DNA of 64,000 bases, from the NCBI RefSeq assembly GCF_003058365.1, contig NZ_CP028858.1:868001-932000 (forward strand). The letters are read 5' to 3'. This DNA comes from Halococcoides cellulosivorans (GTDB taxonomy: Archaea; Halobacteriota; Halobacteria; Halobacteriales; Haloarculaceae). The notes below the pieces were generated by a model. That model searched no databases. It worked only from the letters and a program-made list of their open reading frames with translations, and was not told the DNA's origin. The position numbers were made by a program, and so were the translations under genes. This document shows, one piece after another, positions 1 to 64,000 of this stretch. Each line of letters begins with the position of its first letter. Within the stretch, counting starts at the first letter, position 1.

Positions 1-1070
1 TACTGGACGGTGACGGTCACCAGCCCGAGGTTGTCGTTGACGAGCAGGAACTCGATCGGCTCGACCCAGTTCGCCGCCGGGAGGACCGACGTGACGACCC
101 CCTCGACGGCCGGGTTGTAGTACTCTCCGAAGACGACGATTTCGAGGAAGTCGACGACCTTCTGGGCGACGACGACGCCGATGAGATAGAAGATCACGCC
201 GAGGATCGCGAGTGCGATCGGCGTGCCCGTCAGGGGGTCGATCATCAGATCGCTGAACCGCTCCGCCAGCGGTCGCCCGCGGTCGCCACGATGCTGGACG
301 GCGTCGATCACGTCACCGACCCGCCGGCGGCGATTGCCGTAGACGGCTTCGCGCTGTCCGGAGGCGAACACGCCGCCGTCGGCGGCGACGCCGTCTTGAT
401 CGGCAGCGTCGTCGGCCGCCGCGTCGTCCGGGCCAACTGGGTCGTCGAACCCGTCGTCGGCGTCCGCGACCGCCCGCGCCGTCGGCTCGTCGTCTTCGAC
501 GAGCAGCGTCTTTCGCGCGCGGCCGACCTCGACGGCCGGCAGATCGGAGAAAAACCGCTCGATGCCGGTTTCGTCGGGCGCGCTCGCTTCGGGGAGTCGA
601 TCCCGTAGCTCGCCGATCCCGTCGCCGTCGACGGCGACCGTCGGGACGACCGGCACGCCGAGTTCGGCCTCCAGCGCCTCGACGTCGATCTCGATCCCGT
701 CGGCCGCAGCCTCGTCCATCATGTTGAGCGCGACGACCGTGGGGATCCCCATGTCGAGTAACTGCAGGGTCATGAAGAGGTCGCGATCGAGCTGGGTCGC
801 GTCGACGACGTTGATCACCCGATCGGCCTCGTTCAAGACGATGTCGCGCGTGACGCGCTCTTCTTCCGAAAACGAGGAGATGCCGTGGGCGCCGGGCGTG
901 TCGGTCAGCCGGTAGTCGTCGCACTCACCCTGGGTCGTGTCGACGGTCGTCCCGGGATAGTTCGAGACGTCGACGTAGCTGTCCGCGAGCGCTCCGAAGA
1001 CGACGCTCTTGCCGACGTTCGGTGCGCCCACCAGCGCGACCGTTTCCCGGTGCTCGACGTCGTCGCTCAT
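1..1070 (-). CDS. feoB: Ferrous iron transport GTPase FeoB, C-terminal part outside the window
   Basis: FeoB is the inner-membrane Fe(II) uptake protein with a cytoplasmic G domain. Reading leftwards from ATG at 1070 there are 356 codons with no stop, so the gene is cut by the window edge. The G1 loop GAPNVGKS lies at residues 15-22, DTPG at 57-60 and NMMD (G4) at 116-119. An acidic Asp/Ala-rich linker follows, then the first hydrophobic segment of the Fe(II) channel (around positions 150-250). The start codon overlaps the feoA stop by 4 nt (TCAT at 1067-1070), which implies translational coupling and co-regulation from the palindrome upstream of feoA. The G domain and family assignment are clear; the gate residues cannot be seen here. 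Confidence 0.95.
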   Translation of the reverse strand, partial: MSDDVEHRETVALVGAPNVGKSVVFGALADSYVDVSNYPGTTVDTTQGECDDYRLTDTPGAHGISSFSEEERVTRDIVLNEADRVINVVDATQLDRDLFMTLQLLDMGIPTVVALNMMDEAAADGIEIDVEALEAELGVPVVPTVAVDGDGIGELRDRLPEASAPDETGIERFFSDLPAVEVGRARKTLLVEDDEPTARAVADADDGFDDPVGPDDAAADDAADQDGVAADGGVFASGQREAVYGNRRRRVGDVIDAVQHRGDRGRPLAERFSDLMIDPLTGTPIALAILGVIFYLIGVVVAQKVVDFLEIVVFGEYYNPAVEGVVTSVLPAANWVEPIEFLLVNDNLGLVTVTVQ

Positions 1071-1291
1071 GCGTGGCGATCGATCGTGATCTCGTCGGCC
1101 AGCGCCGATCCCAGCGCGAGTTCGGTTCCGTTGCGCCGGAGGATGACGGGCCCGTTCGTGAGCTGTCTCCGACACTCGACCGGGCCGTCGAGAAAGCCCA
1201 GCCGAAGGAGCCTCGCGCGCGTGTCGTCGTCGGGGACGTCACGCATCTCGATCGACTCCCCCGGATCGGCGTCGGCCAGCGCGGTATCCAT
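1067..1291 (-). CDS. feoA: FeoA domain protein
   Basis: This is a 74-residue SH3-like FeoA protein, the small cytoplasmic partner needed for FeoB-mediated Fe(II) uptake. The body shows the typical FeoA pattern: a short acidic N-terminus, an RLLRLGFLDG turn, then a hydrophobic strand ending in LALGSALADEITID. The length is normal for stand-alone FeoA. It is first in a two-gene operon and its stop overlaps the feoB start (ATGA). The ATG at 1291 abuts a DtxR-type palindrome at 1292-1305, so the message is probably leaderless and repressed when iron is sufficient. Confidence 0.93.
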   Translation of the reverse strand: MDTALADADPGESIEMRDVPDDDTRARLLRLGFLDGPVECRRQLTNGPVILRRNGTELALGSALADEITIDRHA

Positions 1292-1305
1292 TTAGGTCCA
1301 CCTAA
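1292..1305 (-). promoter_or_regulatory. DtxR/IdeR/SirR-like operator directly upstream of feoA
   Basis: The sequence TTAGGTCCACCTAA is a perfect inverted repeat with 6-bp arms and a CC spacer. It touches the feoA start codon. The arms match the TTAGGT half of the DtxR/IdeR iron-box consensus, which haloarchaeal Idr/SirR-type regulators also use. A T-rich stretch at about 1307-1314 lies just upstream on the transcribed side, followed by a further CCTAA-like half site. A repressor here would block a leaderless transcript start. Which regulator binds is inferred. Confidence 0.75.
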
Positions 1306-1401
1306 GTAAAAATTAGGGTGGCCAAAGATAAAGGCTCGATCGGGTTCCCGGCTCGTGAAAATTGCCGCTATTCGCGGTCCCTGTGGCGTCTGGAACGCGA
1401 A

Positions 1402-2841
1402 TTACACCGTTTCGAACAGGGCGAGCACGTCCTGGAGATCGACGCCACCGTCGCCGTCGATGTCGAACAGCGCGGCGTTCTCCTGGACGGACGGCGAATC
1501 GGTGTGCTGGAAGAGCGTGTTCACGTCCGGGAAGTCGAGTTTGTCGTTCGCGTTGAAGTCCTCGTACAGGCCGTCACCGTCGACGTCCTGGGGGACGGTG
1601 CCGTCGATCGCGGGTGGTGTGGGCGTCTCCGTGGTCGTCCCGGGCGTCGTCTCGTCGGTCGGCACGTCGCCATCGGGTTCGTTCACGCCGCGGTACGTTT
1701 CGAGTTCGGCCCGCCAGAACTCTCCGAATTCGTTGAGCGACCAGTCGTGATTCATCATCGCGGGACTCCACTTGGAGTCGAAACACCAGACCGTCCAGCT
1801 GACCTGGGGGTACTCCTCGAAAAAGTCGACGAAGTCCTGGCCTTCCTCCTCGGCGCTCCCGACCAGATACGGCGACCCGTCCTGGGCCCACCCGAACTCG
1901 GTCATGAACACGGGGACGTTCTCGGCTGGCGGGCCGAAGTACTCTCCGAGCGGGCGCAAATTCTCGTGGGCGTAGACGTGGCCCACGTAGCCGAGATTGT
2001 CGCCGTCGAACTCGTTGGCCTCGTCTTTGGCCCAGTAGGTGTACTGACTCCAGCGGGGCGACCCGATGATGATCGGATTCTGGGGCGCGTTCTCGCGGAT
2101 CGTATCCACCCAGGGCTGGGCGGCTTCCTTCCAGACGTCCCACCCTTCCTCTTTCGCCCGGTCTTCGGTCACGGCGACGTTCGTCGTCGGGTCGCCCTCG
2201 CCCGGGAACGGCCCGATGGGTTCGTTGTACACCTCGTAGATGACGTGGGAGTCCTCGGCGTAGCGTGGTGCGACGGTCTCCCAGAACATCGTCAACTCGG
2301 CGTCGGTCTCCTCGCTCGTATAGAGGTACTCCTCGCCCTGTTCGCGGTGGCGGTGGTAGTCGACGATACAGTAGACGTTCCGCTCGGCACAGTACTCGAC
2401 GGCCGGGTCGACGTACGTCTCCAGGTAGGTGTCGAGTTGGTCCTGGGTGAACCCCGGCATCGGCGGGATGCCACCCGTATTGTGCCCGCCGATGTCGAGG
2501 GGCTGGAGCGGCAACCGGATGACCCGGGAGTACCAGCCCCGTTCGGGGTCGGTCGCGCGTCCGATGGTCTCGTCGTGGTCCGGGCGGAAGTCCTTCGAGT
2601 CCATCCGCTTGGCGTCGGGGACGTTGACGCCGCGCAGCGTGACCTCGTTGCCCGAGGGGTCTTTCATCCAGTTGCCGTCGCGGTGGAGCCACGGCGTCGC
2701 GATGCCGACCGCTCCGGCCGTCCCCAGCGCGAGGCCGCCGACGGTCCCCGCGGCGACGCTCGCGCCGGCGGCTTTGAGGAACGTTCGTCGCGTCGGTCTC
2801 GACACTGTGCGATCGGTCGTGGGCCGTGTGCTGTCGGTCAT
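1402..2841 (-). CDS. Secreted GH5-family glycoside hydrolase (endoglucanase-like) with dockerin-like C-terminus
   Basis: This 479-residue protein begins with a twin-arginine signal (RRTFLK at 18-23, Ala/Gly-rich core to about 45), so it is exported folded. The catalytic domain spans about residues 50-385. It has the GH5 acid/base in YNEP (Glu207) and the nucleophile in MTEFGW (Glu315), fitting a retaining endo-beta-1,4-glucanase-type enzyme. A Thr/Pro linker (about 392-412) leads to two EF-hand-like repeats, DVDGDG at 419-424 and DIDGDG at 460-465, each followed by an LxF helix as in type I dockerins. The next gene upstream encodes a GH10 enzyme with the same tail. The family and export route are well supported; the substrate (cellulose, mannan or other beta-glucan) is not fixed by the sequence. 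Confidence 0.88.
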   Translation of the reverse strand: MTDSTRPTTDRTVSRPTRRTFLKAAGASVAAGTVGGLALGTAGAVGIATPWLHRDGNWMKDPSGNEVTLRGVNVPDAKRMDSKDFRPDHDETIGRATDPERGWYSRVIRLPLQPLDIGGHNTGGIPPMPGFTQDQLDTYLETYVDPAVEYCAERNVYCIVDYHRHREQGEEYLYTSEETDAELTMFWETVAPRYAEDSHVIYEVYNEPIGPFPGEGDPTTNVAVTEDRAKEEGWDVWKEAAQPWVDTIRENAPQNPIIIGSPRWSQYTYWAKDEANEFDGDNLGYVGHVYAHENLRPLGEYFGPPAENVPVFMTEFGWAQDGSPYLVGSAEEEGQDFVDFFEEYPQVSWTVWCFDSKWSPAMMNHDWSLNEFGEFWRAELETYRGVNEPDGDVPTDETTPGTTTETPTPPAIDGTVPQDVDGDGLYEDFNANDKLDFPDVNTLFQHTDSPSVQENAALFDIDGDGGVDLQDVLALFETV

Positions 2842-3059
2842 GGCTTGGGGAAGGTGTCTCGGTACCGACCGGCTGGATCGACCTCGCGGGTCAGATCAAC
2901 ACCGGTGACGCGTCTCTCCGAATATTTTGGGGTCCAGGATACTTCAATATACGGCCCGCACAGCGAAAGGAACGACTCGGTCGACACCCACCACTCGCGT
3001 CGTGGTGTCGACCACCGCGGAGGCCAGCCAGCCTGTGGACTCGGTCGGAACCGTCCAGA

Positions 3060-4814
3060 TCAGACCATCTCGAACAGCGCGAGCACGTCCTGGGAGTCGA
3101 GGTCGCCGTCGCCGTCGAAGTCGTAGTACTGGCTGTTGTCCTGGGCGACCGACTGATCGGTGTTCTGGAACAGTTCGTTCACGTCGGGGAAGTTCAGCGT
3201 TCCGTCACCCGAGAGGTCCTCGTACAGGCCGTCGCCGTCGGGGTCGGTCGCCCCGTTGGGCCAACTCGGGCCGTCTCCGGTGCTGGATCCGTCGAGCGAG
3301 ACTGAGACACTGGTCGTTCCGTCCGAATCGGTGACCTCGACCGTTGCCGTCGCGGACGTCCCGTTCGCGGAGACGGTCACGTCGTGGGTGCCCAGGAAGG
3401 CACTCGTCGAGTAGACCCCGGAGCCGTCGGCCGTGCCCGTCTCGGCGGTCCACCACTCGTCGAAGACCAGATTTCGCCAGACGTCGAGCGCGGGTTTCTC
3501 CGACCAGTCCGCCCGGAAGAACGGTGCGTCTTTCTCCTGGCCGGCATCGTCGCCCCAGTGGAGGGGATCCCAGAAGTTCCAGACGAGGAACTGCTCGGCG
3601 GCAGGGTGGCTGAAGAAGATCTTCAGGGCCCGATACATGAAGTCGGCCTGTTCTTGCTCGCTCCAGTTGCCTTTGTACATGTCGAACTCCGACATGCGCA
3701 GGCCCGCGCCCTTGCCGGCGAACCGCTCGAACTCCTGCCAGAATCGGTCCTGAGTCAGGGTGTCCCAGGACCCGAAGTGGGACTGGAAGCCGATGCCGTC
3801 CAGGTCGATCCCTCGATCCTCGATCAGGTAGTCGATGGCGGCCTCGTACTGGTCTTCGATCTTGCCGATCCGACCCACGAGGGTGTTGTACTCGTTGACG
3901 GCGATCCCGATGTCGTCGTACTTGTCGGTGACCTCCTGGGCTTTCTCGAACCAGTCACCGAGGACCTGGGCGGTCGCCTGGTCGACCGAGGAGTCGTCGA
4001 ACCCACTGCCCTCGACCGCGTAGATCATCTCGGGGACGTTGATGAACTCGTTGGCGATCTCCCACTCCATGACGCTTTCCCCGTAGTAGTCGATGATTCG
4101 CTCGATGTGACCAAGCGTTCGGTCGATGATGAGCTGGGGGTCGTGGTCGGCCTCGCTGAAGTCGTCGTGGCTGAAGTCCGTGTCGTTGGGGCCCATCCCC
4201 ATCGCTTCAGCGACGTCCGGGGGGACGCCGTAGGCGTCGACGTTGCCCCAGACACAGACGTGTCCACGGACGTCCATGTCGCGTTCGTTCGCCCAGTCGA
4301 CCGCCCAGTCGGCCACCTCGTTGCCAGCGGTCTCGTCGGGGTTCTGCCAGTCGTTCTCCCAGATGTTCCACTTCGTGTAGTTCTCGAAGACGATCGTGTT
4401 GAACAGTTCTTCGGTGTACTGGCGATACGTCTCCATGTCCTCCTCGTCGGCGGTCTTCTGTTGGCCGTCGACGCCCTGGTACTCGATCGGGTCGCCCCAC
4501 TGTTCGGCCCGATAGAGGAACTCCGCGTTGACTGCCGTCCCGAACGTAAAGTCGTGGTCTTGCTGTTCGATCTCGACGGTCGCGTCGGGAACGGTGTTGC
4601 CCGATCCGTCCTCGACGGTGATCTCCAGGTCGCCCGTGCGGTGCTCCTGGATGCGCGTCTCGGCGTCCGATTCCCACGCTGCCGCCGTCCCGGTTGCCCC
4701 CAATCCGACGACGCTGGCCCCTGCCGCCGCGCCAGTCATCTGGAGCAGCGAGCGACGATCGATGTCGGCCCCCTCTGACTCGTCCACGTCCTCCGGTGTT
4801 CGATCCAGTCCCAT
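3060..4814 (-). CDS. Secreted GH10-family endo-1,4-beta-xylanase with dockerin-like C-terminus
   Basis: This 584-residue protein starts with RRSLLQMTG, a twin-arginine signal, at residues 20-28. A short beta-rich module (about 60-90) precedes a GH10 barrel with the acid/base in WEIANEF (Glu256), GFQSHFG at 342-348 and the nucleophile in MSEFDM (Glu376). The hydrolysed bond would be internal beta-1,4 linkages of xylan. After the barrel comes an Ig-like stretch rich in Thr/Val (about 460-510), then two Ca-binding dockerin-type repeats (DPDGDG at 524-529 and DFDGDG at 565-570). It lies 218 nt upstream of the GH5 gene on the same strand. The spacing suggests a separate promoter, but joint function in plant-polymer breakdown is likely. 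Confidence 0.92.
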   Translation of the reverse strand: MGLDRTPEDVDESEGADIDRRSLLQMTGAAAGASVVGLGATGTAAAWESDAETRIQEHRTGDLEITVEDGSGNTVPDATVEIEQQDHDFTFGTAVNAEFLYRAEQWGDPIEYQGVDGQQKTADEEDMETYRQYTEELFNTIVFENYTKWNIWENDWQNPDETAGNEVADWAVDWANERDMDVRGHVCVWGNVDAYGVPPDVAEAMGMGPNDTDFSHDDFSEADHDPQLIIDRTLGHIERIIDYYGESVMEWEIANEFINVPEMIYAVEGSGFDDSSVDQATAQVLGDWFEKAQEVTDKYDDIGIAVNEYNTLVGRIGKIEDQYEAAIDYLIEDRGIDLDGIGFQSHFGSWDTLTQDRFWQEFERFAGKGAGLRMSEFDMYKGNWSEQEQADFMYRALKIFFSHPAAEQFLVWNFWDPLHWGDDAGQEKDAPFFRADWSEKPALDVWRNLVFDEWWTAETGTADGSGVYSTSAFLGTHDVTVSANGTSATATVEVTDSDGTTSVSVSLDGSSTGDGPSWPNGATDPDGDGLYEDLSGDGTLNFPDVNELFQNTDQSVAQDNSQYYDFDGDGDLDSQDVLALFEMV

Positions 4815-4989
4815 ATCACCCGTACTTTGTGCTCTGGGATCGTAAAATTATCGCTCGGAGTGTCGAATTCAACGGTCCCGATAGTACGACATTCGGGGTC
4901 GTTCTCGTCTGTCTGCTCCGCGTCGGAACGCCGTCGGGGGATCGTGACGCCGCCACTGCGTCGGTCCTGGCGAGTGACAACGGAGGAGA

Positions 4990-5433
4990 CTATCCCGTCC
5001 CGTTCCAGGTACTCATCGTCGTCCGTCCCCCGCTCTCGTTGAGGTAGTTGACGCGTATCGTCTCCTCCGGGCTGACCTCCTGGTCGTAGGCGCCGTTGGG
5101 GCCGATGCGGACGACGGTGCCCGGACCGACCGGTGTCGACTCGTTCATCTGGTCGTTCAGCGCCGCCCAGGTCGCCCGTCTGTCTGCACCTTCGATTTCG
5201 ATCTGTCCGGCGGGGATCGGTTCGCCGGAGTCGAACGTGATCAACAGCATCGATTGGGGCTCGAAGTACTGGTACGAAAAGGTCGCGTCGGGGCCCTCGG
5301 TCTGGGACTGAACGTAGAGGACGTTGACGCCGACGACGGCGATGACGAGCAGGGCCATGACGACGATCGTGAGGAGACTCGTGAGTTCCGAGACCGCACG
5401 ATCGTCGTCCGAACGGGGCCCGGGCATCGTCAT
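4990..5433 (-). CDS. Archaeal type IV pilin-like protein
   Basis: This 147-residue protein has the layout of archaeal pilin N-terminal (DUF1628) proteins. A short charged leader (DDDRAVSE) is followed at once by a hydrophobic segment (LTSLLTIVVMALLVIAVV) and then a soluble beta-rich domain. The leader fits recognition by the PibD prepilin peptidase, although the usual SPVIG after RAV is replaced by SELTS. It could therefore be a minor pilin or a membrane-anchored surface protein. The gene stands alone between the xylanase and a divergent oxidoreductase gene. M1 (5433) and M3 (5427) are both possible starts. Confidence 0.7.
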   Translation of the reverse strand: MTMPGPRSDDDRAVSELTSLLTIVVMALLVIAVVGVNVLYVQSQTEGPDATFSYQYFEPQSMLLITFDSGEPIPAGQIEIEGADRRATWAALNDQMNESTPVGPGTVVRIGPNGAYDQEVSPEETIRVNYLNESGGRTTMSTWNGTG

Positions 5434-5561
5434 CAGTAGGGTGTGGAGGCCCTTAACGATGGCCGCCGTCGCGGGGCGACTGCGTCGGGGTCGCCAGGCG
5501 GGAGGGCTCGGAACTGGCGACCCAACAGTGTTGACCCTGGGGCCCGAACCCCGACGCTATC

Positions 5562-6830
5562 ATGCCCGACGATGACACGCAACGCGACATCCTCGTCTGG
5601 GGCGCGACCGGCGTCGCCGGCGAGTTCGTCGCTGACGTCCTCACCGAGCAGTATGCGCCACCCGAGATATCGATCGCGCTCGGGGGTCGGGACGAACGCC
5701 GTCTCCAGGCGATCGCTGCGGAACTCGCGAATCGGCACGACTGGGACGCGATTCCGATCGTCGTGGGGGACGCGACCGATCGAGAGCGCCTCCGGGAAGT
5801 TGCCGCCCAGACCGACGTCGTCTGTAGCACCGTCGGGCCGTACGCTCGCCTCGGGACGGATCTCGTCGCGGCCTGTGTCGAGACCGGCACTGACTACTGC
5901 GATCTCACCGGCGAGATCCACTGGGTTCGCGAGATGATCGATCGGTACCACGACGCCGCCGTCGACGCGGGCGCACGCATCGTCCACTCGTGTGGGTTCG
6001 ACTCCGTCCCGGCGGATCTCGGCACGCTGCTCGTCCAGTCCGCCGCGATCGAACGGTACGACGAGCCCTGCGAGACCGTCCGGATCTTCGTCGAATCCGG
6101 GAGTGGGACCGTCAGCGGTGGGACCGCCGCCAGCATCGCCGCGATGTTCGACGCCGTCGCGTCCGATCCGCTCGCCCGCCAGACGCTCGCGAACCCCTAC
6201 TCGCTGGCCCCGCCGGGCGAGCGCGCCGGCGTCGATCCGGGTGCGTCACGTCGTCCGCACAGGGACGCACTCCGCGGGGCCTGGACCGGCCCGTCGCCGA
6301 TGGCCGACGTCAACGAGCGCGTCGTCCGCCGGTCGAACGCACTGTTGGACTATCCCTGGGGCCGGGAGTTCCGCGTTTCAGAGCGCATCCCGACGGGCTC
6401 TGGGATCGGCGGGGCCGCGCGGGCGTCGGCACTCGCCGGTGGCCTCGGACTCTTTGGCACTGCGATGGCGGTCGGCCCGGTCCGGTCGGCGCTCCAGCGG
6501 TGGGTGTTTCCCGCTCCCGGCGAGGGCCCCACGCGTGCGGAGACCGCAGACGGGCACTTTTCGATCCGCGTGATCGGGCGCGGGACGGCCCCAGACGGGC
6601 CCTTTACCGTGGCGGCGACGATCGGCGCGCCCTGGGATCCGGGCTACGGCGCGACGGCGCGGATGATCTCTGAGTGTGCGCTCTGTCTGGTCTTCGACGA
6701 CATCGACTCGCCGTTCGAGGGCGGTGTCCTGACGCCCGCCTCTGGGATCGGTCTGCCGCTGGCCGACCGACTACGTGCGGTAGGGTTCACTATGGCCGTC
6801 GATGACGGTCGTGAGGATCGAGGCGAGTGA
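5562..6830 (+). CDS. Saccharopine dehydrogenase family protein (trans-acting enoyl reductase-like)
   Basis: This 422-residue protein has an N-terminal Rossmann motif (VWGATGVAGEFVADVL, about 13-28), a GGRDERRL NADP ribose/phosphate-binding turn near residue 41, and the CSTVGPYARLG segment (about 90-100) typical of the saccharopine dehydrogenase/trans-acting enoyl reductase family. In that family HSCGFDSVPADLG marks the domain boundary and is also present here (about 142-154). Members reduce polyketide-like enoyl intermediates or act in lysine metabolism. In haloarchaea the substrate is unknown. It is a single gene whose stop overlaps no confident neighbour. Confidence 0.82.
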   Translation: MPDDDTQRDILVWGATGVAGEFVADVLTEQYAPPEISIALGGRDERRLQAIAAELANRHDWDAIPIVVGDATDRERLREVAAQTDVVCSTVGPYARLGTDLVAACVETGTDYCDLTGEIHWVREMIDRYHDAAVDAGARIVHSCGFDSVPADLGTLLVQSAAIERYDEPCETVRIFVESGSGTVSGGTAASIAAMFDAVASDPLARQTLANPYSLAPPGERAGVDPGASRRPHRDALRGAWTGPSPMADVNERVVRRSNALLDYPWGREFRVSERIPTGSGIGGAARASALAGGLGLFGTAMAVGPVRSALQRWVFPAPGEGPTRAETADGHFSIRVIGRGTAPDGPFTVAATIGAPWDPGYGATARMISECALCLVFDDIDSPFEGGVLTPASGIGLPLADRLRAVGFTMAVDDGREDRGE

Positions 6831-6985
6831 GCGGCCGCGATAGATGGATCACCGGACCAGCATCCGCGACGACCAGCCGGTTCATCGCTCGGACTGCAAT
6901 CCCCACGTCGAAAACTCTCGATCTCGGGCTGACTCCACTGTCGAAACTGGATCGCCGCCCGCGAACAATTAAGTCCATCACGCGC

Positions 6986-7225
6986 ATGGCAACTACTATC
7001 GCAATGATCGACCGGGCTCGGAGCCTCGACCGCGCGTCCAGCATTCAGTACGCCCTCATGATCGTCCTCGGCAGTGCCTGTTTCGTCGCTGCGCTCGCCC
7101 CGATCGGAAACGAGTTGAAAATCGCCGCCGTCTCGCTGTTCTTCGGGATCACTGCCGGCCTGTGGGTCTCACACCTCATCACGGTGGTCTACCCGCGTCA
7201 CCGATCGGGGGAGGTGGGTGAATGA
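6986..7225 (+). CDS. Small two-helix membrane protein, first of a coupled pair
   Basis: About 79 residues with two hydrophobic segments (IQYALMIVLGSACFVAALAP and AAVSLFFGITAGLWVSHLIT). I recognise no family. The frame stays open upstream to 6827, but composition there is not protein-like, so the start is placed at ATG 6986 or ATG 7004 (MIDRARS). The stop overlaps the next ORF by 4 nt (ATGA at 7222-7225), so the two small membrane proteins are probably made together and may form a complex. Confidence 0.6.
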   Translation: MATTIAMIDRARSLDRASSIQYALMIVLGSACFVAALAPIGNELKIAAVSLFFGITAGLWVSHLITVVYPRHRSGEVGE

Positions 7226-7455
7226 GCCCACAGTCTGCGGAGGTGAGTGCGTCCGAAGCGTCCGACGTGCCGTCGAATACCGGCGCGTATCTCCTGACCG
7301 TCGGGATGGTGACGATCGCGTTCGGGGCGCTGTTCACGCTCGTCTTTTCGGATCTGGTGGCGCTGTTGCTCGTCGGGGCTGTCGCTGTGGTCGCGCTGAT
7401 CAGCGTGGCGGCCGGACTGTCCACCGATTCGAACCTGCTCTTTCCGCAGGGCTGA
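7222..7455 (+). CDS. Small two-helix membrane protein, second of a coupled pair
   Basis: A 77-residue protein with an acidic N-terminus and two hydrophobic helices (about residues 22-42 and 46-65). It overlaps the preceding small membrane protein by 4 nt, a common haloarchaeal sign of translational coupling. No motif identifies a function. Its composition and the overlap make it a likely real gene. Confidence 0.62.
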   Translation: MSPQSAEVSASEASDVPSNTGAYLLTVGMVTIAFGALFTLVFSDLVALLLVGAVAVVALISVAAGLSTDSNLLFPQG

Positions 7456-7577
7456 TCTACCGAGGTGAGTCTCCGCTGGGGTCAGCCGCTCGACTCGGAG
7501 GTTCTGAGACGGCGTGTCCCGGCATCTCACGCCTCACGATCGACACTATTTGAGTTTCGAGGGCGTACTACTGGTCA

Positions 7578-8208
7578 ATGATGACATGGTCTCGTCGTGA
7601 GTTCGTGCGGCTTGCGACGGTCGGAGCGACAGCGGGGACTGCCGGCTGTTCCGCCCTATCGCCGTCGGGGTCGACAGACTCCGACTCGGGAGCCGAGACT
7701 GGGCAACGACCCGCACGCGACGCCGAGCCGATCACGGGGCGAGTCGTCGCTCTCGGCGGCGGTGGGATCGCCAGTGCGACCGTCAGTGCGATTGTGCCGG
7801 GTCGGGGAGTCGTCGCCGAGACGACCACTGATGATCGGGGCCGATTCGAAATCGCGGGACCGACTGGGCCGGTTTGGGTGCGCGCGACTGAATCTGCGTT
7901 CGTCGGACGGACCGTCGCTGTGGCCCCGGGAGCGAGCCCACGTCTCAGGCTCACCCCTCGTGCTGGAACGGTCGCGCTCAGTTTCGGCGGCGACGTGATG
8001 TTCGGTCGTCGGTTTTACTCGTCTGTATCCGCCCGACGAGGGAGCAACCCGCGTCGCGTCGCTCGACGACATTCGGTTGATCGAATGGAGCAGGTCGGCG
8101 GCTGGCGGCAACGACTTCGATCACCTCCGTGTGAACGGGTCTGCGAGCGTCGAATTCGCCACGCGTGGCCACTCCGAGGACGTGATTTCGTGGGACGCGA
8201 TCGAGTAG
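7578..8208 (+). pseudogene. Broken CapA-family (PGA synthesis) lipoprotein gene
   Basis: The N-terminus reads as a TAT lipoprotein (RREFVR, lipobox TAGCSAL). It continues through a carboxypeptidase-regulatory-like beta domain (about 50-130) into LSFGGDVMFGRRF, the opening strand of the CapA metallophosphatase-like domain (usual pattern GDVMxGR). Directly after this, at about 8020, the frame becomes Arg-rich and not protein-like. The +1 frame instead reads as ordinary acidic protein for about 63 codons and stops at TAG 8206-8208. CapA domains need some 250-350 residues, so the middle is missing. The simplest reading is an internal deletion that also shifted frame. The start may be ATG 7578 or 7581. 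Confidence 0.72.
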
Positions 8209-8482
8209 TCGACCGTTCCGGTGGATCGGTCGTGTGAGCAGGTCATTCACTCGTCGTTGAGGCGCGCTGTTCCCAGTGGCCGTCCTGTGCCCGCTTTCGA
8301 TGTCTCGACCGGGGATCCGGAATCGAAGTCTGGAGTACGACGAAACTGTCAACATTCCATTCGAAATCGGCCAGGTCGGTCCAGATACCGCTTCCCTGTG
8401 ACGACTGTTCCCGGGCCCCGGTATCCATCATAAACTTTAATGCAGGTTTATGTGTCTCGCTGCCGTATACCATACTAGAGCC

Positions 8483-8992
8483 ATGACCGACCTCATCCTC
8501 CTCCCCCTCGACAGTAGCCCCGCGGCCGAGCAGGCGGCCGACCGCGTGGTCGATGTCGCCGACGAGCGTGACGCGGCGATTCACGCGCTGTTCATCGTCG
8601 ACAAGCGCGAACTCGGCGATCCCGCGCTGTGTAGCACCGAAGTCCTCATCATGGAGTACGAGGACGGTGGGCACGACCTGTTGACTGGCCTCGAAAATCG
8701 GGCCCACGAGCGCGGCGTACCGGTGGAGACTCGCCTGTGCCGTGGCGACCCCTGCGAGGAGATCTGTGCGGCCGTCGAGAAACACGACCCGGACCTGACG
8801 GTCCTCGGCGTCGATATCGAGGGATGCAAGTCGGTGACCCGAACCATGCGCCAGCCGGTCGTCAGAGAGGTCTGTGACGCTGTCGAGAATCAGGAGCCGG
8901 CGTTGACGGTGATCGGTGACGACCACCAGAACGAGCAGGACTCAGCGCCCCTGGAGGAGATCGAGGCGTTCGACCACGTGATCGTTCACTGA
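8483..8992 (+). CDS. UspA-type universal stress protein
   Basis: A single-domain protein of 169 residues, start MTDLILLPLDSSPAAEQA. It has the Usp alpha/beta fold order: strand, a helix after PLDSS, DPDLTVLGVD near residue 110, and a C-terminal strand EPALTVIGDD. The usual ATP-binding GxxG-9x-G(S/T) motif of canonical UspA is not evident, so it may be a non-ATP-binding member. Start ATG 8483 was chosen over the upstream in-frame ATG at 8450 because homology-like sequence begins there. An AT-rich promoter region lies at about 8428-8455. It converges on the heliorhodopsin gene. Confidence 0.8.
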   Translation: MTDLILLPLDSSPAAEQAADRVVDVADERDAAIHALFIVDKRELGDPALCSTEVLIMEYEDGGHDLLTGLENRAHERGVPVETRLCRGDPCEEICAAVEKHDPDLTVLGVDIEGCKSVTRTMRQPVVREVCDAVENQEPALTVIGDDHQNEQDSAPLEEIEAFDHVIVH

Positions 8993-9157
8993 AGGCTCAG
9001 GGAGGTCGGTCCATCCAAGAGGGGTGATGGAGGGGTGGAGAATGGCGATCGACCAATCGTCAGCCGTCGGTCCTCACAGCGATGCGTCGCATCCGTTCCC
9101 GGGGGCATGACGCGATCGGGCGAGGCGATCGATCTTCGGAGTGGCTCGGCCGGAAAC

Positions 9158-9970
9158 TCAGATCGGTGAGTTCAGTGTCCCGAAGTACACCTGCCACGCC
9201 AGGAGGGACTTCGCGACCAGACTCAACAGGATGTACGTCTTCTCGCCGAAGAGATAGTCTTTCCACCGCGAAACCTCCAGATACTGGAGGACCATGTTCA
9301 GTGCAAAGAGGTTGAAAAAGACGAAGATACTGATATAGATGTAGATGACAAACTGGGGGAATTCACCGTCGCTGGCCGTGACCGACCCAATGAACGTGAC
9401 GGCGATGGTGATCCAGGGCACGAGACCGGCGATAACACCCACCCAGTAGGGCGTCCAGTCCGTCTGGTCCGTGGACTCGTTGCGTTGCTCCATCAGGAGT
9501 CCAGCCAGGTTCATCACCGCCACGAGTCCGAACAGCGCCAGGAGGGTCCCGAGGTCCCACACGCCGGCCAGCATTCCGATGATGACGATCATCAGCGAGG
9601 CGCTGACGGCGTACTCGTACCAGCGATACGGGTTCATCCCGCGATTGAGATACGTGACGTACTTGTCGTATCGGACGGTCGCGATGACGGTGTGTGCGAA
9701 CGCCGATATGAAGAGAAATCCAGCGACGAGAAGCGGGAGATTGACATCGACGAACGAGACTGTCTCCGGGAATATCGACTGGGTTGCGGGATCGAACGCG
9801 TACCTGGTGCGCGTAACCGGCCACAGGACGTTGTCGGCCAGCAGTAGCATCGCCACCCCTTGCAGCGCGTGAAGGACAGCCATGACGCTGTTCCAGAGTC
9901 TGAGACGCGTCTCTCGCGCGGATTCGTGCTGTTCGGGATCGGACGAGGTCGAACGGTCCTCGGACGACAT
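9158..9970 (-). CDS. Heliorhodopsin
   Basis: This 270-residue protein has seven predicted hydrophobic helices and an N-terminus rich in Ser/Glu that would face the cytoplasm, opposite to type 1 rhodopsins. The last helix carries LVAKSLLAWQVYFG, with the retinal Schiff-base lysine at Lys254. Helix 3 carries RWYEYAVSASLM, with the Glu119 counterion position. These two signatures are diagnostic of heliorhodopsins rather than bacteriorhodopsin or halorhodopsin. Its role would be light sensing or regulation rather than strong ion pumping, as known for the family. A TATA-like ATATAC lies about 30 nt upstream (about 9995-10003). No retinal or carotenoid gene is visible in the window. It is a single gene, convergent with uspA. 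Confidence 0.93.
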   Translation of the reverse strand: MSSEDRSTSSDPEQHESARETRLRLWNSVMAVLHALQGVAMLLLADNVLWPVTRTRYAFDPATQSIFPETVSFVDVNLPLLVAGFLFISAFAHTVIATVRYDKYVTYLNRGMNPYRWYEYAVSASLMIVIIGMLAGVWDLGTLLALFGLVAVMNLAGLLMEQRNESTDQTDWTPYWVGVIAGLVPWITIAVTFIGSVTASDGEFPQFVIYIYISIFVFFNLFALNMVLQYLEVSRWKDYLFGEKTYILLSLVAKSLLAWQVYFGTLNSPI

Positions 9971-10291
9971 TCGCCTCGAATATCTAATGGAGACTGTATA
10001 TTTCTATGGGTAAATGTATCGTGGTGAGGGTGTTCGTTGGGTGTGCGATGCCCGCGTCGCCGGGTGTCTGCAGTCGGACGGGCCCGATTTACCGGCGATC
10101 GGAGGAACGGTATTGGAATCTGGTCGGAATTTGGGCCTCGGCACTCATAGGGCTCGTCATCGCCGGTGGCTACCCGACTCGGGGCGAGCGCTCGTCATCG
10201 GCCACTCGACAGTACCGCCCGCCAGCCCAAGACCGTTTTCACCCACATCGCCCGCCGACAGACTCGTCCCGATGGCCGCCCAGCGTTCGCC
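9971..10291. other. Non-coding spacer between the heliorhodopsin gene and the 10292 ORF
   Basis: The first 35 nt hold the heliorhodopsin promoter region (A/T-rich, about 9985-10010). An open frame at 10014-10295 contains a short hydrophobic-looking patch, but its composition is not acidic and I do not call it a gene. No tRNA, repeat or hairpin stands out. Confidence 0.5.
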
Positions 10292-10582
10292 ATGAGCGAC
10301 GATCCCGAACGCACGCTCGAGGAGTGGAAAACGTCGATGCAGGACGAACACGACACGGCCATCGCGAACCCCGACCCCGACGCGAGCCACGAAATCGAGG
10401 GGATCACCCAGGTGAGCTACCGCTACACCTTCGCGTACGACGCCGACAGCGACAGCCTGGAACAGACCGATCGCACGCAGGTCGACGAGCCACGCGAACC
10501 GGAGTTGTTCTCGTGTGCCTGTGGCGTCCGGGGGATGACGCGCGCGGAGGCCCGCGACCACCTCGGGGCACTCGACGACTGA
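10292..10582 (+). CDS. Conserved-looking small acidic protein with CxC motif
   Basis: A 96-residue acidic protein (MSDDPERTLEEWKTSMQ...), typical of small haloarchaeal cytosolic proteins. A CxC (FSCACG) near residue 78 is followed by MTRAEARDHL, a helix that may close a small metal site or bear a redox pair. I do not recognise the family. ATG 10292 was chosen because the upstream extension in the same frame is Arg/Pro-rich and not protein-like. Confidence 0.65.
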   Translation: MSDDPERTLEEWKTSMQDEHDTAIANPDPDASHEIEGITQVSYRYTFAYDADSDSLEQTDRTQVDEPREPELFSCACGVRGMTRAEARDHLGALDD

Positions 10583-10611
10583 GTCCCGATCGTGGGCGAT
10601 CCGCTCGCCGC

Positions 10612-11646
10612 TCACAGCGACGCGACGACCCGATCGGCAGTGTCGAGGCCGCTGCGCAACGCGCCGTGCAGTCGCGGGGTCCCGATCGTCCAGTCCCCCA
10701 GACAGTAAATAGCGTGGTCCTCGGCCGCACGGAGCAGGTCTCGCGGTGGGTCGTCTTCCGGCTGGGCGTACCGCCAGCCCTGGTGGTCCGTCCAGTCGGG
10801 CGTTGCCAGACGCTCGTCGCCGAGCACGTCGCCGGCCATCCTCGCGAGTACGGCCACGTTCTCCTCGGGTGGGTCGTCCCAGTGAGCGACCGACCAGTCG
10901 TGGCTGGCCTGGACGATCAGTAGCGATTCGCCGTCCGGAACGTGGCCACGCTTGCATTGCTCGCGGGCGATCCAGCCGATCGGGTGGCCCTCGTCGGTGT
11001 TCACCAGCGCGTAGTACGGCCGCTCGATGCGGAACGGGTAGTGCAGGACGGCCGTCCAGACCGTCCGAAACGCGACCCCTTCCAGCGCGTCGATCAGATC
11101 CGCTCGCAGTGGGTCGTCCCAGTCACTCTCCGCGAGCAGCGCGGCGGTCTGGGGCGCTGGCGGGTTGCAGAGGAGGATATCGAAGGGCCCGCGTCGCTCG
11201 GAGCCGATCGAGACGGTCCAGCGGTCGCCGTCGCGGTCGATCGCCGTCACTCGGGTGTCCCGGTGGACCGCCGCGTCGGTCCGGCCGACGAGTCGTTTGG
11301 CGATCTGGGTCAGGCCACGCTCGTAACTCCACTTGTGATCGTCGGCGTCTCGGCCGGGCGAGACCGTGCCCTCGCCGTCGAAGGTGTGGATCGGCTCGCC
11401 AATGTCGACGAGCCCGTCGGTGTCGAGCGTCTCGGTCACGAGTTCGACCACCCGGTCGTCGTCGGCTTTGAGGTAGTTCGCGCCGTAGTCGTAGGTCACG
11501 TCGCCGTTGCGGCGTGTCGCGGCGCGGCCACAGAGGCCGCCCGACTTCTCGAAGACCGTGATCGTTGCGTCGTCCAGCCACCGGTCCAGCGCCCACGCCG
11601 CTGCGGCCGACGCCGCGCCAGCGCCGACGATGCCGATCCGTGTCAC
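10612..11646 (-). CDS. FAD-dependent amine-oxidase/renalase-like oxidoreductase, paralogue 1
   Basis: About 344 residues. RIGIVGAGAASAAAA at the N-terminus is the dinucleotide-binding GxGxxx motif for FAD, and FEKSGGLCGRAATRR fits the second FAD loop of the NAD(P)-binding-8/renalase-like amine oxidase group. C-terminal ICLGDWTIGTP is the usual GD flavin-contact strand. Conserved HYPFRIERPYYALV, WIAREQCKRGHVP and GESLLIVQ segments are shared with the protein at 50175-51182. GTG 11646 is taken as start because the coding signal begins just before the FAD motif; the frame is open upstream but Arg/Ser-rich. The substrate is unknown. Confidence 0.85.
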   Translation of the reverse strand: MTRIGIVGAGAASAAAAWALDRWLDDATITVFEKSGGLCGRAATRRNGDVTYDYGANYLKADDDRVVELVTETLDTDGLVDIGEPIHTFDGEGTVSPGRDADDHKWSYERGLTQIAKRLVGRTDAAVHRDTRVTAIDRDGDRWTVSIGSERRGPFDILLCNPPAPQTAALLAESDWDDPLRADLIDALEGVAFRTVWTAVLHYPFRIERPYYALVNTDEGHPIGWIAREQCKRGHVPDGESLLIVQASHDWSVAHWDDPPEENVAVLARMAGDVLGDERLATPDWTDHQGWRYAQPEDDPPRDLLRAAEDHAIYCLGDWTIGTPRLHGALRSGLDTADRVVASL

Positions 11647-11811
11647 GGACGCGATTCGAACCGGCGTCGCATAGTCGTTCGGAGGGTCGAGACTTCGTGG
11701 ACTCGCCCGCCTTCTCGCCCTCCGCCCGGGCCTGCATCGAGAGCGACCGGCGCGAGTCGCGGCGGTGGCGAATATCACGTGCATTAAATGCTGTACGTGG
11801 GTAGTGGCGCT

Positions 11812-12840
11812 ATGCACCGTTCGAGGCGGGGACTGTTGCAGGCGTGTGGGGCCACGTTGATGGCGATTGCAGGCTGTTCCAGCCCCGAAAGCGACAGCGA
11901 GGGCGTTACTTCGACCCCCGAGGATTCCGACTCCGCTGGCGAATCAGGAGCTCCAGAGGAGGCCATCGACCTCGAATTCGGTGAGGGTGCGGAGTTCACG
12001 AACGACGGTGACGTGAAACTGCAGGTGATACTGTCGAATCCCCAACTCGTCGAAACGGCCCCGGTCGTCACCGACTCTCAGATTTACGTCGACTCGCCAG
12101 AGTCGAAGCCTCAGTTTTTCACTGTCCAGGTGTTCGTCGCCAACGAGGGCTCAGCGACTCTTTCACCACCGAAGGGGCTCTATTTTCGGGTTGATGGGGA
12201 GGAAGTCGACCGGAGTTTCGTCAGAACGTCGGGCCAAACGTATCGCGATATCGGCGACCTCTCACCGGGCGACAGCGCGACGGGCACCATCGCCTTCCCC
12301 GCTCCAGCGGGGCCTGCCACCGGGACCGTGGCACTCCGGTTCCAGACGCTCCTGGAGTCCCCTCCTGCCCGGTGGACGTTCGATTTTGCAGACGTTCCGC
12401 AGACGTCGACCGATCTGTCTCGGGATGGACTCGGTGCGTCTGTGACCGTCGATGCTGGGCCGTACGCCTACGAGTTCACGCCACTCGACGCCCACGAGAC
12501 GACCGCGTATACCGATGCCAGCGGGACCGAACACACCGCGTCCGCTGGGTCGACGTTCGTCGTGGTCGAGGCCCGATCCGAGAACGTCGGTGACGAACCC
12601 GTGAAGCTGCCAAATCCGTACAGCGTTCGCCTGGCGGCTGACGGGTCGATATACCGGGGCCAGCGGTACGCGAATGCCGCGGACCGGTACGAAGGACGGG
12701 TCGATCCGTATCGACCAGGCGACGATCAAGCGGGAAAACTCCTGTTCGAGGTTCCCGACGCGGCGTCGAGGTACACACTCCGGCTTGCGATCGGAAATGA
12801 CACGTTCGTGACGTGGCCACTCGACGTCGATACCAGCTAA
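11812..12840 (+). CDS. Secreted lipoprotein with two DUF4352-like beta domains
   Basis: A 342-residue protein. RSRRGLLQACGATLMAIAG then C-S-S gives a TAT-type lipoprotein signal and lipobox (Cys about 23). An acidic Ser/Glu spacer follows, then two beta-rich segments (about 65-200 and 215-342) resembling DUF4352/immunoprotective extracellular domains (VVVEARSENVGDEPVKLPN is typical). It would be anchored outside the cell membrane. ATG 11812 is preferred over ATG 11788 because it places the twin Arg at the usual distance. Its promoter region is shared with the divergent FAD gene. Confidence 0.72.
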   Translation: MHRSRRGLLQACGATLMAIAGCSSPESDSEGVTSTPEDSDSAGESGAPEEAIDLEFGEGAEFTNDGDVKLQVILSNPQLVETAPVVTDSQIYVDSPESKPQFFTVQVFVANEGSATLSPPKGLYFRVDGEEVDRSFVRTSGQTYRDIGDLSPGDSATGTIAFPAPAGPATGTVALRFQTLLESPPARWTFDFADVPQTSTDLSRDGLGASVTVDAGPYAYEFTPLDAHETTAYTDASGTEHTASAGSTFVVVEARSENVGDEPVKLPNPYSVRLAADGSIYRGQRYANAADRYEGRVDPYRPGDDQAGKLLFEVPDAASRYTLRLAIGNDTFVTWPLDVDTS

Positions 12841-12855
12841 CGCGTCCGGCCGTGC

Positions 12856-13524
12856 TCACGACGGACCACGGCCCAGCACGTCGTCGAGGATCGCTCGTTC
12901 GCCTCTGGCCACGAGTTCCGACGCCGTCGCCTCGGCGACGTCCAGCGTCGCGGCGACCTCTGCGAGCGAGCACGTTGCGGGCACGTCGTAGTACCCCATC
13001 GCGAGCGCGGTCCGGACGGCCTCGCGCTGGCGGTCCGTGAGACCGCTCGCAGGGGTGTCGAAATACCGGTCGTAATCCCCGACGTCGACGACCGTGACGT
13101 CGACGCCGGGTGGCTGGTCATCGATGGCAGCCGTGATGTCCGCCTCGGCCCCGAGGATCGTCATCCGCATGCGTCCGCGGTCGTCGAACACGACTGGTGG
13201 GACGGTGACCAGATTGCGCGCCCGGAAGGCCGCTCGCCAGTCGCGATCGATCGCCCGGCACTCCTGGACGACGTAGACGTGAAACACGCCGTCGTCGCTC
13301 GGACTCATGCGATACGCCGCGACCGAGTCGACGTCGTCGATGGCGTCCCGATACCGCTCACGGTCGCCGTACACCCGAAAGAGGAGATACTCGTGATCCG
13401 CGTCACCGGCGAGGTTGAACGTCAGCATCTCCTCGCGCTCGACGGCGTCGGTCTCGCGAATGAACGCCTGCATGGGATGGCGGAACTGTTCGGGCAGGTC
13501 GATCCAGGCCCGGAGATATCGCAT
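12856..13524 (-). CDS. Bat-type HTH_10 transcriptional regulator
   Basis: About 222 residues. The C-terminal region, from LTDRQREAVRTALAMGYYDVP through CSLAEVAATLDVAEATASELV, is the bacterioopsin-activator (HTH_10) DNA-binding domain found in very many haloarchaeal regulators. The N-terminal 150 residues form the matching Bat-associated GAF/HTH sensor region. It is divergent from the cytochrome P450 gene with about 60 nt between starts, so it probably controls that gene. The start ATG at 13524 abuts a TTTATA-like box; a start at an internal Met is possible. Confidence 0.85.
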   Translation of the reverse strand: MRYLRAWIDLPEQFRHPMQAFIRETDAVEREEMLTFNLAGDADHEYLLFRVYGDRERYRDAIDDVDSVAAYRMSPSDDGVFHVYVVQECRAIDRDWRAAFRARNLVTVPPVVFDDRGRMRMTILGAEADITAAIDDQPPGVDVTVVDVGDYDRYFDTPASGLTDRQREAVRTALAMGYYDVPATCSLAEVAATLDVAEATASELVARGERAILDDVLGRGPS

Positions 13525-13583
13525 ATAAAGAACCGAGGCAGATCGGGGGAAACCGCTTGTGGTGGCGGCGAGCAACGCACTGT

Positions 13584-14951
13584 ATGGCCACCGACGACCG
13601 CGCGACCGCCGCCGACGACCCAGAGAACTATCCACTGCCACCGGGGCCGGACGGCTGGCCGCTGATCGGCCAGACGTTCGCGATCTCACGGGATTTCAGG
13701 ACCGCCTACGAGCAGCGACTGGTTCCCCACGGCGACGTCGTGCGGTACACCTTCGTCGGACGGCGATGGGTGACGGTCATCCATCCCGATCACGTCCAGC
13801 GGGTCTTGCTCGACGATTGGGAGTCGTTCGGCAAGTACGGCTTCGAGGACTTCGGTGGGGAGTTCGCCAGCGAGGGCGTCCTCTTCGCGGAGGGCGAACA
13901 GTGGCGCAGCCAGCGCGAGGCGATGCAGGACGCGTTCACGATCGATCGTATCCAGGGGTATGCCGACGCGATGACGCGGTTCACCGCCGACCTGGTCGAC
14001 TCGTGGGCCGAGGGCGACGTCGTCGCCATCGACGAGGCGTTCGCGGACCTGACGCTGCGGATTCTCTGTCACAGCCTGTTCGATCTCGACGTCGCCGCCG
14101 AGGCCCAGATCGTCGGCGAGTTCACCGCGTCGATGAACGAGATCAGCCGACCATCGGGGCTGACCTCCTACCTGCCGCTCTGGGTGCCGACGCCTGAGAA
14201 TCGCCGGTACAAACGTCTGCTCGACGCGTTTCGGGAGTTCGTCGTCGAATTGATCGACCGTCGTCGGGGCCGAGCCGAGGAGTTCGACGACCTGCTCTCG
14301 ATGATGCTGGTTGCCGAGGACGATGCGGGCCGAACCATGTCCGAGACGGAGCTTCGCGACCAGATGGTTACGTTCCTGTTTGCGGGCCACGAGACCACGG
14401 CGCTGGCGCTGTCCTTTGCGCTCCTCGAAATCGCGAACTCCGATGCGGTCCGTGAGCGTCTCGACGCGGAGTACGAGGCGGTCCTCGACGATCGCGATCC
14501 CACCCCGACGACGATGGGCCGCCTCGATGCGACCGACCGGGTAATTCGAGAAGCGCTCCGTCTCTATCCGCCGGCCTACATTCAGTTCCGTCGGGCGACC
14601 GAGGACGTCGTCATCGACGGCTACCGGATCCCCGAGGGGACGCGCATGACGATCCCACAGTTCCACATCCATCGCGACGAGCGCTGGTACGACGACCCCG
14701 AGCAGTTCCGGCCCGAGCGCTGGACCGACGAGTTCGAAGACGAGCTACACGATTACGCGTACTTCCCGTTCGGTGGCGGTCCGCGCCACTGCATCGGGAT
14801 GCGATTCGCGATGATGGAGCTCAAACACGTGTTGCCGGTGCTCCTCCGCCGGGTCGAGTTCGATCTCGTCTCCGATCCGGAGCCGGACCTCGACCCCGCT
14901 GCGACGCTGCATCCCGCCGATCCGATCGAGATGCGGATCTCGAAGCGCTGA
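13584..14951 (+). CDS. Cytochrome P450
   Basis: A 455-residue soluble P450. It has the oxygen-binding I-helix motif AGHETT (267-272), ExxR in EALR (Glu323/Arg326), and the haem loop FPFGGGPRHCIG with Cys403 as thiolate ligand. It would hydroxylate a hydrophobic substrate using electrons from a ferredoxin; no dedicated reductase or ferredoxin gene lies beside it. The layout is closest to archaeal and bacterial CYP102/147/174-like single-domain enzymes. It is transcribed away from the HTH_10 regulator. ATG 13584 was chosen over an upstream in-frame ATG at 13557. Confidence 0.95.
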   Translation: MATDDRATAADDPENYPLPPGPDGWPLIGQTFAISRDFRTAYEQRLVPHGDVVRYTFVGRRWVTVIHPDHVQRVLLDDWESFGKYGFEDFGGEFASEGVLFAEGEQWRSQREAMQDAFTIDRIQGYADAMTRFTADLVDSWAEGDVVAIDEAFADLTLRILCHSLFDLDVAAEAQIVGEFTASMNEISRPSGLTSYLPLWVPTPENRRYKRLLDAFREFVVELIDRRRGRAEEFDDLLSMMLVAEDDAGRTMSETELRDQMVTFLFAGHETTALALSFALLEIANSDAVRERLDAEYEAVLDDRDPTPTTMGRLDATDRVIREALRLYPPAYIQFRRATEDVVIDGYRIPEGTRMTIPQFHIHRDERWYDDPEQFRPERWTDEFEDELHDYAYFPFGGGPRHCIGMRFAMMELKHVLPVLLRRVEFDLVSDPEPDLDPAATLHPADPIEMRISKR

Positions 14952-14993
14952 ACCGGCTCGGGCTTCCGCCGTGTGGGTCCCTGCCGATCGCCG

Positions 14994-15923
14994 TCACTCG
15001 TCGGCCAGGACCCGGTGCAACAGCGTCCCTGCCGAGAGGACGACGCCTGCCGCCGTCATGACCGTGACCGTACTGTTGGGGGAGGTATCGAGCCACGAGT
15101 CGTCCGACGTGGTTTTCGGCACGGCTGGATCGGAGTCGCTGTCTGGCTTCCTGTCCGCCGGGTCACCGAGGGTCGCATTGTCCGGGGCCAGTGTTCGCTC
15201 GGCCGTCACGGGATCCGCGTCCGCTGCCGAGACTGATTCGTTGACGATCACGCCGGGAAACCGGTCCCCGCGATCGACCGTGACCGTCCGGTGACCGTCG
15301 TCGATGGAGTCGATCAGGCCGAGTCTCACTGGGCTCGAGGATTGGCTGGGTGGCTGGACTTCCATCCTCACCGACGGAGCGATCTCGACGCCCGTGTGGT
15401 CTGCACCCGGATATTTGACGTATCCGTTGGCGTTCGTTCGGAATGCCCCCGGCGCGAGCCCCGACCCACTGGGGTGCGCTCGAAGGTTGAACGGGAGATT
15501 CCTGATCGGCGCGCCGTCCGGCGTGACACACTGGATCTGGACGACTTCGGGGGCTGGGAGAGTGAGCGTGCCGACGTCGGTCCAGTCGGATCCCACACGG
15601 ATCGTCCCGAAATCGTAAATGTCCGGGCGCTGGTTGGGGGTTTCGTGTATTCGCTCCCCATCTGGGATGTCGAAGAAGACCACCTCGTACTCGCCGCTGT
15701 CTCGAAGCTCCTGTTCGAATGTCCCGTTTTTGGACAGTGGGCAGAGCCAGCTCTCGAACGGTCTATCGACAGTATAAAACTCGATTCGAGACCCCGAGAG
15801 CCCCACGTCCGCCTCTGAGACGACCTGTCCGGTCACCGTCGGGTCGGCTGCCCGGACTGACCCGACCGCCGACACACCGACTGCCGCCCCCACCGTCGCC
15901 AGGACCTGCCGTCGAGACAGCAT
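14994..15923 (-). CDS. TAT-secreted protein with C-terminal membrane anchor, unknown function
   Basis: About 309 residues. MLSRRQVLATVGAAVGVSAVG is a twin-arginine signal, cleaved after about residue 25. Two beta-rich domains follow (about 28-110 and 115-200, carboxypeptidase-regulatory/CNA-B-like), then a Ser/Asp/Pro-rich stalk (about 215-280) and a C-terminal hydrophobic helix (VMTAAGVVLSAGTLL). This is the layout of a surface-displayed, membrane-tethered protein. ATG 15923 gives the correct signal; the longer frame adds an unlikely His/Pro-rich N-terminus. No catalytic motif is visible. Confidence 0.68.
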   Translation of the reverse strand: MLSRRQVLATVGAAVGVSAVGSVRAADPTVTGQVVSEADVGLSGSRIEFYTVDRPFESWLCPLSKNGTFEQELRDSGEYEVVFFDIPDGERIHETPNQRPDIYDFGTIRVGSDWTDVGTLTLPAPEVVQIQCVTPDGAPIRNLPFNLRAHPSGSGLAPGAFRTNANGYVKYPGADHTGVEIAPSVRMEVQPPSQSSSPVRLGLIDSIDDGHRTVTVDRGDRFPGVIVNESVSAADADPVTAERTLAPDNATLGDPADRKPDSDSDPAVPKTTSDDSWLDTSPNSTVTVMTAAGVVLSAGTLLHRVLADE

Positions 15924-16071
15924 GATGCGGTGATTGTTGCCGAAAGGTTCTAAGCGTTGGCGGTTCCGTTCGGTGGGTGGGTGGGTGGGGGTTCTTCTTT
16001 GAGACTGGTCCACAGACCCACGCTGCGTGGAGATCCGAACGATTTTGCCCGCGCTTCCATTCCGATCGCCA

Positions 16072-17259
16072 ATGAGCTACACCATCGGTCTCGTCGGCAC
16101 GCCCTCGGCCGGCAAGTCCACGTTGTTCAACGCCGCGACGGACAACGACGTCCCCGAGGGTGCGTACCCCTTTACGACGATCGACCCCTCGATGGGCGAA
16201 GCGTACGTCCGCGTCGAGTGTGCGGCCCCGGAGTTCGGGCACTCCTGTACCCCGAACCACGGCGTCTGTCGTGACGGCGTCCGCTACGTCCCGACCAAAC
16301 TCGTCGACGTCGCGGGGCTGGTTCCTGGTGCCCACGACGGCAAAGGCCTGGGCAATCAGTTCCTCACCGATCTCAACGAGGCCGACGTGCTCGTCCACGT
16401 GATCGATTTCACCGGCGAGACCGATCTGGAAGGCGAACCAGCCGACGATCACGACCCCCGAGAAGACATCGACGTGCTCGAACACGAACTCGATCAGTGG
16501 TATCTCGACATCCTGGAGAAAGGCCTCGAACGGTATCGCTCGGGCTATCACGGGGCCGACGGCGACGTCGAAGACGATCTGGCCGAGCAGATGTCCGCCT
16601 TCCAGATCAGTTCGGACGAGATCACACAGGTCATCCTCGGGCAGGGTCTCGATCCCGATCCCGACACCTGGGACGAGGACGATCGTCTCGCTCTCGCGCG
16701 GGCGATCCGCACACGGACGAAACCGATGGTGATCGCCGCGAACAAGATGGACACCGCTACTGCCCAGGCCAACTACGAGGCGATCACGACCGATCCCGAC
16801 TACGAGCACCTCACCGTCGTCCCGGTGTCGGCCCACGCCGAGAAGGCACTCAAGGGCGGGGCCGACGCGGGCGTGCTGGCGTATCGCCCTGGCGACGCCG
16901 ATTTCTCTGTGACTGGCGATATCGGTGCCGAGCGGCGGGCCGCACTCGACGAGATTCGGGCCTTCCTCGATCGGTTCGGCGGGACGGGCGTCCAGTCGGT
17001 GCTCGAAACCGCGCTGTTCGAGGAGTTGGGTGCGATCGCGGTCTTCCCCGGGGCGGAATCGCCGAAACCCGACGGCACGTTCCTCCAGGACTGTTTCGTC
17101 CTGCCCGACGGGTCGACCGCCGAGGACTTCGCGTATTTCCTGCACACCGACATCGGCGACGGCTTTCTCCACGCTCACGACGTCCGGTCGAGCCGGCAGA
17201 TCGCCGCCGATCGGACGCTCGACCACCGTGACGTCGTCGAGATCACGACGACGAACTGA
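16072..17259 (+). CDS. YchF/OBG-family redox-regulated GTPase
   Basis: A 395-residue YchF-type GTPase/ATPase. The G1 motif GTPSAGKS is at 8-15, DVAGLVPGAHDGKGLGNQFL carries the switch II glycines, and NKMD (G4) appears in the second half. The helical insertion after G4 and a C-terminal TGS domain (ADRTLDHRDVVEI) match archaeal/eukaryotic Obg-like ATPases. It acts on ribosomes or translation factors in the cytoplasm. The length is normal for archaea. It precedes the pyridoxamine oxidase-like gene by 79 nt on the same strand. Confidence 0.92.
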   Translation: MSYTIGLVGTPSAGKSTLFNAATDNDVPEGAYPFTTIDPSMGEAYVRVECAAPEFGHSCTPNHGVCRDGVRYVPTKLVDVAGLVPGAHDGKGLGNQFLTDLNEADVLVHVIDFTGETDLEGEPADDHDPREDIDVLEHELDQWYLDILEKGLERYRSGYHGADGDVEDDLAEQMSAFQISSDEITQVILGQGLDPDPDTWDEDDRLALARAIRTRTKPMVIAANKMDTATAQANYEAITTDPDYEHLTVVPVSAHAEKALKGGADAGVLAYRPGDADFSVTGDIGAERRAALDEIRAFLDRFGGTGVQSVLETALFEELGAIAVFPGAESPKPDGTFLQDCFVLPDGSTAEDFAYFLHTDIGDGFLHAHDVRSSRQIAADRTLDHRDVVEITTTN

Positions 17260-17338
17260 GGGCGTGGGGCGGCGGTCAAAGCGAGACCCCGGCACGACCG
17301 GCGAGCACGCTTTTGTCGCTGGCGGGCCACGCGGAGGC

Positions 17339-17785
17339 ATGGTCGAGTACAACGGAGCGTACGACGAGCGCGACTGCGCGGCGTTTCTCGACGAGGCGGT
17401 CGTCCCGATGCGCGTGAGCACGCACCGCCCCGACGGGTCGCCCTGGATCGTCACGCTGTGGTATCGCTACCGCGACGGCGTCTTCGAGTGTGCGACCCGG
17501 GCCGACGCGGCCATCGTCGACTTTCTCGATCGGGACGATCGGGTCGGGATCGACGTCTCGACGAACACGATTCCGTATCGCGGCGTGCGCGGGACCGGGA
17601 CGGTGACGATCGATCCCGACGAGGAGTTGGAGGTCCTCGGTGCGCTCGTCGATCGGTACCTCGGTGATCGTGATCACCCGCTCGCGCAGACACTCCTCGA
17701 CGAGGACCGCGAGGAAGTCTGTCTCCGGATCGACCCCGACGAACTGTTCAGCTGGGACTACTCCGAGCGGATGGAAGCGGCTTGA
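17339..17785 (+). CDS. Pyridoxamine 5'-phosphate oxidase-like flavin-binding protein
   Basis: A 148-residue split-barrel protein: VVPMRVSTHRPDGSPWIVTLWYRYRDGVFECAT is the FMN/F420-binding opening strand pair of PNPOx-like proteins. A single domain suggests a dimer with flavin or F420 at the interface. Whether it oxidises PNP or is a deazaflavin reductase/haem-binding member is not decided by the sequence. ATG 17339 overlaps nothing upstream. Confidence 0.8.
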   Translation: MVEYNGAYDERDCAAFLDEAVVPMRVSTHRPDGSPWIVTLWYRYRDGVFECATRADAAIVDFLDRDDRVGIDVSTNTIPYRGVRGTGTVTIDPDEELEVLGALVDRYLGDRDHPLAQTLLDEDREEVCLRIDPDELFSWDYSERMEAA

Positions 17786-17863
17786 CTGCGGGTGAGTCTC
17801 CGGCGGCAGTCGCCGCCCGACTCGGCGGCAGATCGCAGGCATCGACTCCGAGCAGTGACTGCG

Positions 17864-18136
17864 CTACTGGTCGCAGCGACAGCCGTCTGTGGCCCCGCCC
17901 GGCCCACGCACCCGTCGCCAGGCAGTGATCGTGCCTGCCAGGACCCCGAGTGTCAGTGCCGTCACGAGAATCTGGGCGATCGTCCCGCCGAGAGCCGCTG
18001 CCGCACCGGCCGAGAGTCCGCCGCCAGCGACGAACGCTGCGGGCGCGGTGAACAGACAGCAGAGACTCGCGACGCCGCCGATCGCCAGGATCGACCGCGT
18101 CGACCCGGACTCGTCGCAGGCGTCAGCGGACGACAT
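17864..18136 (-). CDS. Small membrane protein with vicinal cysteines (MerT/MerF-like outline)
   Basis: A 90-residue protein with two to three hydrophobic helices. GGVASLCCLFTAPAAFVAGG has a Cys-Cys pair at the start of helix 1, and the C-terminus ends GCRCDQ. The CC at a helix start resembles MerT/MerF-type mercury/metal passage proteins, but overall similarity is weak and the assignment is a guess. It is the last of four genes transcribed leftwards with the DsbA-like and CxxC membrane proteins; the gap to the upstream gene is 30 nt. A role in thiol or metal exchange with the DsbA-like protein is inferred from context. Confidence 0.55.
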   Translation of the reverse strand: MSSADACDESGSTRSILAIGGVASLCCLFTAPAAFVAGGGLSAGAAAALGGTIAQILVTALTLGVLAGTITAWRRVRGPGGATDGCRCDQ

Positions 18137-18166
18137 GATGTCGGATCATAGCGCGAGTCCCCACAT

Positions 18167-18637
18167 CTAATTTTGGGTGCCGGAACCCGACGATCGCCCA
18201 CAGGCGTCACACCGTCGGCGCTGATAGGCCAGCAGGCCGACGAACGCGACCACGCTGACCGCACCGAGCAGCGGTCGCAGCGGGTCGAAGTGGGTCATCA
18301 GCGCCGAGGAACTGAACAGTGCGAGCAGGACGGCGTTACAGATCGGACAGCCAAAGGCCAGGAAGCCGCCGACGACCCCACCGGCGGCGAAGCGGTCACC
18401 GATCGGCTCCTCGGCCAGCGTCCGCTGGGAGACGAACGCCCCCGCGAACGCCGCGGTCGCGAACAAAAACAGGTAATCGGCGGGCGTGCGCTCGACCATC
18501 CGGACGTAGATCGGGTTCGGGAGCAATCCCGTCACCGTTCCGAACACCAGCCCCGTCACGACGGCGACGCCGACCCCACGAACCAGTGGTGAATCGATCG
18601 TCGCCAGTCCGTCCTGCAGTCGTAATCGCAGTGTCAT
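18167..18637 (-). CDS. Membrane protein with CPxC in a transmembrane loop
   Basis: About 156 residues with four likely helices. The third hydrophobic block carries AFGCPICNAVLLALFSSSALM, so a CPIC pair sits at a helix start. The C-terminus ends in CDACGRSSGSG, a second CxxC facing the cytoplasm or the outside. The start ATG 18637 overlaps the upstream gene stop (ATGA), implying coupled translation. I do not recognise a named family. Resemblance of the CPIC block to the CASC block in the next gene suggests the two are a divergent pair. Confidence 0.66.
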   Translation of the reverse strand: MTLRLRLQDGLATIDSPLVRGVGVAVVTGLVFGTVTGLLPNPIYVRMVERTPADYLFLFATAAFAGAFVSQRTLAEEPIGDRFAAGGVVGGFLAFGCPICNAVLLALFSSSALMTHFDPLRPLLGAVSVVAFVGLLAYQRRRCDACGRSSGSGTQN

Positions 18638-19185
18638 GCGCTCATCCCGTCGATCGCACACGTCCGCGGATCGCCCGCGCGGCCGACGAACACGAGCAGG
18701 AGGACGATCCCGCCGAGTCGGAGGAGGTTCCCGTCGAAGGGTAGCGCCGCCATCGCGCCGACGAACCCCAGCGCGCCCAGGACGCCCGCCCCACAACTCG
18801 CACACCCGGCGGCGAGCACGCCCGGGACGACTCCCAGCAGCGTCGACGCGCCCGTCTTTCGCGCCCGACCGAGGATCGCGACGGCGTTGGTCACCGCGAC
18901 CCCGGTCAGGACGGCGTAGCCCGCGACGAGCGCCAGTCCGATCGCCCCCGTGGACAGGTACACCTCCCGGGTCAGGGCGGTGACGGCGTAGAGTATATCG
19001 GCCGGATCGCGGGCCACTATCTGGAGCGTGAACTGGGGGAACGTGCTCGACACCAACAGAAGGTACGTCGACAGGCCCCCGATCGCCGCGACCAACAGGC
19101 GTCGATCCGACGTGAGCGGGTACGCGAGTCCGTCCCGGAGGTTCCGCGGAAACCTCTCGCCGATCGGTCTGATCCGACTGCTCAC
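18634..19185 (-). CDS. Membrane protein with CxxC (CASC) in a transmembrane loop
   Basis: About 183 residues, four to five hydrophobic helices. GVLAAGCASCGAGVLGALGF places a CxxC pair at the start of a helix, matched in position by CPIC in the downstream gene. The frame starts at GTG 19185, which overlaps the DsbA-like gene stop (GTGA), so its start is given by coupling rather than by ATG. No DsbD, CcdA or VKOR signature (conserved Pro pattern or SxxW) is seen, so function as a membrane thiol relay is an inference. Confidence 0.64.
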   Translation of the reverse strand: MSSRIRPIGERFPRNLRDGLAYPLTSDRRLLVAAIGGLSTYLLLVSSTFPQFTLQIVARDPADILYAVTALTREVYLSTGAIGLALVAGYAVLTGVAVTNAVAILGRARKTGASTLLGVVPGVLAAGCASCGAGVLGALGFVGAMAALPFDGNLLRLGGIVLLLVFVGRAGDPRTCAIDGMSA

Positions 19186-19907
19186 GCCGCTAACACCCGC
19201 TCGATCGCGTCCGCGACGTTCTCGGCGGGATGGGCCCCGACGAGTGTTCCGGCCGCGTCGGCCTCTCGGTTGTAGATCACGAATCCAGGTGTGCCCTGAA
19301 TCCCGGATTGCTGGGCCGCGGCGACGTCGGCGTCGATCGACGCCTGGAGCGCGTCGGTCCGGGACTGCCGGCAGTCTTCGACGGCCGCGAGCGGAACGCC
19401 CTCGGTCCGTGCGGTCACGTCGGCGAACGTCTCTTCGTCGGCCCACTCCGTCCCAGACGACTGTTCGTCGAACGCTGCGCCGTGCCAGCGCCAGTAGGCG
19501 GTGGGCTCCGACGCGGCGACCTGCGCCCAGACACACCGACTCCAGACCGCCGCCGGATCCGAGTACGCGCCGATGTTGGGATAGGAGAGGCCCACGAGCC
19601 GCGCCGTCCCGGTATCGACGTACTCCGTCCCGATCGTCGGGAGCGTCTCTGCCTCGAATTTCGCACAGAACGGGCACAGGAAGTCCGTCCAGTAGTAGAT
19701 GTCCACGGGCGCGTCTGACGATCCGGCGATCGGTCGCCCGTCGAGGCTGACGCCGAACCCGGTCGTCGCCTCGCTGGTGTGGGCCTCGCTCGGCACGTAC
19801 CGACCGGTCGATCCCGAGCGTGTCGCGACGTAGGCAACCGTGCCCCCGAACGCGAGGATCGACCCGCCAGCAGCGAGTGCTCGGCGTCTCGATAGCTCGC
19901 GAGCCAT
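19182..19907 (-). CDS. DsbA-family thioredoxin-fold protein, exported or membrane-anchored
   Basis: A 241-residue protein with a TAT-like N-terminus (LSRRRALAAGGSILAFGG) followed by an uncleavable-looking hydrophobic segment. The DsbA-type domain has DFLCPFCAKF (active site Cys78/Cys81), a helical insertion with WHGAAF, and cis-Pro loop GTPGFVIYNRE near residue 206. It would catalyse oxidation or isomerisation of extracytoplasmic disulfides. It is the second gene of the redox cluster: 63 nt downstream of msrA, and its stop overlaps the next membrane protein start. That order suggests the membrane proteins recycle it. Confidence 0.86.
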   Translation of the reverse strand: MARELSRRRALAAGGSILAFGGTVAYVATRSGSTGRYVPSEAHTSEATTGFGVSLDGRPIAGSSDAPVDIYYWTDFLCPFCAKFEAETLPTIGTEYVDTGTARLVGLSYPNIGAYSDPAAVWSRCVWAQVAASEPTAYWRWHGAAFDEQSSGTEWADEETFADVTARTEGVPLAAVEDCRQSRTDALQASIDADVAAAQQSGIQGTPGFVIYNREADAAGTLVGAHPAENVADAIERVLAA

Positions 19908-19970
19908 GAGTACGTCTGGTTCGGCTGGCCGACGAATGCCCGTTCCGGTCGTGACAACTGTCGCGCCTCG

Positions 19971-20501
19971 TCAGTCGCTACTGACCAGCGCGTCGAACCG
20001 CTCACGAACTGTCTCCACTTTCGGCTGGGCGTGCATCTGACAGTAGGCGTCGGCGGGGTTCTTTTCGAAGTAGTCCTGGTGCTTATCCTCGGCCCGATAG
20101 AAGTCGTCGAGCGGTTCGATCTCCGTCGCGATGGTATCGCTGTACTCCGGGGCGAGCGCGTCGACGTACCGCTGGGCGGCCTCGCGCTGATCGTCGTCGT
20201 GATACAGCACGATCGAACGGTACTGTCGCCCGACGTCGGGGCCCTGACGATCGACCTGGGTCGGGTCGTGAATGGCAAAGAAGACCTCCAGCAGGTCGGG
20301 ATAGGTGACGGTGTCGGGATCGAACTCGACCTGGACGACCTCGGCGTGGTCGGTCCCGCCGCCACAGACCTGGCGATAGGTCGGATCGGGTTCGTCGCCG
20401 CCGGCGTACCCCGAGGTCACCGATTCGACGCCCGCGAGTTGCTCGAACGCGGCCTCGACACACCAGAAACAGCCGCCGCCGAAGGTGGCTCGTTCTGTCA
20501 T
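19971..20501 (-). CDS. msrA: Peptide methionine (S)-S-oxide reductase MsrA
   Basis: A 176-residue protein with the MsrA hallmark GGGCFWCVEAAF (catalytic Cys11) and YRQVCGGGTDHAEVVQV downstream (the conserved Asp-His pair). Resolving Cys probably includes Cys14 or the C-terminal AYCQMHAQPK. It repairs methionine-S-sulfoxide in proteins and needs a thioredoxin-like reductant. It heads the leftward thiol/redox cluster. Length and domain are complete. Confidence 0.95.
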   Translation of the reverse strand: MTERATFGGGCFWCVEAAFEQLAGVESVTSGYAGGDEPDPTYRQVCGGGTDHAEVVQVEFDPDTVTYPDLLEVFFAIHDPTQVDRQGPDVGRQYRSIVLYHDDDQREAAQRYVDALAPEYSDTIATEIEPLDDFYRAEDKHQDYFEKNPADAYCQMHAQPKVETVRERFDALVSSD

Positions 20502-20603
20502 ACGCTCTCAAAGAGGTCCGGTCCGATGGGCGTGACGGATGCGGCAGGAACTGGGCGGTCGCTGTGGCGGGGGTGGAGTGTGCGCGAAAAACCGATTCGC
20601 CGA

Positions 20604-21188
20604 TCAGTGCGATTCGCCGCTCGCACCGCTCGGACGGGCCTTCTCGGAGCCCTTGCCCTTCGAGGAGAGGCCGCGATTCTTCCGCCCGGCCCCGGTCAGG
20701 CCGCGCAGCGCGCGTTCGTTCTGGTCGGGCTCACAGATCCAGTTGAGGTCGTCGTCGTTTTCGATCGCCGGATGGTTGGGATCGAGCAGGATGACCTCGA
20801 ACCACTTCTGCGAGCCGTCCTCGCCCACCCAGTGGGAGTTGAGCACGCGGAGATTGGGGTGGGTCTTGGTGGCGCGCTCCTCGGCGACGCGCTGGAGGTT
20901 CTTCCGGCGGGTGATGCGCGTGACGCCCTGTCGTTTGGAGCGTCGCCCGGCGGTGAATCGCTCCTTGCGGGCGCTGCCCTTGCGGACGCTCGCGCGAACG
21001 ACCACGACGCCCTGTTTGGCCTTGTAGCCCTGCGAGCGTGCCTTGTCCAGGCGGGTCGGGCGCTCGATGCGCTCGATCGAGCCCTGATCGCGCCAGCGCT
21101 GCTGTCGTTCCCACTGCAACTGTGCCACTTTGCCGTCGTCCGGGTTCTGCCAGGCCTCCCGGATGTGTGCGTAGACGCTTTTCGCCAT
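20604..21188 (-). CDS. rpl15e: 50S ribosomal protein L15e
   Basis: A 194-residue archaeal/eukaryotic eL15 protein. It begins MAKSVYAHIREAWQNPDD, has the basic internal segment RRKNLQRVAEERATKTHPNL and an extended C-terminal tail with AGRKNRGLSSKGKGSEKARPSG typical of haloarchaea. It binds 23S rRNA. No adjacent ribosomal genes are seen, as is normal for this gene. The convergent-side spacer to pfdB (21189-21427) includes a GC-rich stretch with no evident gene. Confidence 0.97.
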   Translation of the reverse strand: MAKSVYAHIREAWQNPDDGKVAQLQWERQQRWRDQGSIERIERPTRLDKARSQGYKAKQGVVVVRASVRKGSARKERFTAGRRSKRQGVTRITRRKNLQRVAEERATKTHPNLRVLNSHWVGEDGSQKWFEVILLDPNHPAIENDDDLNWICEPDQNERALRGLTGAGRKNRGLSSKGKGSEKARPSGASGESH

Positions 21189-21427
21189 GGTTTCACCACG
21201 GGCGTTCGTGGTTCAGTCCGTCCGGATCGCCCGTCGGGACCACATTCCGGCCTGCGAGAGCAGGTGCCCGCTGGTAGCCCGCCGACCAACGAGTTGTCCA
21301 ATCGTTCCCGTCCCGGGGGTTAAGGCTATCGGGTTCGACCGCTCGGGCGGTCAATAGAGCGACCCCCTGGGGGTGCTGACGAGTCCCGAAGGGCAGGCTT
21401 TTCCCGGCGGCCCCCGACCGTCCGAGT

Positions 21428-21850
21428 ATGCAGGGCAACCTTCCGCCTGAAGCACAAGAGAAGATCGAGGAACTGCAGGATCTCCAGGAGACCGCCCAGG
21501 AGGTCGCAACCCAGAAACAGCAGGCCGAGACCGAACTCACCGAGGCTCAGAACGCACTCGACGCGCTCGACGACGTCGATTCGGGCGCCGCGATGTACAA
21601 GCGGATCGGTGAACTCCTCGTCGAAACCGAGTACGACGACGCCGAGGAGACTCTCGAAGAGAAAGTCGAGGATCTCGAAGTCCGCGTCGAGACGCTCGAC
21701 AAACAGGAAGAGCGCGTCCAAGAGCAGTTCGAGGAGCTCCAGGGCGACCTCGAAGAACTGCTCGGCGGGATGGGCGGCGGCATGGGTGGCGGCCCGCCGC
21801 AGGGTCCCGGCGGCGCACCCCCGGGCGCGGGCGGCCCCGGCGGCGACTAG
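21428..21850 (+). CDS. pfdB: Prefoldin subunit beta
   Basis: A 140-residue prefoldin beta: a first long helix ([20 protein letters not shown]), a beta hairpin region near [18 protein letters not shown], and a second coiled coil ending about residue 115. The C-terminal 25 residues are a Gly/Met/Pro-rich tail ([17 protein letters not shown]), a haloarchaeal extension beyond the usual about 115-residue subunit. Prefoldin delivers unfolded proteins to the thermosome. Followed after 1 nt by a DUF3194 gene. Confidence 0.95.
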
Positions 21851-21851
21851 G

Positions 21852-22088
21852 ATGACCGACGGGGGGACGGACGCGACGGCTGCCGTAACGGCCGCCGCGG
21901 ACGCCGCTCACGAGGTCGTCTTCTCGCGATACGATCGCACCGACGTCGACGACGTCGACGTCACAGTCAGCTTCGAGGACGACGAGCTCACCGTCGAGGT
22001 GATCCTCGAAGCCCCCGGCGACGCCGACCGCGTCGCTGACGACGCCGCGCTGGCGGCCCGGTCGGCTGCCGACGACCTGCTGGATTGA
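21852..22088 (+). CDS. DUF3194 family protein
   Basis: A 78-residue acidic protein (MTDGGTDATAAVTAAADAA...). DUF3194 proteins commonly sit next to prefoldin beta in Euryarchaeota; here the start is 1 nt after the pfdB stop, supporting co-transcription. Function is unknown. The start ATG 21852 is fixed by this spacing. Confidence 0.82.
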   Translation: MTDGGTDATAAVTAAADAAHEVVFSRYDRTDVDDVDVTVSFEDDELTVEVILEAPGDADRVADDAALAARSAADDLLD

Positions 22089-22160
22089 CCGAAATCTTTC
22101 AGGTCCGCTCTCGCTTTTCGCCGGCGGTGACCTTTAGACAGTGCCACACGAACGGTTGGC

Positions 22161-22610
22161 ATGGCACACGAGGCCGTCGTCGAGGGCGTGGGGGTTGGCG
22201 TCGGCGAGGAGGGCAGCGGCGCACCGGTCGTGATCCTCGAAGCCCGCGAGGAGTTCGTCCCGATATTCGTCTCCTCGGATCAGGCCCAGTCGATCCAGCT
22301 CGCCCTCGCGGGCGAACCGTTCGAGCGCCCGCTGACTCACGACCTCCTCGTGGATATGGTCGCGGAGTTCGGCGCGGCGATCGATCGCGTTCGGATCGAC
22401 GACCTAGCGGACGGCACCTACTACGGGAAAATCGACGCCGAACAGTACGACGAGGGCGATGCGACGCCCGCGGTGTTCGACGCGCGCCCGAGCGACGCCA
22501 TCGCCATCGCGCTCCGGGTCGACTGTCCGATCGTGCTCGGAGATGGGGTCATCGACGAGGCGGGCCGCCCACCCGAGGCGTTCGAGGATCCCGACGGCTT
22601 CGACGCCTGA
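22161..22610 (+). CDS. DUF151 bifunctional nuclease-domain protein
   Basis: A 149-residue protein of the BFN/DUF151 family: VVILEAREEFVPIFVSSDQAQSIQLALAG is the opening strand-helix pair, and ARPSDAIAIALRVDCPIVL contains the conserved RPSDAIALA signature. The family has been linked to nuclease activity in plants; in archaea the role is unproven. Stand-alone gene downstream of DUF3194. Confidence 0.85.
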   Translation: MAHEAVVEGVGVGVGEEGSGAPVVILEAREEFVPIFVSSDQAQSIQLALAGEPFERPLTHDLLVDMVAEFGAAIDRVRIDDLADGTYYGKIDAEQYDEGDATPAVFDARPSDAIAIALRVDCPIVLGDGVIDEAGRPPEAFEDPDGFDA

Positions 22611-22660
22611 GGACGGGCGGATCCCCAGGGTCAAATAGCTCCACCGCCGACCTCCGTTCG

Positions 22661-23338
22661 ATGGACTATCGGGCGGTGCTGTTCGATTACGACGGTGTGA
22701 TCGCGACGCCCTCGCCGCACGACGTGCTCGTCGCGGGCACGCGAGCGGGCTGTCGGGCGGCGGGCATCGACCCATCGCCCGAGACGGTCGAATCGCTCGT
22801 CGCGGGCGTCACCGTCGCGGACCTTCGAGCGGTCGCGGACCGGCACGGCGTTCACCCCGGTCGGCTCTGGTTTCACCGTGATCGACACTCCTCGCGCGCC
22901 CAGCGCGGGGCCCGCCGGGCCGGGTGGGTGACGCCCTATCCCGACCTGGACGGTCTCGACGCGCTCGCCGACGCGGGCGTTCACCTCGGGGTGGTCTCGT
23001 CGAACCAGCGCCAGACCGTGCGATCGGGCCTCGCGGATTTCGGCCTCGCGGATCGGTTCGTGACGGTGCACGCGCGACCGCCGACGATCGCGAGCCTCTC
23101 ACAGAAAAAGCCCGCGCCGGACTACCTCGACCGGGCGATGGCCGCTCTCGATGTCGAGCCGAGCGAGACGCTGTTCGTCGGTGATCGCAACGGCGATATC
23201 AGGGCTGCCCACGCCGCGGGCGCGGACGCTTTCTTCGTCCGGCGCGAGCACCGCGCCGACTATGCGCTCAGCGACGACCCGGAGTACGAACGGGCGGACC
23301 TTCGTGACCTCCCCGCGATCGTCGGCGTCGAAAATTAG
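22661..23338 (+). CDS. HAD-superfamily hydrolase
   Basis: A 225-residue HAD phosphatase. Motif I is FDYDGVIATP (DxDGV variant), with the nucleophilic Asp at about residue 9. A helical cap region spans about 20-85, motif II contains VVSSNQRQTV, and motif III/IV is SQKKPAPDYLDRA (Lys) with VGDRNGDIRAAHAAGA (Asp pair). Substrate is likely a small sugar phosphate or phosphoglycolate. Its 3' end overlaps the convergent citramalate synthase gene by 4 nt. Confidence 0.88.
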   Translation: MDYRAVLFDYDGVIATPSPHDVLVAGTRAGCRAAGIDPSPETVESLVAGVTVADLRAVADRHGVHPGRLWFHRDRHSSRAQRGARRAGWVTPYPDLDGLDALADAGVHLGVVSSNQRQTVRSGLADFGLADRFVTVHARPPTIASLSQKKPAPDYLDRAMAALDVEPSETLFVGDRNGDIRAAHAAGADAFFVRREHRADYALSDDPEYERADLRDLPAIVGVEN

Positions 23339-24813
23339 TCGTCCGCCGGCACGGCGTCGTCGGGCACGCCCAGTCGATCGATCGCGTACAGCATCGCCTC
23401 GACCGACGCGCGCGTGATGTCCGAGTCGCTCTGGGCGACGGTCACCGATCGGTCGCCGCGGGACATCGTCACTTCGACGGTGACGACCGCGTCGGTCCCA
23501 CCGGTGATCGCGTCGACGTGATAGGAGTCGAGTGCGGCCGCGGCGGCGTGGCCCGCGAGCGCCTCCTCGACCGCCGAAATCGCGGCGTCGACTGGGCCCG
23601 TCCCCGTCGCGGAGACCGGATCGCGCTCGTCGCCGTCGACCGAAATCACGACCGTCGCCGTCGGCGTCCCGACGCCCGCGACCGTCGTCAACTCGACGAG
23701 TTCGACCCGGCGCTCGTGGGTCTCGCCGGTGGCCTCCTCGGCGATGGCGAGCAAGTCGGCGTCGGTGACGCGTTTGTCCCGTTCGCCCAACTGTTTGACG
23801 CGCTGGAAGACCGCTTCGAGTTCGTCGTCGTCCACCTCGACGTCGTGTTCTTCGAGCGCGGCCCGCACGCCCGATCGGCCGGCATGTTTGCCCAGCGCCA
23901 ACCGACGCTGGCGGCCCACCGTCTCGGGTGGATAGGGCTCGTACATCGCGTCGTCTTTGAGCGTTCCGTCGGTGTGGATCCCCGACTCGTGAGTGAAGGC
24001 GTTCTCGCCCACGACGGCCTTGTTCGGCGGGAGGTCGATCCCCGTCGCGGCGGCGACCGTCTGGGCGAGCTCGTAAACCTGTTCGAGCGCCATCGTCTCG
24101 ATGCCGTACCCGTGGGCGAGCGCGATCGCGACCTCTTCGAGTGCGACGTTGCCCGCGCGCTCGCCGATGCCGCCGATCGTGCCGTGGACCATGTCTGCGC
24201 CTGCGGCGAGGCTCACGAGGACGTTCGTCACCGCGAGGCCCAGGTCGTCGTGGGTGTGCGTGCTCACCGGCCCCAACTCGGCAAGTCGCGAGACGTACGC
24301 GAGCGTCCGATCGGGCGTGGCGTGGCCGACGGTGTCGGCATAACAGATCCGGTCCGCGCCCGCGTCGATCGCCGCGCCGAGCAGGTCTTCGAGGTAGTCG
24401 GGATCGGCCCGCGAGCCGTCCTCACCGATCACCTCGACCCAGAGATCGTGATCGGTGGCGTACTCGACGAGTTCGACGGTCTGCTGGCGGTTCTCCGCCC
24501 ACGAGGTCGCGACTTTCTCGCGGACGTGGCGATCGCTGGCGGGCACGACGAGGTTGATCCCGTCGACCCCACAGCCCATCGCCTGGTCGATGTCCCGTTT
24601 GACACCTCGGGTGAAACTCGTCACCGTCGCGTCCAGATCGAGGTCGGCGACGCGCGCGATGGTCTCGCGTTCCTGCTGGCCGGTTGGGGCGCTGCCCGCC
24701 TCGATCACGTCGATGCCGGCGTCGTCGAGCCCGCGAGCGATGTGCGCTTTCTCGTCGGCGGACATCGAGACGCCCGGGGCTTGCTCGCCGTCGCGCAGCG
24801 TGGTATCCAGCAA
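23335..24813 (-). CDS. (R)-citramalate synthase / 2-isopropylmalate synthase-like
   Basis: This HMGL-like aldol-transferring enzyme joins acetyl-CoA to a 2-oxoacid at the entry to isoleucine or leucine synthesis. TLRDGEQAPGVS is the LeuA/CimA N-terminal signature, STHTHDDLGLAVTN the metal-binding pair of His residues, and GIGERAGNVALEEV the catalytic loop; a LeuA dimerisation-like C-terminal domain follows (about 370-485). In haloarchaea the CimA pathway from pyruvate is usual, so citramalate synthase is favoured over LeuA, but the sequence does not decide. No ATG or GTG precedes the conserved part in frame, so the start is uncertain (TTG 24813 or an upstream CTG). Confidence 0.82.
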   Translation of the reverse strand: MLDTTLRDGEQAPGVSMSADEKAHIARGLDDAGIDVIEAGSAPTGQQERETIARVADLDLDATVTSFTRGVKRDIDQAMGCGVDGINLVVPASDRHVREKVATSWAENRQQTVELVEYATDHDLWVEVIGEDGSRADPDYLEDLLGAAIDAGADRICYADTVGHATPDRTLAYVSRLAELGPVSTHTHDDLGLAVTNVLVSLAAGADMVHGTIGGIGERAGNVALEEVAIALAHGYGIETMALEQVYELAQTVAAATGIDLPPNKAVVGENAFTHESGIHTDGTLKDDAMYEPYPPETVGRQRRLALGKHAGRSGVRAALEEHDVEVDDDELEAVFQRVKQLGERDKRVTDADLLAIAEEATGETHERRVELVELTTVAGVGTPTATVVISVDGDERDPVSATGTGPVDAAISAVEEALAGHAAAAALDSYHVDAITGGTDAVVTVEVTMSRGDRSVTVAQSDSDITRASVEAMLYAIDRLGVPDDAVPADD

Positions 24814-24883
24814 CTGTACCTTAGAGAGCTCCGACAGCGCGCGCGTGTCCGGGTGGCGACCGAACAGCGCGGTATCGGGTCCG

Positions 24884-24958
24884 TTATCGCCCGAGAATTT
24901 CGCGGCCAGCCGCCGTGAGGCGACTTCCTCTATCCTCCGAATCGGGAGACTGCGTCAT
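24884..24958 (-). CDS. Possible 24-residue ORF upstream of the citramalate synthase gene
   Basis: An ATG-started ORF (MTQSPDSEDRGSRLTAAGRE...) ends at TAA 24884-24886, 70 nt before the TTG start used for the synthase. Its reading frame differs from the synthase frame. It may be the true N-terminus separated by a frameshift, a leader peptide, or chance. There is no run of Leu, Ile or Val codons as expected for attenuation. Confidence 0.25.
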   Translation of the reverse strand: MTQSPDSEDRGSRLTAAGREILGR

Positions 24959-24962
24959 CGTA

Positions 24963-24976
24963 CCCCAACAGTGGGG
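24963..24976. promoter_or_regulatory. Palindrome between the divergent synthase and cbiE genes
   Basis: CCCCAACAGTGGGG has 5-bp inverted arms with a 4-nt spacer. It lies in the shared promoter region, 5 nt upstream of the ATG at 24958. A metabolite-responsive regulator could bind here; this is inferred from symmetry only. Confidence 0.4.
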
Positions 24977-25063
24977 ACCATCCGTTGAATACTGTTTCGG
25001 GTCCGGCCGATTCGGTGGGGACCGATCGGAATTGATTCGGCCCCGCGGTCGATGGTGGCGTGC

Positions 25064-25813
25064 ATGCCCGACGAGCTCACCCGACTCGCCGCTCGAACGC
25101 CCGAACCGCCCGCCGCGGCCGGCAACGCGGCGGACGACGCGGTCCAGGCCGTCGGCATCGGACCGGGCGCTCGTGAGTACCTCCTTGCGGCCGCCGAGCG
25201 CCACATTCGGACTGCCGACGTGGTCGTGGGCTTCGAGAGCGTCGTGGACTATGTCGCCGACCTGCCGACGGGCGACGTGCTCACCTGTGGCTACGACGAC
25301 CAGCACGCGACGCTCGATCGGTTCGCCGAGCGGGTCGCGGCGGGCGAGGACGGCACGGCCGTCCTGATGGGCGACCCCAACCACTCGGGCTATCAGTTCC
25401 TCGGCCGGGTCGAGGACGCTGTCGACACTCCCGTTCGAGTCGTGCCCGGGATCTCCTCGATCCAGGTCGCCGCGAGTCGCGCCCGAACGCCCATCGAGGA
25501 CAGCCGATTCGTCACGCTGCACCGACGCGGGACGCTGGACGAGGAGCGCGCGACACTTCGGCAGGCAGTCGGAGAGGACCACTTGCTCGTGATCCCGCGG
25601 CCGTACGACTGGATGCCCGGCGACGTCGCTGGCGATCTGATCGACCACGGGGCCGATCCCGGCCTCGACGCGCTGGTCTTCGAACACCTGACCCACGAGG
25701 CCGAACGGCGTCACGACACGACGCTGGGCGATCTGGCGGGCCACGCGGGCGGCGACGGGCCCGACGACTCACCGTTTTCGGATCTGTCGATACTCGTGGT
25801 CCGGGCCGAGTGA
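25064..25813 (+). CDS. cbiE: Cobalt-precorrin-7 (C5)-methyltransferase CbiE
   Basis: About 249 residues of the tetrapyrrole methylase fold. AVGIGPGAREYLLAAA is the N-terminal G-rich SAM loop, ADVVVGFESVVDYVADL the second strand motif, and LMGDPNHSGYQFLGRV the GDP-type loop. It methylates cobalt-precorrin-7 at C5 during anaerobic cobamide synthesis. No other cbi genes are visible in the window, so the rest of the pathway must be elsewhere. ATG 25064 was chosen over an upstream ATG at 25052 because the methylase motif begins near it. Confidence 0.83.
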   Translation: MPDELTRLAARTPEPPAAAGNAADDAVQAVGIGPGAREYLLAAAERHIRTADVVVGFESVVDYVADLPTGDVLTCGYDDQHATLDRFAERVAAGEDGTAVLMGDPNHSGYQFLGRVEDAVDTPVRVVPGISSIQVAASRARTPIEDSRFVTLHRRGTLDEERATLRQAVGEDHLLVIPRPYDWMPGDVAGDLIDHGADPGLDALVFEHLTHEAERRHDTTLGDLAGHAGGDGPDDSPFSDLSILVVRAE

Positions 25814-25820
25814 TTACGAC

Positions 25821-26006
25821 TCAGGTCGGACCGTCCGCGGTGAGAAACTCCCAGGCGTCGTAGACCAGCGCGACCGCGAGCAACAGCGTGATCGCGATCG
25901 CGGATCGCCGGCGCGTGCGGACCGCTTCGACGGCGGCGATCGCGAGCGCAATCACGAAGGTTGCGTGATCTGGCTGAGCGAGGTGAGCGAGCACGCGCCT
26001 GGTCAT
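25821..26006 (-). CDS. Small membrane protein coupled to the creatininase-family gene
   Basis: A 61-residue protein, MTRRVLAHLAQPDH then two hydrophobic segments (TFVIALAIAAVEAV and AIAITLLLAVALVYDAWEFL). Its ATG (26004-26006) overlaps the upstream creatininase stop (ATGA). No known motif. It might tether the enzyme or act as its partner; this is inferred from coupling only. Confidence 0.6.
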   Translation of the reverse strand: MTRRVLAHLAQPDHATFVIALAIAAVEAVRTRRRSAIAITLLLAVALVYDAWEFLTADGPT

Positions 26007-26797
26007 CGATCGCTCGCGTCTCGACCGCGGACGAACTCGTGGGGCACGAGATCGTCGAACGGCTGGTCGGCCAGCCACTCGACGAGCGCGACGAGTTCGT
26101 CGCTGGCGGCCTCGAACAGGCGCTCGCCGATTTCGGCCGAGGCCTGGGTCTGATCACCGAGCACACCGCTCGCGGTGTTGTCGATCGAGTCGTAGAACGT
26201 GCGCGCGCCGTGGACGCGTCCGACCGACGCTTCGACCTCGACGAGGCCCTCGTCGCGGGCCCAGTCGATGCGGTCCTCGTGGACCAGATCGGGGTGGAGA
26301 TGCTGGATCAGCGCGGTCTCTTTGGGCCCGCCGTGTGGCCCGGGATTCTCGAAGGCCTCCTCGATGAGGTCCGGAATCGACTCGTTCCACATCCACTCGA
26401 TCGCATAACAGACCTCGTCGTTGCGCAGCGTGTGCCCCACTTCGCGGAGGTGATCGACGTTCCCGCCGTGGGCGTTGACGTAGACCACGCGTCGAATTCC
26501 CTGATCGGCGATCGAGCGGGTGATGCTCTCGACGTACGCCCGAAAGGCTGCGGGCGAGGCCGACAGCGTCCCCGGGAACTGGCGGTGATGGCGACTCATG
26601 CCGATCGGGATCGTCGGCGTGACGATCGCGTCGGTCCGGTCGCACGCCGCCCGGGCGAACGCCTCGGCGATGAAGTGATCGGTGCCCTCGGGGAGGTGCG
26701 GGCCGTGCTGTTCGGTCGATCCCAGCGGGACGAGCGCGACGGGGTCGTCGTCGAGGTGGTCGCCCACGTCCGGCCAGGTCGTGTCGGCGAGTTTCAT
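26003..26797 (-). CDS. Creatininase-family hydrolase (ArfB candidate)
   Basis: This 264-residue metalloamidase has the family ligands GSTEQHGPHLP (Glu/His), an Asp in EGTDHF, SRHHRQFPGT, NAHGGNVDH and a Glu in GPKETALIQ. In archaea this family includes ArfB, the deformylase converting FAPy-type intermediates in riboflavin/F420 biosynthesis, which is my preferred role here; creatininase proper is unlikely in a haloarchaeon. It is followed by a coupled small membrane protein. Confidence 0.78.
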   Translation of the reverse strand: MKLADTTWPDVGDHLDDDPVALVPLGSTEQHGPHLPEGTDHFIAEAFARAACDRTDAIVTPTIPIGMSRHHRQFPGTLSASPAAFRAYVESITRSIADQGIRRVVYVNAHGGNVDHLREVGHTLRNDEVCYAIEWMWNESIPDLIEEAFENPGPHGGPKETALIQHLHPDLVHEDRIDWARDEGLVEVEASVGRVHGARTFYDSIDNTASGVLGDQTQASAEIGERLFEAASDELVALVEWLADQPFDDLVPHEFVRGRDASDR

Positions 26798-26871
26798 AGT
26801 CGTTCCAATCGCCCGAGAGAGAAGAATGCACGGGCGGTCGCCGCCCGTCGGGGCGGACGTGATCGACTGAC

Positions 26872-27609
26872 CTACAGGTCCTTGCCGCCGTTGACGTCGA
26901 TCACTTCGCCCGTAATAAACGAGGACTTCTCGCTCGCGAGGAAGCCGACGACGTCGGCAATCTCCTCGACGGTACCGTACCGGCCCAGCGGCGTGTCACT
27001 TTTGACGGCCTCCTCGATATGCTCGGGGATGTCCGCGAGCATGTCCGTCTCGACGAAGCCCGGCGCGACACAGTTCGCCGTCGACCCGGAGCGTGCGAAT
27101 TCGAGCGCGAGCGTCCGGGTGAACCCGAAGATGCCCGCCTTCGCCGTCGCGTAGTTCGCCTGGCCCTGGTTGCCGTCCTTGCCGATGATACTGGAGATGT
27201 TGATCAGACGCCCCTCGTCGGCCTCGACGAGGTCGTCGTAGAGCGCTTGCGTACAGTGAAAGGCCCCGTCGAGGTGGACGTCCAGCACGGTGTCCCACTC
27301 CTCGTGGGTCATCTCCTTGAAGAAGGTGTCCTGGTTGACGCCCGCGTTGTTGACGAGCACGTCGACGGGCCCGAACGCCTCGTGGGTCCGATCGGCCATG
27401 GCCTCGACGGCCTCGACGTCGGTCACGTCAGCCTGGACCGCGATCGCCTCGCCACCGGCCGCTTCGACGCGCTCGACGGTCTCGGCGGCCGAATCTTCCG
27501 ACTGGCGGTAGTTGACGACGACGTTCCAGCCGCGCTCGCCGAATTCGACGGCAATTCCGCGTCCGATGCCCCGCGACGCGCCGGTGACCACACAGGTGTT
27601 TGACGTCAC
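26872..27609 (-). CDS. SDR acetoacetyl-CoA / 3-oxoacyl reductase (PhaB/FabG-like)
   Basis: A 245-residue classical SDR: TGASRGIG (NADP-binding), NNAGVN, and catalytic Ser-Tyr-Lys in NISSIIGKDGNQGQANYATAKAG. The GxxGQxNYxTAKAG form is typical of PhaB-type acetoacetyl-CoA reductases used for PHB/PHBV in haloarchaea, though FabG-like activity is also possible. The gene precedes an AT-rich spacer, its likely promoter. Confidence 0.85.
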   Translation of the reverse strand: MTSNTCVVTGASRGIGRGIAVEFGERGWNVVVNYRQSEDSAAETVERVEAAGGEAIAVQADVTDVEAVEAMADRTHEAFGPVDVLVNNAGVNQDTFFKEMTHEEWDTVLDVHLDGAFHCTQALYDDLVEADEGRLINISSIIGKDGNQGQANYATAKAGIFGFTRTLALEFARSGSTANCVAPGFVETDMLADIPEHIEEAVKSDTPLGRYGTVEEIADVVGFLASEKSSFITGEVIDVNGGKDL

Positions 27610-27889
27610 GACGTGTCGGCGTCGGCGGTTCCGGACCTAAAGCGTTTCCCCATGCAGCGGTACAGTAATTCTATGGCATTATATTCCTTATATTGTTGCG
27701 CTAGTGGGATTCGTAAGTTTAATAAGTTTTTGAACGTCTCGTAATATCTCGAAAAATCAAATGTTTGTATCGAGAACTACAGCAGAGTATTGCGGACGGC
27801 CAAAGATTGAATGGGGGTCACGAACTACCTGGGATTGGTAGTCGGTCACACGATCTGCCAGCCGAGCGGACGACCGCGAGAGACCCACC
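27610..27889. other. AT-rich spacer with promoters for the reductase and gshA
   Basis: 280 nt, much richer in A+T than the surroundings (about 27660-27790). It contains two direct copies of TTATATT separated by CC (about 27683-27698) and several TATA-like stretches. It carries divergent promoters for the SDR gene (leftwards) and gshA (rightwards). No RNA gene or long hairpin is recognised. Confidence 0.5.
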
Positions 27890-29002
27890 ATGTCAGGACG
27901 GACCGACCAGATCCGCCGAAGCGTCGAGGTCGAGTACTGGGTGATCGACGACGAGGGGCGACTCACGGACCCTGGCCCCGCGATCGACGCACCGGGGGCC
28001 GAACGCGAGTTCGTCGACCCGATCCTTGAGATCAAGACCACACCCTGCGACGGCCCCCGAGAACTCCGGGAGGAACTGTACGAGCGCATCGAGAGGGCCG
28101 TCACGCTGGCCGACGAGGCGGATCGACACCTCGTCCCACTCGCGACGCCGCTCCAGACCGCGGGATCGATCACCGAACTCCCCGCCGACCGCACGCGGAT
28201 CCAGAACGCCGTCGTCGGTGACGCGTTCGGGTGGGTCCGGCGGTGTGCCGGCACACACGTCCACGTCGAGCAGACGCCCGGCGCCGCAGCCGACCAGCTG
28301 AACGCGCTGATCGCACTCGATCCGGCGCTCGCGCTGGTGAACTCCGCGACCCACGCTCGTGGCGAGCGCATCGCCGCCGGCGCGCGGTCGGTCTGCTATC
28401 GCCGGCGGGCGTACGACGCGATGCCCCACCAGGGCCGACTCTGGCCGTACGTCACCGACACCGACGAGTGGGAACGCCGTGTCGAGCGCCGCTACGAGGA
28501 GTTCATCACGGCCGCCCACGAGGCCGGCCTCGACCGCCACTCGGTCGAGGCCGCCTTCGACCCCGAGAGTGCGATCTGGACGCCCGTGCAGTTGCGGCCC
28601 ACCTTCGGCACCGTCGAGTGGCGCTCGCCCGACACGGCGCTCCCGAGTCAGATCTGTGCGCTGGCCGATCAGGTCGCGTCGGTCGCCGCCCACGCCGGCC
28701 GGGGCCCCGTCGAGGTCGGCGGCGAGACCGGCCACGTCACGAGCGAGGGGATCGTTCTGCCCGCCTTCGACGCCCTCCTCGAACGCCTCGACGCCGCCAT
28801 CGAGACCGGTCTCGACGACGTGGTCGTCCGCCAGTATCTCGACGAGATGGGGTTCGATCTGTCTGCGTTCGACCCGATCGCCGCCGCGTTGCCCGATCGC
28901 GAGACGATCACGGTCGAACAGGCGCGTGCCCTCCGCCTTGAGTACGCCGACCGACTCCGGGCGGATCTCGAACGGGTGCAGCCGACGCTCGCCGACGACT
29001 GA
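27890..29002 (+). CDS. gshA: Gamma-glutamylcysteine ligase, GCS2 family
   Basis: This 370-residue protein belongs to the GCS2/carboxylate-amine ligase family that supplies gamma-glutamylcysteine, the main low-molecular-weight thiol of haloarchaea. SVEVEYWVIDDEG opens the ATP-grasp-like active site; later GTHVHVEQTPG and a glutamate/metal-binding VEWRSPDTALP segment are typical. It would supply thiol for the oxidative-stress proteins found elsewhere in the window. Confidence 0.86.
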   Translation: MSGRTDQIRRSVEVEYWVIDDEGRLTDPGPAIDAPGAEREFVDPILEIKTTPCDGPRELREELYERIERAVTLADEADRHLVPLATPLQTAGSITELPADRTRIQNAVVGDAFGWVRRCAGTHVHVEQTPGAAADQLNALIALDPALALVNSATHARGERIAAGARSVCYRRRAYDAMPHQGRLWPYVTDTDEWERRVERRYEEFITAAHEAGLDRHSVEAAFDPESAIWTPVQLRPTFGTVEWRSPDTALPSQICALADQVASVAAHAGRGPVEVGGETGHVTSEGIVLPAFDALLERLDAAIETGLDDVVVRQYLDEMGFDLSAFDPIAAALPDRETITVEQARALRLEYADRLRADLERVQPTLADD

Positions 29003-29082
29003 CTACGGGGCGAGGACCGAACGATCCTGGGACCGACCACCACGACCGCGGGTTTTTGCTCGCGCACACCTAGCTAGTCCCG

Positions 29083-31935
29083 ATGGCAGAGTCGGCGCGC
29101 GGGGATCCGGCGGCGTTCGCGGCGCTCGGTGAGCGCGTCCGCCGGGCGCTGTCCGATCGGGGCTTCGAGACACCGACGGAGCCCCAGCGCAAAGCGATCG
29201 GGCCGATCGCCAACGGCGAGCACACCCTCGTCGTCGCGCCGACGGGGACGGGCAAGACCGAGACCGCGATGCTCCCGGTGTTCGACGCGCTCGCCGGCAC
29301 ATCTCGATTCGGCATCGGCGCGCTCTACGTCACGCCGTTGCGCGCGCTCAACCGGGACATGCAGGATCGCCTGGAGTGGTGGGGCGAGCGGCTGGATCTC
29401 GACATCCAGGTGCGTCACGGTGACACGAGCGATTACCAGCGCCGCAAACAGGCGACCGACCCGCCGGACGTCCTCGTGACGACGCCGGAGTCGCTGCAGG
29501 CGATGCTCACCGGCGAGCGCATGCGCGAGGCGCTTGCGGACCTGTCTCATGTGGTCGTCGACGAGGTCCACGAACTCGCGGCCTCGAAGCGCGGGGCCCA
29601 ACTCGCGGTCGGCCTCGAACGCGTCCGCGAAGTCGCGGGCCCCTCTCAGCGGATCGGCCTCTCGGCGACCGTCGGCGATCCCGACGCTGTCGGGGCCTTT
29701 CTCACCGGTGATCGGGGCTGTCGCGTGGTCGAGATCGACGTGGGGTCGCGACTCGCCGTCGAGGTGGTCCAGCCCGACCCCACCGATCGCGACGAACGCG
29801 TCGCCGCCGCGATCGGGACCGACCCCGAGACCGCGAGTCACGTCCGCGTGATGGCCGACCGCGTTGCGGACAATCGTGGGACGCTCATCTTCGTCAACAC
29901 GCGCTCGACCGCCGAGGCGCTCGCGGCCCGGTTCGCCCGCCTGGCCGACAGCGACGCCGGGCCCGACATTGGCGTCGGCGTCCACCACGGCTCGCTCGCC
30001 CGCGAGGCCCGCCACGATGTCGAAGACACGTTCAAGGCGGGCGATCTCGACGGCCTGATCTGTACGTCCTCGATGGAACTCGGGATCGACGTGGGTCACG
30101 TCGATCACGTCGTCCAGTATCGCAGTCCACGCGAGGTCCGCCGCCTGCTCCAGCGCGTGGGGCGCGCGGGCCATCGTCGCGATCAGGAATCGCGCGGAAC
30201 GGTCGTCACCGATCGACCGGAAGACTCCCTGGAAGCGCTCGCGATCGGGCGACGCGCCCACGCGGGACTGGTCGAACCCGCGAAGATCCACCACGGGAGT
30301 CGCGACACGCTCGCCAACCAGGTCGCGGGCCTCGTCATGGACTTCGGTGAGATCGAGGCGGGACGGGCCTACGAGATTCTCACTCGCGCGACGCCGTTCG
30401 CTGACGTCGACCCCGAGACGGTGCGAGCGATCGTCCGCCAACTCGCGCGCAATAACGTCGTCTGGCTGGAGGAGGACGCCGACCTCATTTCGAAGCGATC
30501 GGGGACCTGGCAGTACTTCTACGAGAACCTCTCGATGATCCCCGACGAGGCGACCTACGACGTGCGCGACCAGACTGCGGGCCGCCAGGTCGGGACGCTC
30601 GACGAGGAGTTCGTCCGCCAGTCGGCGACGCCCGGGACGACGTTCGTCCAGCAGGGCAAACTCTGGCGGGTCGCCGAGGTCGACGACGACCGCGAGACGG
30701 TGACGGTGACGCCGATCGAAGACCCCGGTGGCGACGTGCCCGCCTGGACGGGCCAGGAGATTCCCGTCCCCGAACCGGTCGCCCGCGAGGTCGGGGAACT
30801 CCGCCGGGTCGTCACCGACCAGTATGGAGACGGCGGCACGACCGCGGCCATCGCCGCGGACCTGGCCGATCGGTATCCCGCCAGGCCGACGACGATCGAG
30901 CGCGCGATCGCCGATCTGAGCGAACAGTCCGCCCCTGTCCCCTCCGATCGGACGATCACGATCGAGGGGTCCGGTCGGGAAATCTCGATCGTCGCGCACC
31001 TGGGCCACCTCGGTGCGGCGGCGCTCGGCCGGATCGTCGCCGCGCTGCTCGGCCAGCAGACCGGGAGTTCGATCGGGATGGACGCCGACCCGTATCGGAT
31101 CGACCTCGAACTCCCGCCGCGGGCCGACGTGACCGACGTGCGTCGCGTCCTCGAGGAGACCGACCCCGATCACGTCCGCCCCCTCCTGGAGTTGAGCGTC
31201 GAGGGTGCGGACGCGCTCGCCTTCCGCCTCCAGTCTGTCGCGCGCACGTTCGGCGCACTCAAAGACTGGCGCACGAGCGGGTCGGCCCGGATCGGTGGCG
31301 AGCGCCTCCACGACGCCTTCGAGGACTCGCCGATCTACGAGGAAGCCATTCGCGAATTCTTCCACGAGGAACTCGACGCCGACGCGGCGAGCGACGCGCT
31401 TCGTGCGATCCAGTCGGGCGAGCGCGATCTGGCGATCGTCGGCGAGCACACCCCGATCGGGACCGCGGGTCGGGACGGATACAGCGAGTTCCTCCGGCCC
31501 GAGGAGGCCGACGCCGACGTGATCGAGACGCTCAAAGACCGCCTCGCAGAGGACGAGATCCGCCTGTTCTGTGTGCACTGCGAGGAGTTCGAACGGCGCA
31601 AGCCCATCAAGCGCGTGCGCGACCAGCCCGAGTGTCCCCAGTGTGGCTCGACCCGAATCGCGGCCTGTAACCCCTGGGACGAGGCGACGCCCGCCGCAGT
31701 GCGCGCGACCGAGAAAGATTCCGAGCAACAGCGCGCGACTCGACAGGCGTTCCGCCGGGCCGATCTGGTCCAGAGCCACGGGAAACGCGCGGTGATCGCG
31801 CTCGCGGGCCGGGGTGTCGGGCCCGAAAACGCCGCCCGCATCATCAACAAGTGGCGCGAGGACGAGACCGAATTCTATCGCGACATTCTCGACCGCGAAC
31901 GCGAGTACGCCCGGACGAAATCGTTCTGGGACTGA
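29083..31935 (+). CDS. Lhr-family ATP-dependent helicase
   Basis: A 950-residue superfamily 2 helicase. Q-motif-like PTEPQRKAIGPI, Walker A APTGTGKTET, Walker B DEVH, SAT (LSATVGD) and motif VI QRVGRAGHR define an Lhr-type enzyme. The long C-terminal part is the Lhr-specific WH/beta-barrel region. A zinc-ribbon-like segment CVHCEE...CPQC with ACNPWD occurs near residues 825-865. Lhr proteins unwind DNA:RNA or DNA forks and act in repair. Haloarchaeal Lhr is often around 900-950 residues, so it is full length. Confidence 0.93.
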   Translation: MAESARGDPAAFAALGERVRRALSDRGFETPTEPQRKAIGPIANGEHTLVVAPTGTGKTETAMLPVFDALAGTSRFGIGALYVTPLRALNRDMQDRLEWWGERLDLDIQVRHGDTSDYQRRKQATDPPDVLVTTPESLQAMLTGERMREALADLSHVVVDEVHELAASKRGAQLAVGLERVREVAGPSQRIGLSATVGDPDAVGAFLTGDRGCRVVEIDVGSRLAVEVVQPDPTDRDERVAAAIGTDPETASHVRVMADRVADNRGTLIFVNTRSTAEALAARFARLADSDAGPDIGVGVHHGSLAREARHDVEDTFKAGDLDGLICTSSMELGIDVGHVDHVVQYRSPREVRRLLQRVGRAGHRRDQESRGTVVTDRPEDSLEALAIGRRAHAGLVEPAKIHHGSRDTLANQVAGLVMDFGEIEAGRAYEILTRATPFADVDPETVRAIVRQLARNNVVWLEEDADLISKRSGTWQYFYENLSMIPDEATYDVRDQTAGRQVGTLDEEFVRQSATPGTTFVQQGKLWRVAEVDDDRETVTVTPIEDPGGDVPAWTGQEIPVPEPVAREVGELRRVVTDQYGDGGTTAAIAADLADRYPARPTTIERAIADLSEQSAPVPSDRTITIEGSGREISIVAHLGHLGAAALGRIVAALLGQQTGSSIGMDADPYRIDLELPPRADVTDVRRVLEETDPDHVRPLLELSVEGADALAFRLQSVARTFGALKDWRTSGSARIGGERLHDAFEDSPIYEEAIREFFHEELDADAASDALRAIQSGERDLAIVGEHTPIGTAGRDGYSEFLRPEEADADVIETLKDRLAEDEIRLFCVHCEEFERRKPIKRVRDQPECPQCGSTRIAACNPWDEATPAAVRATEKDSEQQRATRQAFRRADLVQSHGKRAVIALAGRGVGPENAARIINKWREDETEFYRDILDREREYARTKSFWD

Positions 31936-32031
31936 ATCGTCGCGGATCGGGACCGATCCGGGCGGGCCGCGAGTACCGATAACCGGGTTGTATTGGTAAC
32001 TGATAAGGCCGCGCGTTGCCGAACCCCGCCA

Positions 32032-32697
32032 ATGTCTGGGACCGATGACCTTCTCGAAATCGGGGAGCCGATCGTCGACGCGATCGTCGACCATCCGATG
32101 GTCGCCCGACTGGGGGATGGCACGCTCGACACCGCGCCGTTCGAGTACTGGGTGCGCCAGGACTACGTCTACCTGATCGAGTACTCGCGCGTGTTCGCCC
32201 ACGGCGCGGCGCGAGCGCCGGACCTCCAGCGCATGGGCCGGTTCGCGGGACTGCTGGACGCGACGCTCAACACCGAGATGGATCTCCACCGGGCCTACGC
32301 CGCGGAGTTCGGGATTAGCGAGGCCGAGCTCGAAGCGACCGAGCCGTCGCCGACCACGCAGGCGTACACCGACTTCCTCGTCCGGACGGCCGCGGCGCGG
32401 CCCTTTGGCGAGACCGTCGCCGCCCTGTTGCCCTGCATGTGGGGGTTCAACGAGACCGCCGAGCGCCTGGCCGCCGACGGCCTGCCAGAGGACGAACGGT
32501 ACGCCGAGTGGATCGAGACCTACAGCGGCGAGGAGTTCGCCGAGTTGACCGAGTGGTGTCTCGACTTGACCGACGAGGTCTGGGCCGCGGCGACAGAGAG
32601 CGAGCGCGAGCGGTATCGCGACCGCTTCGAGACCTCGATGCGCTACGAGTATCGGTTCTGGGACGCGGCCTGGCGCGAAGAGGAGTGGTCGGTGTGA
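32032..32697 (+). CDS. TenA-family thiaminase II, Cys type
   Basis: A 221-residue TenA protein. Active-site Cys135 lies in LLPCMWGFNE, Asp44 in VRQDYVYL and Glu206 in MRYEYRFWD; Cys135 and Asp44 match the B. subtilis numbering exactly. It salvages the thiamine pyrimidine (HMP) by hydrolysing thiamine or aminopyrimidine breakdown products. The gene starts the three-gene set TenA-TenA-like-SSS transporter, with a 4-nt overlap into the next gene (GTGA). Confidence 0.9.
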   Translation: MSGTDDLLEIGEPIVDAIVDHPMVARLGDGTLDTAPFEYWVRQDYVYLIEYSRVFAHGAARAPDLQRMGRFAGLLDATLNTEMDLHRAYAAEFGISEAELEATEPSPTTQAYTDFLVRTAAARPFGETVAALLPCMWGFNETAERLAADGLPEDERYAEWIETYSGEEFAELTEWCLDLTDEVWAAATESERERYRDRFETSMRYEYRFWDAAWREEEWSV

Positions 32698-33452
32698 GTC
32701 CTGCCGATCCCGCATCCGTCGATTCGGCCACGATCGATCCGGCGACGTTCGACCCCGAAACCCAGCGGTTCAGCGACTGGTGTCGCGAGCGGGTCGGGTC
32801 GGACTGGACCGCCGCGACCGAGCACCGGTTCACCGAGCGTCTGCACGCGGACACGCTCGACGACGCCGCGTTCCGTCGCTATCTCGTCCAGGATCGCGCC
32901 TTCCTCGCCGATCTGGTGGGCACGTTCGGCCACGCGGTCGGCGAGGCCCCATCGATGGCCGCGAAAGGCCGCCTCACCGACTTCCTGGGCGTGTTGACCG
33001 ACGACGAGAACGACTTCTTCCAGCGGGCGTTCGACGCGCTCGACGTTCCCGAATCCGAGCGCGCCGATCCACCGCGAGCGCCCGTCACGCGAGCGTTCGC
33101 GGACCTCCTCGCGCGGGCCCGACAGACCGGTGGGTACGCCGCAACGCTCGCGGTGCTGGTCCCCGCGGAGTGGGTGTATCTCGACTGGGCGCGAGCGGGC
33201 GAGTCCCGGCCCGAGCGGTGGTATCTCGACGAGTGGGTCGCGTTGCACGACACCGACGCGTTCGCCGACTTCGTCAGCTGGCTCCGCGCGGAGTTCGACC
33301 GCGAGGCGGCAGTCGCCGCGCCCGCTCGCCAGCGCCAGTGCGCCCGCCTGTTCGGCCGGACGGTCGAACTGGAAGTCGCCTTCTTCGAGGCGGCGCTGGC
33401 ACCCGACAGTGAGGCGGTCGCCGCGCTCACCGGGGGTGGGCAGCGATGGTGA
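32694..33452 (+). CDS. TenA homologue without the active-site cysteine (TenA_E-like)
   Basis: A 252-residue TenA fold protein that starts at GTG 32694 within the preceding stop codon. The family positions are recognisable: LVQDRAFL (Asp67) and a C-terminal ELEVAFFEAAL segment. The catalytic Cys of TenA (PCxW) is replaced here by Pro-Ala-Glu-Trp (157-160). In the TenA_E group a Glu takes over and the enzyme acts on formylated aminopyrimidine. The Glu here is one residue later than the Cys, so the assignment as TenA_E-like is an inference. The protein carries about 25 extra N-terminal residues relative to TenA. Confidence 0.75.
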   Translation: MSPADPASVDSATIDPATFDPETQRFSDWCRERVGSDWTAATEHRFTERLHADTLDDAAFRRYLVQDRAFLADLVGTFGHAVGEAPSMAAKGRLTDFLGVLTDDENDFFQRAFDALDVPESERADPPRAPVTRAFADLLARARQTGGYAATLAVLVPAEWVYLDWARAGESRPERWYLDEWVALHDTDAFADFVSWLRAEFDREAAVAAPARQRQCARLFGRTVELEVAFFEAALAPDSEAVAALTGGGQRW

Positions 33453-34981
33453 CGACGACGCTCGCCCTCGGCCTGACGCTGGCCGTGCTGGTCGGCTTCA
33501 CCGGAGTCGGCCTCTGGGCGGGCCGTGGTGGCGTCACCACTGCGGAGGCACTCATCAGCGCGCGAAACTCGACGGGGCCGCGCCGGACGACCGCGACGCT
33601 CGTCGCCTCCGTGATGGGCGTCTGGATCCTCCTGGCCGCGCCGGAGGCGGGCGCGAGCTTCGGGATCGCCGCCGTGGTCGGCTACGCCATCGGAGAGGCG
33701 CTCCCGATGGCCGCCTACGCCAAACTCGGGCCGCGGATCCGGTCGGTCATTCCCGAGGGTCACAGCCTCACCGAGTACGCTCACGCCCGCTACGGCCCTG
33801 CGATGTACCTGTTCGTCCTGCTGGTGAGCGGACTCTACATGTTCGTGTTCGTCGCGGCCGAACTGACGGGGATCGCGAGCGCGCTCAGCCTCGTCGCCGA
33901 CGTGCCACAGTATCAGACCGCGATCCTCGTCGGCGGGTTCGTCCTGCTGTATACCAGCCACGGCGGGCTTCGGGCGTCGATCGTCACCGACTCGGTCCAG
34001 GCCGTACTCGTCGGACCACTGTTGGTCGCGACGCTGATCGGGGCCGTGCTCGCACTCGGCGGGCCCGGTGCGATCGTCACGACCGTCCAGACGAGCCAGC
34101 CCCACCTGCTCGATCCGGGGTTCTGGCCGGGGTTGCAGTTCGGGCTGGCGCTGGCCTTTGCGATCCTCGGGGCGGAACTCATCAATCAGACCTGGTGGCA
34201 GCGGATCTACGCCGGCCGGGACGACGCGACCGTCCGGTCGGGGTTCCAGCGCGCGACGGTGCTCAATGGGCTGATCGTCTTCGTCGCCGCGCTCTTTGGC
34301 ATCCTCGCGGTCGCGGGGGCGGACATCGTTACCGATCCGACGAGCGGGGCGTACAACGCCGACATCGCGCTGTTCGTCCTGCTCGAAACGGCCTTCCCCG
34401 AGTGGATCGCGCTCGCGGTCGTCTTGCTCGCGCTCGTTCTCGTCATGAGCTCGACCGATTCGTTGTTCAACGCGCTCGCGAGCGTCGTCACGGCCGACCT
34501 GCCACGCGTCATGGACGCGCCCGACGACCGAACGCTCCGAATCGGCGCTCGACTGCTCACTGTGATCGTCGCGCTCGCGGCGATCTACGTGAGTCTTCGC
34601 GCTCGCAGCGTCTTGCGACTCTTCTTCCTCGCAGACCTGCTCGGGGCAGCGGTCGCCGTACCACTGCTGTATGGCCTCTACTCCCGAGCGCTCACCGGAC
34701 GGGGCGCGCTCGTAGCCAGTCTGTGCGGGCTTGCCGTCGGACTAATCTTTTTCCCGGATTTCGCAGGCCTCGTCAGATCGATCCCCGTGTTGGGCTCAGT
34801 GCTGCCCGCGCCGGACCAGCTGTACTTGCGGGCGTTCGGTGGGGCCTTCCTGACCTCGTCAGTCGCAACAGTCGTCGCCGCGCGGGTCAGTTCAGCGACG
34901 TTCGATCACGACATGCTGGCCACCGAGATTCGACGGCTCGACGACACCGCGACCGACGGCGGCACCGATCGCGAGGCGTAA
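33446..34981 (+). CDS. Sodium:solute symporter family transporter (possible thiamine-precursor importer)
   Basis: A 511-residue SSS-family protein with about 13 hydrophobic helices. GVWILLAAPEAGASFGIAAV is a typical TM2-3 segment and the fold has the inverted LeuT-type five-helix repeat. It overlaps the TenA-like gene by 7 nt, so it is probably in one operon with the two TenA genes and may import a thiamine pyrimidine precursor or breakdown product. No thiamine-specific motif is visible; the substrate is inferred from the operon only. Confidence 0.75.
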   Translation: MVTTTLALGLTLAVLVGFTGVGLWAGRGGVTTAEALISARNSTGPRRTTATLVASVMGVWILLAAPEAGASFGIAAVVGYAIGEALPMAAYAKLGPRIRSVIPEGHSLTEYAHARYGPAMYLFVLLVSGLYMFVFVAAELTGIASALSLVADVPQYQTAILVGGFVLLYTSHGGLRASIVTDSVQAVLVGPLLVATLIGAVLALGGPGAIVTTVQTSQPHLLDPGFWPGLQFGLALAFAILGAELINQTWWQRIYAGRDDATVRSGFQRATVLNGLIVFVAALFGILAVAGADIVTDPTSGAYNADIALFVLLETAFPEWIALAVVLLALVLVMSSTDSLFNALASVVTADLPRVMDAPDDRTLRIGARLLTVIVALAAIYVSLRARSVLRLFFLADLLGAAVAVPLLYGLYSRALTGRGALVASLCGLAVGLIFFPDFAGLVRSIPVLGSVLPAPDQLYLRAFGGAFLTSSVATVVAARVSSATFDHDMLATEIRRLDDTATDGGTDREA

Positions 34982-35034
34982 TTCGATTCTGGCCGCGATC
35001 GTGTTCGGACATCGACGGATTGTGGCGAAAAACC

Positions 35035-35056
35035 GGTATTACTGGCTGGTACTACC
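35035..35056. promoter_or_regulatory. Imperfect inverted repeat upstream of the NRAMP-like gene
   Basis: A 22-nt dyad with outer arms GGTA.TAC and GTA.TACC, six mismatched positions out of 22. It lies 43-64 nt before the ATG at 35099, at or upstream of the promoter element. It could be an operator for a metal-responsive repressor; the evidence is symmetry and position only. Confidence 0.35.
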
Positions 35057-35098
35057 GAGTGCAACACGGTTATTTGTCTTCACGCTAAGTCGGCTGCA

Positions 35099-36427
35099 AT
35101 GAGTACAGAAACAGCGGAGAGCGGCGGTCTGAGTCTCGGATCGATTCGATCGCTGCTCGACGACATGGGCCCATCGTGGGTCGCCGGTGCGATCGCGGCG
35201 GGGCCAGCGTCGATGGGGAGCCTGCTCGCCGCCGGGGCGGGATTCGGGTACAGCCTGCTCTGGGTGGTCGTGCTCTCGGCGCTCGCGGGCGCGGTCTCGC
35301 AGTATCTCGCGATGCGACTCGGCCTCCTCACCGAACGCGGGATCGTCGGCGTCGTCGAGGACTCGCTGGGCGAGGGGTGGGCGTGGCTGCTGGTTGCCGA
35401 CGCGGTGCTCGCGGCGGGCGTCGCCCAACTCGTGATCATGAAGACCGTCGCGAGCGTCTCCGCGACGATCACGGGCGTCGACGCCCGTGTCTGGGGGCTG
35501 GTCTGGGGGATCGTTCTCGCGGCGGGGCTCGCGGGTCGTGGCTATCGATTCCTCGAACTGTTCGCCAAGGTCGTCGTCTCGCTGGTCGTCGTCCTGTTCG
35601 TCGCCTCACTGTTCGTCGTCCCGATCGACGTCGGCGCTGCGGCGACGGGACTGATCCCCTCGCTGCCCGGCGGGAGCGCGCTCGCGGCGGCGGGTATCGT
35701 CGGCGGCGCGGTCCACATCACGCTGATCACGATGCACTCGTACACGATGCGAGCCCGGAATTGGACCGAGCGTGACTACGATCTGGCGACCGCCGACGTC
35801 GGCCTCTCGATGATCGTCGCGTTCGGGCTGTACAGTCTCGCGATCTTCCTGGTCGCCGCGAGCGTGCTCAGCCAGGGTGACACCGGGACCGCACTCGGCG
35901 CGGCGAAAGCACTCGGCCCGATTGCGGGCGAGAACGCCCAGTGGCTGTTCCTCATCGGTCTCGCTGGCGCGGCGGTCTCGACGCTCGGTGGCAACACGAT
36001 CGTTCCCCCGTTTCTCGTCGCAGACAAACTCGGCTGGGGCACCGACGTGAGCGACTCCAGATATCGCTGGCTACTCGTCGCCGTCGCCGGGCTGTCGATC
36101 CCCGGCGCGTTCATCCCCGGATCGATCATTCCACAACTCTTGCTCATCCTCGCGGTCGGGACGGTCGGAACGCCGTTCGCGATCGCCATCGTGCTCTTCT
36201 TGCTGAACTCCGACGCCGTCCCGCGACCACCGTCGATGTTCGCGAACGCCGGTGGGATCGCCCTCCTCGGCGTCACCGGAATCCTCGCCGCGAACTTCGT
36301 TCGCGAGCAAGTCGCCGGCGGCATCGCCCCACTGTCGGGGGCCGTGCTCGCGTTTGCACTGCTCGTCGCGCTCGCGACGGTCGCCCTCGGCGGGAAGTTC
36401 GCCGTCGAGGAACTGGCCGACACCTGA
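35099..36427 (+). CDS. Divergent NRAMP-family transporter lacking DPGN
   Basis: This 442-residue, about 11-helix protein has the NRAMP fold outline. The TM1 ion-binding DPGN is replaced by GPAS (residues 35-38, in AIAAGPASMGSLLAAGAGFGY). The TM6 MPH is replaced by ITMHSYTM; the position around His-Ser is similar. NRAMP proteins move Mn2+ or Fe2+ in symport with H+. Loss of the Asp-Pro-Gly-Asn side chains argues for a changed substrate, as in Mg2+ or Al3+ transporting relatives, or a non-transporting protein. It has its own upstream region with a dyad (35035-35056). Confidence 0.78.
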   Translation: MSTETAESGGLSLGSIRSLLDDMGPSWVAGAIAAGPASMGSLLAAGAGFGYSLLWVVVLSALAGAVSQYLAMRLGLLTERGIVGVVEDSLGEGWAWLLVADAVLAAGVAQLVIMKTVASVSATITGVDARVWGLVWGIVLAAGLAGRGYRFLELFAKVVVSLVVVLFVASLFVVPIDVGAAATGLIPSLPGGSALAAAGIVGGAVHITLITMHSYTMRARNWTERDYDLATADVGLSMIVAFGLYSLAIFLVAASVLSQGDTGTALGAAKALGPIAGENAQWLFLIGLAGAAVSTLGGNTIVPPFLVADKLGWGTDVSDSRYRWLLVAVAGLSIPGAFIPGSIIPQLLLILAVGTVGTPFAIAIVLFLLNSDAVPRPPSMFANAGGIALLGVTGILAANFVREQVAGGIAPLSGAVLAFALLVALATVALGGKFAVEELADT

Positions 36428-36502
36428 ACCCGCAACTATCACGGTCCCGAACGCACCGGAAAGAACGGGTACTGACCCAATACTCTTGGAGGTGGTGGGT
36501 GA

Positions 36503-37009
36503 ATGACCGTCTGTATGGCACGAACTGGCGACGCCGCCCCCGACTTCTCGGCACCGCTCGCGAACGGCGACATCGAGTCGTTCATGCTGTCCGATCGTCT
36601 CGCCGACGAGGCCCCGATCGTCCTTGCATTCTTCCCCGGCGCATTCACGTCGGTCTGCAGCCACGAACTCAACGAACTCCAGGCCCGTCTGGACGAGTTC
36701 GAGGACGCTGGCGCGACGCTGTACGGCCTCAGCGTGGACTCGCCGTTCGCCCTGAACGCCTTCCGGGAGGACCTCGGCGTGGAGTTCGGTCTCCTGAGCG
36801 ACAACGAGAGCGAGATCGTCCAGGACTACGACGCCGCGATGGACTTCGACGATCTGGGCGTCTACAACGTCGCGAAGCGATCGGTGTTCGTCATCGACGC
36901 GTCCGGCGAGATCACCTACGACTGGGTCAGCGACGACCCCGGCGTCGAACCCGACTACGACGAGGTGGTCGCGGCGGCCGAAGAGGCTGGGGCCCCGGCG
37001 GCCGAGTGA
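36503..37009 (+). CDS. Peroxiredoxin (AhpC/TSA family)
   Basis: A 168-residue peroxiredoxin. FFPGAFTSVCSHELNELQ holds the catalytic Thr/Cys pattern (PxxxT...C), with the peroxidatic Cys about 52. A second Cys near the N-terminus (Cys4) is unusual. It reduces peroxides or peroxynitrite using thioredoxin-like reductants and may be supported by the thiol genes in this window. A strong Shine-Dalgarno (GGAGGTG at 36488-36494) favours ATG 36503 over the in-frame ATG at 36515. Confidence 0.88.
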   Translation: MTVCMARTGDAAPDFSAPLANGDIESFMLSDRLADEAPIVLAFFPGAFTSVCSHELNELQARLDEFEDAGATLYGLSVDSPFALNAFREDLGVEFGLLSDNESEIVQDYDAAMDFDDLGVYNVAKRSVFVIDASGEITYDWVSDDPGVEPDYDEVVAAAEEAGAPAAE

Positions 37010-37117
37010 GCGCCGATCGGGCGATTCGAACGATCGATCGCACCGAGTGATCGAACTGCGGTGGCTGGCCGTTCGACCACCGTCGGCCCTTTGGTCGTCG
37101 GTCGGTAACTCCCGATC

Positions 37118-37933
37118 ATGAGTCAGGACGCCGGCGAGACCGGCCGGACCTACGAGCCTGCGGCGACACACGCCTTTCCCGACGAGCGTGTCAATCGTGT
37201 GCTGGAGTATCTCGATGCGGACGACGAAATCCAGGCCTATCTCGAGGCTCAGAACGTCAACCCCGTCACGCGCAAGGGGTACAACGACCACGGCCCCACC
37301 CACATCTCGATCGTCAGGAATCGCGCGCTCTGTCTGTACGACCTGCTCAAAGACGCCGACGTCGCCTTCAACGGCGCCCGCGATCAGGGGCTGAGCGAGG
37401 CCGATGAGGCGGTCATCGTCGCACTCGCGGCGACACTCCACGACATCGGCCACGTCGTCCATCGTGACGGCCACGCGCTGTATTCGATCCCGCTCGCCGC
37501 GGACGTCCTCGATCGGGTGCTCGCGGATCTCCCCTTTTACGACGTCGCCGAGAGCGTCCGGATCAAGGGTGAAGTGCTCCACGCCATCCTGGGTCACGAC
37601 ACCGACCAGCGCCCACTGACGACCGAGGCGGGTGTCGTCCGGGTCAGTGACGCCCTCGACATGGAAGAGGGCCGCTCGCGGATGCCCTACGAGCACGGCA
37701 GTCGGGGGATCAACACGGTCTCCAGCCAGGCCATCGAGCGCGTCAATCTCCGTGCGGGCGACGACTCGCCCGTCCTCGTCGAAATCGAGATGACCAACGC
37801 CGCCGGGGTCTATCAGGTCGACAATTTGCTGAAAGCCAAACTTCAGGATTCGGGCATCGAACCGTTCGTCCGGATCGTCGCGCTCAACGTCGGCGACGGG
37901 GCCGATCACATCGTCGAGCGGATCGAACTGTAG
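37118..37933 (+). CDS. HD-domain metal-dependent phosphohydrolase
   Basis: A 271-residue protein. HD motifs are NDHGPTH (H58, H62), then LHDIGH (His108/Asp109) and a later Asp in VVRVSDALDM. The substrate (nucleotide or phosphodiester) is unknown; similar proteins occur widely in haloarchaea and methanogens. Convergent, with 1 nt separating it from the 37935 gene stop. Confidence 0.85.
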   Translation: MSQDAGETGRTYEPAATHAFPDERVNRVLEYLDADDEIQAYLEAQNVNPVTRKGYNDHGPTHISIVRNRALCLYDLLKDADVAFNGARDQGLSEADEAVIVALAATLHDIGHVVHRDGHALYSIPLAADVLDRVLADLPFYDVAESVRIKGEVLHAILGHDTDQRPLTTEAGVVRVSDALDMEEGRSRMPYEHGSRGINTVSSQAIERVNLRAGDDSPVLVEIEMTNAAGVYQVDNLLKAKLQDSGIEPFVRIVALNVGDGADHIVERIEL

Positions 37934-37934
37934 T

Positions 37935-39098
37935 CTACTCCTCGCCGTCGCGGACTTCCGTGGCGAGTTGTTTCAGCGCCTGGTGCTGTTTGGAGAGCAG
38001 ACGGTTCTGCTTCTCGATGGCCTCCGTGAGGTCCTCGATACGGTCGATCATCGCTCGGACGTCCTCACGGCCGACCGGGGGGTCCGAGGGAGGGTCGTTG
38101 GCGGGCGGTCGATCAGTCTCGGACTGGTCGGTTTCGGTGGGGTCAGCGCTCGCATTGCCGGGGTCACCGGCCGGCTGTCGGTCCTCGACTCCCGCGTCGG
38201 CCGCTGTCGAGTGATCGGATCCATCGCTGGTGTCGGGCGGTGCTGTTTGCGGTCGATCGTTCGTGGTTGATTCCGCTTGTCCTCGGTCGACTGGCTGGTC
38301 CCGTGGGTTCTGGGTCGTCTCGGGGCCGGTCGGGTCCTCGGACTGAGACTTTCTGAGCGGGTCGTCGAACGCCGAGGAGCCACTCACGCCACCGAGCGGA
38401 TCGATGCCGCTGTCGAGGCCGAGGCCGTCGTCGGTGTCGTCGCCGTCGTCCTCACGGTCGCCCGGCGAGACGAACGCCCGCAGATCGGTCATCGACTGGA
38501 CTTCGAAGAAGTCGAAGACGGCGGCCTTGATCGTCTCCTCGACGACGTGGGCGCGCGATTCGGGCGTCTTGATGCGCTGGGGGCGGCCGTCGACTTCGAG
38601 GACGACCTCCATCGCGCCGCCCAACTGCTCGAAAGCCAGGTCGGTGAGTTCGCCGTACCCGAAGCGCTCGTAGTCCTGATCCCAGACGGTGCTCCCGACG
38701 TGTTTGACGATCTGGTGGTCCCCGACGATCAGCGTGAGCTCGCTGAACCGGAACGTGCCCGCGACGGTCTCCTCGTCGTCGAGGACGCCCGCCGCGGTGC
38801 AAATTCCCTCCAGGAGCGCGTCGAGGACGTCGCTCGTCACGCTCGCGGGCACTGTCACGCTGCGCTCGGTGTCGACGTAATCGAGGGTGAACGTCGTCTT
38901 GCGACGCCCTTCGCTCATCACCAGGCGCTCGACGTCGTGAGAGAACTCCTCGACGGATTCGTCCGAGAGGATCCCTTCGCCGTGATAGACGAGCGTGCGC
39001 GTCGGTGTCGTCGCGAGGATGTCGTCGCCGTCGAGGGCGACGGCGCGGGTGACCGGCTCGCCGCCGCGAGCCTCCCGCATCGCGTCCGGCAGCTTCAT
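37935..39098 (-). CDS. Haloarchaeal conserved protein with Pro/Thr-rich linker and C-terminal coiled coil
   Basis: About 387 residues starting MKLPDAMREARGGEP. The N-terminal 220 residues are a beta-rich domain (possible PH/lipid-like fold) containing TRTLVYHGEGIL and VKHVGSTVWDQDYERF. Then follows a long Asp/Ser/Thr/Pro-rich disordered linker (about 240-340) and a C-terminal coiled coil (IDRIEDLTEAIEKQNRLLSKQHQALKQLA about 352-385). No catalytic motif is visible. The start at 39098 is chosen over a longer open frame whose extra N-terminus is not protein-like. Confidence 0.72.
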   Translation of the reverse strand: MKLPDAMREARGGEPVTRAVALDGDDILATTPTRTLVYHGEGILSDESVEEFSHDVERLVMSEGRRKTTFTLDYVDTERSVTVPASVTSDVLDALLEGICTAAGVLDDEETVAGTFRFSELTLIVGDHQIVKHVGSTVWDQDYERFGYGELTDLAFEQLGGAMEVVLEVDGRPQRIKTPESRAHVVEETIKAAVFDFFEVQSMTDLRAFVSPGDREDDGDDTDDGLGLDSGIDPLGGVSGSSAFDDPLRKSQSEDPTGPETTQNPRDQPVDRGQAESTTNDRPQTAPPDTSDGSDHSTAADAGVEDRQPAGDPGNASADPTETDQSETDRPPANDPPSDPPVGREDVRAMIDRIEDLTEAIEKQNRLLSKQHQALKQLATEVRDGEE

Positions 39099-39251
39099 GC
39101 CATAGCGTGGGCCCGCGCGGCGCATAAATCCGCTGGTGAGACTCGCCTGCTCGATCGATGGATCGACTCGGACTGCTCGATGGAGCACTGGGCCACCGGA
39201 CGCCATCGCCGGGGCCCACACCGCTTTCAGCCCGCGCACCGACGGTCGAAC

Positions 39252-39770
39252 GTGCCCGTCATCGAGGCCCGGACGGTCGTCCGCGCCCCGCCGGACGCCG
39301 TTTTCGATCTACTCGTGGACTTTCCGGGCTACGCCGGCTATTCGGAGTATCTCCAGTCGGTCGATCGGCGTGGCTCCGGCGGGGCGGGGACGCGCTATCG
39401 CCTCGAATTCGGTTGGTGGCGGTTCAGCTATGCGGTCCGCTCGGAGGTCCTGGCGGTCGAGCGGCCCCACCGCATCGACTGGCAAATCGTCGACGGTCTC
39501 GACGCCCAGGGCTTCTGGCGGGTCGAAGACGCCTCGGACGCACGCGAGAAGCCTGCATCGCGGATCGTCTTTCGGGTGAGCTACGCGCCCGGGACGGCCG
39601 ATCTGGGCCGGCTCGATCTTCCTCGGGTCGTCTCCCTCGAAACGGTCGTCGATCGACTCCGGCCGGTGATCGAAGCCGAGGTCGAACGCGTCGTCGAGCG
39701 TGTCGTGGCGGATCTGGAGGGCACCCGGCGGTCGGTGTCGGTGACCGTCGAGACCGACCCCGACGGCTGA
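39252..39770 (+). CDS. SRPBCC-family lipid or polyketide-binding-like protein
   Basis: About 172 residues (GTG start) with the START/SRPBCC opening VIEARTVVRAPPDAVFDLLVDFPGYAGY, a typical aromatic-acid Coenzyme Q-like domain pattern, and an internal hydrophobic cavity segment. COQ10-type lipid-binding proteins and polyketide cyclases share this fold; the ligand is not evident. It lies between the 37935 gene and the tRNA. Confidence 0.75.
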   Translation: MPVIEARTVVRAPPDAVFDLLVDFPGYAGYSEYLQSVDRRGSGGAGTRYRLEFGWWRFSYAVRSEVLAVERPHRIDWQIVDGLDAQGFWRVEDASDAREKPASRIVFRVSYAPGTADLGRLDLPRVVSLETVVDRLRPVIEAEVERVVERVVADLEGTRRSVSVTVETDPDG

Positions 39771-39859
39771 CACCCGCTCTCGTCTCCGGACTCCATCGGG
39801 CCGCCGCCGTCGAATGGGAAGGTTCAAGGGTGCGTCTGGAAAACACCGAGATGCAGTCA

Positions 39860-39992
39860 GCCCGGGTGGCTTAGCTGGACATAGCGCCGCACTCATAGGG
39901 TACGACGCGGCATGCTCCGGCATCCCACCGGGGGTTCGCACCCCCGGACCTGGGTCATGCGGAGATCGAGGGTTCGGAGCCCTCCCCGGGCA
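39860..39992 (+). tRNA. Elongator tRNA-Met (CAT) with intron
   Basis: The 5' acceptor GCCCGGG (39860-39866) pairs with CCCGGGC (39985-39991), followed by discriminator A39992. The anticodon stem CCGCA (39887-39891) pairs only with TGCGG (39958-39962), and the anticodon CAT is at 39894-39896. The T-arm is GAGGG / CCCTC with a 7-nt loop. The exons do not join directly: 59 nt lie between. Haloarchaeal elongator tRNA-Met commonly has an intron after A37, as here. Mature 3' CCA is not encoded. Confidence 0.93.
39898..39956 (+). other. tRNA-Met intron
   Basis: The 59 nt between A39897 and A39957 break the anticodon loop. Removing them gives a canonical 7-nt loop and a complete anticodon stem. The intron contains a strong hairpin: CCGGGGG, loop TTCGCA, CCCCCGG. 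Splicing by the archaeal BHB endonuclease is expected. Confidence 0.85.
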
Positions 39993-39993
39993 T
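39972..39993 (+). repeat. tRNA 3' end repeat unit 1 (att-like)
   Basis: The last 22 nt of the tRNA-Met gene (T-arm, acceptor and discriminator region) recur with one 1-nt insertion at 40117-40139. This is the usual pattern left when an integrase uses a tRNA 3' end as its attachment site. Confidence 0.75.
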
Positions 39994-40094
39994 TCTTCGA
40001 GGAGCCACGACCGACAGTGAGTGGCGACGATGAAGACTGCCCGGGAGGCGAGGAACCCGGGTGGGCCGTGACGAGCGCGAGCGAGTCGCGGGCA

Positions 40095-40113
40095 GGAAAA
40101 TCTTCGATTTTCC
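40095..40113. repeat. Perfect AT-rich hairpin between the two att-like repeats
   Basis: GGAAAATC-TTC-GATTTTCC forms an 8-bp perfect stem with a 3-nt loop. Such short AT-rich hairpins recur in haloarchaeal intergenic and element-boundary DNA and may act as a terminator or recombination remnant. Confidence 0.45.
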
Positions 40114-40116
40114 GTG

Positions 40117-40139
40117 GTTCGGGAGCCCTCCCCGGGCAT
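40117..40139 (+). repeat. tRNA 3' end repeat unit 2 (att-like)
   Basis: A 23-nt near copy of 39972-39993 with a single extra G after the TTCGG. It lies 124 nt downstream of the first copy. It is followed by the toxin-antitoxin pair at 40275-40951. Confidence 0.72.
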
Positions 40140-40274
40140 CAATCCTGTGGTTGGAAGCCCAACTGACGAACGTGGCGGTTCTCTCGCGATCCGGTATCCA
40201 TAGTCTCGCGAGACGAATCGCTCCTCGTCGTCGTGGAGAACAACTCTTAGGTACTACGGCGTGTAGTACCGCAC

Positions 40275-40553
40275 ATGAGTACCGAGGACGACACCGACGG
40301 GAAGACGACCCGCGTCACTCGAAAGGGACAGGTCACGATTCCGAAGCCCCTTCGTGAGGAGTTCGGTCTCGAAGAGGGCGACGAGGTCCGGTGGGAGAAG
40401 ACGGAGGAAGGGATTCGGGTCAGGAGAGCGACCCAGTCGGCGGGCCGTGGGATGCTCGTGGATGACGGGGTCAGCGAGGAGCAGCGCGAGGAGATGGCCG
40501 AGGCGATGGAATCCGAGATCCGCGACCAGCGGCGGACGGAGTGGCAGCCGTGA
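40275..40553 (+). CDS. AbrB/SpoVT-type antitoxin
   Basis: A 92-residue swapped-hairpin protein: TRVTRKGQVTIPKPLREEFGLEEGDEVRW is the AbrB DNA-binding fold. The acidic C-terminal tail should bind and inhibit the toxin encoded next, whose start overlaps the antitoxin stop. Acts as antitoxin and autoregulator of the pair. Located in the possible element scar downstream of tRNA-Met. Confidence 0.88.
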   Translation: MSTEDDTDGKTTRVTRKGQVTIPKPLREEFGLEEGDEVRWEKTEEGIRVRRATQSAGRGMLVDDGVSEEQREEMAEAMESEIRDQRRTEWQP

Positions 40554-40951
40554 CGCGGTACACCGTCGACGGGGTCGCGATGGCGCGGTACCTCGTCGAC
40601 CGGCTTCCGCCAGCCGCCGACGAGGTTTTCGAGCACGCCGAGCAGGGCATCGACGTGGTCGAGGCACCGACCGTAGCGGTCAGCGAGGCCATCTGGACGG
40701 TAGTCAACAAGGGGGCGATCGCTGGGATCGACGTCGAGACGACGCCGAACGCGGTCCTGCGCGGACTGGTCAACGATGGTCCCGTGCAGGTCGCCCCTGC
40801 TGACGAACAGGATCTCGCAGTCTTCGGGAGCCTCATCGACCATCACACGCTTCACGACGCGCTCGTCGTTGCGAACCACCGGGTGCGTGGCACCGAGGCG
40901 ATCATCACGAAAGACGACGCGTTCGCCGGCGAGGCCACTGTTTGGCGGTGA
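40550..40951 (+). CDS. VapC-type PIN-domain toxin
   Basis: About 133 residues starting GTG 40550 (overlapping the antitoxin TGA) with VTRYTVDGVAMARYLVD (first Asp), a Glu-rich central segment and AIITKDDAFAGEA near the C-terminus, consistent with the PIN ribonuclease fold. The usual LVDTN start is replaced by TVDG. VapC toxins cleave tRNA or rRNA; here toxicity depends on release from the AbrB-type antitoxin. Confidence 0.82.
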   Translation: MTRYTVDGVAMARYLVDRLPPAADEVFEHAEQGIDVVEAPTVAVSEAIWTVVNKGAIAGIDVETTPNAVLRGLVNDGPVQVAPADEQDLAVFGSLIDHHTLHDALVVANHRVRGTEAIITKDDAFAGEATVWR

Positions 40952-40978
40952 TTCACGCCAGTTCGATCGCTGGTCGTG

Positions 40979-41194
40979 TCAGAATAAGTTTTTGTTCTGG
41001 GGCGTCTCGCAGTCCCAACGCGCGCACTCTTTGGGGCTGATGTCGTCGGTCTCCACTGGTTCGGCCCTTTTCCCGTGGGCGGTCGCGATCTCGCGGTCGG
41101 CCTCTGACCCGCCACGGTCACCACTCTCGTACTGCGCCCCATCCGATCGATCTGTCCGCTGGGACTCGCCGTACCGCAGCAGTGGCTCACTCGA
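40979..41194 (-). pseudogene. Remnant of a Cys-containing protein gene
   Basis: A 71-codon open frame bounded by TAA upstream (41195-41197) and a TGA at 40979-40981 reads as a normal acidic protein tail: SSEPLLRYGESQRTDRS and, near the C-terminus, ISPKECARWDCETPQNK then NLF. It has no ATG, GTG or TTG before its last third (a GTG occurs about 25 codons from the end), so it appears truncated at its 5' end. Its neighbours are the toxin-antitoxin pair and an aldo/keto reductase gene. I do not recognise the family. Confidence 0.5.
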
Positions 41195-41298
41195 TTAAAC
41201 CTCCAGCTCCAAATCTCGGGTTGCCAGCCCTCTCCGGGCAGTCTCTCACGTCGATCGGTCGCCCCGAGGCTTTTATCGACGCCGACCGACCCGCTGGC

Positions 41299-42204
41299 AT
41301 GGAGACCCGTCCACTCGGTGAGACTGGCCAGGAGAGTTCGATTCTCACGTTCGGCGCGATCGCACTCGATCCGCTGGAGCAATCCGACGCGACCGCGATG
41401 GTCGAGGACGTCCTCGCGGCCGGCGTCAATCATGTCGACGTCGCACCCACCTACGGGACGGCCGAATCCAAACTCGCGCCCGCGCTCGCGGACCATCGCG
41501 ACGAGATCTTTCTCGCGGCGAAGACCCAGGAGCGCACCTACAACGGCTTCTGGGGCGAACTGCACGTCACACTCGATCGCCTGGGCGCCGACTCGCTCGA
41601 CCTGTTTCAGTTCCACGCGGTGACCAGCGATCGCGAACTCGACGCCATCACGGGTGGGTACTCCCCGGAGATGGCCCAGGATGGCCACGATCCGGGCGCG
41701 CTCGCCGCCGCTCGCGACGCCAAAGAGCGGGGCCTCATCGACAACATCGGTCTGACGAGTCACGGCGATCCGAGTCTGATCCATCGCGCGCTCTCGCGGA
41801 TGCCCGGCCTCGATACGGTGATGTTTCCGCTGAACCCCACGCTCGACGCGCGTCGGGGCCCACAGCACGACTACCGATCGGTGCTCAAACGCGCCAAGCG
41901 ATCGGGCATCGGGACGATCGCGATCAAGGCGTTCGCGAAAGGGGAGTGGGACAGCGACCTCAAGAAATCCGAACGTCCGTATCACACCTGGTACGACCCG
42001 TACGACGAGGCCGGCGAGATCGCTGACTGCCTGACGTATACGCTGACCGATGGGCCCGATACGATCGTCAACGCGGGCGATCCCGAACTCGTCGCCCCGA
42101 TCCTTGAGGCCGCTCGAGAGTTCGAACCGATGGACGAGGCCGATCGCGAGGCGTTGCGCGAGGAGCGCGTCGATCAGAACTCGCCCGTGCCGAAACCGTA
42201 CTGA
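41299..42204 (+). CDS. Aldo/keto reductase
   Basis: About 301 residues. The catalytic tetrad is visible: Asp and Tyr in NHVDVAPTYGTAESKL, Lys in IFLAAKT, His in FQFHAV. The C-terminal strand fold is the TIM barrel with NADPH. It starts ATG 41299; the upstream frame to 41182 adds an unlikely extension. Its 3' end overlaps the convergent membrane-protein gene by 31 nt. Confidence 0.86.
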   Translation: METRPLGETGQESSILTFGAIALDPLEQSDATAMVEDVLAAGVNHVDVAPTYGTAESKLAPALADHRDEIFLAAKTQERTYNGFWGELHVTLDRLGADSLDLFQFHAVTSDRELDAITGGYSPEMAQDGHDPGALAAARDAKERGLIDNIGLTSHGDPSLIHRALSRMPGLDTVMFPLNPTLDARRGPQHDYRSVLKRAKRSGIGTIAIKAFAKGEWDSDLKKSERPYHTWYDPYDEAGEIADCLTYTLTDGPDTIVNAGDPELVAPILEAAREFEPMDEADREALREERVDQNSPVPKPY

Positions 42205-43193
42205 TCGTCCGGGTCGGTCTGGTCGGGGTCCGCTGGCACGGCCGCCTCGGGGTCAGCTGGCTCCGCCGCAATCACCTCGTAGAAGGCGGCGTACGCAGGG
42301 ATGAATATCACTCCGAAGAGTGACGAAATCAGGGCGGAGACCACGACGCCGGCCCCGATCTCGCGGACACCGATGCTGGCGATGGGCGCGACCGTCGAGC
42401 GTGAGAGGTCGGTCAACATTGCCGTCGAGACCGCGATCTCGACGTCGAAGGTGACGACCAGTGCGGCGATGCCCGAGGCTGTGATAGCTACCCCGAGAGC
42501 GAGCGTCACCAGATCGAACCCGATCGTCGCCAGGAGATTCTCTTCCAGGAGGTCGACTCCCCGCTTGCCAGCATCGAACTCGCCGTGCTCGGGAGGGCTG
42601 TGATCCTCGAAGACGACCGCTCCGGGAACGAATTGCATGATGAGAACGGGCAGCACACCGACCAGCAGGATCACGATCGCGATCGCCACCACGATGGCGA
42701 GGACAACCACCATCAGCGCGACGACGACGAGGAGCGCCCCTGTGGCGTCCCTGGCCTGGAGAACGCTGACTGCCGGGATCCCGACGGCGGAGACGATGGC
42801 TACCGGCACGATCGCGACGAACATCAAGAAGTACAGCCCCACCACAGCCAGGAGTTCGGCGAGCATAGCGATGATCCCCGAGAGCATGAGCAGCACCCAG
42901 TTCGAGCCCGTGACGCCTGCGCGGAAATCGTCGAGCGTGACTGGCCCGTCGAGGGCCCGCCAACTCATCGTGAGCAGTCCAGCGACGACGGCGGGCACGA
43001 TCATCGGAGGGACGACGATGAAGATCGTCGCCATCAGATCCCTGAGCAGTCCGCGCCCCAGGACTGCCACGGCGGCGATCGAGACGACCCCCGACACGAC
43101 AGTGAGGAGTCCAGACAGCACGATCACACCCGCGAGCATGGGATTCCGCCAGAGCGCTCCCAGTCCACGTCGGTACGCCCCGATCGGTCGCAT
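42174..43193 (-). CDS. DUF4013-like membrane protein, first of tandem paralogues
   Basis: A 339-residue protein with about six to seven hydrophobic helices and starting MRPIGAYRRGLGALWRNPMLAG. A conserved FVPGAVVFEDHSPPEHG loop is shared with the next gene. Function unknown; DUF4013-type proteins are membrane proteins of unknown role in haloarchaea. Convergent with the aldo/keto reductase. Confidence 0.7.
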   Translation of the reverse strand: MRPIGAYRRGLGALWRNPMLAGVIVLSGLLTVVSGVVSIAAVAVLGRGLLRDLMATIFIVVPPMIVPAVVAGLLTMSWRALDGPVTLDDFRAGVTGSNWVLLMLSGIIAMLAELLAVVGLYFLMFVAIVPVAIVSAVGIPAVSVLQARDATGALLVVVALMVVVLAIVVAIAIVILLVGVLPVLIMQFVPGAVVFEDHSPPEHGEFDAGKRGVDLLEENLLATIGFDLVTLALGVAITASGIAALVVTFDVEIAVSTAMLTDLSRSTVAPIASIGVREIGAGVVVSALISSLFGVIFIPAYAAFYEVIAAEPADPEAAVPADPDQTDPDDQYGFGTGEF

Positions 43194-43432
43194 GGTCGCC
43201 GAACGAGGCTGCCTCTATTAATCGTTCTGATAGGTGATCGTCTCGTCACAAGGGGTGGCCGATGGAACTGTCTGTAAGCTCGGTGATGGCAACGAGAAAC
43301 GATTCGGGAAAACCCGGCCCCTCCGTTCGAATTCGGCCGTGCCGATGTCCGTCGGTCGCCGGTGAGACTGTCACGTGGACTGTGAGTTGTCGGTGTCCAA
43401 CTACTCCCCGAACGGAGGTGTGATCGACCCGG

Positions 43433-44323
43433 TCACACGTTCGCGACGATTCGGAAGAAGGCGGCGTAGGCCGGAATGACGAGCAGCCCGCCAATCGTCG
43501 ATGTCACGGTGGAGAGGCCGACCAGCGCCACGATTTCGATGACCCCGAGGCTGGCGTAGGGGTTCATCGTCTGGCTGGACCCTGCGGTCGCCATCTCCGT
43601 CGAGAACATGGTTCCGAAGTCGACGAGGACGAACATTGCGACCCAACTAATCGCAGCGACGACCAGGCCGATTCCGAGGACGGTCAGATCGAAGCCGAGC
43701 GTCGGCAGGGGATTCTGCCACAGGAGCCCCAGCCCACGCTTGCCAGCGTCGACGAAGCCCTGATCTTCGAAGACGATCGCTCCCGGAATGAACTGAAAGA
43801 TGGCGTACGGCAGAAGAACGACACCCAGTGTCACGATCGCTACCAGTGCGAAGACCACGGTCATGACGATGGAGAGGCCCGCCATTCCGGCACCCATGCC
43901 GCCGGCGGAGCCGCTCCCAGCCATGCCGATGACGAGGATGATCAGGATGATCCACATGACGAACATCGTCACGAAGACGACGGCGAATTCCACGGCGAAG
44001 ATGATGACTCCCCAGATCAGAAGCTGAAGATAGTTCGAGCGCGCTCCCGCGATGAAGTCTCCGAGGTCGGCCCGTCGATCGAGGGCCTGCCATGCCATTC
44101 CGAACAACCCACCGACGACGGCGGGCCCGACGATCAGATACACAGGGAGCAGAGCCATCGACGTGAGGTTCCCGAGGAACGGTTGATCGAGGACGGCCAT
44201 GATCCCGACCGGGACGTACCCCAATACTGCATTGAGAACCCCGAGCGCTGCGATCACGCCCGCGAGGGCGGGCGAGCGCGGGAGCGATTTGAGTCCGTGC
44301 TGATAGGCTGCGATCGGTCGCAT
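43433..44323 (-). CDS. DUF4013-like membrane protein, second of tandem paralogues
   Basis: A 296-residue paralogue: MRPIAAYQHGLKSLPRSPALAG at the start and FQFIPGAIVFEDQGFVDAG in the centre. Its six helices align with those of the 42174 gene. A Gly-rich loop (AGSGSAGGMGAGMAG) is an insertion. The 239-nt spacer between the genes (43194-43432) holds no ORF of interest. Confidence 0.7.
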   Translation of the reverse strand: MRPIAAYQHGLKSLPRSPALAGVIAALGVLNAVLGYVPVGIMAVLDQPFLGNLTSMALLPVYLIVGPAVVGGLFGMAWQALDRRADLGDFIAGARSNYLQLLIWGVIIFAVEFAVVFVTMFVMWIILIILVIGMAGSGSAGGMGAGMAGLSIVMTVVFALVAIVTLGVVLLPYAIFQFIPGAIVFEDQGFVDAGKRGLGLLWQNPLPTLGFDLTVLGIGLVVAAISWVAMFVLVDFGTMFSTEMATAGSSQTMNPYASLGVIEIVALVGLSTVTSTIGGLLVIPAYAAFFRIVANV

Positions 44324-44348
44324 ATCGTGGGGCTTGAGCGGAGTTATG

Positions 44349-45521
44349 TTAGTGGTTCTGGTCGACGAACTGACTGGCCGACAGCGCCGTCGGCAACGCC
44401 GTCAAGTTCCGACAGCCGTCCTCGGTCACGACGACCAGATCCTCGATCCGGACGCCACCGATCGACGGATCGTAGACCCCCGGTTCGACCGTGACGACCT
44501 GACCCGCTTCGAGCGTATCGGCGTCGGGCGCGATCCGTGGGGCTTCGTGGACCGCGAGGCCGACGCCGTGGCCCGTGCTGTGCGTAAAGCCCACCTCGGT
44601 CTCGGGGTCGGTCCGGAGCGTCGCGATTCCCGCCGCTTCGATCACGTCACTCGCCGCGGCGTGGACGGCCGCCCCCGAGACGCCGGGTTCGATCGCCTCG
44701 ATCGCTGCGGCGCGAGCCTCGTCGACGAGCGCGTGCCACTCCTGGATGCGATCGCTGGGCTCACCACGCACGACCGTCCGGGTCGTATCGGCGTGGTAGT
44801 GGCTCGCGTCGTCGCGGGGGAACACGTCGATGACGATCGGGTCGCCCGCTCGGAGCGGGCCCGACCCGCGTTCGTGGGGGTCGCCAGCCTGGGGCCCACC
44901 CGCGACGATCGTATCGGTGGGCGTACAGCCCGCCCGGACGAGTTCGACGTGGATCGCCGCTCGGACGCGCTCGCTGGTCAGCGGGTCGCCGTCGAGAGCG
45001 AGTCGGCCCGAGGCGTCGATCGCCGCCTCGTGGATCGCCGCGACGCCCGCCGCGATCGCCCGCTCGGTCGCTCGCTGGGCGCGTGCGATCGCGTCGCGTT
45101 CGTCGGGCCCTTTGATCGCGCGCTGGCCAGCGATCGGATCGACCCCGACCGCGAGGTCGATCTCGGCCGAGCGGAGCGCGTCGGCAGTCGCGATCGGAAA
45201 GCGCGATCCGACGCCGACCGACTGGATCTCGCGCTGGTCGCACAGCGTCGCGAGCGCGGTCCCGCGGTCGGCGTCCTCGCCGGCGATCGAGTCGACGGTG
45301 TGGACCGCGGCGGCGCCCGACTCCCGACGCGCGCGACCGAGTTCGAGGCCACGGTCGAAGACGAGCGTCACCGCACCGTCGAACAGCGTCACGAACGGGT
45401 CGGGCGCGTCGAATGCCGAGAGGTAGAACTGCGTGGGATCGTCGCCGTCGGCGTCGACGGCGATGGCGTCCACGTCGTGCTCGTCGAGTCTCGCCGCCAG
45501 CGCGTCCGGATCGAGGGGCAT
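44349..45521 (-). CDS. M24-family Xaa-Pro aminopeptidase-like metallopeptidase
   Basis: About 390 residues. The M24 dinuclear metal ligands are visible: Asp in VIDVFPRDD, Asp in HADTTRT, His in HSTGHGVGL, Glu in VTVEPGVYD, Glu in VRIEDLV. It probably removes N-terminal residues before proline (Xaa-Pro dipeptidase) or acts as a dipeptidase. ATG 45521 was chosen since the extension to 45590 is not protein-like. Divergent from the 45635 membrane protein. Confidence 0.88.
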   Translation of the reverse strand: MPLDPDALAARLDEHDVDAIAVDADGDDPTQFYLSAFDAPDPFVTLFDGAVTLVFDRGLELGRARRESGAAAVHTVDSIAGEDADRGTALATLCDQREIQSVGVGSRFPIATADALRSAEIDLAVGVDPIAGQRAIKGPDERDAIARAQRATERAIAAGVAAIHEAAIDASGRLALDGDPLTSERVRAAIHVELVRAGCTPTDTIVAGGPQAGDPHERGSGPLRAGDPIVIDVFPRDDASHYHADTTRTVVRGEPSDRIQEWHALVDEARAAAIEAIEPGVSGAAVHAAASDVIEAAGIATLRTDPETEVGFTHSTGHGVGLAVHEAPRIAPDADTLEAGQVVTVEPGVYDPSIGGVRIEDLVVVTEDGCRNLTALPTALSASQFVDQNH

Positions 45522-45634
45522 ACGCCCGAGCGGGCCCGGTCGGGCAAAGCGGTGGCGGTCGATCGACTGCCGCAGCCACGCGGATCGCACCGATTCCGCT
45601 TCGTATTAGTAGCCAGCGTGACGGATCACAAGCA

Positions 45635-46708
45635 ATGGAGGTGGTGACGTACGGACTGCTCGTCGCCGGCTGGTCGATCCTCGCTGGCATCGTCGGTGGG
45701 CTCGCTGCCGTCGTAATCGATCGAATGACTGCGGGCGGATCTGGAATGTATCGCCGGGCCGGGCAGTGGTTGATGGGTGCGGTCGGACTCGGGAGCATCG
45801 CACTCGTTTTGCTCGGCATCGCATCGGCCACACTGATCCCGCGAACGCCGTTCGAGGTCACCGTGACCGTCCTCGGTGTGGGACTCGGACCGATGGTGAC
45901 CTGCGGCAGCGGCTGGATTCTCGCGAATGCGTTCGTCCGTGATCACGAGATGGCACCCACGCAGGTTCTCGCCGCCGCCGGACGGGCCACGGGGACGACC
46001 TACGCTGTCCTCGCCGCTGGCGTCGTCGCGTACTTCGGCGTCGTTCTCCCGCTGGTCGCTCGGTCGAGCGGACCCGTTCGCGTCGGACTCTTCACGGTCG
46101 CTCTCGTCGGTGCTGGCCTGGGATACGCGCTCGTCGAACCGTGGCTCGTCAGGCTCAAACTCTCGACGACGCCGGCGTCACCGTCGGTCGCGTCCTCGGT
46201 GAACGAGGCTGCCGCGTCGGTCTCTCGGTCGTCGTATCCGGTTCGGACGATCGAGACGCAAGGCCAGGACGTTTCCGAGGTCTTGATTACCGGTCTGGGA
46301 CCGACGACACGACTGTTCGTGACCGACGGGCTCGTCGAATCCTCGCCAGAGCGGTTCGAAGCGGCAGTGGTGGGGGCGGCGGCAACGCAGCGAACTGGAT
46401 ACCTCGTCGCGGATGCGATCAGAAAACCACTCCTGTACGGAAGCGTTCCGGTGGTGTTCGTCGACCCTCTCGGTAGCGCCCTCGCTGCGCTCGTCGGGAT
46501 CGCCGCGTCGGTCGTCACCTACAGGTCCGTGTACCGGCGAGACGCGATCGCTCGTGATGTGGTGGGCACGGACCCGCTCGTCGACCTTCTCCGGTGCGTC
46601 ACCGAGGACCTGGATCGACCGCTTGAATGGTCTCGCTGGAAGCAACTCCGACACGCACAGCCCGATCCAGCCAGTCGGATCGACCGACTCCGATCGATCG
46701 AGGAGTGA
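45635..46708 (+). CDS. M48-like membrane protein lacking HExxH, paralogue 1
   Basis: A 357-residue protein: N-terminal hydrophobic helices (about 1-150) and a C-terminal cytoplasmic domain. A region LITGLGPTTRLFVTDGLVESSPERFEAAVVGAAATQ has the arrangement of HtpX/M48 peptidases (GxGPTxRLFVTxGLL...EAVxxHE), but the zinc motif HExxH is absent (AAVVGAAATQR). A C-terminal RIDRL block is shared with the next gene. It is probably a catalytically dead M48 relative used for binding or regulation. Weak overall similarity, so M48 is an inference. Confidence 0.65.
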   Translation: MEVVTYGLLVAGWSILAGIVGGLAAVVIDRMTAGGSGMYRRAGQWLMGAVGLGSIALVLLGIASATLIPRTPFEVTVTVLGVGLGPMVTCGSGWILANAFVRDHEMAPTQVLAAAGRATGTTYAVLAAGVVAYFGVVLPLVARSSGPVRVGLFTVALVGAGLGYALVEPWLVRLKLSTTPASPSVASSVNEAAASVSRSSYPVRTIETQGQDVSEVLITGLGPTTRLFVTDGLVESSPERFEAAVVGAAATQRTGYLVADAIRKPLLYGSVPVVFVDPLGSALAALVGIAASVVTYRSVYRRDAIARDVVGTDPLVDLLRCVTEDLDRPLEWSRWKQLRHAQPDPASRIDRLRSIEE

Positions 46709-46754
46709 CGGCCCGATCGGCACCGTTTTTTTCACTCGACTGGACAGGACGACC

Positions 46755-47801
46755 ATGCGACCGATCACGCTCGGCGCACTCCTCGCGTGGGCCGCCCTCG
46801 TGAGTCTCGTGACGATCGGCCTCCGATATCGCGCCCGGGGGCGCTCTCAGGACGCACTCGTTGGGCTTCGCGTTCGAATGACCACCCTCGCCGGTGCGGT
46901 CGGGGCGGTGATCGCGGTCCTGGGAAACAGTGTGGGCGACGCCGCGTCCCTCTGGCAACTGACCGCGACGCCGCTGGTGGGGGTGGGCGTCCCGGCGATC
47001 GCAGCGGGGAAGAGCCAGGTCCTCGCCGCGGGCCGGTACGGCGACTACGACGTCGACCTGTTCACGGCACTGCGAGCCTGGGCCCGCTACATCGGTGGTA
47101 TGGCACTCATTCTCACCGTTCTCATCGTTCCTGTGGCTCTGGTTCTGTCCTCGACGCCGCTTTTGACCTCGCGATTCGGTCCGGTCGTCGTGCTCGCCCT
47201 CATCGTTGCCGGCGGTCTCGTACTCGAAACTGCTCTCCCCTATCTCCAGCGCGTGATGGTCCCGATCCGATCGACCGATCGGGGTGCGGTCGCGGACGGA
47301 CTCGCCGCCGTCGGACGGCCCGACCTTCCCGTTTGCGTGCAGGAGACACAGGGAAATCCGATACAGCGGGCCTATGCCCGCGGCGTCGGGCCGACCGAAC
47401 GACTGTATCTCACCGACAACGTGCTCGACCAAACGGATCGGATCGTGACGGCGACGGTCGCGATGGGCGCGGCCCGAACGCGGACCCACGTTCGCCACGC
47501 CGGACTGGTCGTGATTCTGGGGGTCTCCGGCGCGGGACTCTCCATCGTCACCGGGGCGCCGATTCCGGCGCTGTTCGCGTTCGCGGTCGGACTCGTGGCC
47601 GTGGCCTTGCGCTGGTGGGCGGTGGTCCGCGCGGATCGGATCGCCGCCGACGCACTCGGCCGCGACGCGGTCACCGACGCGATTCGCGAGACGACGATCG
47701 GGAGCGATCGCTCGCTCGCCTGGTCACGCCGGCGTGAATGCCTGCGAGCGACGCCGGGGCCCGCCCGACGTATCGATCGACTCATCGCGGCCGGCGAGTG
47801 A
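46755..47801 (+). CDS. M48-like membrane protein lacking HExxH, paralogue 2
   Basis: A 348-residue paralogue 46 nt downstream of the first. It has helices at about 1-180 and the same motif position YARGVGPTERLYLTDNVLDQ then TATVAMGAARTRTH, with no HExxH. It ends ARRIDRLIAAGE like its partner (ASRIDRLRSIEE). The tandem arrangement suggests a duplicated, non-peptidase membrane pair. Confidence 0.64.
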   Translation: MRPITLGALLAWAALVSLVTIGLRYRARGRSQDALVGLRVRMTTLAGAVGAVIAVLGNSVGDAASLWQLTATPLVGVGVPAIAAGKSQVLAAGRYGDYDVDLFTALRAWARYIGGMALILTVLIVPVALVLSSTPLLTSRFGPVVVLALIVAGGLVLETALPYLQRVMVPIRSTDRGAVADGLAAVGRPDLPVCVQETQGNPIQRAYARGVGPTERLYLTDNVLDQTDRIVTATVAMGAARTRTHVRHAGLVVILGVSGAGLSIVTGAPIPALFAFAVGLVAVALRWWAVVRADRIAADALGRDAVTDAIRETTIGSDRSLAWSRRRECLRATPGPARRIDRLIAAGE

Positions 47802-47894
47802 GGGGTACCCCCCGCTCGCGGGTGTGTATGTGTGGTCCGAATGCCGACGGGACTGCCCGCGGGCGAACATTTGTAAGGCCGCCGCTCGTCGTGA

Positions 47895-50174
<2,280 letters not shown>

Positions 50175-51182
50175 CTACAGCCGATTGCTGATCCGACGGC
50201 CAGTAGCGAGGCCCGATTCGAGCGCCGCCCGCGTGCGCCCGATCCCGGTGACCCAGTCGCCAGCGAGTGCGAGATCGAACTCCGCGGCGCGATCGAGCAA
50301 CGAGTCGCCCGGCCCGCGCCCGGGGATGGCCGACCCCCAGCGCTGGTACTCGAACCAGTCGAACTCGAAGAGCTCCTCGTCGTCGAGCAGGTCGGCGGCC
50401 CGGTCCGCGGCGGCGCGTGCGGCCTCGTCGGGGCGGATCGTGTGGTGGGTCGTCGCCCACGCCGGGCCGAACTGGACGACCAGGACGGCCTCGCCGCTCG
50501 GCACGTGGCCACGTTTACAGCCTTCGCGTGCGATCCAGGCCACGTCGTAGACGGATTCGAGACTCACCAGCCCGAAGTAGGGGCGGTCGATCGCGAAGGG
50601 GTAGTGGAGTGCGACGGTGTCCATCGTCCGATAGGGAATCGAGTCCGCGAGGTCCGCGAGATACGTTCGGAAGTCGGCTGTCCAGTCGGCCGACCGGAGC
50701 AGTGATCGCGTCGCCGTCGCGGGCGTGGCGAGCACCAACTGCTCGGCGTCGTGCGTGCCCTCGCGCGTCTCGACCCGCCAGCACCCCGCCGAGCGACCGA
50801 TGCGCTCGACCGGACAGTGATCGGTCACCGTCGCTCCCGCGTCCGCGAACAGGTCTGCGACGATCCGGTCGATGCCGTCGGGCGTGGAGTACCGCGGTGG
50901 TTGATTCGGCCCCTCCGAGAGGTCACCTGCCGCGTCGAACTGCCAGATTGGGGCGTCGATCTCTCGAAGGTCGGTCGTCGCGCGCTCGATCAGCGATCGC
51001 TGATCGTCGTCGACTTCGAGGTAACTCGCGCCCGTGTCGATCCGACAGCCGGCACGCTCCAGACTGGCCATCCGGCCGCCGACATTGGCCGCTTCGAACA
51101 CGTCGACCGACGCGGCGTCACCGATCGCCTGGGCGACGCCCGCACCGGCGATCCCTGCGCCGACGATACAGACCCGGTCCAT
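50175..51182 (-). CDS. FAD-dependent amine-oxidase/renalase-like oxidoreductase, paralogue 2
   Basis: A 335-residue protein with RVCIVGAGIAGAGVAQAIG and the same internal signatures as the 10612-11646 gene: HYPFAIDRPYFGLV, WIAREGCKRGHVP and GEAVLVVQFGPAW. C-terminal DLALAGDWVTGIGRT is the flavin contact. The GxGxxG start and RxDxG loop fit FAD. The stop codon is immediately after the katG stop (convergent). Substrate unknown. Confidence 0.85.
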   Translation of the reverse strand: MDRVCIVGAGIAGAGVAQAIGDAASVDVFEAANVGGRMASLERAGCRIDTGASYLEVDDDQRSLIERATTDLREIDAPIWQFDAAGDLSEGPNQPPRYSTPDGIDRIVADLFADAGATVTDHCPVERIGRSAGCWRVETREGTHDAEQLVLATPATATRSLLRSADWTADFRTYLADLADSIPYRTMDTVALHYPFAIDRPYFGLVSLESVYDVAWIAREGCKRGHVPSGEAVLVVQFGPAWATTHHTIRPDEAARAAADRAADLLDDEELFEFDWFEYQRWGSAIPGRGPGDSLLDRAAEFDLALAGDWVTGIGRTRAALESGLATGRRISNRL

Positions 51183-51230
51183 CGTCGGTCAGATCGGCCC
51201 CGGGTGTGAAAAATGTACTCGCAGGGCCGA

Positions 51231-51500
51231 TCAGGTGCCGATGCTTTCGTCGGCGCCCCACCACTCCGAGACGACGCGGGCGTAGGGCGTCCAGACGGCC
51301 GTGACAGTCGGTCTGCGGTCCGAGGCGGACCGTCGAACGATCACGTGATCACAGTCGGGGCACTCGACGGTCTCTGGCCCTCCGTTCGTCCCGTCGAGCC
51401 ACCCCTCGGGGAAGGGCACGGCGCGATCGCAGTGCCGACAGAAGAGGACTGCTTTCTGCCCGCTGAAACCGGTGGCCGGGACTGGCGGGCTGGAATCCAT
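51231..51500 (-). CDS. Small zinc-ribbon protein
   Basis: About 89 residues with FCRHCDRAVPFPEG and ETVECPDCDHVIV, two CxxC knuckles forming a zinc ribbon. Such small haloarchaeal proteins are often DNA- or RNA-binding or regulatory; role unknown. ATG 51500 is chosen since sequence upstream (MCVLPVDITMDSS) is less protein-like. Confidence 0.7.
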   Translation of the reverse strand: MDSSPPVPATGFSGQKAVLFCRHCDRAVPFPEGWLDGTNGGPETVECPDCDHVIVRRSASDRRPTVTAVWTPYARVVSEWWGADESIGT

Positions 51501-51568
51501 TGTGATATCTACGGGAAGCACACACAAGAGCCATTCGACGGACTGTGACCGTCTCCAGATCTCTCAGC

Positions 51569-53395
51569 TCAGCTGTCAGCGAGCGTCGTGTCGAGGTCGT
51601 CGTCACCGATCTCGACGGCTCGCTCGCACAGCCAGGAGCCGTCCAGAAGCTTCACGCCCCGTTCGTTCGCGACGGCGACGATCGGGGCCTCGACGGGCGC
51701 GGCGGTCGCGATGGCGACCAGGTCGACCGACGTGTCTGGGCCGGGAACGCTCGCGAGGTCGACGATCCGGTCGCGTGCCGGGCGCTCGACCGAGACGACG
51801 ATCCCGAGTCGTTCGGGCAACGGGCGACGCTTCTCGACGACCATGTCGAACGGCGGGGTCGCGTTCTCGTTGACCGTCCAGCCCAGGCCCTCCCAGATCG
51901 TCGCGACGACGCGCGTGAACGACTCGGTGTCGAGCGCACTGATCCGGTCGAGACAGTCCGTCTGGTCGAACGCCGCGGACTCGGACGCGGGGTCGGTCTC
52001 GCGGTCCTCGACGGGCGTGATGTCCGCTGCGACGGCGGGTTCGAACCTGTTCGTCGCCGCTTTGTCGCGTTCGCTGGTCGCAGCGATACTGATCTGACCG
52101 TCCAACTCGGTGAGGCGCCGGTCGATCTCCGCGACTCGGTCGTCGAACCCCTCGATCCGGTCGGGGGCGAACTCACGGCCGGTCTCGATGGCCGACTCCA
52201 GGAAGTCCCGGCCGGCGGCGAACCGGTCGTGGGCGCGGACGTACTCACCGTTCTCGGCCGCACCAGACGCTTCGTCGACGGCCGCCGTCGCCGCGCGGTC
52301 GTACGCCGACAGCAACTCGTCGATGATGGTTTCGAGACGGGCTTTGGCCTGGTCGTGATCGACGTCGAAGCGCTTCTCGTCACGCCCCCAGTCGATCTCC
52401 AAAAGCGTCCGATACCGTTCGAGCGTGCGCTCCCACCTGACGACCGCTGTCTCGGGGTCGTCGGCGTCGCTCGCGCGCTTGTACAGCGTTCGTGCGCCCT
52501 CGATCGGCGCGGTCGAGAGCGCGTCGAGGTTCTCGTCGATGCGATCGATGAGCGTCTCCAGGTGCTCGACTTTCTCGCCGTCGTCGTTCCAGACCTCGAT
52601 CGCGCGTCGAAACGCCGCTTTCGCGCCCTCGTATCCGTCGTAAGCGTCCTCGAACCGGCCGTCCTGCCAGGCCCGTTCGGCCTCCTCGACGAGGTGTGAT
52701 CCACGAGCGGCGCTGACACGGCCGGCGGTCTCCTCACACCGTCGTTCGACCTCAGCGACACGGTTTTGGAGGCCGCGCCCACGGGCCGACCCGAACGCGT
52801 CGGCTATTTCGTTCGCGGTCGCGAGCGACTGCTCGACCGCGTCGATCGATGCGGCGGCGGCCTCGAACTCCTCGGAGAACTGGCTCTGGGAGGCGTCGAC
52901 GAGTGCGCTCCTGGCGTCTTCGAGGTGGTCCTGGGCCCGACTCCATCGCCAGGCCGCCTCGTCGAGATAGGAGACGAGCGCGTCCAGGTCGGCGTCGGTC
53001 GGGTGAAATCGCCAGCGAGTCCCGTCTTTGGTCTCGATCGTGACGCTCTGTCTGAACAGCGACTGATCGGTCCGGGTGTACTCCAGGTCGGCCAACGAGA
53101 CCGACTGGACCCAGTCGCCGTCGTCGGCGCCATCGCCCACGACGAAGAGTAGTCGTCGATCGGTCACGACCACGACGGTGCTGTAGCCCCGACCGGGCGC
53201 GAACGTCGTCGCTTCGTCGTCGGTCTCACGGGTCACCCCGCGCTTGCCGTTCGAGAGCACGAACAACGGCACCTCGTCGTCTTCGAGGTAGGTGCCGACC
53301 GGTTCGTCCCCCACGTACCCACGTGTGAAGAATCCGCCACTCCCCGTTTCGGTGAGCAGTGGCGTTTCCTGGGCCTCGTGGGGGTCATGTTTCAT
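51569..53395 (-). CDS. PH-like domain / long helical / nuclease-like fusion protein
   Basis: A 608-residue protein. N-terminal beta-rich PH-like domain (about 20-130: TRETDDEATTFAPGRGYSTVVVVTDRRLLFVVGD). The middle (about 140-430) is continuous amphipathic helix with high Glu/Ala/Arg content, likely coiled coils. The C-terminus (about 490-600) resembles the Mrr-type restriction-endonuclease fold: FTRVVATIWEGLGWTVNENA, FDMVV then VVSVERPARD. The usual D-(E/Q)xK is replaced by D...VER, so catalysis is doubtful. No methylase lies nearby. It could be a membrane- or lipid-attached nuclease-like defence protein; this is inferred. Confidence 0.65.
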   Translation of the reverse strand: MKHDPHEAQETPLLTETGSGGFFTRGYVGDEPVGTYLEDDEVPLFVLSNGKRGVTRETDDEATTFAPGRGYSTVVVVTDRRLLFVVGDGADDGDWVQSVSLADLEYTRTDQSLFRQSVTIETKDGTRWRFHPTDADLDALVSYLDEAAWRWSRAQDHLEDARSALVDASQSQFSEEFEAAAASIDAVEQSLATANEIADAFGSARGRGLQNRVAEVERRCEETAGRVSAARGSHLVEEAERAWQDGRFEDAYDGYEGAKAAFRRAIEVWNDDGEKVEHLETLIDRIDENLDALSTAPIEGARTLYKRASDADDPETAVVRWERTLERYRTLLEIDWGRDEKRFDVDHDQAKARLETIIDELLSAYDRAATAAVDEASGAAENGEYVRAHDRFAAGRDFLESAIETGREFAPDRIEGFDDRVAEIDRRLTELDGQISIAATSERDKAATNRFEPAVAADITPVEDRETDPASESAAFDQTDCLDRISALDTESFTRVVATIWEGLGWTVNENATPPFDMVVEKRRPLPERLGIVVSVERPARDRIVDLASVPGPDTSVDLVAIATAAPVEAPIVAVANERGVKLLDGSWLCERAVEIGDDDLDTTLADS

Positions 53396-53672
53396 TGACG
53401 ATATTCTAATTCTTGACTCGGCGTGGTCTTCAGTATGCGGGACCGTTTCGGCCCGAGAGTATAAAATTTAATTACCGATATATTGGAAAGAATTGGTATC
53501 GCCGTCACTGGCTCTGACCGACCACGGCCGTCCGACGAACAGTCGCGATCGATGCCTACGAGCGCATCACAATGTGGCCGACTCCTCGCACGCCGTGATC
53601 CGTCGTGTCGATCGCGCCAATCCGGTTGCCGGCGCCCCGAGCGTTATCCGGGTCGGCGGCCGACGACGGAGT

Positions 53673-55778
53673 ATGACCGACCCGCTCGCCCGCAACCGTC
53701 TCGACGACGCGGAGAGTCCGTATCTCCGCCAGCACGCCGACAATCTCGTCCACTGGCAGCCCTGGGACGACGCCGCTCGCGAGGCGGCCCGGGCCCGCGA
53801 CCGCCCGATCTTCCTGTCGATCGGCTACGCGGCCTGTCACTGGTGTCACGTCATGGCCGAGGAGAGTTTCGAGGACGACCGCGTGGCCGAGCGGCTGAAC
53901 GACGATTTCGTCCCGATCAAAGTCGATCGGGAACAGCGGCCGGCGCTCGACCGGATCTACCAGGCCGTCGCGACCCGCGTCGCCGGCCGCGGTGGCTGGC
54001 CGCTCTCGGTCTGGACGACCCCGGACGGCCGCCCGTTTCACGTCGCGACCTACGTGCCACTGGAGTCTCGGGGGCGCTCACCGGGCTTTCTCGACCTCCT
54101 CGACCGACTCGACGACGCCTGGGCGACCGATCGAGAGACGATCGAGTCGCGGGCCGATCGGTTCGAGGCGGCCGCGACTGGTGCACTCGGTGAGGCCGCG
54201 GGTGAGGCGGCCGCGCCCGCACAGCCCGCCGATCCGCCGACCGAGGCGCTCCGGGCGGCCGCCGACGCCGCCGTCGATCGTGCCGATCGCGAGCACGGCG
54301 GCTTCGGTGACGCCCCGAAGTTCCCCCAGCCCCGGCGGATTCGGTTGTGCTATCGCGCCGCGATGCGGACCGGTGAGGCCGCGTACCGTGAGGTCGCGAC
54401 CGAGGCGCTCGACGCCCTGATCCGGGGCGGGATTGACGACCACGTCGGCGGCGGATTCCACCGGTACGCGACCGACCGGGAGTGGATCGTCCCGCACTTC
54501 GAGAAGATGGCCTACGACAACGCCGAGATTCCACGCGCGCTGGTCACCGGCTATCGCGTGACGGGCCGGGAGGCGTTCGCGACAGGCGTCGAGGAGACCA
54601 TCGCCTTTCTTGACCGGGAGCTGCGCCACTCCGACGGCACCTACTACAGTTCGCTGTCGGCCCGTAGCGACGGCCAGGAGGGGGCCTTTTACACCTGGAC
54701 GCCCGACGAGATCGCGGCTGCCGTCGAGCGGGCGGGTCTCGACGCCGCGACGAGCGACTTGCTCTGTGCGCGATTCGGGATCGACGGGCGCGGTGAGGCG
54801 GGGACGGTCCTCGCGGTCGATCGGTCGATCGACGACCTCGCCGGTGCGGATCGCGATCCCGAGGCGGTCCGCGCGGCGATCGATCGCGGCCTCGACGCGC
54901 TTCGATCCGCTCGGGCCGACCGCACGCGCCCCGACCGCGACGAGAAGCGCCTCGCGGGCTGGAACGGCCTGCTGATCTCGATGCTCGCGGAGGCTGGCCT
55001 CGCGATCGACGCGAGCTACGCCGATCGGGCCGCGGACGCACTCGACGCGGCCCGCGCACTGTTCGTCGACGGCGATCGGGTCCACCGCCGGGCGCGCGGT
55101 GACACGGTCGGCCTGCCGGGGACGCTCACCGATTACGCCGCGCTCGGGCAGGCCGCGTTCGACGTCCACCAGGCCACCGGGGACGTCGACGCGCTCGCAC
55201 TCGCCGTCGACCTCGGCGCGGCGATCTGCGAGCGGTTCCACGAGGACGGCCGTCTCTTTCTCACCGCCGACAGCGCGACGCCCCTCGTTCGCGCACAGGA
55301 ACGGGCCGATCGATCGACGCCGGCGGCGACGGGGTTGGCGGTCGACCTGCTCGGCGCCCTCGACCCGTTCGTCCCCGACGACCGGTTCGGGCGCGTCGTC
55401 GAGCGGGTCCTGGAGACCCACGCCGACCGGATCCGGGCGGACCCACTCCAGCACGCGACGCTCGTGCTCGCGGCCGATCGCGTCACTGCCGGTGGGACGG
55501 AACTCACGATGGCGGGCGACCCGCCGGCGACCTGGCGCGAGCGCCTGGGGGCCGCGGCACTCCCCGCACGGACGATTACCCAGCGTACAGCGGCGGCTGA
55601 CGACCTCGACGACGACCTCGCGACGCTCGGCATCGACGACACGCCGCCGATCTGGGCCGGGCGTGACGCCCGGGATGGGCCGACGCTGTACGCCTGCCGC
55701 GATCGGACCTGCTCGGCCCCGCTCGACGATCCGGACGCGGCGCTCGACTGGTTCGATATCGGGCGGCCTGCGGAGTAA
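53673..55778 (+). CDS. Thioredoxin-fold DUF255/YyaL-type protein
   Basis: A 701-residue protein with the YyaL/SSP411 layout: an N-terminal thioredoxin-like DUF255 domain with IGYAACHWCHVMAEESF, then an (alpha/alpha)6-barrel-like region (AGE-like, about 280-690). The HWC tripeptide is a conserved pseudo-active site. Proposed functions of this family concern spermatogenesis-like or sugar-epimerase relatives; for haloarchaea it is unknown. ATG 53673 places the conserved NRLDDAESPYLRQHADNLV correctly. Confidence 0.83.
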   Translation: MTDPLARNRLDDAESPYLRQHADNLVHWQPWDDAAREAARARDRPIFLSIGYAACHWCHVMAEESFEDDRVAERLNDDFVPIKVDREQRPALDRIYQAVATRVAGRGGWPLSVWTTPDGRPFHVATYVPLESRGRSPGFLDLLDRLDDAWATDRETIESRADRFEAAATGALGEAAGEAAAPAQPADPPTEALRAAADAAVDRADREHGGFGDAPKFPQPRRIRLCYRAAMRTGEAAYREVATEALDALIRGGIDDHVGGGFHRYATDREWIVPHFEKMAYDNAEIPRALVTGYRVTGREAFATGVEETIAFLDRELRHSDGTYYSSLSARSDGQEGAFYTWTPDEIAAAVERAGLDAATSDLLCARFGIDGRGEAGTVLAVDRSIDDLAGADRDPEAVRAAIDRGLDALRSARADRTRPDRDEKRLAGWNGLLISMLAEAGLAIDASYADRAADALDAARALFVDGDRVHRRARGDTVGLPGTLTDYAALGQAAFDVHQATGDVDALALAVDLGAAICERFHEDGRLFLTADSATPLVRAQERADRSTPAATGLAVDLLGALDPFVPDDRFGRVVERVLETHADRIRADPLQHATLVLAADRVTAGGTELTMAGDPPATWRERLGAAALPARTITQRTAAADDLDDDLATLGIDDTPPIWAGRDARDGPTLYACRDRTCSAPLDDPDAALDWFDIGRPAE

Positions 55779-56165
55779 TCACTCCGCGAGGCGATCGGCC
55801 AGCCAGGTCGCGATCGGTTCGCCCTCGTCTTCGACGTACCGGGCCCGTTCGGTCCCCGATCCGTCGCGATCGGTCGGATCGGCACCCGACTCGACGACGA
55901 CGGTCGGGATCGACACGATCTCGTCGCGCTCGACGCGTGGTCCGACTTTCTCGCCGTCTCGTTTCTCGACCGGGTAGACGTGAACGCGCTGGTCGTCGAT
56001 GCCGGCGGCCGCGAGCGCCGCCGCGAACGCAGGGAGTCGGTCTCGACAGTCCGGGCACCAGTCGCCTCCCCAGACTCTGATGGCGACGCTATCGTCGATC
56101 TCCGACAGCGTCGCGACCGCGTCGGCCGAGGGCTCGCCGTCTGGCGTCATCGAGTCGAGTGTCAT
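55779..56165 (-). CDS. Thioredoxin-family protein with CPDC active site
   Basis: A 128-residue thioredoxin-like protein with WGGDWCPDCRDRLPAF; CPDC is similar to thioredoxins of the TlpA/TrxA-like small class. The fold continues with VSIPTVVVESG (cis-Pro). Stop is immediately after that of the convergent DUF255 gene. It may serve peroxiredoxin, MsrA or another reductase in the redox network. Both M1 and M6 are possible starts. Confidence 0.83.
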   Translation of the reverse strand: MTLDSMTPDGEPSADAVATLSEIDDSVAIRVWGGDWCPDCRDRLPAFAAALAAAGIDDQRVHVYPVEKRDGEKVGPRVERDEIVSIPTVVVESGADPTDRDGSGTERARYVEDEGEPIATWLADRLAE

Positions 56166-56233
56166 ACTCGTGTTCGGCGGTCGGTCGAAAAGACGGTTCG
56201 GATCGCAAGATCTGGCCTCATTCGCGTCGCGGC

Positions 56234-56935
56234 TCAGCCGTCCGGGTCGGCCGTCTCGTCGTCGACCGAGCCGTACTCGATGGCTGTCTCGTCCGTGGTC
56301 TCGTCGTCTGTGCCGGGGTCGTCTATGTCTGGGTCGTCCGGCGAGACGACGTCGTCGACGAACATTTCGCCGGGGGCGGTGTGACCGTTGCTGTCACCGA
56401 AGCCGGCACTCAAGACGCGTGTCAAGGCTTCTTCGACGGTTTCGTCGCGCACATCGTACTGGTCGGGTTCGATTTCGATGACGAACCCTGTCGTCACGTT
56501 CGGCGCGGTCGGTAAAAAGAGGACGTCACGGCCGTCGGGGGTCGTCTCGCCGGTCTTGAACGCCGTCATGCGCATCCCGGGCCAGGTCTCGACCGAGACG
56601 GGGGCCTGTAACGACTCGGTCGTCGACAGCGCCGTCTCGGCGGCGGTCTTCGAGGCGTTGTAGATCACGCGCAGGCCCGGCAGTTTGTTCATCACGTCGT
56701 CGAGCGCGCGTTCGAGGATGACGCCCACGGCGGTGCGCATCAGATAGCCGACGGCGAACACCAGCAAGACGAAGACGACGAGCGTGACGGCGACTCGCAA
56801 CGGCGCTGGCTTCAGGTCGATCGGGACTTCTTTGACGAAGTTGTAGATCCAGGCGAGAACGGCGAGCGTCACCAGAAGCGGCGTCAACACGATCAATCCG
56901 CTCGCAAAGTCCCGCTTCCAGGTCGCACTCATCAC
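56234..56935 (-). CDS. DUF502 membrane protein
   Basis: A 233-residue protein with two N-terminal helices (about 11-33 and 45-66) followed by PGLRVIYNASKTAAETAL, typical of DUF502 proteins (conserved P(G/I)xxxIYxxxK pattern). The acidic C-terminal 50 residues are a low-complexity Asp/Thr tail. It acts at the membrane; function unknown. ATG at M1 or M2. Confidence 0.8.
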   Translation of the reverse strand: MMSATWKRDFASGLIVLTPLLVTLAVLAWIYNFVKEVPIDLKPAPLRVAVTLVVFVLLVFAVGYLMRTAVGVILERALDDVMNKLPGLRVIYNASKTAAETALSTTESLQAPVSVETWPGMRMTAFKTGETTPDGRDVLFLPTAPNVTTGFVIEIEPDQYDVRDETVEEALTRVLSAGFGDSNGHTAPGEMFVDDVVSPDDPDIDDPGTDDETTDETAIEYGSVDDETADPDG

Positions 56936-56959
56936 CCGATTCTGGGCGGCCCACTCACA

Positions 56960-57223
56960 TTAAGGGTTGGCGTCTGGGGACGACGTCGTGCTCGTGGGGG
57001 CCGCGTAGGTGTGACCGATGGCGAGACTCGTCGCGTTCACGCCCAGCAACGTGACGAAGACGAACAGATCGGTGAGGCCGTCGAGGCCGACGATCAGCCA
57101 GGCGACCTGGACCAGCGGCAGCGTGATCGCCAGCCAAAAAGCCAGTGCTCGGATCGTCGGGATCACTCGGCGGGGCGATCCACGGACGTGATCGATGGGG
57201 CCGTCGATGGTTGAACTCGACAT
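56960..57223 (-). CDS. Small membrane protein next to DUF502
   Basis: An 87-residue protein with two hydrophobic helices (about 28-48 and 52-70). Transcribed with the DUF502 gene (24 nt gap). No motif. Likely an accessory membrane protein. Confidence 0.5.
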   Translation of the reverse strand: MSSSTIDGPIDHVRGSPRRVIPTIRALAFWLAITLPLVQVAWLIVGLDGLTDLFVFVTLLGVNATSLAIGHTYAAPTSTTSSPDANP

Positions 57224-57582
57224 GTGAGGGACCTCGCGTGATTCAGTCCATGGCCCCTACATCCATATACCCGACAGAACGTTCGGCTGGATTCGGGATC
57301 TTTCAGTGACTTTGATCTGTGGACGAAACCTTTCAGGACGTTTCATCTGGCGTCGAGAGATCTCTTCGCGGCTTCTCAGCCCGTCTTGCTGGTTTGGTCG
57401 TCGAACCGACCGACCGGCCGCTAAATTCAGTCAATGGCCGCCGGACGAGCGAGTGGCCGCCGAACCGATCGACCGGCCGCCGGACGAGTGCCTGGCGGTC
57501 GAACCGATCGCTCGGGTGTCGAACCCCGTCCGATCGCTCTATCGAAGCGTGGATTTATCCCTGCCCCGGCGATACCTTCGGT
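57224..57582. other. Upstream region of the proteasome beta gene with a tandem repeat
   Basis: 359 nt without a confident gene. It contains two adjacent near-identical 39-nt units (57436-57474 and 57475-57513) and a partial third before them. An open frame on the plus strand runs into psmB but is Arg/Pro-rich and inconsistent with a longer proteasome propeptide. Promoter of psmB is presumably between 57520 and 57580. Confidence 0.5.
57436..57513 (+). repeat. Two-unit 39-nt tandem repeat
   Basis: Each unit begins GGCCGCCGGACGAG and ends in GAACCGATCG followed by three or four variable bases. The units differ at several positions, so it is a degenerate repeat. Confidence 0.6.
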
Positions 57583-58305
57583 ATGCACGACTCCCAGCCA
57601 GAGTTCTCGCGCGCTCGCGACCGCCTGGAGCCGGACCTGCCGCCGGTACACGAACCGCGTCTCGGATCCCTGCCCGACTCGGGGGCCGACGAGAACGGCG
57701 ACGTCGCCAAGACCGGCACGACCACCATCGGCCTGACGACCGCCGACGGCGTCGTGGTCGCGACCGACCGCCGTGCGAGTCTCGGCGGGCGGTTCGTCTC
57801 GAACAAGCGCGTCCAGAAGGTCGAACAGATCCACCCGAACGCGGCGCTCACCCTGGTCGGTTCCGTGGGTGGTGCCCAGTCGTTCATTCGGACGCTCCGC
57901 GCGGAGGTCAACCTCTACGAGTCGCGTCGCGGGACGGACATGTCGATGAAAGCGCTCTCGACGCTCGCGGGCAACTTCGCGCGTGGCGGCCCCTTCTTCG
58001 CGATCAATCCGATCCTCGGTGGCGTCGACGACGAGGGCGCACACGTTTACTCGATCGACCCGGCCGGCGGCGTCATGGAAGACGAGTACACCGTCACGGG
58101 GTCGGGCCTGACGGTCGCGTACGGCACCCTCGAAGACCGGTACGAACCGGGCATGGACACCGACGACGCCGTCGCGGCCGCTGCGGCCAGCGTTCAGGCT
58201 GCCGCCGAACGTGACACGGGGTCGGGCAACGGCCTGTACATCGCCGTGGTCGACGAGTCGGGCGTCGACATCACCTCGTACGACGAGTACGAAGACGCCT
58301 TCTGA
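57583..58305 (+). CDS. psmB: Proteasome subunit beta
   Basis: A 240-residue 20S proteasome beta subunit. The propeptide (about 45 residues) ends in VAKTG before the Thr46 nucleophile (TTTIGL). Catalytic residues Lys and Asp follow at the usual spacing (ATDRRASLGGRFVSNK). Active in the cytoplasm with alpha subunits, PAN or Cdc48-type ATPases. Length is normal. A tandem repeat is in the upstream spacer. Confidence 0.96.
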   Translation: MHDSQPEFSRARDRLEPDLPPVHEPRLGSLPDSGADENGDVAKTGTTTIGLTTADGVVVATDRRASLGGRFVSNKRVQKVEQIHPNAALTLVGSVGGAQSFIRTLRAEVNLYESRRGTDMSMKALSTLAGNFARGGPFFAINPILGGVDDEGAHVYSIDPAGGVMEDEYTVTGSGLTVAYGTLEDRYEPGMDTDDAVAAAAASVQAAAERDTGSGNGLYIAVVDESGVDITSYDEYEDAF

Positions 58306-58390
58306 GGCCGGTCTCGCCGGCATTCGTCGACAGACGCGACACGCACAGCCGTCGCGCCGGCGTTAAGTGCAATCGCCCCGCCGATCCGCC

Positions 58391-59722
58391 ATGGATCTGT
58401 TCGGAACGTCTGGCGTGCGGGGCCCCGTCGGTGAGACCGTCACGCTCGAACGCGCGCTCGCGCTCGGGACGGCGGCCGGCCAGGACGGCGAGGAGTTCGT
58501 CCTCGGGCGCGACGGGCGGACGACCGGGCGGGCGATCGCAGACGCCGTCGCCGCGGGCCTCCAGCGCGCGGGGGCACGCGTCGAGCGGATCGGTGTCGTC
58601 CCCACGCCGACGCTGGCGTGGGCCTCACAGGGCCGCCGGGGGATCATGGTCACCGCGAGTCACAATCCGCCCCGCGACAACGGCCTCAAGTTCTTTCGAG
58701 ACGGCCAGGAGTACGATCGTGATGCGGAGCGCCGCCTCGAATCCCGACTCGACACCGCCCCTGCGAGCGTCGACGCCCTCGAATTCGGGGAGACGACGCG
58801 TGGCGACCCACTCAGCGCCTATCGCGATCGGATCGTCGCGTACGCTCGCGAGCGCGTAGGACCGATCGCGGCGACCGGCGTCGTGGTCGACTGCGGGACG
58901 GGCGTCGGCGGTCTGGCGACCCCACAGGTGCTTGACCGTCTGGGCGCCGACGTGCTCGCCGTCGACGCCCACGTCGATGGCACCTTTCCCGCGCGACCGA
59001 GCAAGCCCACCGCCGACACGCTCACCGACACGGCGGCCCTGATCGCGAGGACCGATCGTATCGACTGTGCGATCGCTCACGACGGCGACGCCGATCGGAC
59101 CGTCCTGCTCGACAGCGAGGGCGAGATCGTCCCCGCCGATACAGTGCTCGCGATCCTGGCTGGTCACTACCTCACCGAGGGCGGCCGGGTGCTCACGACG
59201 CCCGACACCTCCGATCGGATCGACGAGCGTGTCGCGGACCTCGGCGGGCGGGTCGATCGGACCGCGCTCGGAACGCTTCACGAGGCGATGGATGGCCAGG
59301 AGGCGACCGCGGAGACCGTCTTCGCGGGCGAGCCCTGGAAACACGTCCACCCGCCGCTGGGCCCCTGGATCGACGGGATCGCGAGCGCGGCGCTACTCGT
59401 CGCGTTGATCGATCGCGACGGCCTCGCGGCGCTTCGTAATCCGATCACCGAGCGACCGAAAGCCGAACGCTCGGTCGACTGTCCCGACGACGCGAAAGCC
59501 GCCGCGATGGATCGCCTGACCGAGCGTCTCCCCGCCGCGATCGACCACGAGAGCGTCGACACCGACTACGGCGTTCGTCTGACGCTCTCGGAGGGCTGGA
59601 TTCTCGTCCGTCCGAGCGGGACCGAACCCAAACTCCGCGTATATCTCGAACAGAGCGACGCCGACGCGCTGGCCGAGCGCGTCGTCGAGATCCTTCGGGA
59701 AGCGGTCGAACGGGTCGCCTGA
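58391..59722 (+). CDS. Phosphoglucosamine/phosphohexo-mutase (GlmM-like)
   Basis: A 443-residue alpha-D-phosphohexomutase. The phosphoserine loop is VTASHNPPRDNGLKFF, the Mg-binding loop AHDGDADRTVL, the substrate-binding loop AGEPWKHVHPPLG (unlike the usual GEExSGH) and the phosphate loop RPSGTEPKLRVY. It interconverts hexose-6- and 1-phosphates, probably glucosamine phosphate for surface glycans. ATG 58391 was chosen rather than the upstream GTG. Confidence 0.88.
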   Translation: MDLFGTSGVRGPVGETVTLERALALGTAAGQDGEEFVLGRDGRTTGRAIADAVAAGLQRAGARVERIGVVPTPTLAWASQGRRGIMVTASHNPPRDNGLKFFRDGQEYDRDAERRLESRLDTAPASVDALEFGETTRGDPLSAYRDRIVAYARERVGPIAATGVVVDCGTGVGGLATPQVLDRLGADVLAVDAHVDGTFPARPSKPTADTLTDTAALIARTDRIDCAIAHDGDADRTVLLDSEGEIVPADTVLAILAGHYLTEGGRVLTTPDTSDRIDERVADLGGRVDRTALGTLHEAMDGQEATAETVFAGEPWKHVHPPLGPWIDGIASAALLVALIDRDGLAALRNPITERPKAERSVDCPDDAKAAAMDRLTERLPAAIDHESVDTDYGVRLTLSEGWILVRPSGTEPKLRVYLEQSDADALAERVVEILREAVERVA

Positions 59723-59781
59723 ACGACGCCGTCTCGCGGATCGCTTCCGATCCTACCTGTGGCGTCGGAGACTCCGCCCGC

Positions 59782-60936
59782 TCACATCGACCGCCAGGCG
59801 CGGGCGGCACTGACGGGTGAATCGATCGAACTGAGCCATCGCGCGGCGATCGCCTTCTTCAGCGTTCGGGCGGCCGGCCCGCCGAACGTCTCGACCGGGA
59901 CGCCCATCACGTCGTGGGCGACGGCGTCGTCACCGATCGACGCGACCGTGCCTTTGTCGTCGTAGGTCCACTCGTCGAGCGGTCGCCCCTCCATCGCGCG
60001 GACGACGTTGTCGGCGACGGCCTCGCCTGCGCCCCACGCGGCTTCGGCGGTCGGCGGGATCGGCTCGCCGCTCGGCCCGTCGATCGCTGCGGCGTCACCG
60101 ACCGCGAACACCGACTCGGCGCTCGTCCGGAAATCACGCGCGGTGTGGATCCGATAGCTGTTCGAGTCGACGGTAAGATCGCTGTCTCGCAGCGCGTCCT
60201 GGCCGCGGATCCCCCCGGTCCAGACGAACACGTCGGCGTCGATCCGATCGCCGTCGTCGAGGGTGATCCGGTCGGCCTCGACGCAGTCGACGAACGATCC
60301 CGTTCGGACCGTTACACCTGCGTTTTCGAGTTCCTCACGGAGGCGACGGCCGAACTTGCGATCGCCGCCGGGGTAGACACGATCGAGCCCTTCGAGGATC
60401 GTCACGTCGATCGCGGCGGTGAGCCGATCGGCCAGCGCGGCGACCTCGCCGGCGGTCTGGACGCCCGTGAGTCCGGCCCCGCCGACCACGACGCTCGTCG
60501 TCTCGGTCGCGTCGGTCGCCTCGCGGATGGCGTCGTGAATCCCGAGCGCGTCGTCGAGGCTCTTCAGCGTATGGCCGTGGTCGAGGACGCCCGGGATGTC
60601 GTAAGTCGCCGTCTGTGAGCCGAGCGCGACGATCGCGGTGTCGTACTCGATCGTCGAGCCGTCGGCACAGCGCACACGGGAGTCGGCGCTCTCGATCGCC
60701 TCGACCCGTGCTTCGCGAAACGTTGTCTTCGGGCCGGCGATCGTCTCGACGGGGACCGTGATCGATTCTGCGACGGTCGGGTCGCGAATACAGCGGTGGA
60801 CTTCGTGGAGGACGAGGTGCTCGGACGACTCGGAGACCCAGACGATCTCACAGTCCTCGGGCGCGACGGATTCCAGCCGATCGACGGCTGACACCCCCGC
60901 GTAGCCGGCACCGAGCACCACCACCGTCGCTGTCAT
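59782..60936 (-). CDS. NADH dehydrogenase-type FAD/NAD(P)-binding oxidoreductase (NDH-2-like)
   Basis: About 384 residues. VVVLGAGYAGVSAVDRL is the N-terminal FAD motif and VVVGGAGLTGVQTAGEVAAL the NAD motif; SVFAVGDAAAIDGPSGEP is the conserved C-terminal FAD loop. It resembles non-proton-pumping NADH:quinone oxidoreductases. ATG 60936 is preferred to GTG 60945. Convergent with the phosphohexomutase gene. Confidence 0.88.
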   Translation of the reverse strand: MTATVVVLGAGYAGVSAVDRLESVAPEDCEIVWVSESSEHLVLHEVHRCIRDPTVAESITVPVETIAGPKTTFREARVEAIESADSRVRCADGSTIEYDTAIVALGSQTATYDIPGVLDHGHTLKSLDDALGIHDAIREATDATETTSVVVGGAGLTGVQTAGEVAALADRLTAAIDVTILEGLDRVYPGGDRKFGRRLREELENAGVTVRTGSFVDCVEADRITLDDGDRIDADVFVWTGGIRGQDALRDSDLTVDSNSYRIHTARDFRTSAESVFAVGDAAAIDGPSGEPIPPTAEAAWGAGEAVADNVVRAMEGRPLDEWTYDDKGTVASIGDDAVAHDVMGVPVETFGGPAARTLKKAIAARWLSSIDSPVSAARAWRSM

Positions 60937-61004
60937 GGCCGTCACTGAGGGACAGCCGCGTACAAAGGTGTTGGAACCCGGTTTGCTGGCCGATATTGCC
61001 GGAG

Positions 61005-61688
61005 TCAGTCGAGAAGGCCGGCGAGGCGGTTTCGAACCCGGCGTTTGGCCCCGCCCGCGGCCTGGCGGACGCTCAGATGCAACGGCGTTCGGCGCCCGTC
61101 GATGTCCGTCTCGCCAGCGGCGATCGCGTCGAGGATCGCCGCGCTCGTCGGGGCGGCGTCGACGCGGGTGATCGCCTGTCCGACCATGGGGGCCACGTGG
61201 GCGTCACTGCCGGCGACCGCGGGCAGGCCGTGTTCGCGAGCGAACGTTTCCGCGCGGTGGTTTGCATACCCCGTCAACAGGCGAGAGTTGTACACTTCGA
61301 TCGCGTCCGCCCGCGCGAGGTCCGACCGCGAGATGTTGGCCATCACGCCGCTGCGCGTCTTCTGAAAGGGGTGGGGGACGACTGCGATGCCGCCCGCGTC
61401 GTGGATGCGGTCGACGGTCGCGACGAACGGACGCTGGGGTGGAACGGCCTCGTCGATCCCCAGCGCGAGGACGTGGCCCGCTGCGCTGGTGACCTCCATC
61501 CCGGGGATTCCGACGAGATCGTACGCTGGCGCGCGTTCGACGGCGTCCTGGCTGGCAGCGAACTCGTCGTGATCGGTGACGGCGAGCGCGTCGAGGCCGA
61601 TCGCACTCGCCCGTTCGAGCAATGCGGACACGTCGTCCCGCCCGTCGTAAGAGGCCGCGGAGTGGGCGTGAAGCTCGACCGAGAGCAC
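61005..61688 (-). CDS. PHP-domain metal-dependent phosphoesterase
   Basis: A 227-residue PHP domain. Metal ligands are visible in VELHAHSAASYDG, AVTDHDEF, GIPGMEVTSAAGH, VVPHPFQ and AGSDAHVAP. It may act on nucleotides or histidinol phosphate-like substrates. Downstream of the NDH-2-like gene and upstream of the radical SAM gene, all leftward. Confidence 0.85.
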   Translation of the reverse strand: MLSVELHAHSAASYDGRDDVSALLERASAIGLDALAVTDHDEFAASQDAVERAPAYDLVGIPGMEVTSAAGHVLALGIDEAVPPQRPFVATVDRIHDAGGIAVVPHPFQKTRSGVMANISRSDLARADAIEVYNSRLLTGYANHRAETFAREHGLPAVAGSDAHVAPMVGQAITRVDAAPTSAAILDAIAAGETDIDGRRTPLHLSVRQAAGGAKRRVRNRLAGLLD

Positions 61689-61736
61689 ACCGCTATTTCT
61701 CGGTCGGGGGTCTAAAGCGCCCCGGTCGCCGTCGGG

Positions 61737-62933
61737 TCAGTCCGCGGAGACGTCGCCGCCGGTTCGGAGGCGAGTCGGGAGGTGACACTGCGGGTCCGGC
61801 GCGAACGGATCGCCGTGGACGGCCGCCGAGCGGACCGGCGATCCACCGCCACAGTACTCGAAGATTTCACACTCTCGACAGCGCTCGGCGGCGTACGCCT
61901 CGCGGTCACGCAGCCGTTCGAGCAGCGGATCGGGGTCATCGCGCCAGATCTCTTCGAACGACTGCTCGCGGACGTTCCCGACGGTCTTCGATTGCCAGAA
62001 CTGGTTGGGGTGGACGCGCCCACGGTGGTCGATATCGGCGACGCGGTCGCCGGTCGGGTCGCCGCCGTTGGTCGCGAGATGCTGTCGGACGCGGTCGGCG
62101 TGCTCCGCGCCGAGTTCGGTCTCGGCGTAGTCGATGATGAGTCCGGCGTCGGCGTAGTTGCCCACCAGCAGCGTCTCGACGTCGAACCCGCGTTCGTGGG
62201 CGTCCAGCGTGACGTCGAACACGCGCCGGACGACCTCGCGGCGATCGACCGGCGAGAGGTCGATCGACTGGAGCGCCTCGCCACGCCCGCCGTAGGAGAG
62301 GTGGTACACACAGACCCGGTCGATCCCCCGGAGTTCGGCGATGTCGAGCAACTCCTCCAGATCGTCGACGTTGCGCTCGGTGACAGTAAACCGAATGCCC
62401 GTGTCGAGGCCGACAGCCTGACAGGCCTCGATCCCCGCCATCGCGCCGTCGAACGCGCCCTCTTCGCCGCGGATCGCGTCGTGGGTCTCGGGCAGGCCGT
62501 CGACGGAGACGCCGGCGTACGCCAGCCCCGCCTCTTTCAGCGCCGCCGCGCGGTCTTCGTCGAGCAGAGTCCCGTTCGTCGAGAGCACCGCGCGCAGCCC
62601 CTGATCGGTGGCGTACGCCACGAGTTCCTCCAGATCGTCCCGAACGAGCGGTTCGCCACCCGAGAAGAGCAAGACTGGCACGCCGAACGCCGCGAGGTCG
62701 TCGATGAGCGCTTTGCCTTCGTCGGTATCGAACTCCTCGGGACTCGGCTCGTCGGCGTCGGCATAGCAGTGCTCGCAGGTGAGATTACAGCCCGCGGTCA
62801 GATTCCAGACGACGACGGGCGCGTCCGGACGGTCCTGGCTGATCTGCTCGGCGTCGGACTCGTGGCCGTCGTCGTAGCGGAGTCCGTCGCCCGGGGCGTC
62901 GAGGTCGGTGAGGAGTTTGCTGACGGAAATCAT
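61737..62933 (-). CDS. Radical SAM/SPASM protein (candidate haem-branch AhbC/AhbD-like)
   Basis: About 398 residues starting MISVSKLLTDL. The radical SAM cluster is GCNLTCEHCYA (Cys49, Cys53, Cys56). VLLFSGGEPLVRDDLEEL is the GGE SAM-binding segment and the C-terminal SPASM-like end has CRECEIFEYCGGG. In haloarchaea such proteins participate in the siroheme-to-haem Ahb pathway or mature peptides. The divergent 63133 gene has the same architecture. Which role applies is not decided by the sequence. Confidence 0.8.
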   Translation of the reverse strand: MISVSKLLTDLDAPGDGLRYDDGHESDAEQISQDRPDAPVVVWNLTAGCNLTCEHCYADADEPSPEEFDTDEGKALIDDLAAFGVPVLLFSGGEPLVRDDLEELVAYATDQGLRAVLSTNGTLLDEDRAAALKEAGLAYAGVSVDGLPETHDAIRGEEGAFDGAMAGIEACQAVGLDTGIRFTVTERNVDDLEELLDIAELRGIDRVCVYHLSYGGRGEALQSIDLSPVDRREVVRRVFDVTLDAHERGFDVETLLVGNYADAGLIIDYAETELGAEHADRVRQHLATNGGDPTGDRVADIDHRGRVHPNQFWQSKTVGNVREQSFEEIWRDDPDPLLERLRDREAYAAERCRECEIFEYCGGGSPVRSAAVHGDPFAPDPQCHLPTRLRTGGDVSAD

Positions 62934-62993
62934 GGCTCTATGGGCTGGTCTTTCGTATTTCTCTGCTCGACCCTTTACGGTCTGTCTCTCGTT

Positions 62994-63006
62994 CCCACCC
63001 GGTGGG
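62994..63006. promoter_or_regulatory. Palindrome in the divergent radical SAM promoter region
   Basis: CCCACCCGGTGGG has 6-bp perfect arms with a central C. It is in the 200-nt shared upstream region of two radical SAM genes, 61 nt from the 62933 start. A likely operator, by symmetry only. Confidence 0.4.
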
Positions 63007-63096
63007 AAACCGATCCGCCGTTTTCGGGCGGCTCGAAACCTGCGGCAAGTGTTTCCGGTACTGTTCGGGGTCGTTTTCGGGAGTCGAGACCAGCCC

Positions 63097-63113
63097 GGGG
63101 GTCTAAGACCCCC
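63097..63113. promoter_or_regulatory. Palindrome directly upstream of the 63133 radical SAM start
   Basis: GGGGGTCT-A-AGACCCCC has 8-bp perfect inverted arms around one A. It ends 20 nt before the ATG at 63133, so a bound protein, or a hairpin in the RNA, could block initiation. Confidence 0.5.
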
Positions 63114-63132
63114 CGAACCCTGGCGGCGGTAC

Positions 63133-64000
63133 ATGCACGCGGGGATCGACACGGACGAGCGGCCACTGTTGGTGATCTGGGAGTTGACCCAGGCGTGTGA
63201 TCTGGCCTGTCATCACTGCCGCGCCAGCGCCCGCCCACAGCGCCATCCCGACGAACTCTCGACCGCGGAGGCGAAGGCGCTGCTCGACGATATCCGCGCG
63301 TTCGGCCCGGGGACGCTCGTCGTGTTCTCGGGTGGGGATCCGTTCAAACGTGACGACGTGACCGAACTGATCGCCTACGGCGACGCGCTGGGCCTGCGAA
63401 TGTCGCTGACGCCCAGCGGGACGCGACTCGTCGATCGCGAGGCCGTCGAAGAGCTCGCGGCGGCCGGCCTGGCGAACCTCGCAGTGAGTCTCGACGGCCC
63501 CGACCCCGAGAGTCACGATGCCTTCCGTGAGGAACCCGGATCGTACGACGAGACCATCGCTATCGCCGAGGCCGCGGCCGACCACGACGTATCCCTCCAG
63601 ATCAACACGACCGTCTGTGCGGAGACCGCCGACGCGCTTCCGGGGATCCGTGATCGAGTCACCGACCTGGGCGCGATCCGCTGGAGCGTGTTCTTTCTCG
63701 TCCCGCTCGGCCGTGGGTCGGTGCTCGATCCCGTCACACCAGAGCGGGCCGAAGCCATCTGGGAGTGGCTCGCCGAGGTCGACGAGACCGCGCCGTTCGC
63801 GCTCAAGACGACCGAAGCGCCGGCATATCGACGCGTGCGCGCTCAGCGCGGCGCGGGCGAGGGCGGGTCCCGTCCGGGGGTCGCGACGCTCGCGGGCGAC
63901 GGGTTCGTGTTCGTGAGCCACCGCGGCGAGATCTACCCCTCGGGCTTTCTCCCCCAGTCGGCGGGATCGGTCCGCGAGCGCGATCTCGCGACGGTCTATC
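63133..64000 (+). CDS. Radical SAM/SPASM protein, TIGR04053-like, cut by the window edge
   Basis: 289 codons are seen before the right edge. MHAGIDTDERPLLVIWELTQACDLACHHCRASA includes the radical SAM Cys22, Cys26, Cys29. LVVFSGGDPFKRDDV is the SAM-binding GGD segment. The motif resembles haloarchaeal radical SAM proteins of the TIGR04053 family, sometimes linked to Ahb haem synthesis or peptide modification. The C-terminal SPASM Cys residues lie beyond the window. Divergent from the 61737 gene across a palindromic region. Confidence 0.85.
   Translation, partial: MHAGIDTDERPLLVIWELTQACDLACHHCRASARPQRHPDELSTAEAKALLDDIRAFGPGTLVVFSGGDPFKRDDVTELIAYGDALGLRMSLTPSGTRLVDREAVEELAAAGLANLAVSLDGPDPESHDAFREEPGSYDETIAIAEAAADHDVSLQINTTVCAETADALPGIRDRVTDLGAIRWSVFFLVPLGRGSVLDPVTPERAEAIWEWLAEVDETAPFALKTTEAPAYRRVRAQRGAGEGGSRPGVATLAGDGFVFVSHRGEIYPSGFLPQSAGSVRERDLATVY

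Follow-up and report, generated by a model that had tools for sequence, protein, structure and literature searches.

The heliorhodopsin (HeR) of solved structure closest to the protein described here is TaHeR from Thermoplasmatales archaeon SG8-52-1 (PDB 6is6, 7clj, 7u55), to which the HeR of Halococcoides cellulosivorans shows 52-53% structural-alignment identity and TM 0.79-0.82. Equivalents of TaHeR Glu108 and of its Schiff-base lysine are found in the H. cellulosivorans protein and the TM3 sequence pattern is alike, whereas the latter differs in a low-confidence N-terminal tail, a helix 5-6 stretch that is 5 residues longer, and a halophilic host. A haloarchaeal HeR, that of Halorhabdus tiamatea SARL4B, has been expressed and, once purified, was found to absorb at 536 nm (PMC7807009). 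In the genus set to which Halorhabdus belongs (g5), HeRs are about 60% identical to H. cellulosivorans HeR and belong to a different haloarchaeal HeR clade; unlike H. cellulosivorans, their genomes (G049, G078, G088, G139, and G144) carry Brp/Blh in 5/5 cases. Actinobacterial HeRs of the 48C12 and AbHeR type share the family, the topology, the lysine, and the glutamate at about 40% identity. For bacterial HeRs, partners such as glutamine synthetase, photolyase, and an ABC transporter have been proposed from operons or neighboring genes (PMC9529153, PMC9769723, PMC11109279), and none of these bacterial-type operon partners adjoins the H. cellulosivorans HeR gene.

Retinal proteins without a known retinal gene, as in H. 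cellulosivorans, are on record for Rhodoluna lacicola, Saccharibacteria, and Aurantimicrobium minutum. Rhodoluna required added retinal, and A. minutum, without blh and diox1, makes retinal by an uncharacterised route (PMC7734400). The Saccharibacteria rhodopsin binds outside retinal fast, and the same article, citing the TaHeR structure, describes fast uptake of exogenous retinal by HeR via an opening in the protein (PMC9296517). These blh-less bacterial cases are type-1 pumps, whereas H. cellulosivorans is a haloarchaeon with a HeR, a sensory rhodopsin II (SRII)-transducer pair, and a degenerate CrtY.

H. cellulosivorans is a salt-loving, cellulose-eating archaeon of the family Haloarculaceae. 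The window analyzed is the 64,000-nucleotide stretch C1:868001-932000 of strain HArcel1 (genome G000), which is assembled as one contig of 2,723,120 bases and is 99.97% complete. Positions without a contig prefix are those of the window.

Heliorhodopsin gene and its neighbors

The HeR gene was identified at 9158..9970 (-) using PF18761, NF038020, phmmer, and AlphaFold/Foldseek, and coincides exactly with an ORF of 270 aa that starts with ATG. PF18761 (Heliorhodopsin) was the sole Pfam match (E 8.3e-97, profile 1-242/242), the NCBIfam equivalog NF038020 scored 358 bits with a cut-off of 100, and the closest phmmer matches among solved structures were all heliorhodopsins with TaHeR 6is6 on top (E 1.8e-78). 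An AlphaFold model was built from 30 HeR sequences (pLDDT 86, pTM 0.80) and has the predicted seven-helix HeR fold. When the model was compared to the PDB using Foldseek, the best ten matches were all HeR structures (TM 0.78-0.82), and type-1 rhodopsins ranked below them with E near 1e-3. An assignment as type-1 rhodopsin was ruled out by the Pfam result and the Foldseek ranking; domain search and structure comparison both assign the protein to HeR, and the original prediction, made from the sequence without database searches, was borne out on this point.

Lys254 occupies the Schiff-base position within ILLSLVAKSLLAWQVY (S250-x3-K254, the SxxxK of TM7), and Glu119 occupies the TM3 counterion position within RWYEY. 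Both residues are where the original prediction had placed them and are invariant in 30/30 aligned HeRs, a set extending from Halobacteria as far as Chloroflexi and Bathyarchaeota. The inverted topology predicted for the protein, with the N-terminus inside, is supported by homology to TaHeR and by charge bias, with 12 K/R counted in the inside loops vs 2 in the outside loops under the N-inside model. Neither outcome named beforehand as refuting the prediction, a profile match to another family or an N-outside topology, was obtained. Comparison to six relatives gave a dN/dS of 0.09-0.17 and the gene is therefore under purifying selection. The protein is thus firmly assigned as an intact canonical heliorhodopsin (type-3 rhodopsin), a new member of an already known family.

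The nearest genes were confirmed as a UspA-family gene at 8483..8992 (+) (PF00582, E 7.6e-16), convergent with HeR, and a small ORF with one CxC motif at 10292..10582 (+), divergent from HeR and matching neither Pfam nor NCBIfam. Because both flanking genes are on the opposite strand, HeR is a single-gene (monocistronic) unit and both lie outside it. A relative of the small CxC protein in Halosimplex sits 8.7 kb away from HeR. No general conserved partner gene was found at the HeR loci of 41 genomes from 19 genera together with named loci in other contigs, and the Usp, CxC, FAD oxidoreductase, P450, and HTH_10 neighbors were rejected as partners since they are not conserved beside HeR. Of the genes in the window, the one found most often near HeR in other genera encodes a YchF/OBG-type GTPase (16072..17259 (+)); its homologues, with 62-69% identity, are near HeR in f3g36, f10g63, f4g44, and one Halapricum contig, and probably mark a positional relic and no partner. 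The idea that a recurring neighbor family (F2) was a P450 replacing Brp/Blh was dropped, as F2 is YchF.

At some haloarchaeal loci, a type-1 rhodopsin gene is located 1-14 kb from HeR. For L063 (G042), L042 (G100), L046 (G135), and L097 (G362), it is the sole type-1 rhodopsin gene of a genome where Brp/Blh is absent, and its nearness to HeR in several genomes of this kind suggests a shared rhodopsin locus.

Distribution of HeR in Halobacteria and a promoter box in one clade

HeR was found in 41/392 Halobacteria genomes and in 19/86 genera. The gene is present in a haloarchaeal chromosome as first reported, but given this count and the purified H. tiamatea protein, haloarchaeal HeR is not new. 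In the tree of haloarchaeal HeRs, Halococcoides falls in a fully supported clade that draws on four or more families, which makes lateral transfer of HeR likely. In G040 (L075), HeR is split, and its two pieces are separated by about 1 kb that contains apparent transposase sequence; in Halorubrum kocurii (G355, L073) the frame is interrupted by TAG.

Upstream of the H. cellulosivorans gene, a conserved box, CCCATAGAAATAT, is located at 9998..10010 (-), at a distance of 40 nt from the start codon. The 13-nt consensus, YCMAYAGRNNTAT, starts 34-44 nt ahead of the HeR ATG in this one HeR clade and is absent from the promoters of other HeR clades. The strict form was found at 12 HeR promoters (the H. 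cellulosivorans window, L049, L050, L058, L065, L068, L072, L100, L102, L103, L106, and L107); the consensus was derived from these promoters, so that the evidence lies in its rarity elsewhere and its conservation amid diverged DNA, not in its presence there. One further strict occurrence was found in 2.35 Mb of strands scanned (strand-bases), which took in about 0.5 Mb of the H. cellulosivorans genome, and the box was accordingly rejected as a general haloarchaeal promoter. The window has one match to YCMAYAGRNNTAT vs 0.03 expected. When one mismatch was allowed, the box was present in 16/22 clade members, with 71 scattered one-mismatch matches elsewhere. Apart from the box, the DNA upstream of HeR is visibly dissimilar across the clade.

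The position of the box fits a BRE/TATA core promoter, which would give a short-leader or leaderless transcript, and it is reasonable to infer that a dedicated TFB or regulator acts there. At two other places in the H. cellulosivorans genome (L170, L156), a strict or near match was present but gave no clear candidate for co-regulation. The HeR promoter box is a new small finding, and it offers a handle on HeR regulation that is independent of the gene neighborhood, which says nothing here.

Retention of the box amid dissimilar upstream DNA bears on whether HeR is a functionless relic, kept by chance once retinal synthesis was lost. The split gene of G040 and the TAG of G355 show that HeR has been disrupted in some relatives; in H. 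cellulosivorans, however, the ORF is full-length with dN/dS about 0.1, and such a relic is very improbable.

Retinal and carotenoid genes

The HeR gene had been described as isolated from retinal genes, and among the ORFs scanned (about 5.5-15 kb) no blh, brp, or carotenoid gene was found beside it. This holds locally and genome-wide, but the local isolation is uninformative, as other haloarchaeal HeR loci are also without a conserved partner; the informative fact is the genome-wide one, namely that Brp/Blh and CCD are absent and CrtY is degenerate. Brp/Blh (PF15461, BCD) was detected using Pfam in 244/392 genomes and not in H. cellulosivorans, where a search with a haloarchaeal Brp/Blh alignment gave nothing even at E 10 (positives 1e-98 to 1e-145). 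The genome was also searched for an RPE65/CCD homologue and none was found. It has two phytoene/squalene synthase genes. Pfam PF18916 lycopene cyclase matches were too weak, and an alignment of haloarchaeal CrtY was used instead, which detected a CrtY-like gene for a 226-aa membrane protein at G000:C1:1083716-1084396 (+) (L152:7717-8397; E 1.6e-21), the only lycopene-cyclase-like gene found in the genome. Cyclases of the CrtYcd type depend for their activity on the PxEE motifs and the PWDN...GVWxYG region. The middle of the CrtY-like protein aligns well, none of these elements (the two PxEE motifs and the PWDN...GVWxYG segment) is retained, and the protein scores below the NCBIfam cyclase domain cut-off, whereas intact haloarchaeal CrtY scores above it. 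With both PxEE motifs lost from the sole CrtY homologue, beta-carotene is unlikely to be made, and the protein would be a relic or else a lycopene cyclase put to a new use. A distinct lycopene-cyclase-like protein, about 110 aa long and with a single domain, is widespread in haloarchaea (e.g., L078:1457-1801 (+)) and was not detected in H. cellulosivorans. As judged from homology, the genome has no recognisable retinal-making enzyme.

A second retinal protein is encoded in the same genome. An SRII-like rhodopsin and a HAMP-MCP transducer are located at G000:C1:466471-469448 (L034:9472-12449, (-) at L034), with the transducer gene overlapping the start of the SRII gene, in a genome without Brp/Blh. 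The SRII-like protein is intact, retains the retinal lysine in AKVGF, and has the SRII structure 2ksy as top PDB match (E 4e-45).

Type-1 rhodopsins were called at E about 1e-30 or better across the 392 Halobacteria genomes. BCD was present in 236/258 genomes with a type-1 rhodopsin vs 8/134 without (Fisher p 3e-68, which ignores phylogeny). Among the 41 HeR genomes, 30 have BCD; for those without a type-1 rhodopsin the figure is 0/5, and an RPE65 homologue is found in 1/5. Type-1 rhodopsins track Brp/Blh and HeR alone does not, which with five genomes and non-independent samples is a pattern, not proof. Type-1 rhodopsins without Brp/Blh occur in 22/258 genomes (e.g., G204, G081, G075, and G146), and these are candidates for scavenging or for a novel retinal enzyme.

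The HeR-only genomes, where HeR is intact with its lysine and the retinal genes are missing to the extent just given, would fit a HeR that works at least partly without retinal, or that senses or buffers environmental retinal, with its presence independent of retinal synthesis. That is quite improbable: it rests on 5 genomes, and the invariance of Lys254 and Glu119 in all 30 HeRs implies selection for the Schiff base.

Alternatively, retinal may be synthesized in the cell itself by an enzyme belonging to no known family, which might start from some precursor instead of beta-carotene; HeR and SRII would then be filled without scavenging. A. minutum provides a precedent (PMC7734400), HeR and SRII are both intact, and the 22 genomes above have type-1 rhodopsins without BCD. 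Endogenous synthesis is nevertheless unlikely, given the degenerate state of the sole CrtY homologue and the absence of RPE65/CCD, and no obvious candidate enzyme adjoins HeR, SRII, or the crtY-like gene among their partly annotated neighbors. Given that CrtY is degenerate, scavenging is favored over an uncharacterised cleavage enzyme.

Proposed function of the heliorhodopsin

With a probability of roughly 0.6, the intact HeR gene has a transcript to itself, started from a conserved promoter of its own, and its product is an N-inside photoreceptor that regulates a non-adjacent partner, with HeR and SRII filled with scavenged retinal. The transcript from the single-gene unit would be translated into a photoreceptor of seven helices whose N-terminus lies inside. 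In this protein, Lys254 would bind all-trans retinal through a Schiff base, and Glu119 would serve as the counterion. Light would then cause a conformational change in HeR and, through it, regulation of a partner encoded elsewhere. The coupling of light to regulation had been raised in the original prediction and is plausible. Both the HeR apoprotein and the SRII-type rhodopsin would be loaded with retinal scavenged from organisms that share the brine (algae, or other haloarchaea), as the most likely source where no retinal synthesis is recognisable. What we infer for this protein is that it binds retinal, that the retinal is scavenged, that it signals, and that it has a partner. Three considerations temper the scavenging part. 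Synthesis in A. minutum without blh or diox1 means that missing known genes are no proof of auxotrophy, the CrtY-like protein could hold a new activity, and there could conceivably be a plasmid outside the assembly.

For the class as a whole, halobacterial HeR may be a photosensor that has spread widely by transfer, operates independently of retinal synthesis by the host and uses retinal obtained by scavenging; one clade would have a dedicated promoter element, YCMAYAGRNNTAT, read by a specific TFB or regulator common to hosts of several families; this wider proposal is tentative and somewhat doubtful. For H. cellulosivorans, two findings go beyond the identity of HeR: a gap in known retinal genes, seen in the complete genome of a cultured organism, and the promoter box upstream of HeR. 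This haloarchaeon is in culture and fully sequenced, and it combines a HeR and an SRII-transducer pair with the lack of any recognisable retinal pathway; since retinal can be supplied to or withheld from the culture, the use of scavenged retinal and the switching-on of HeR are directly testable.
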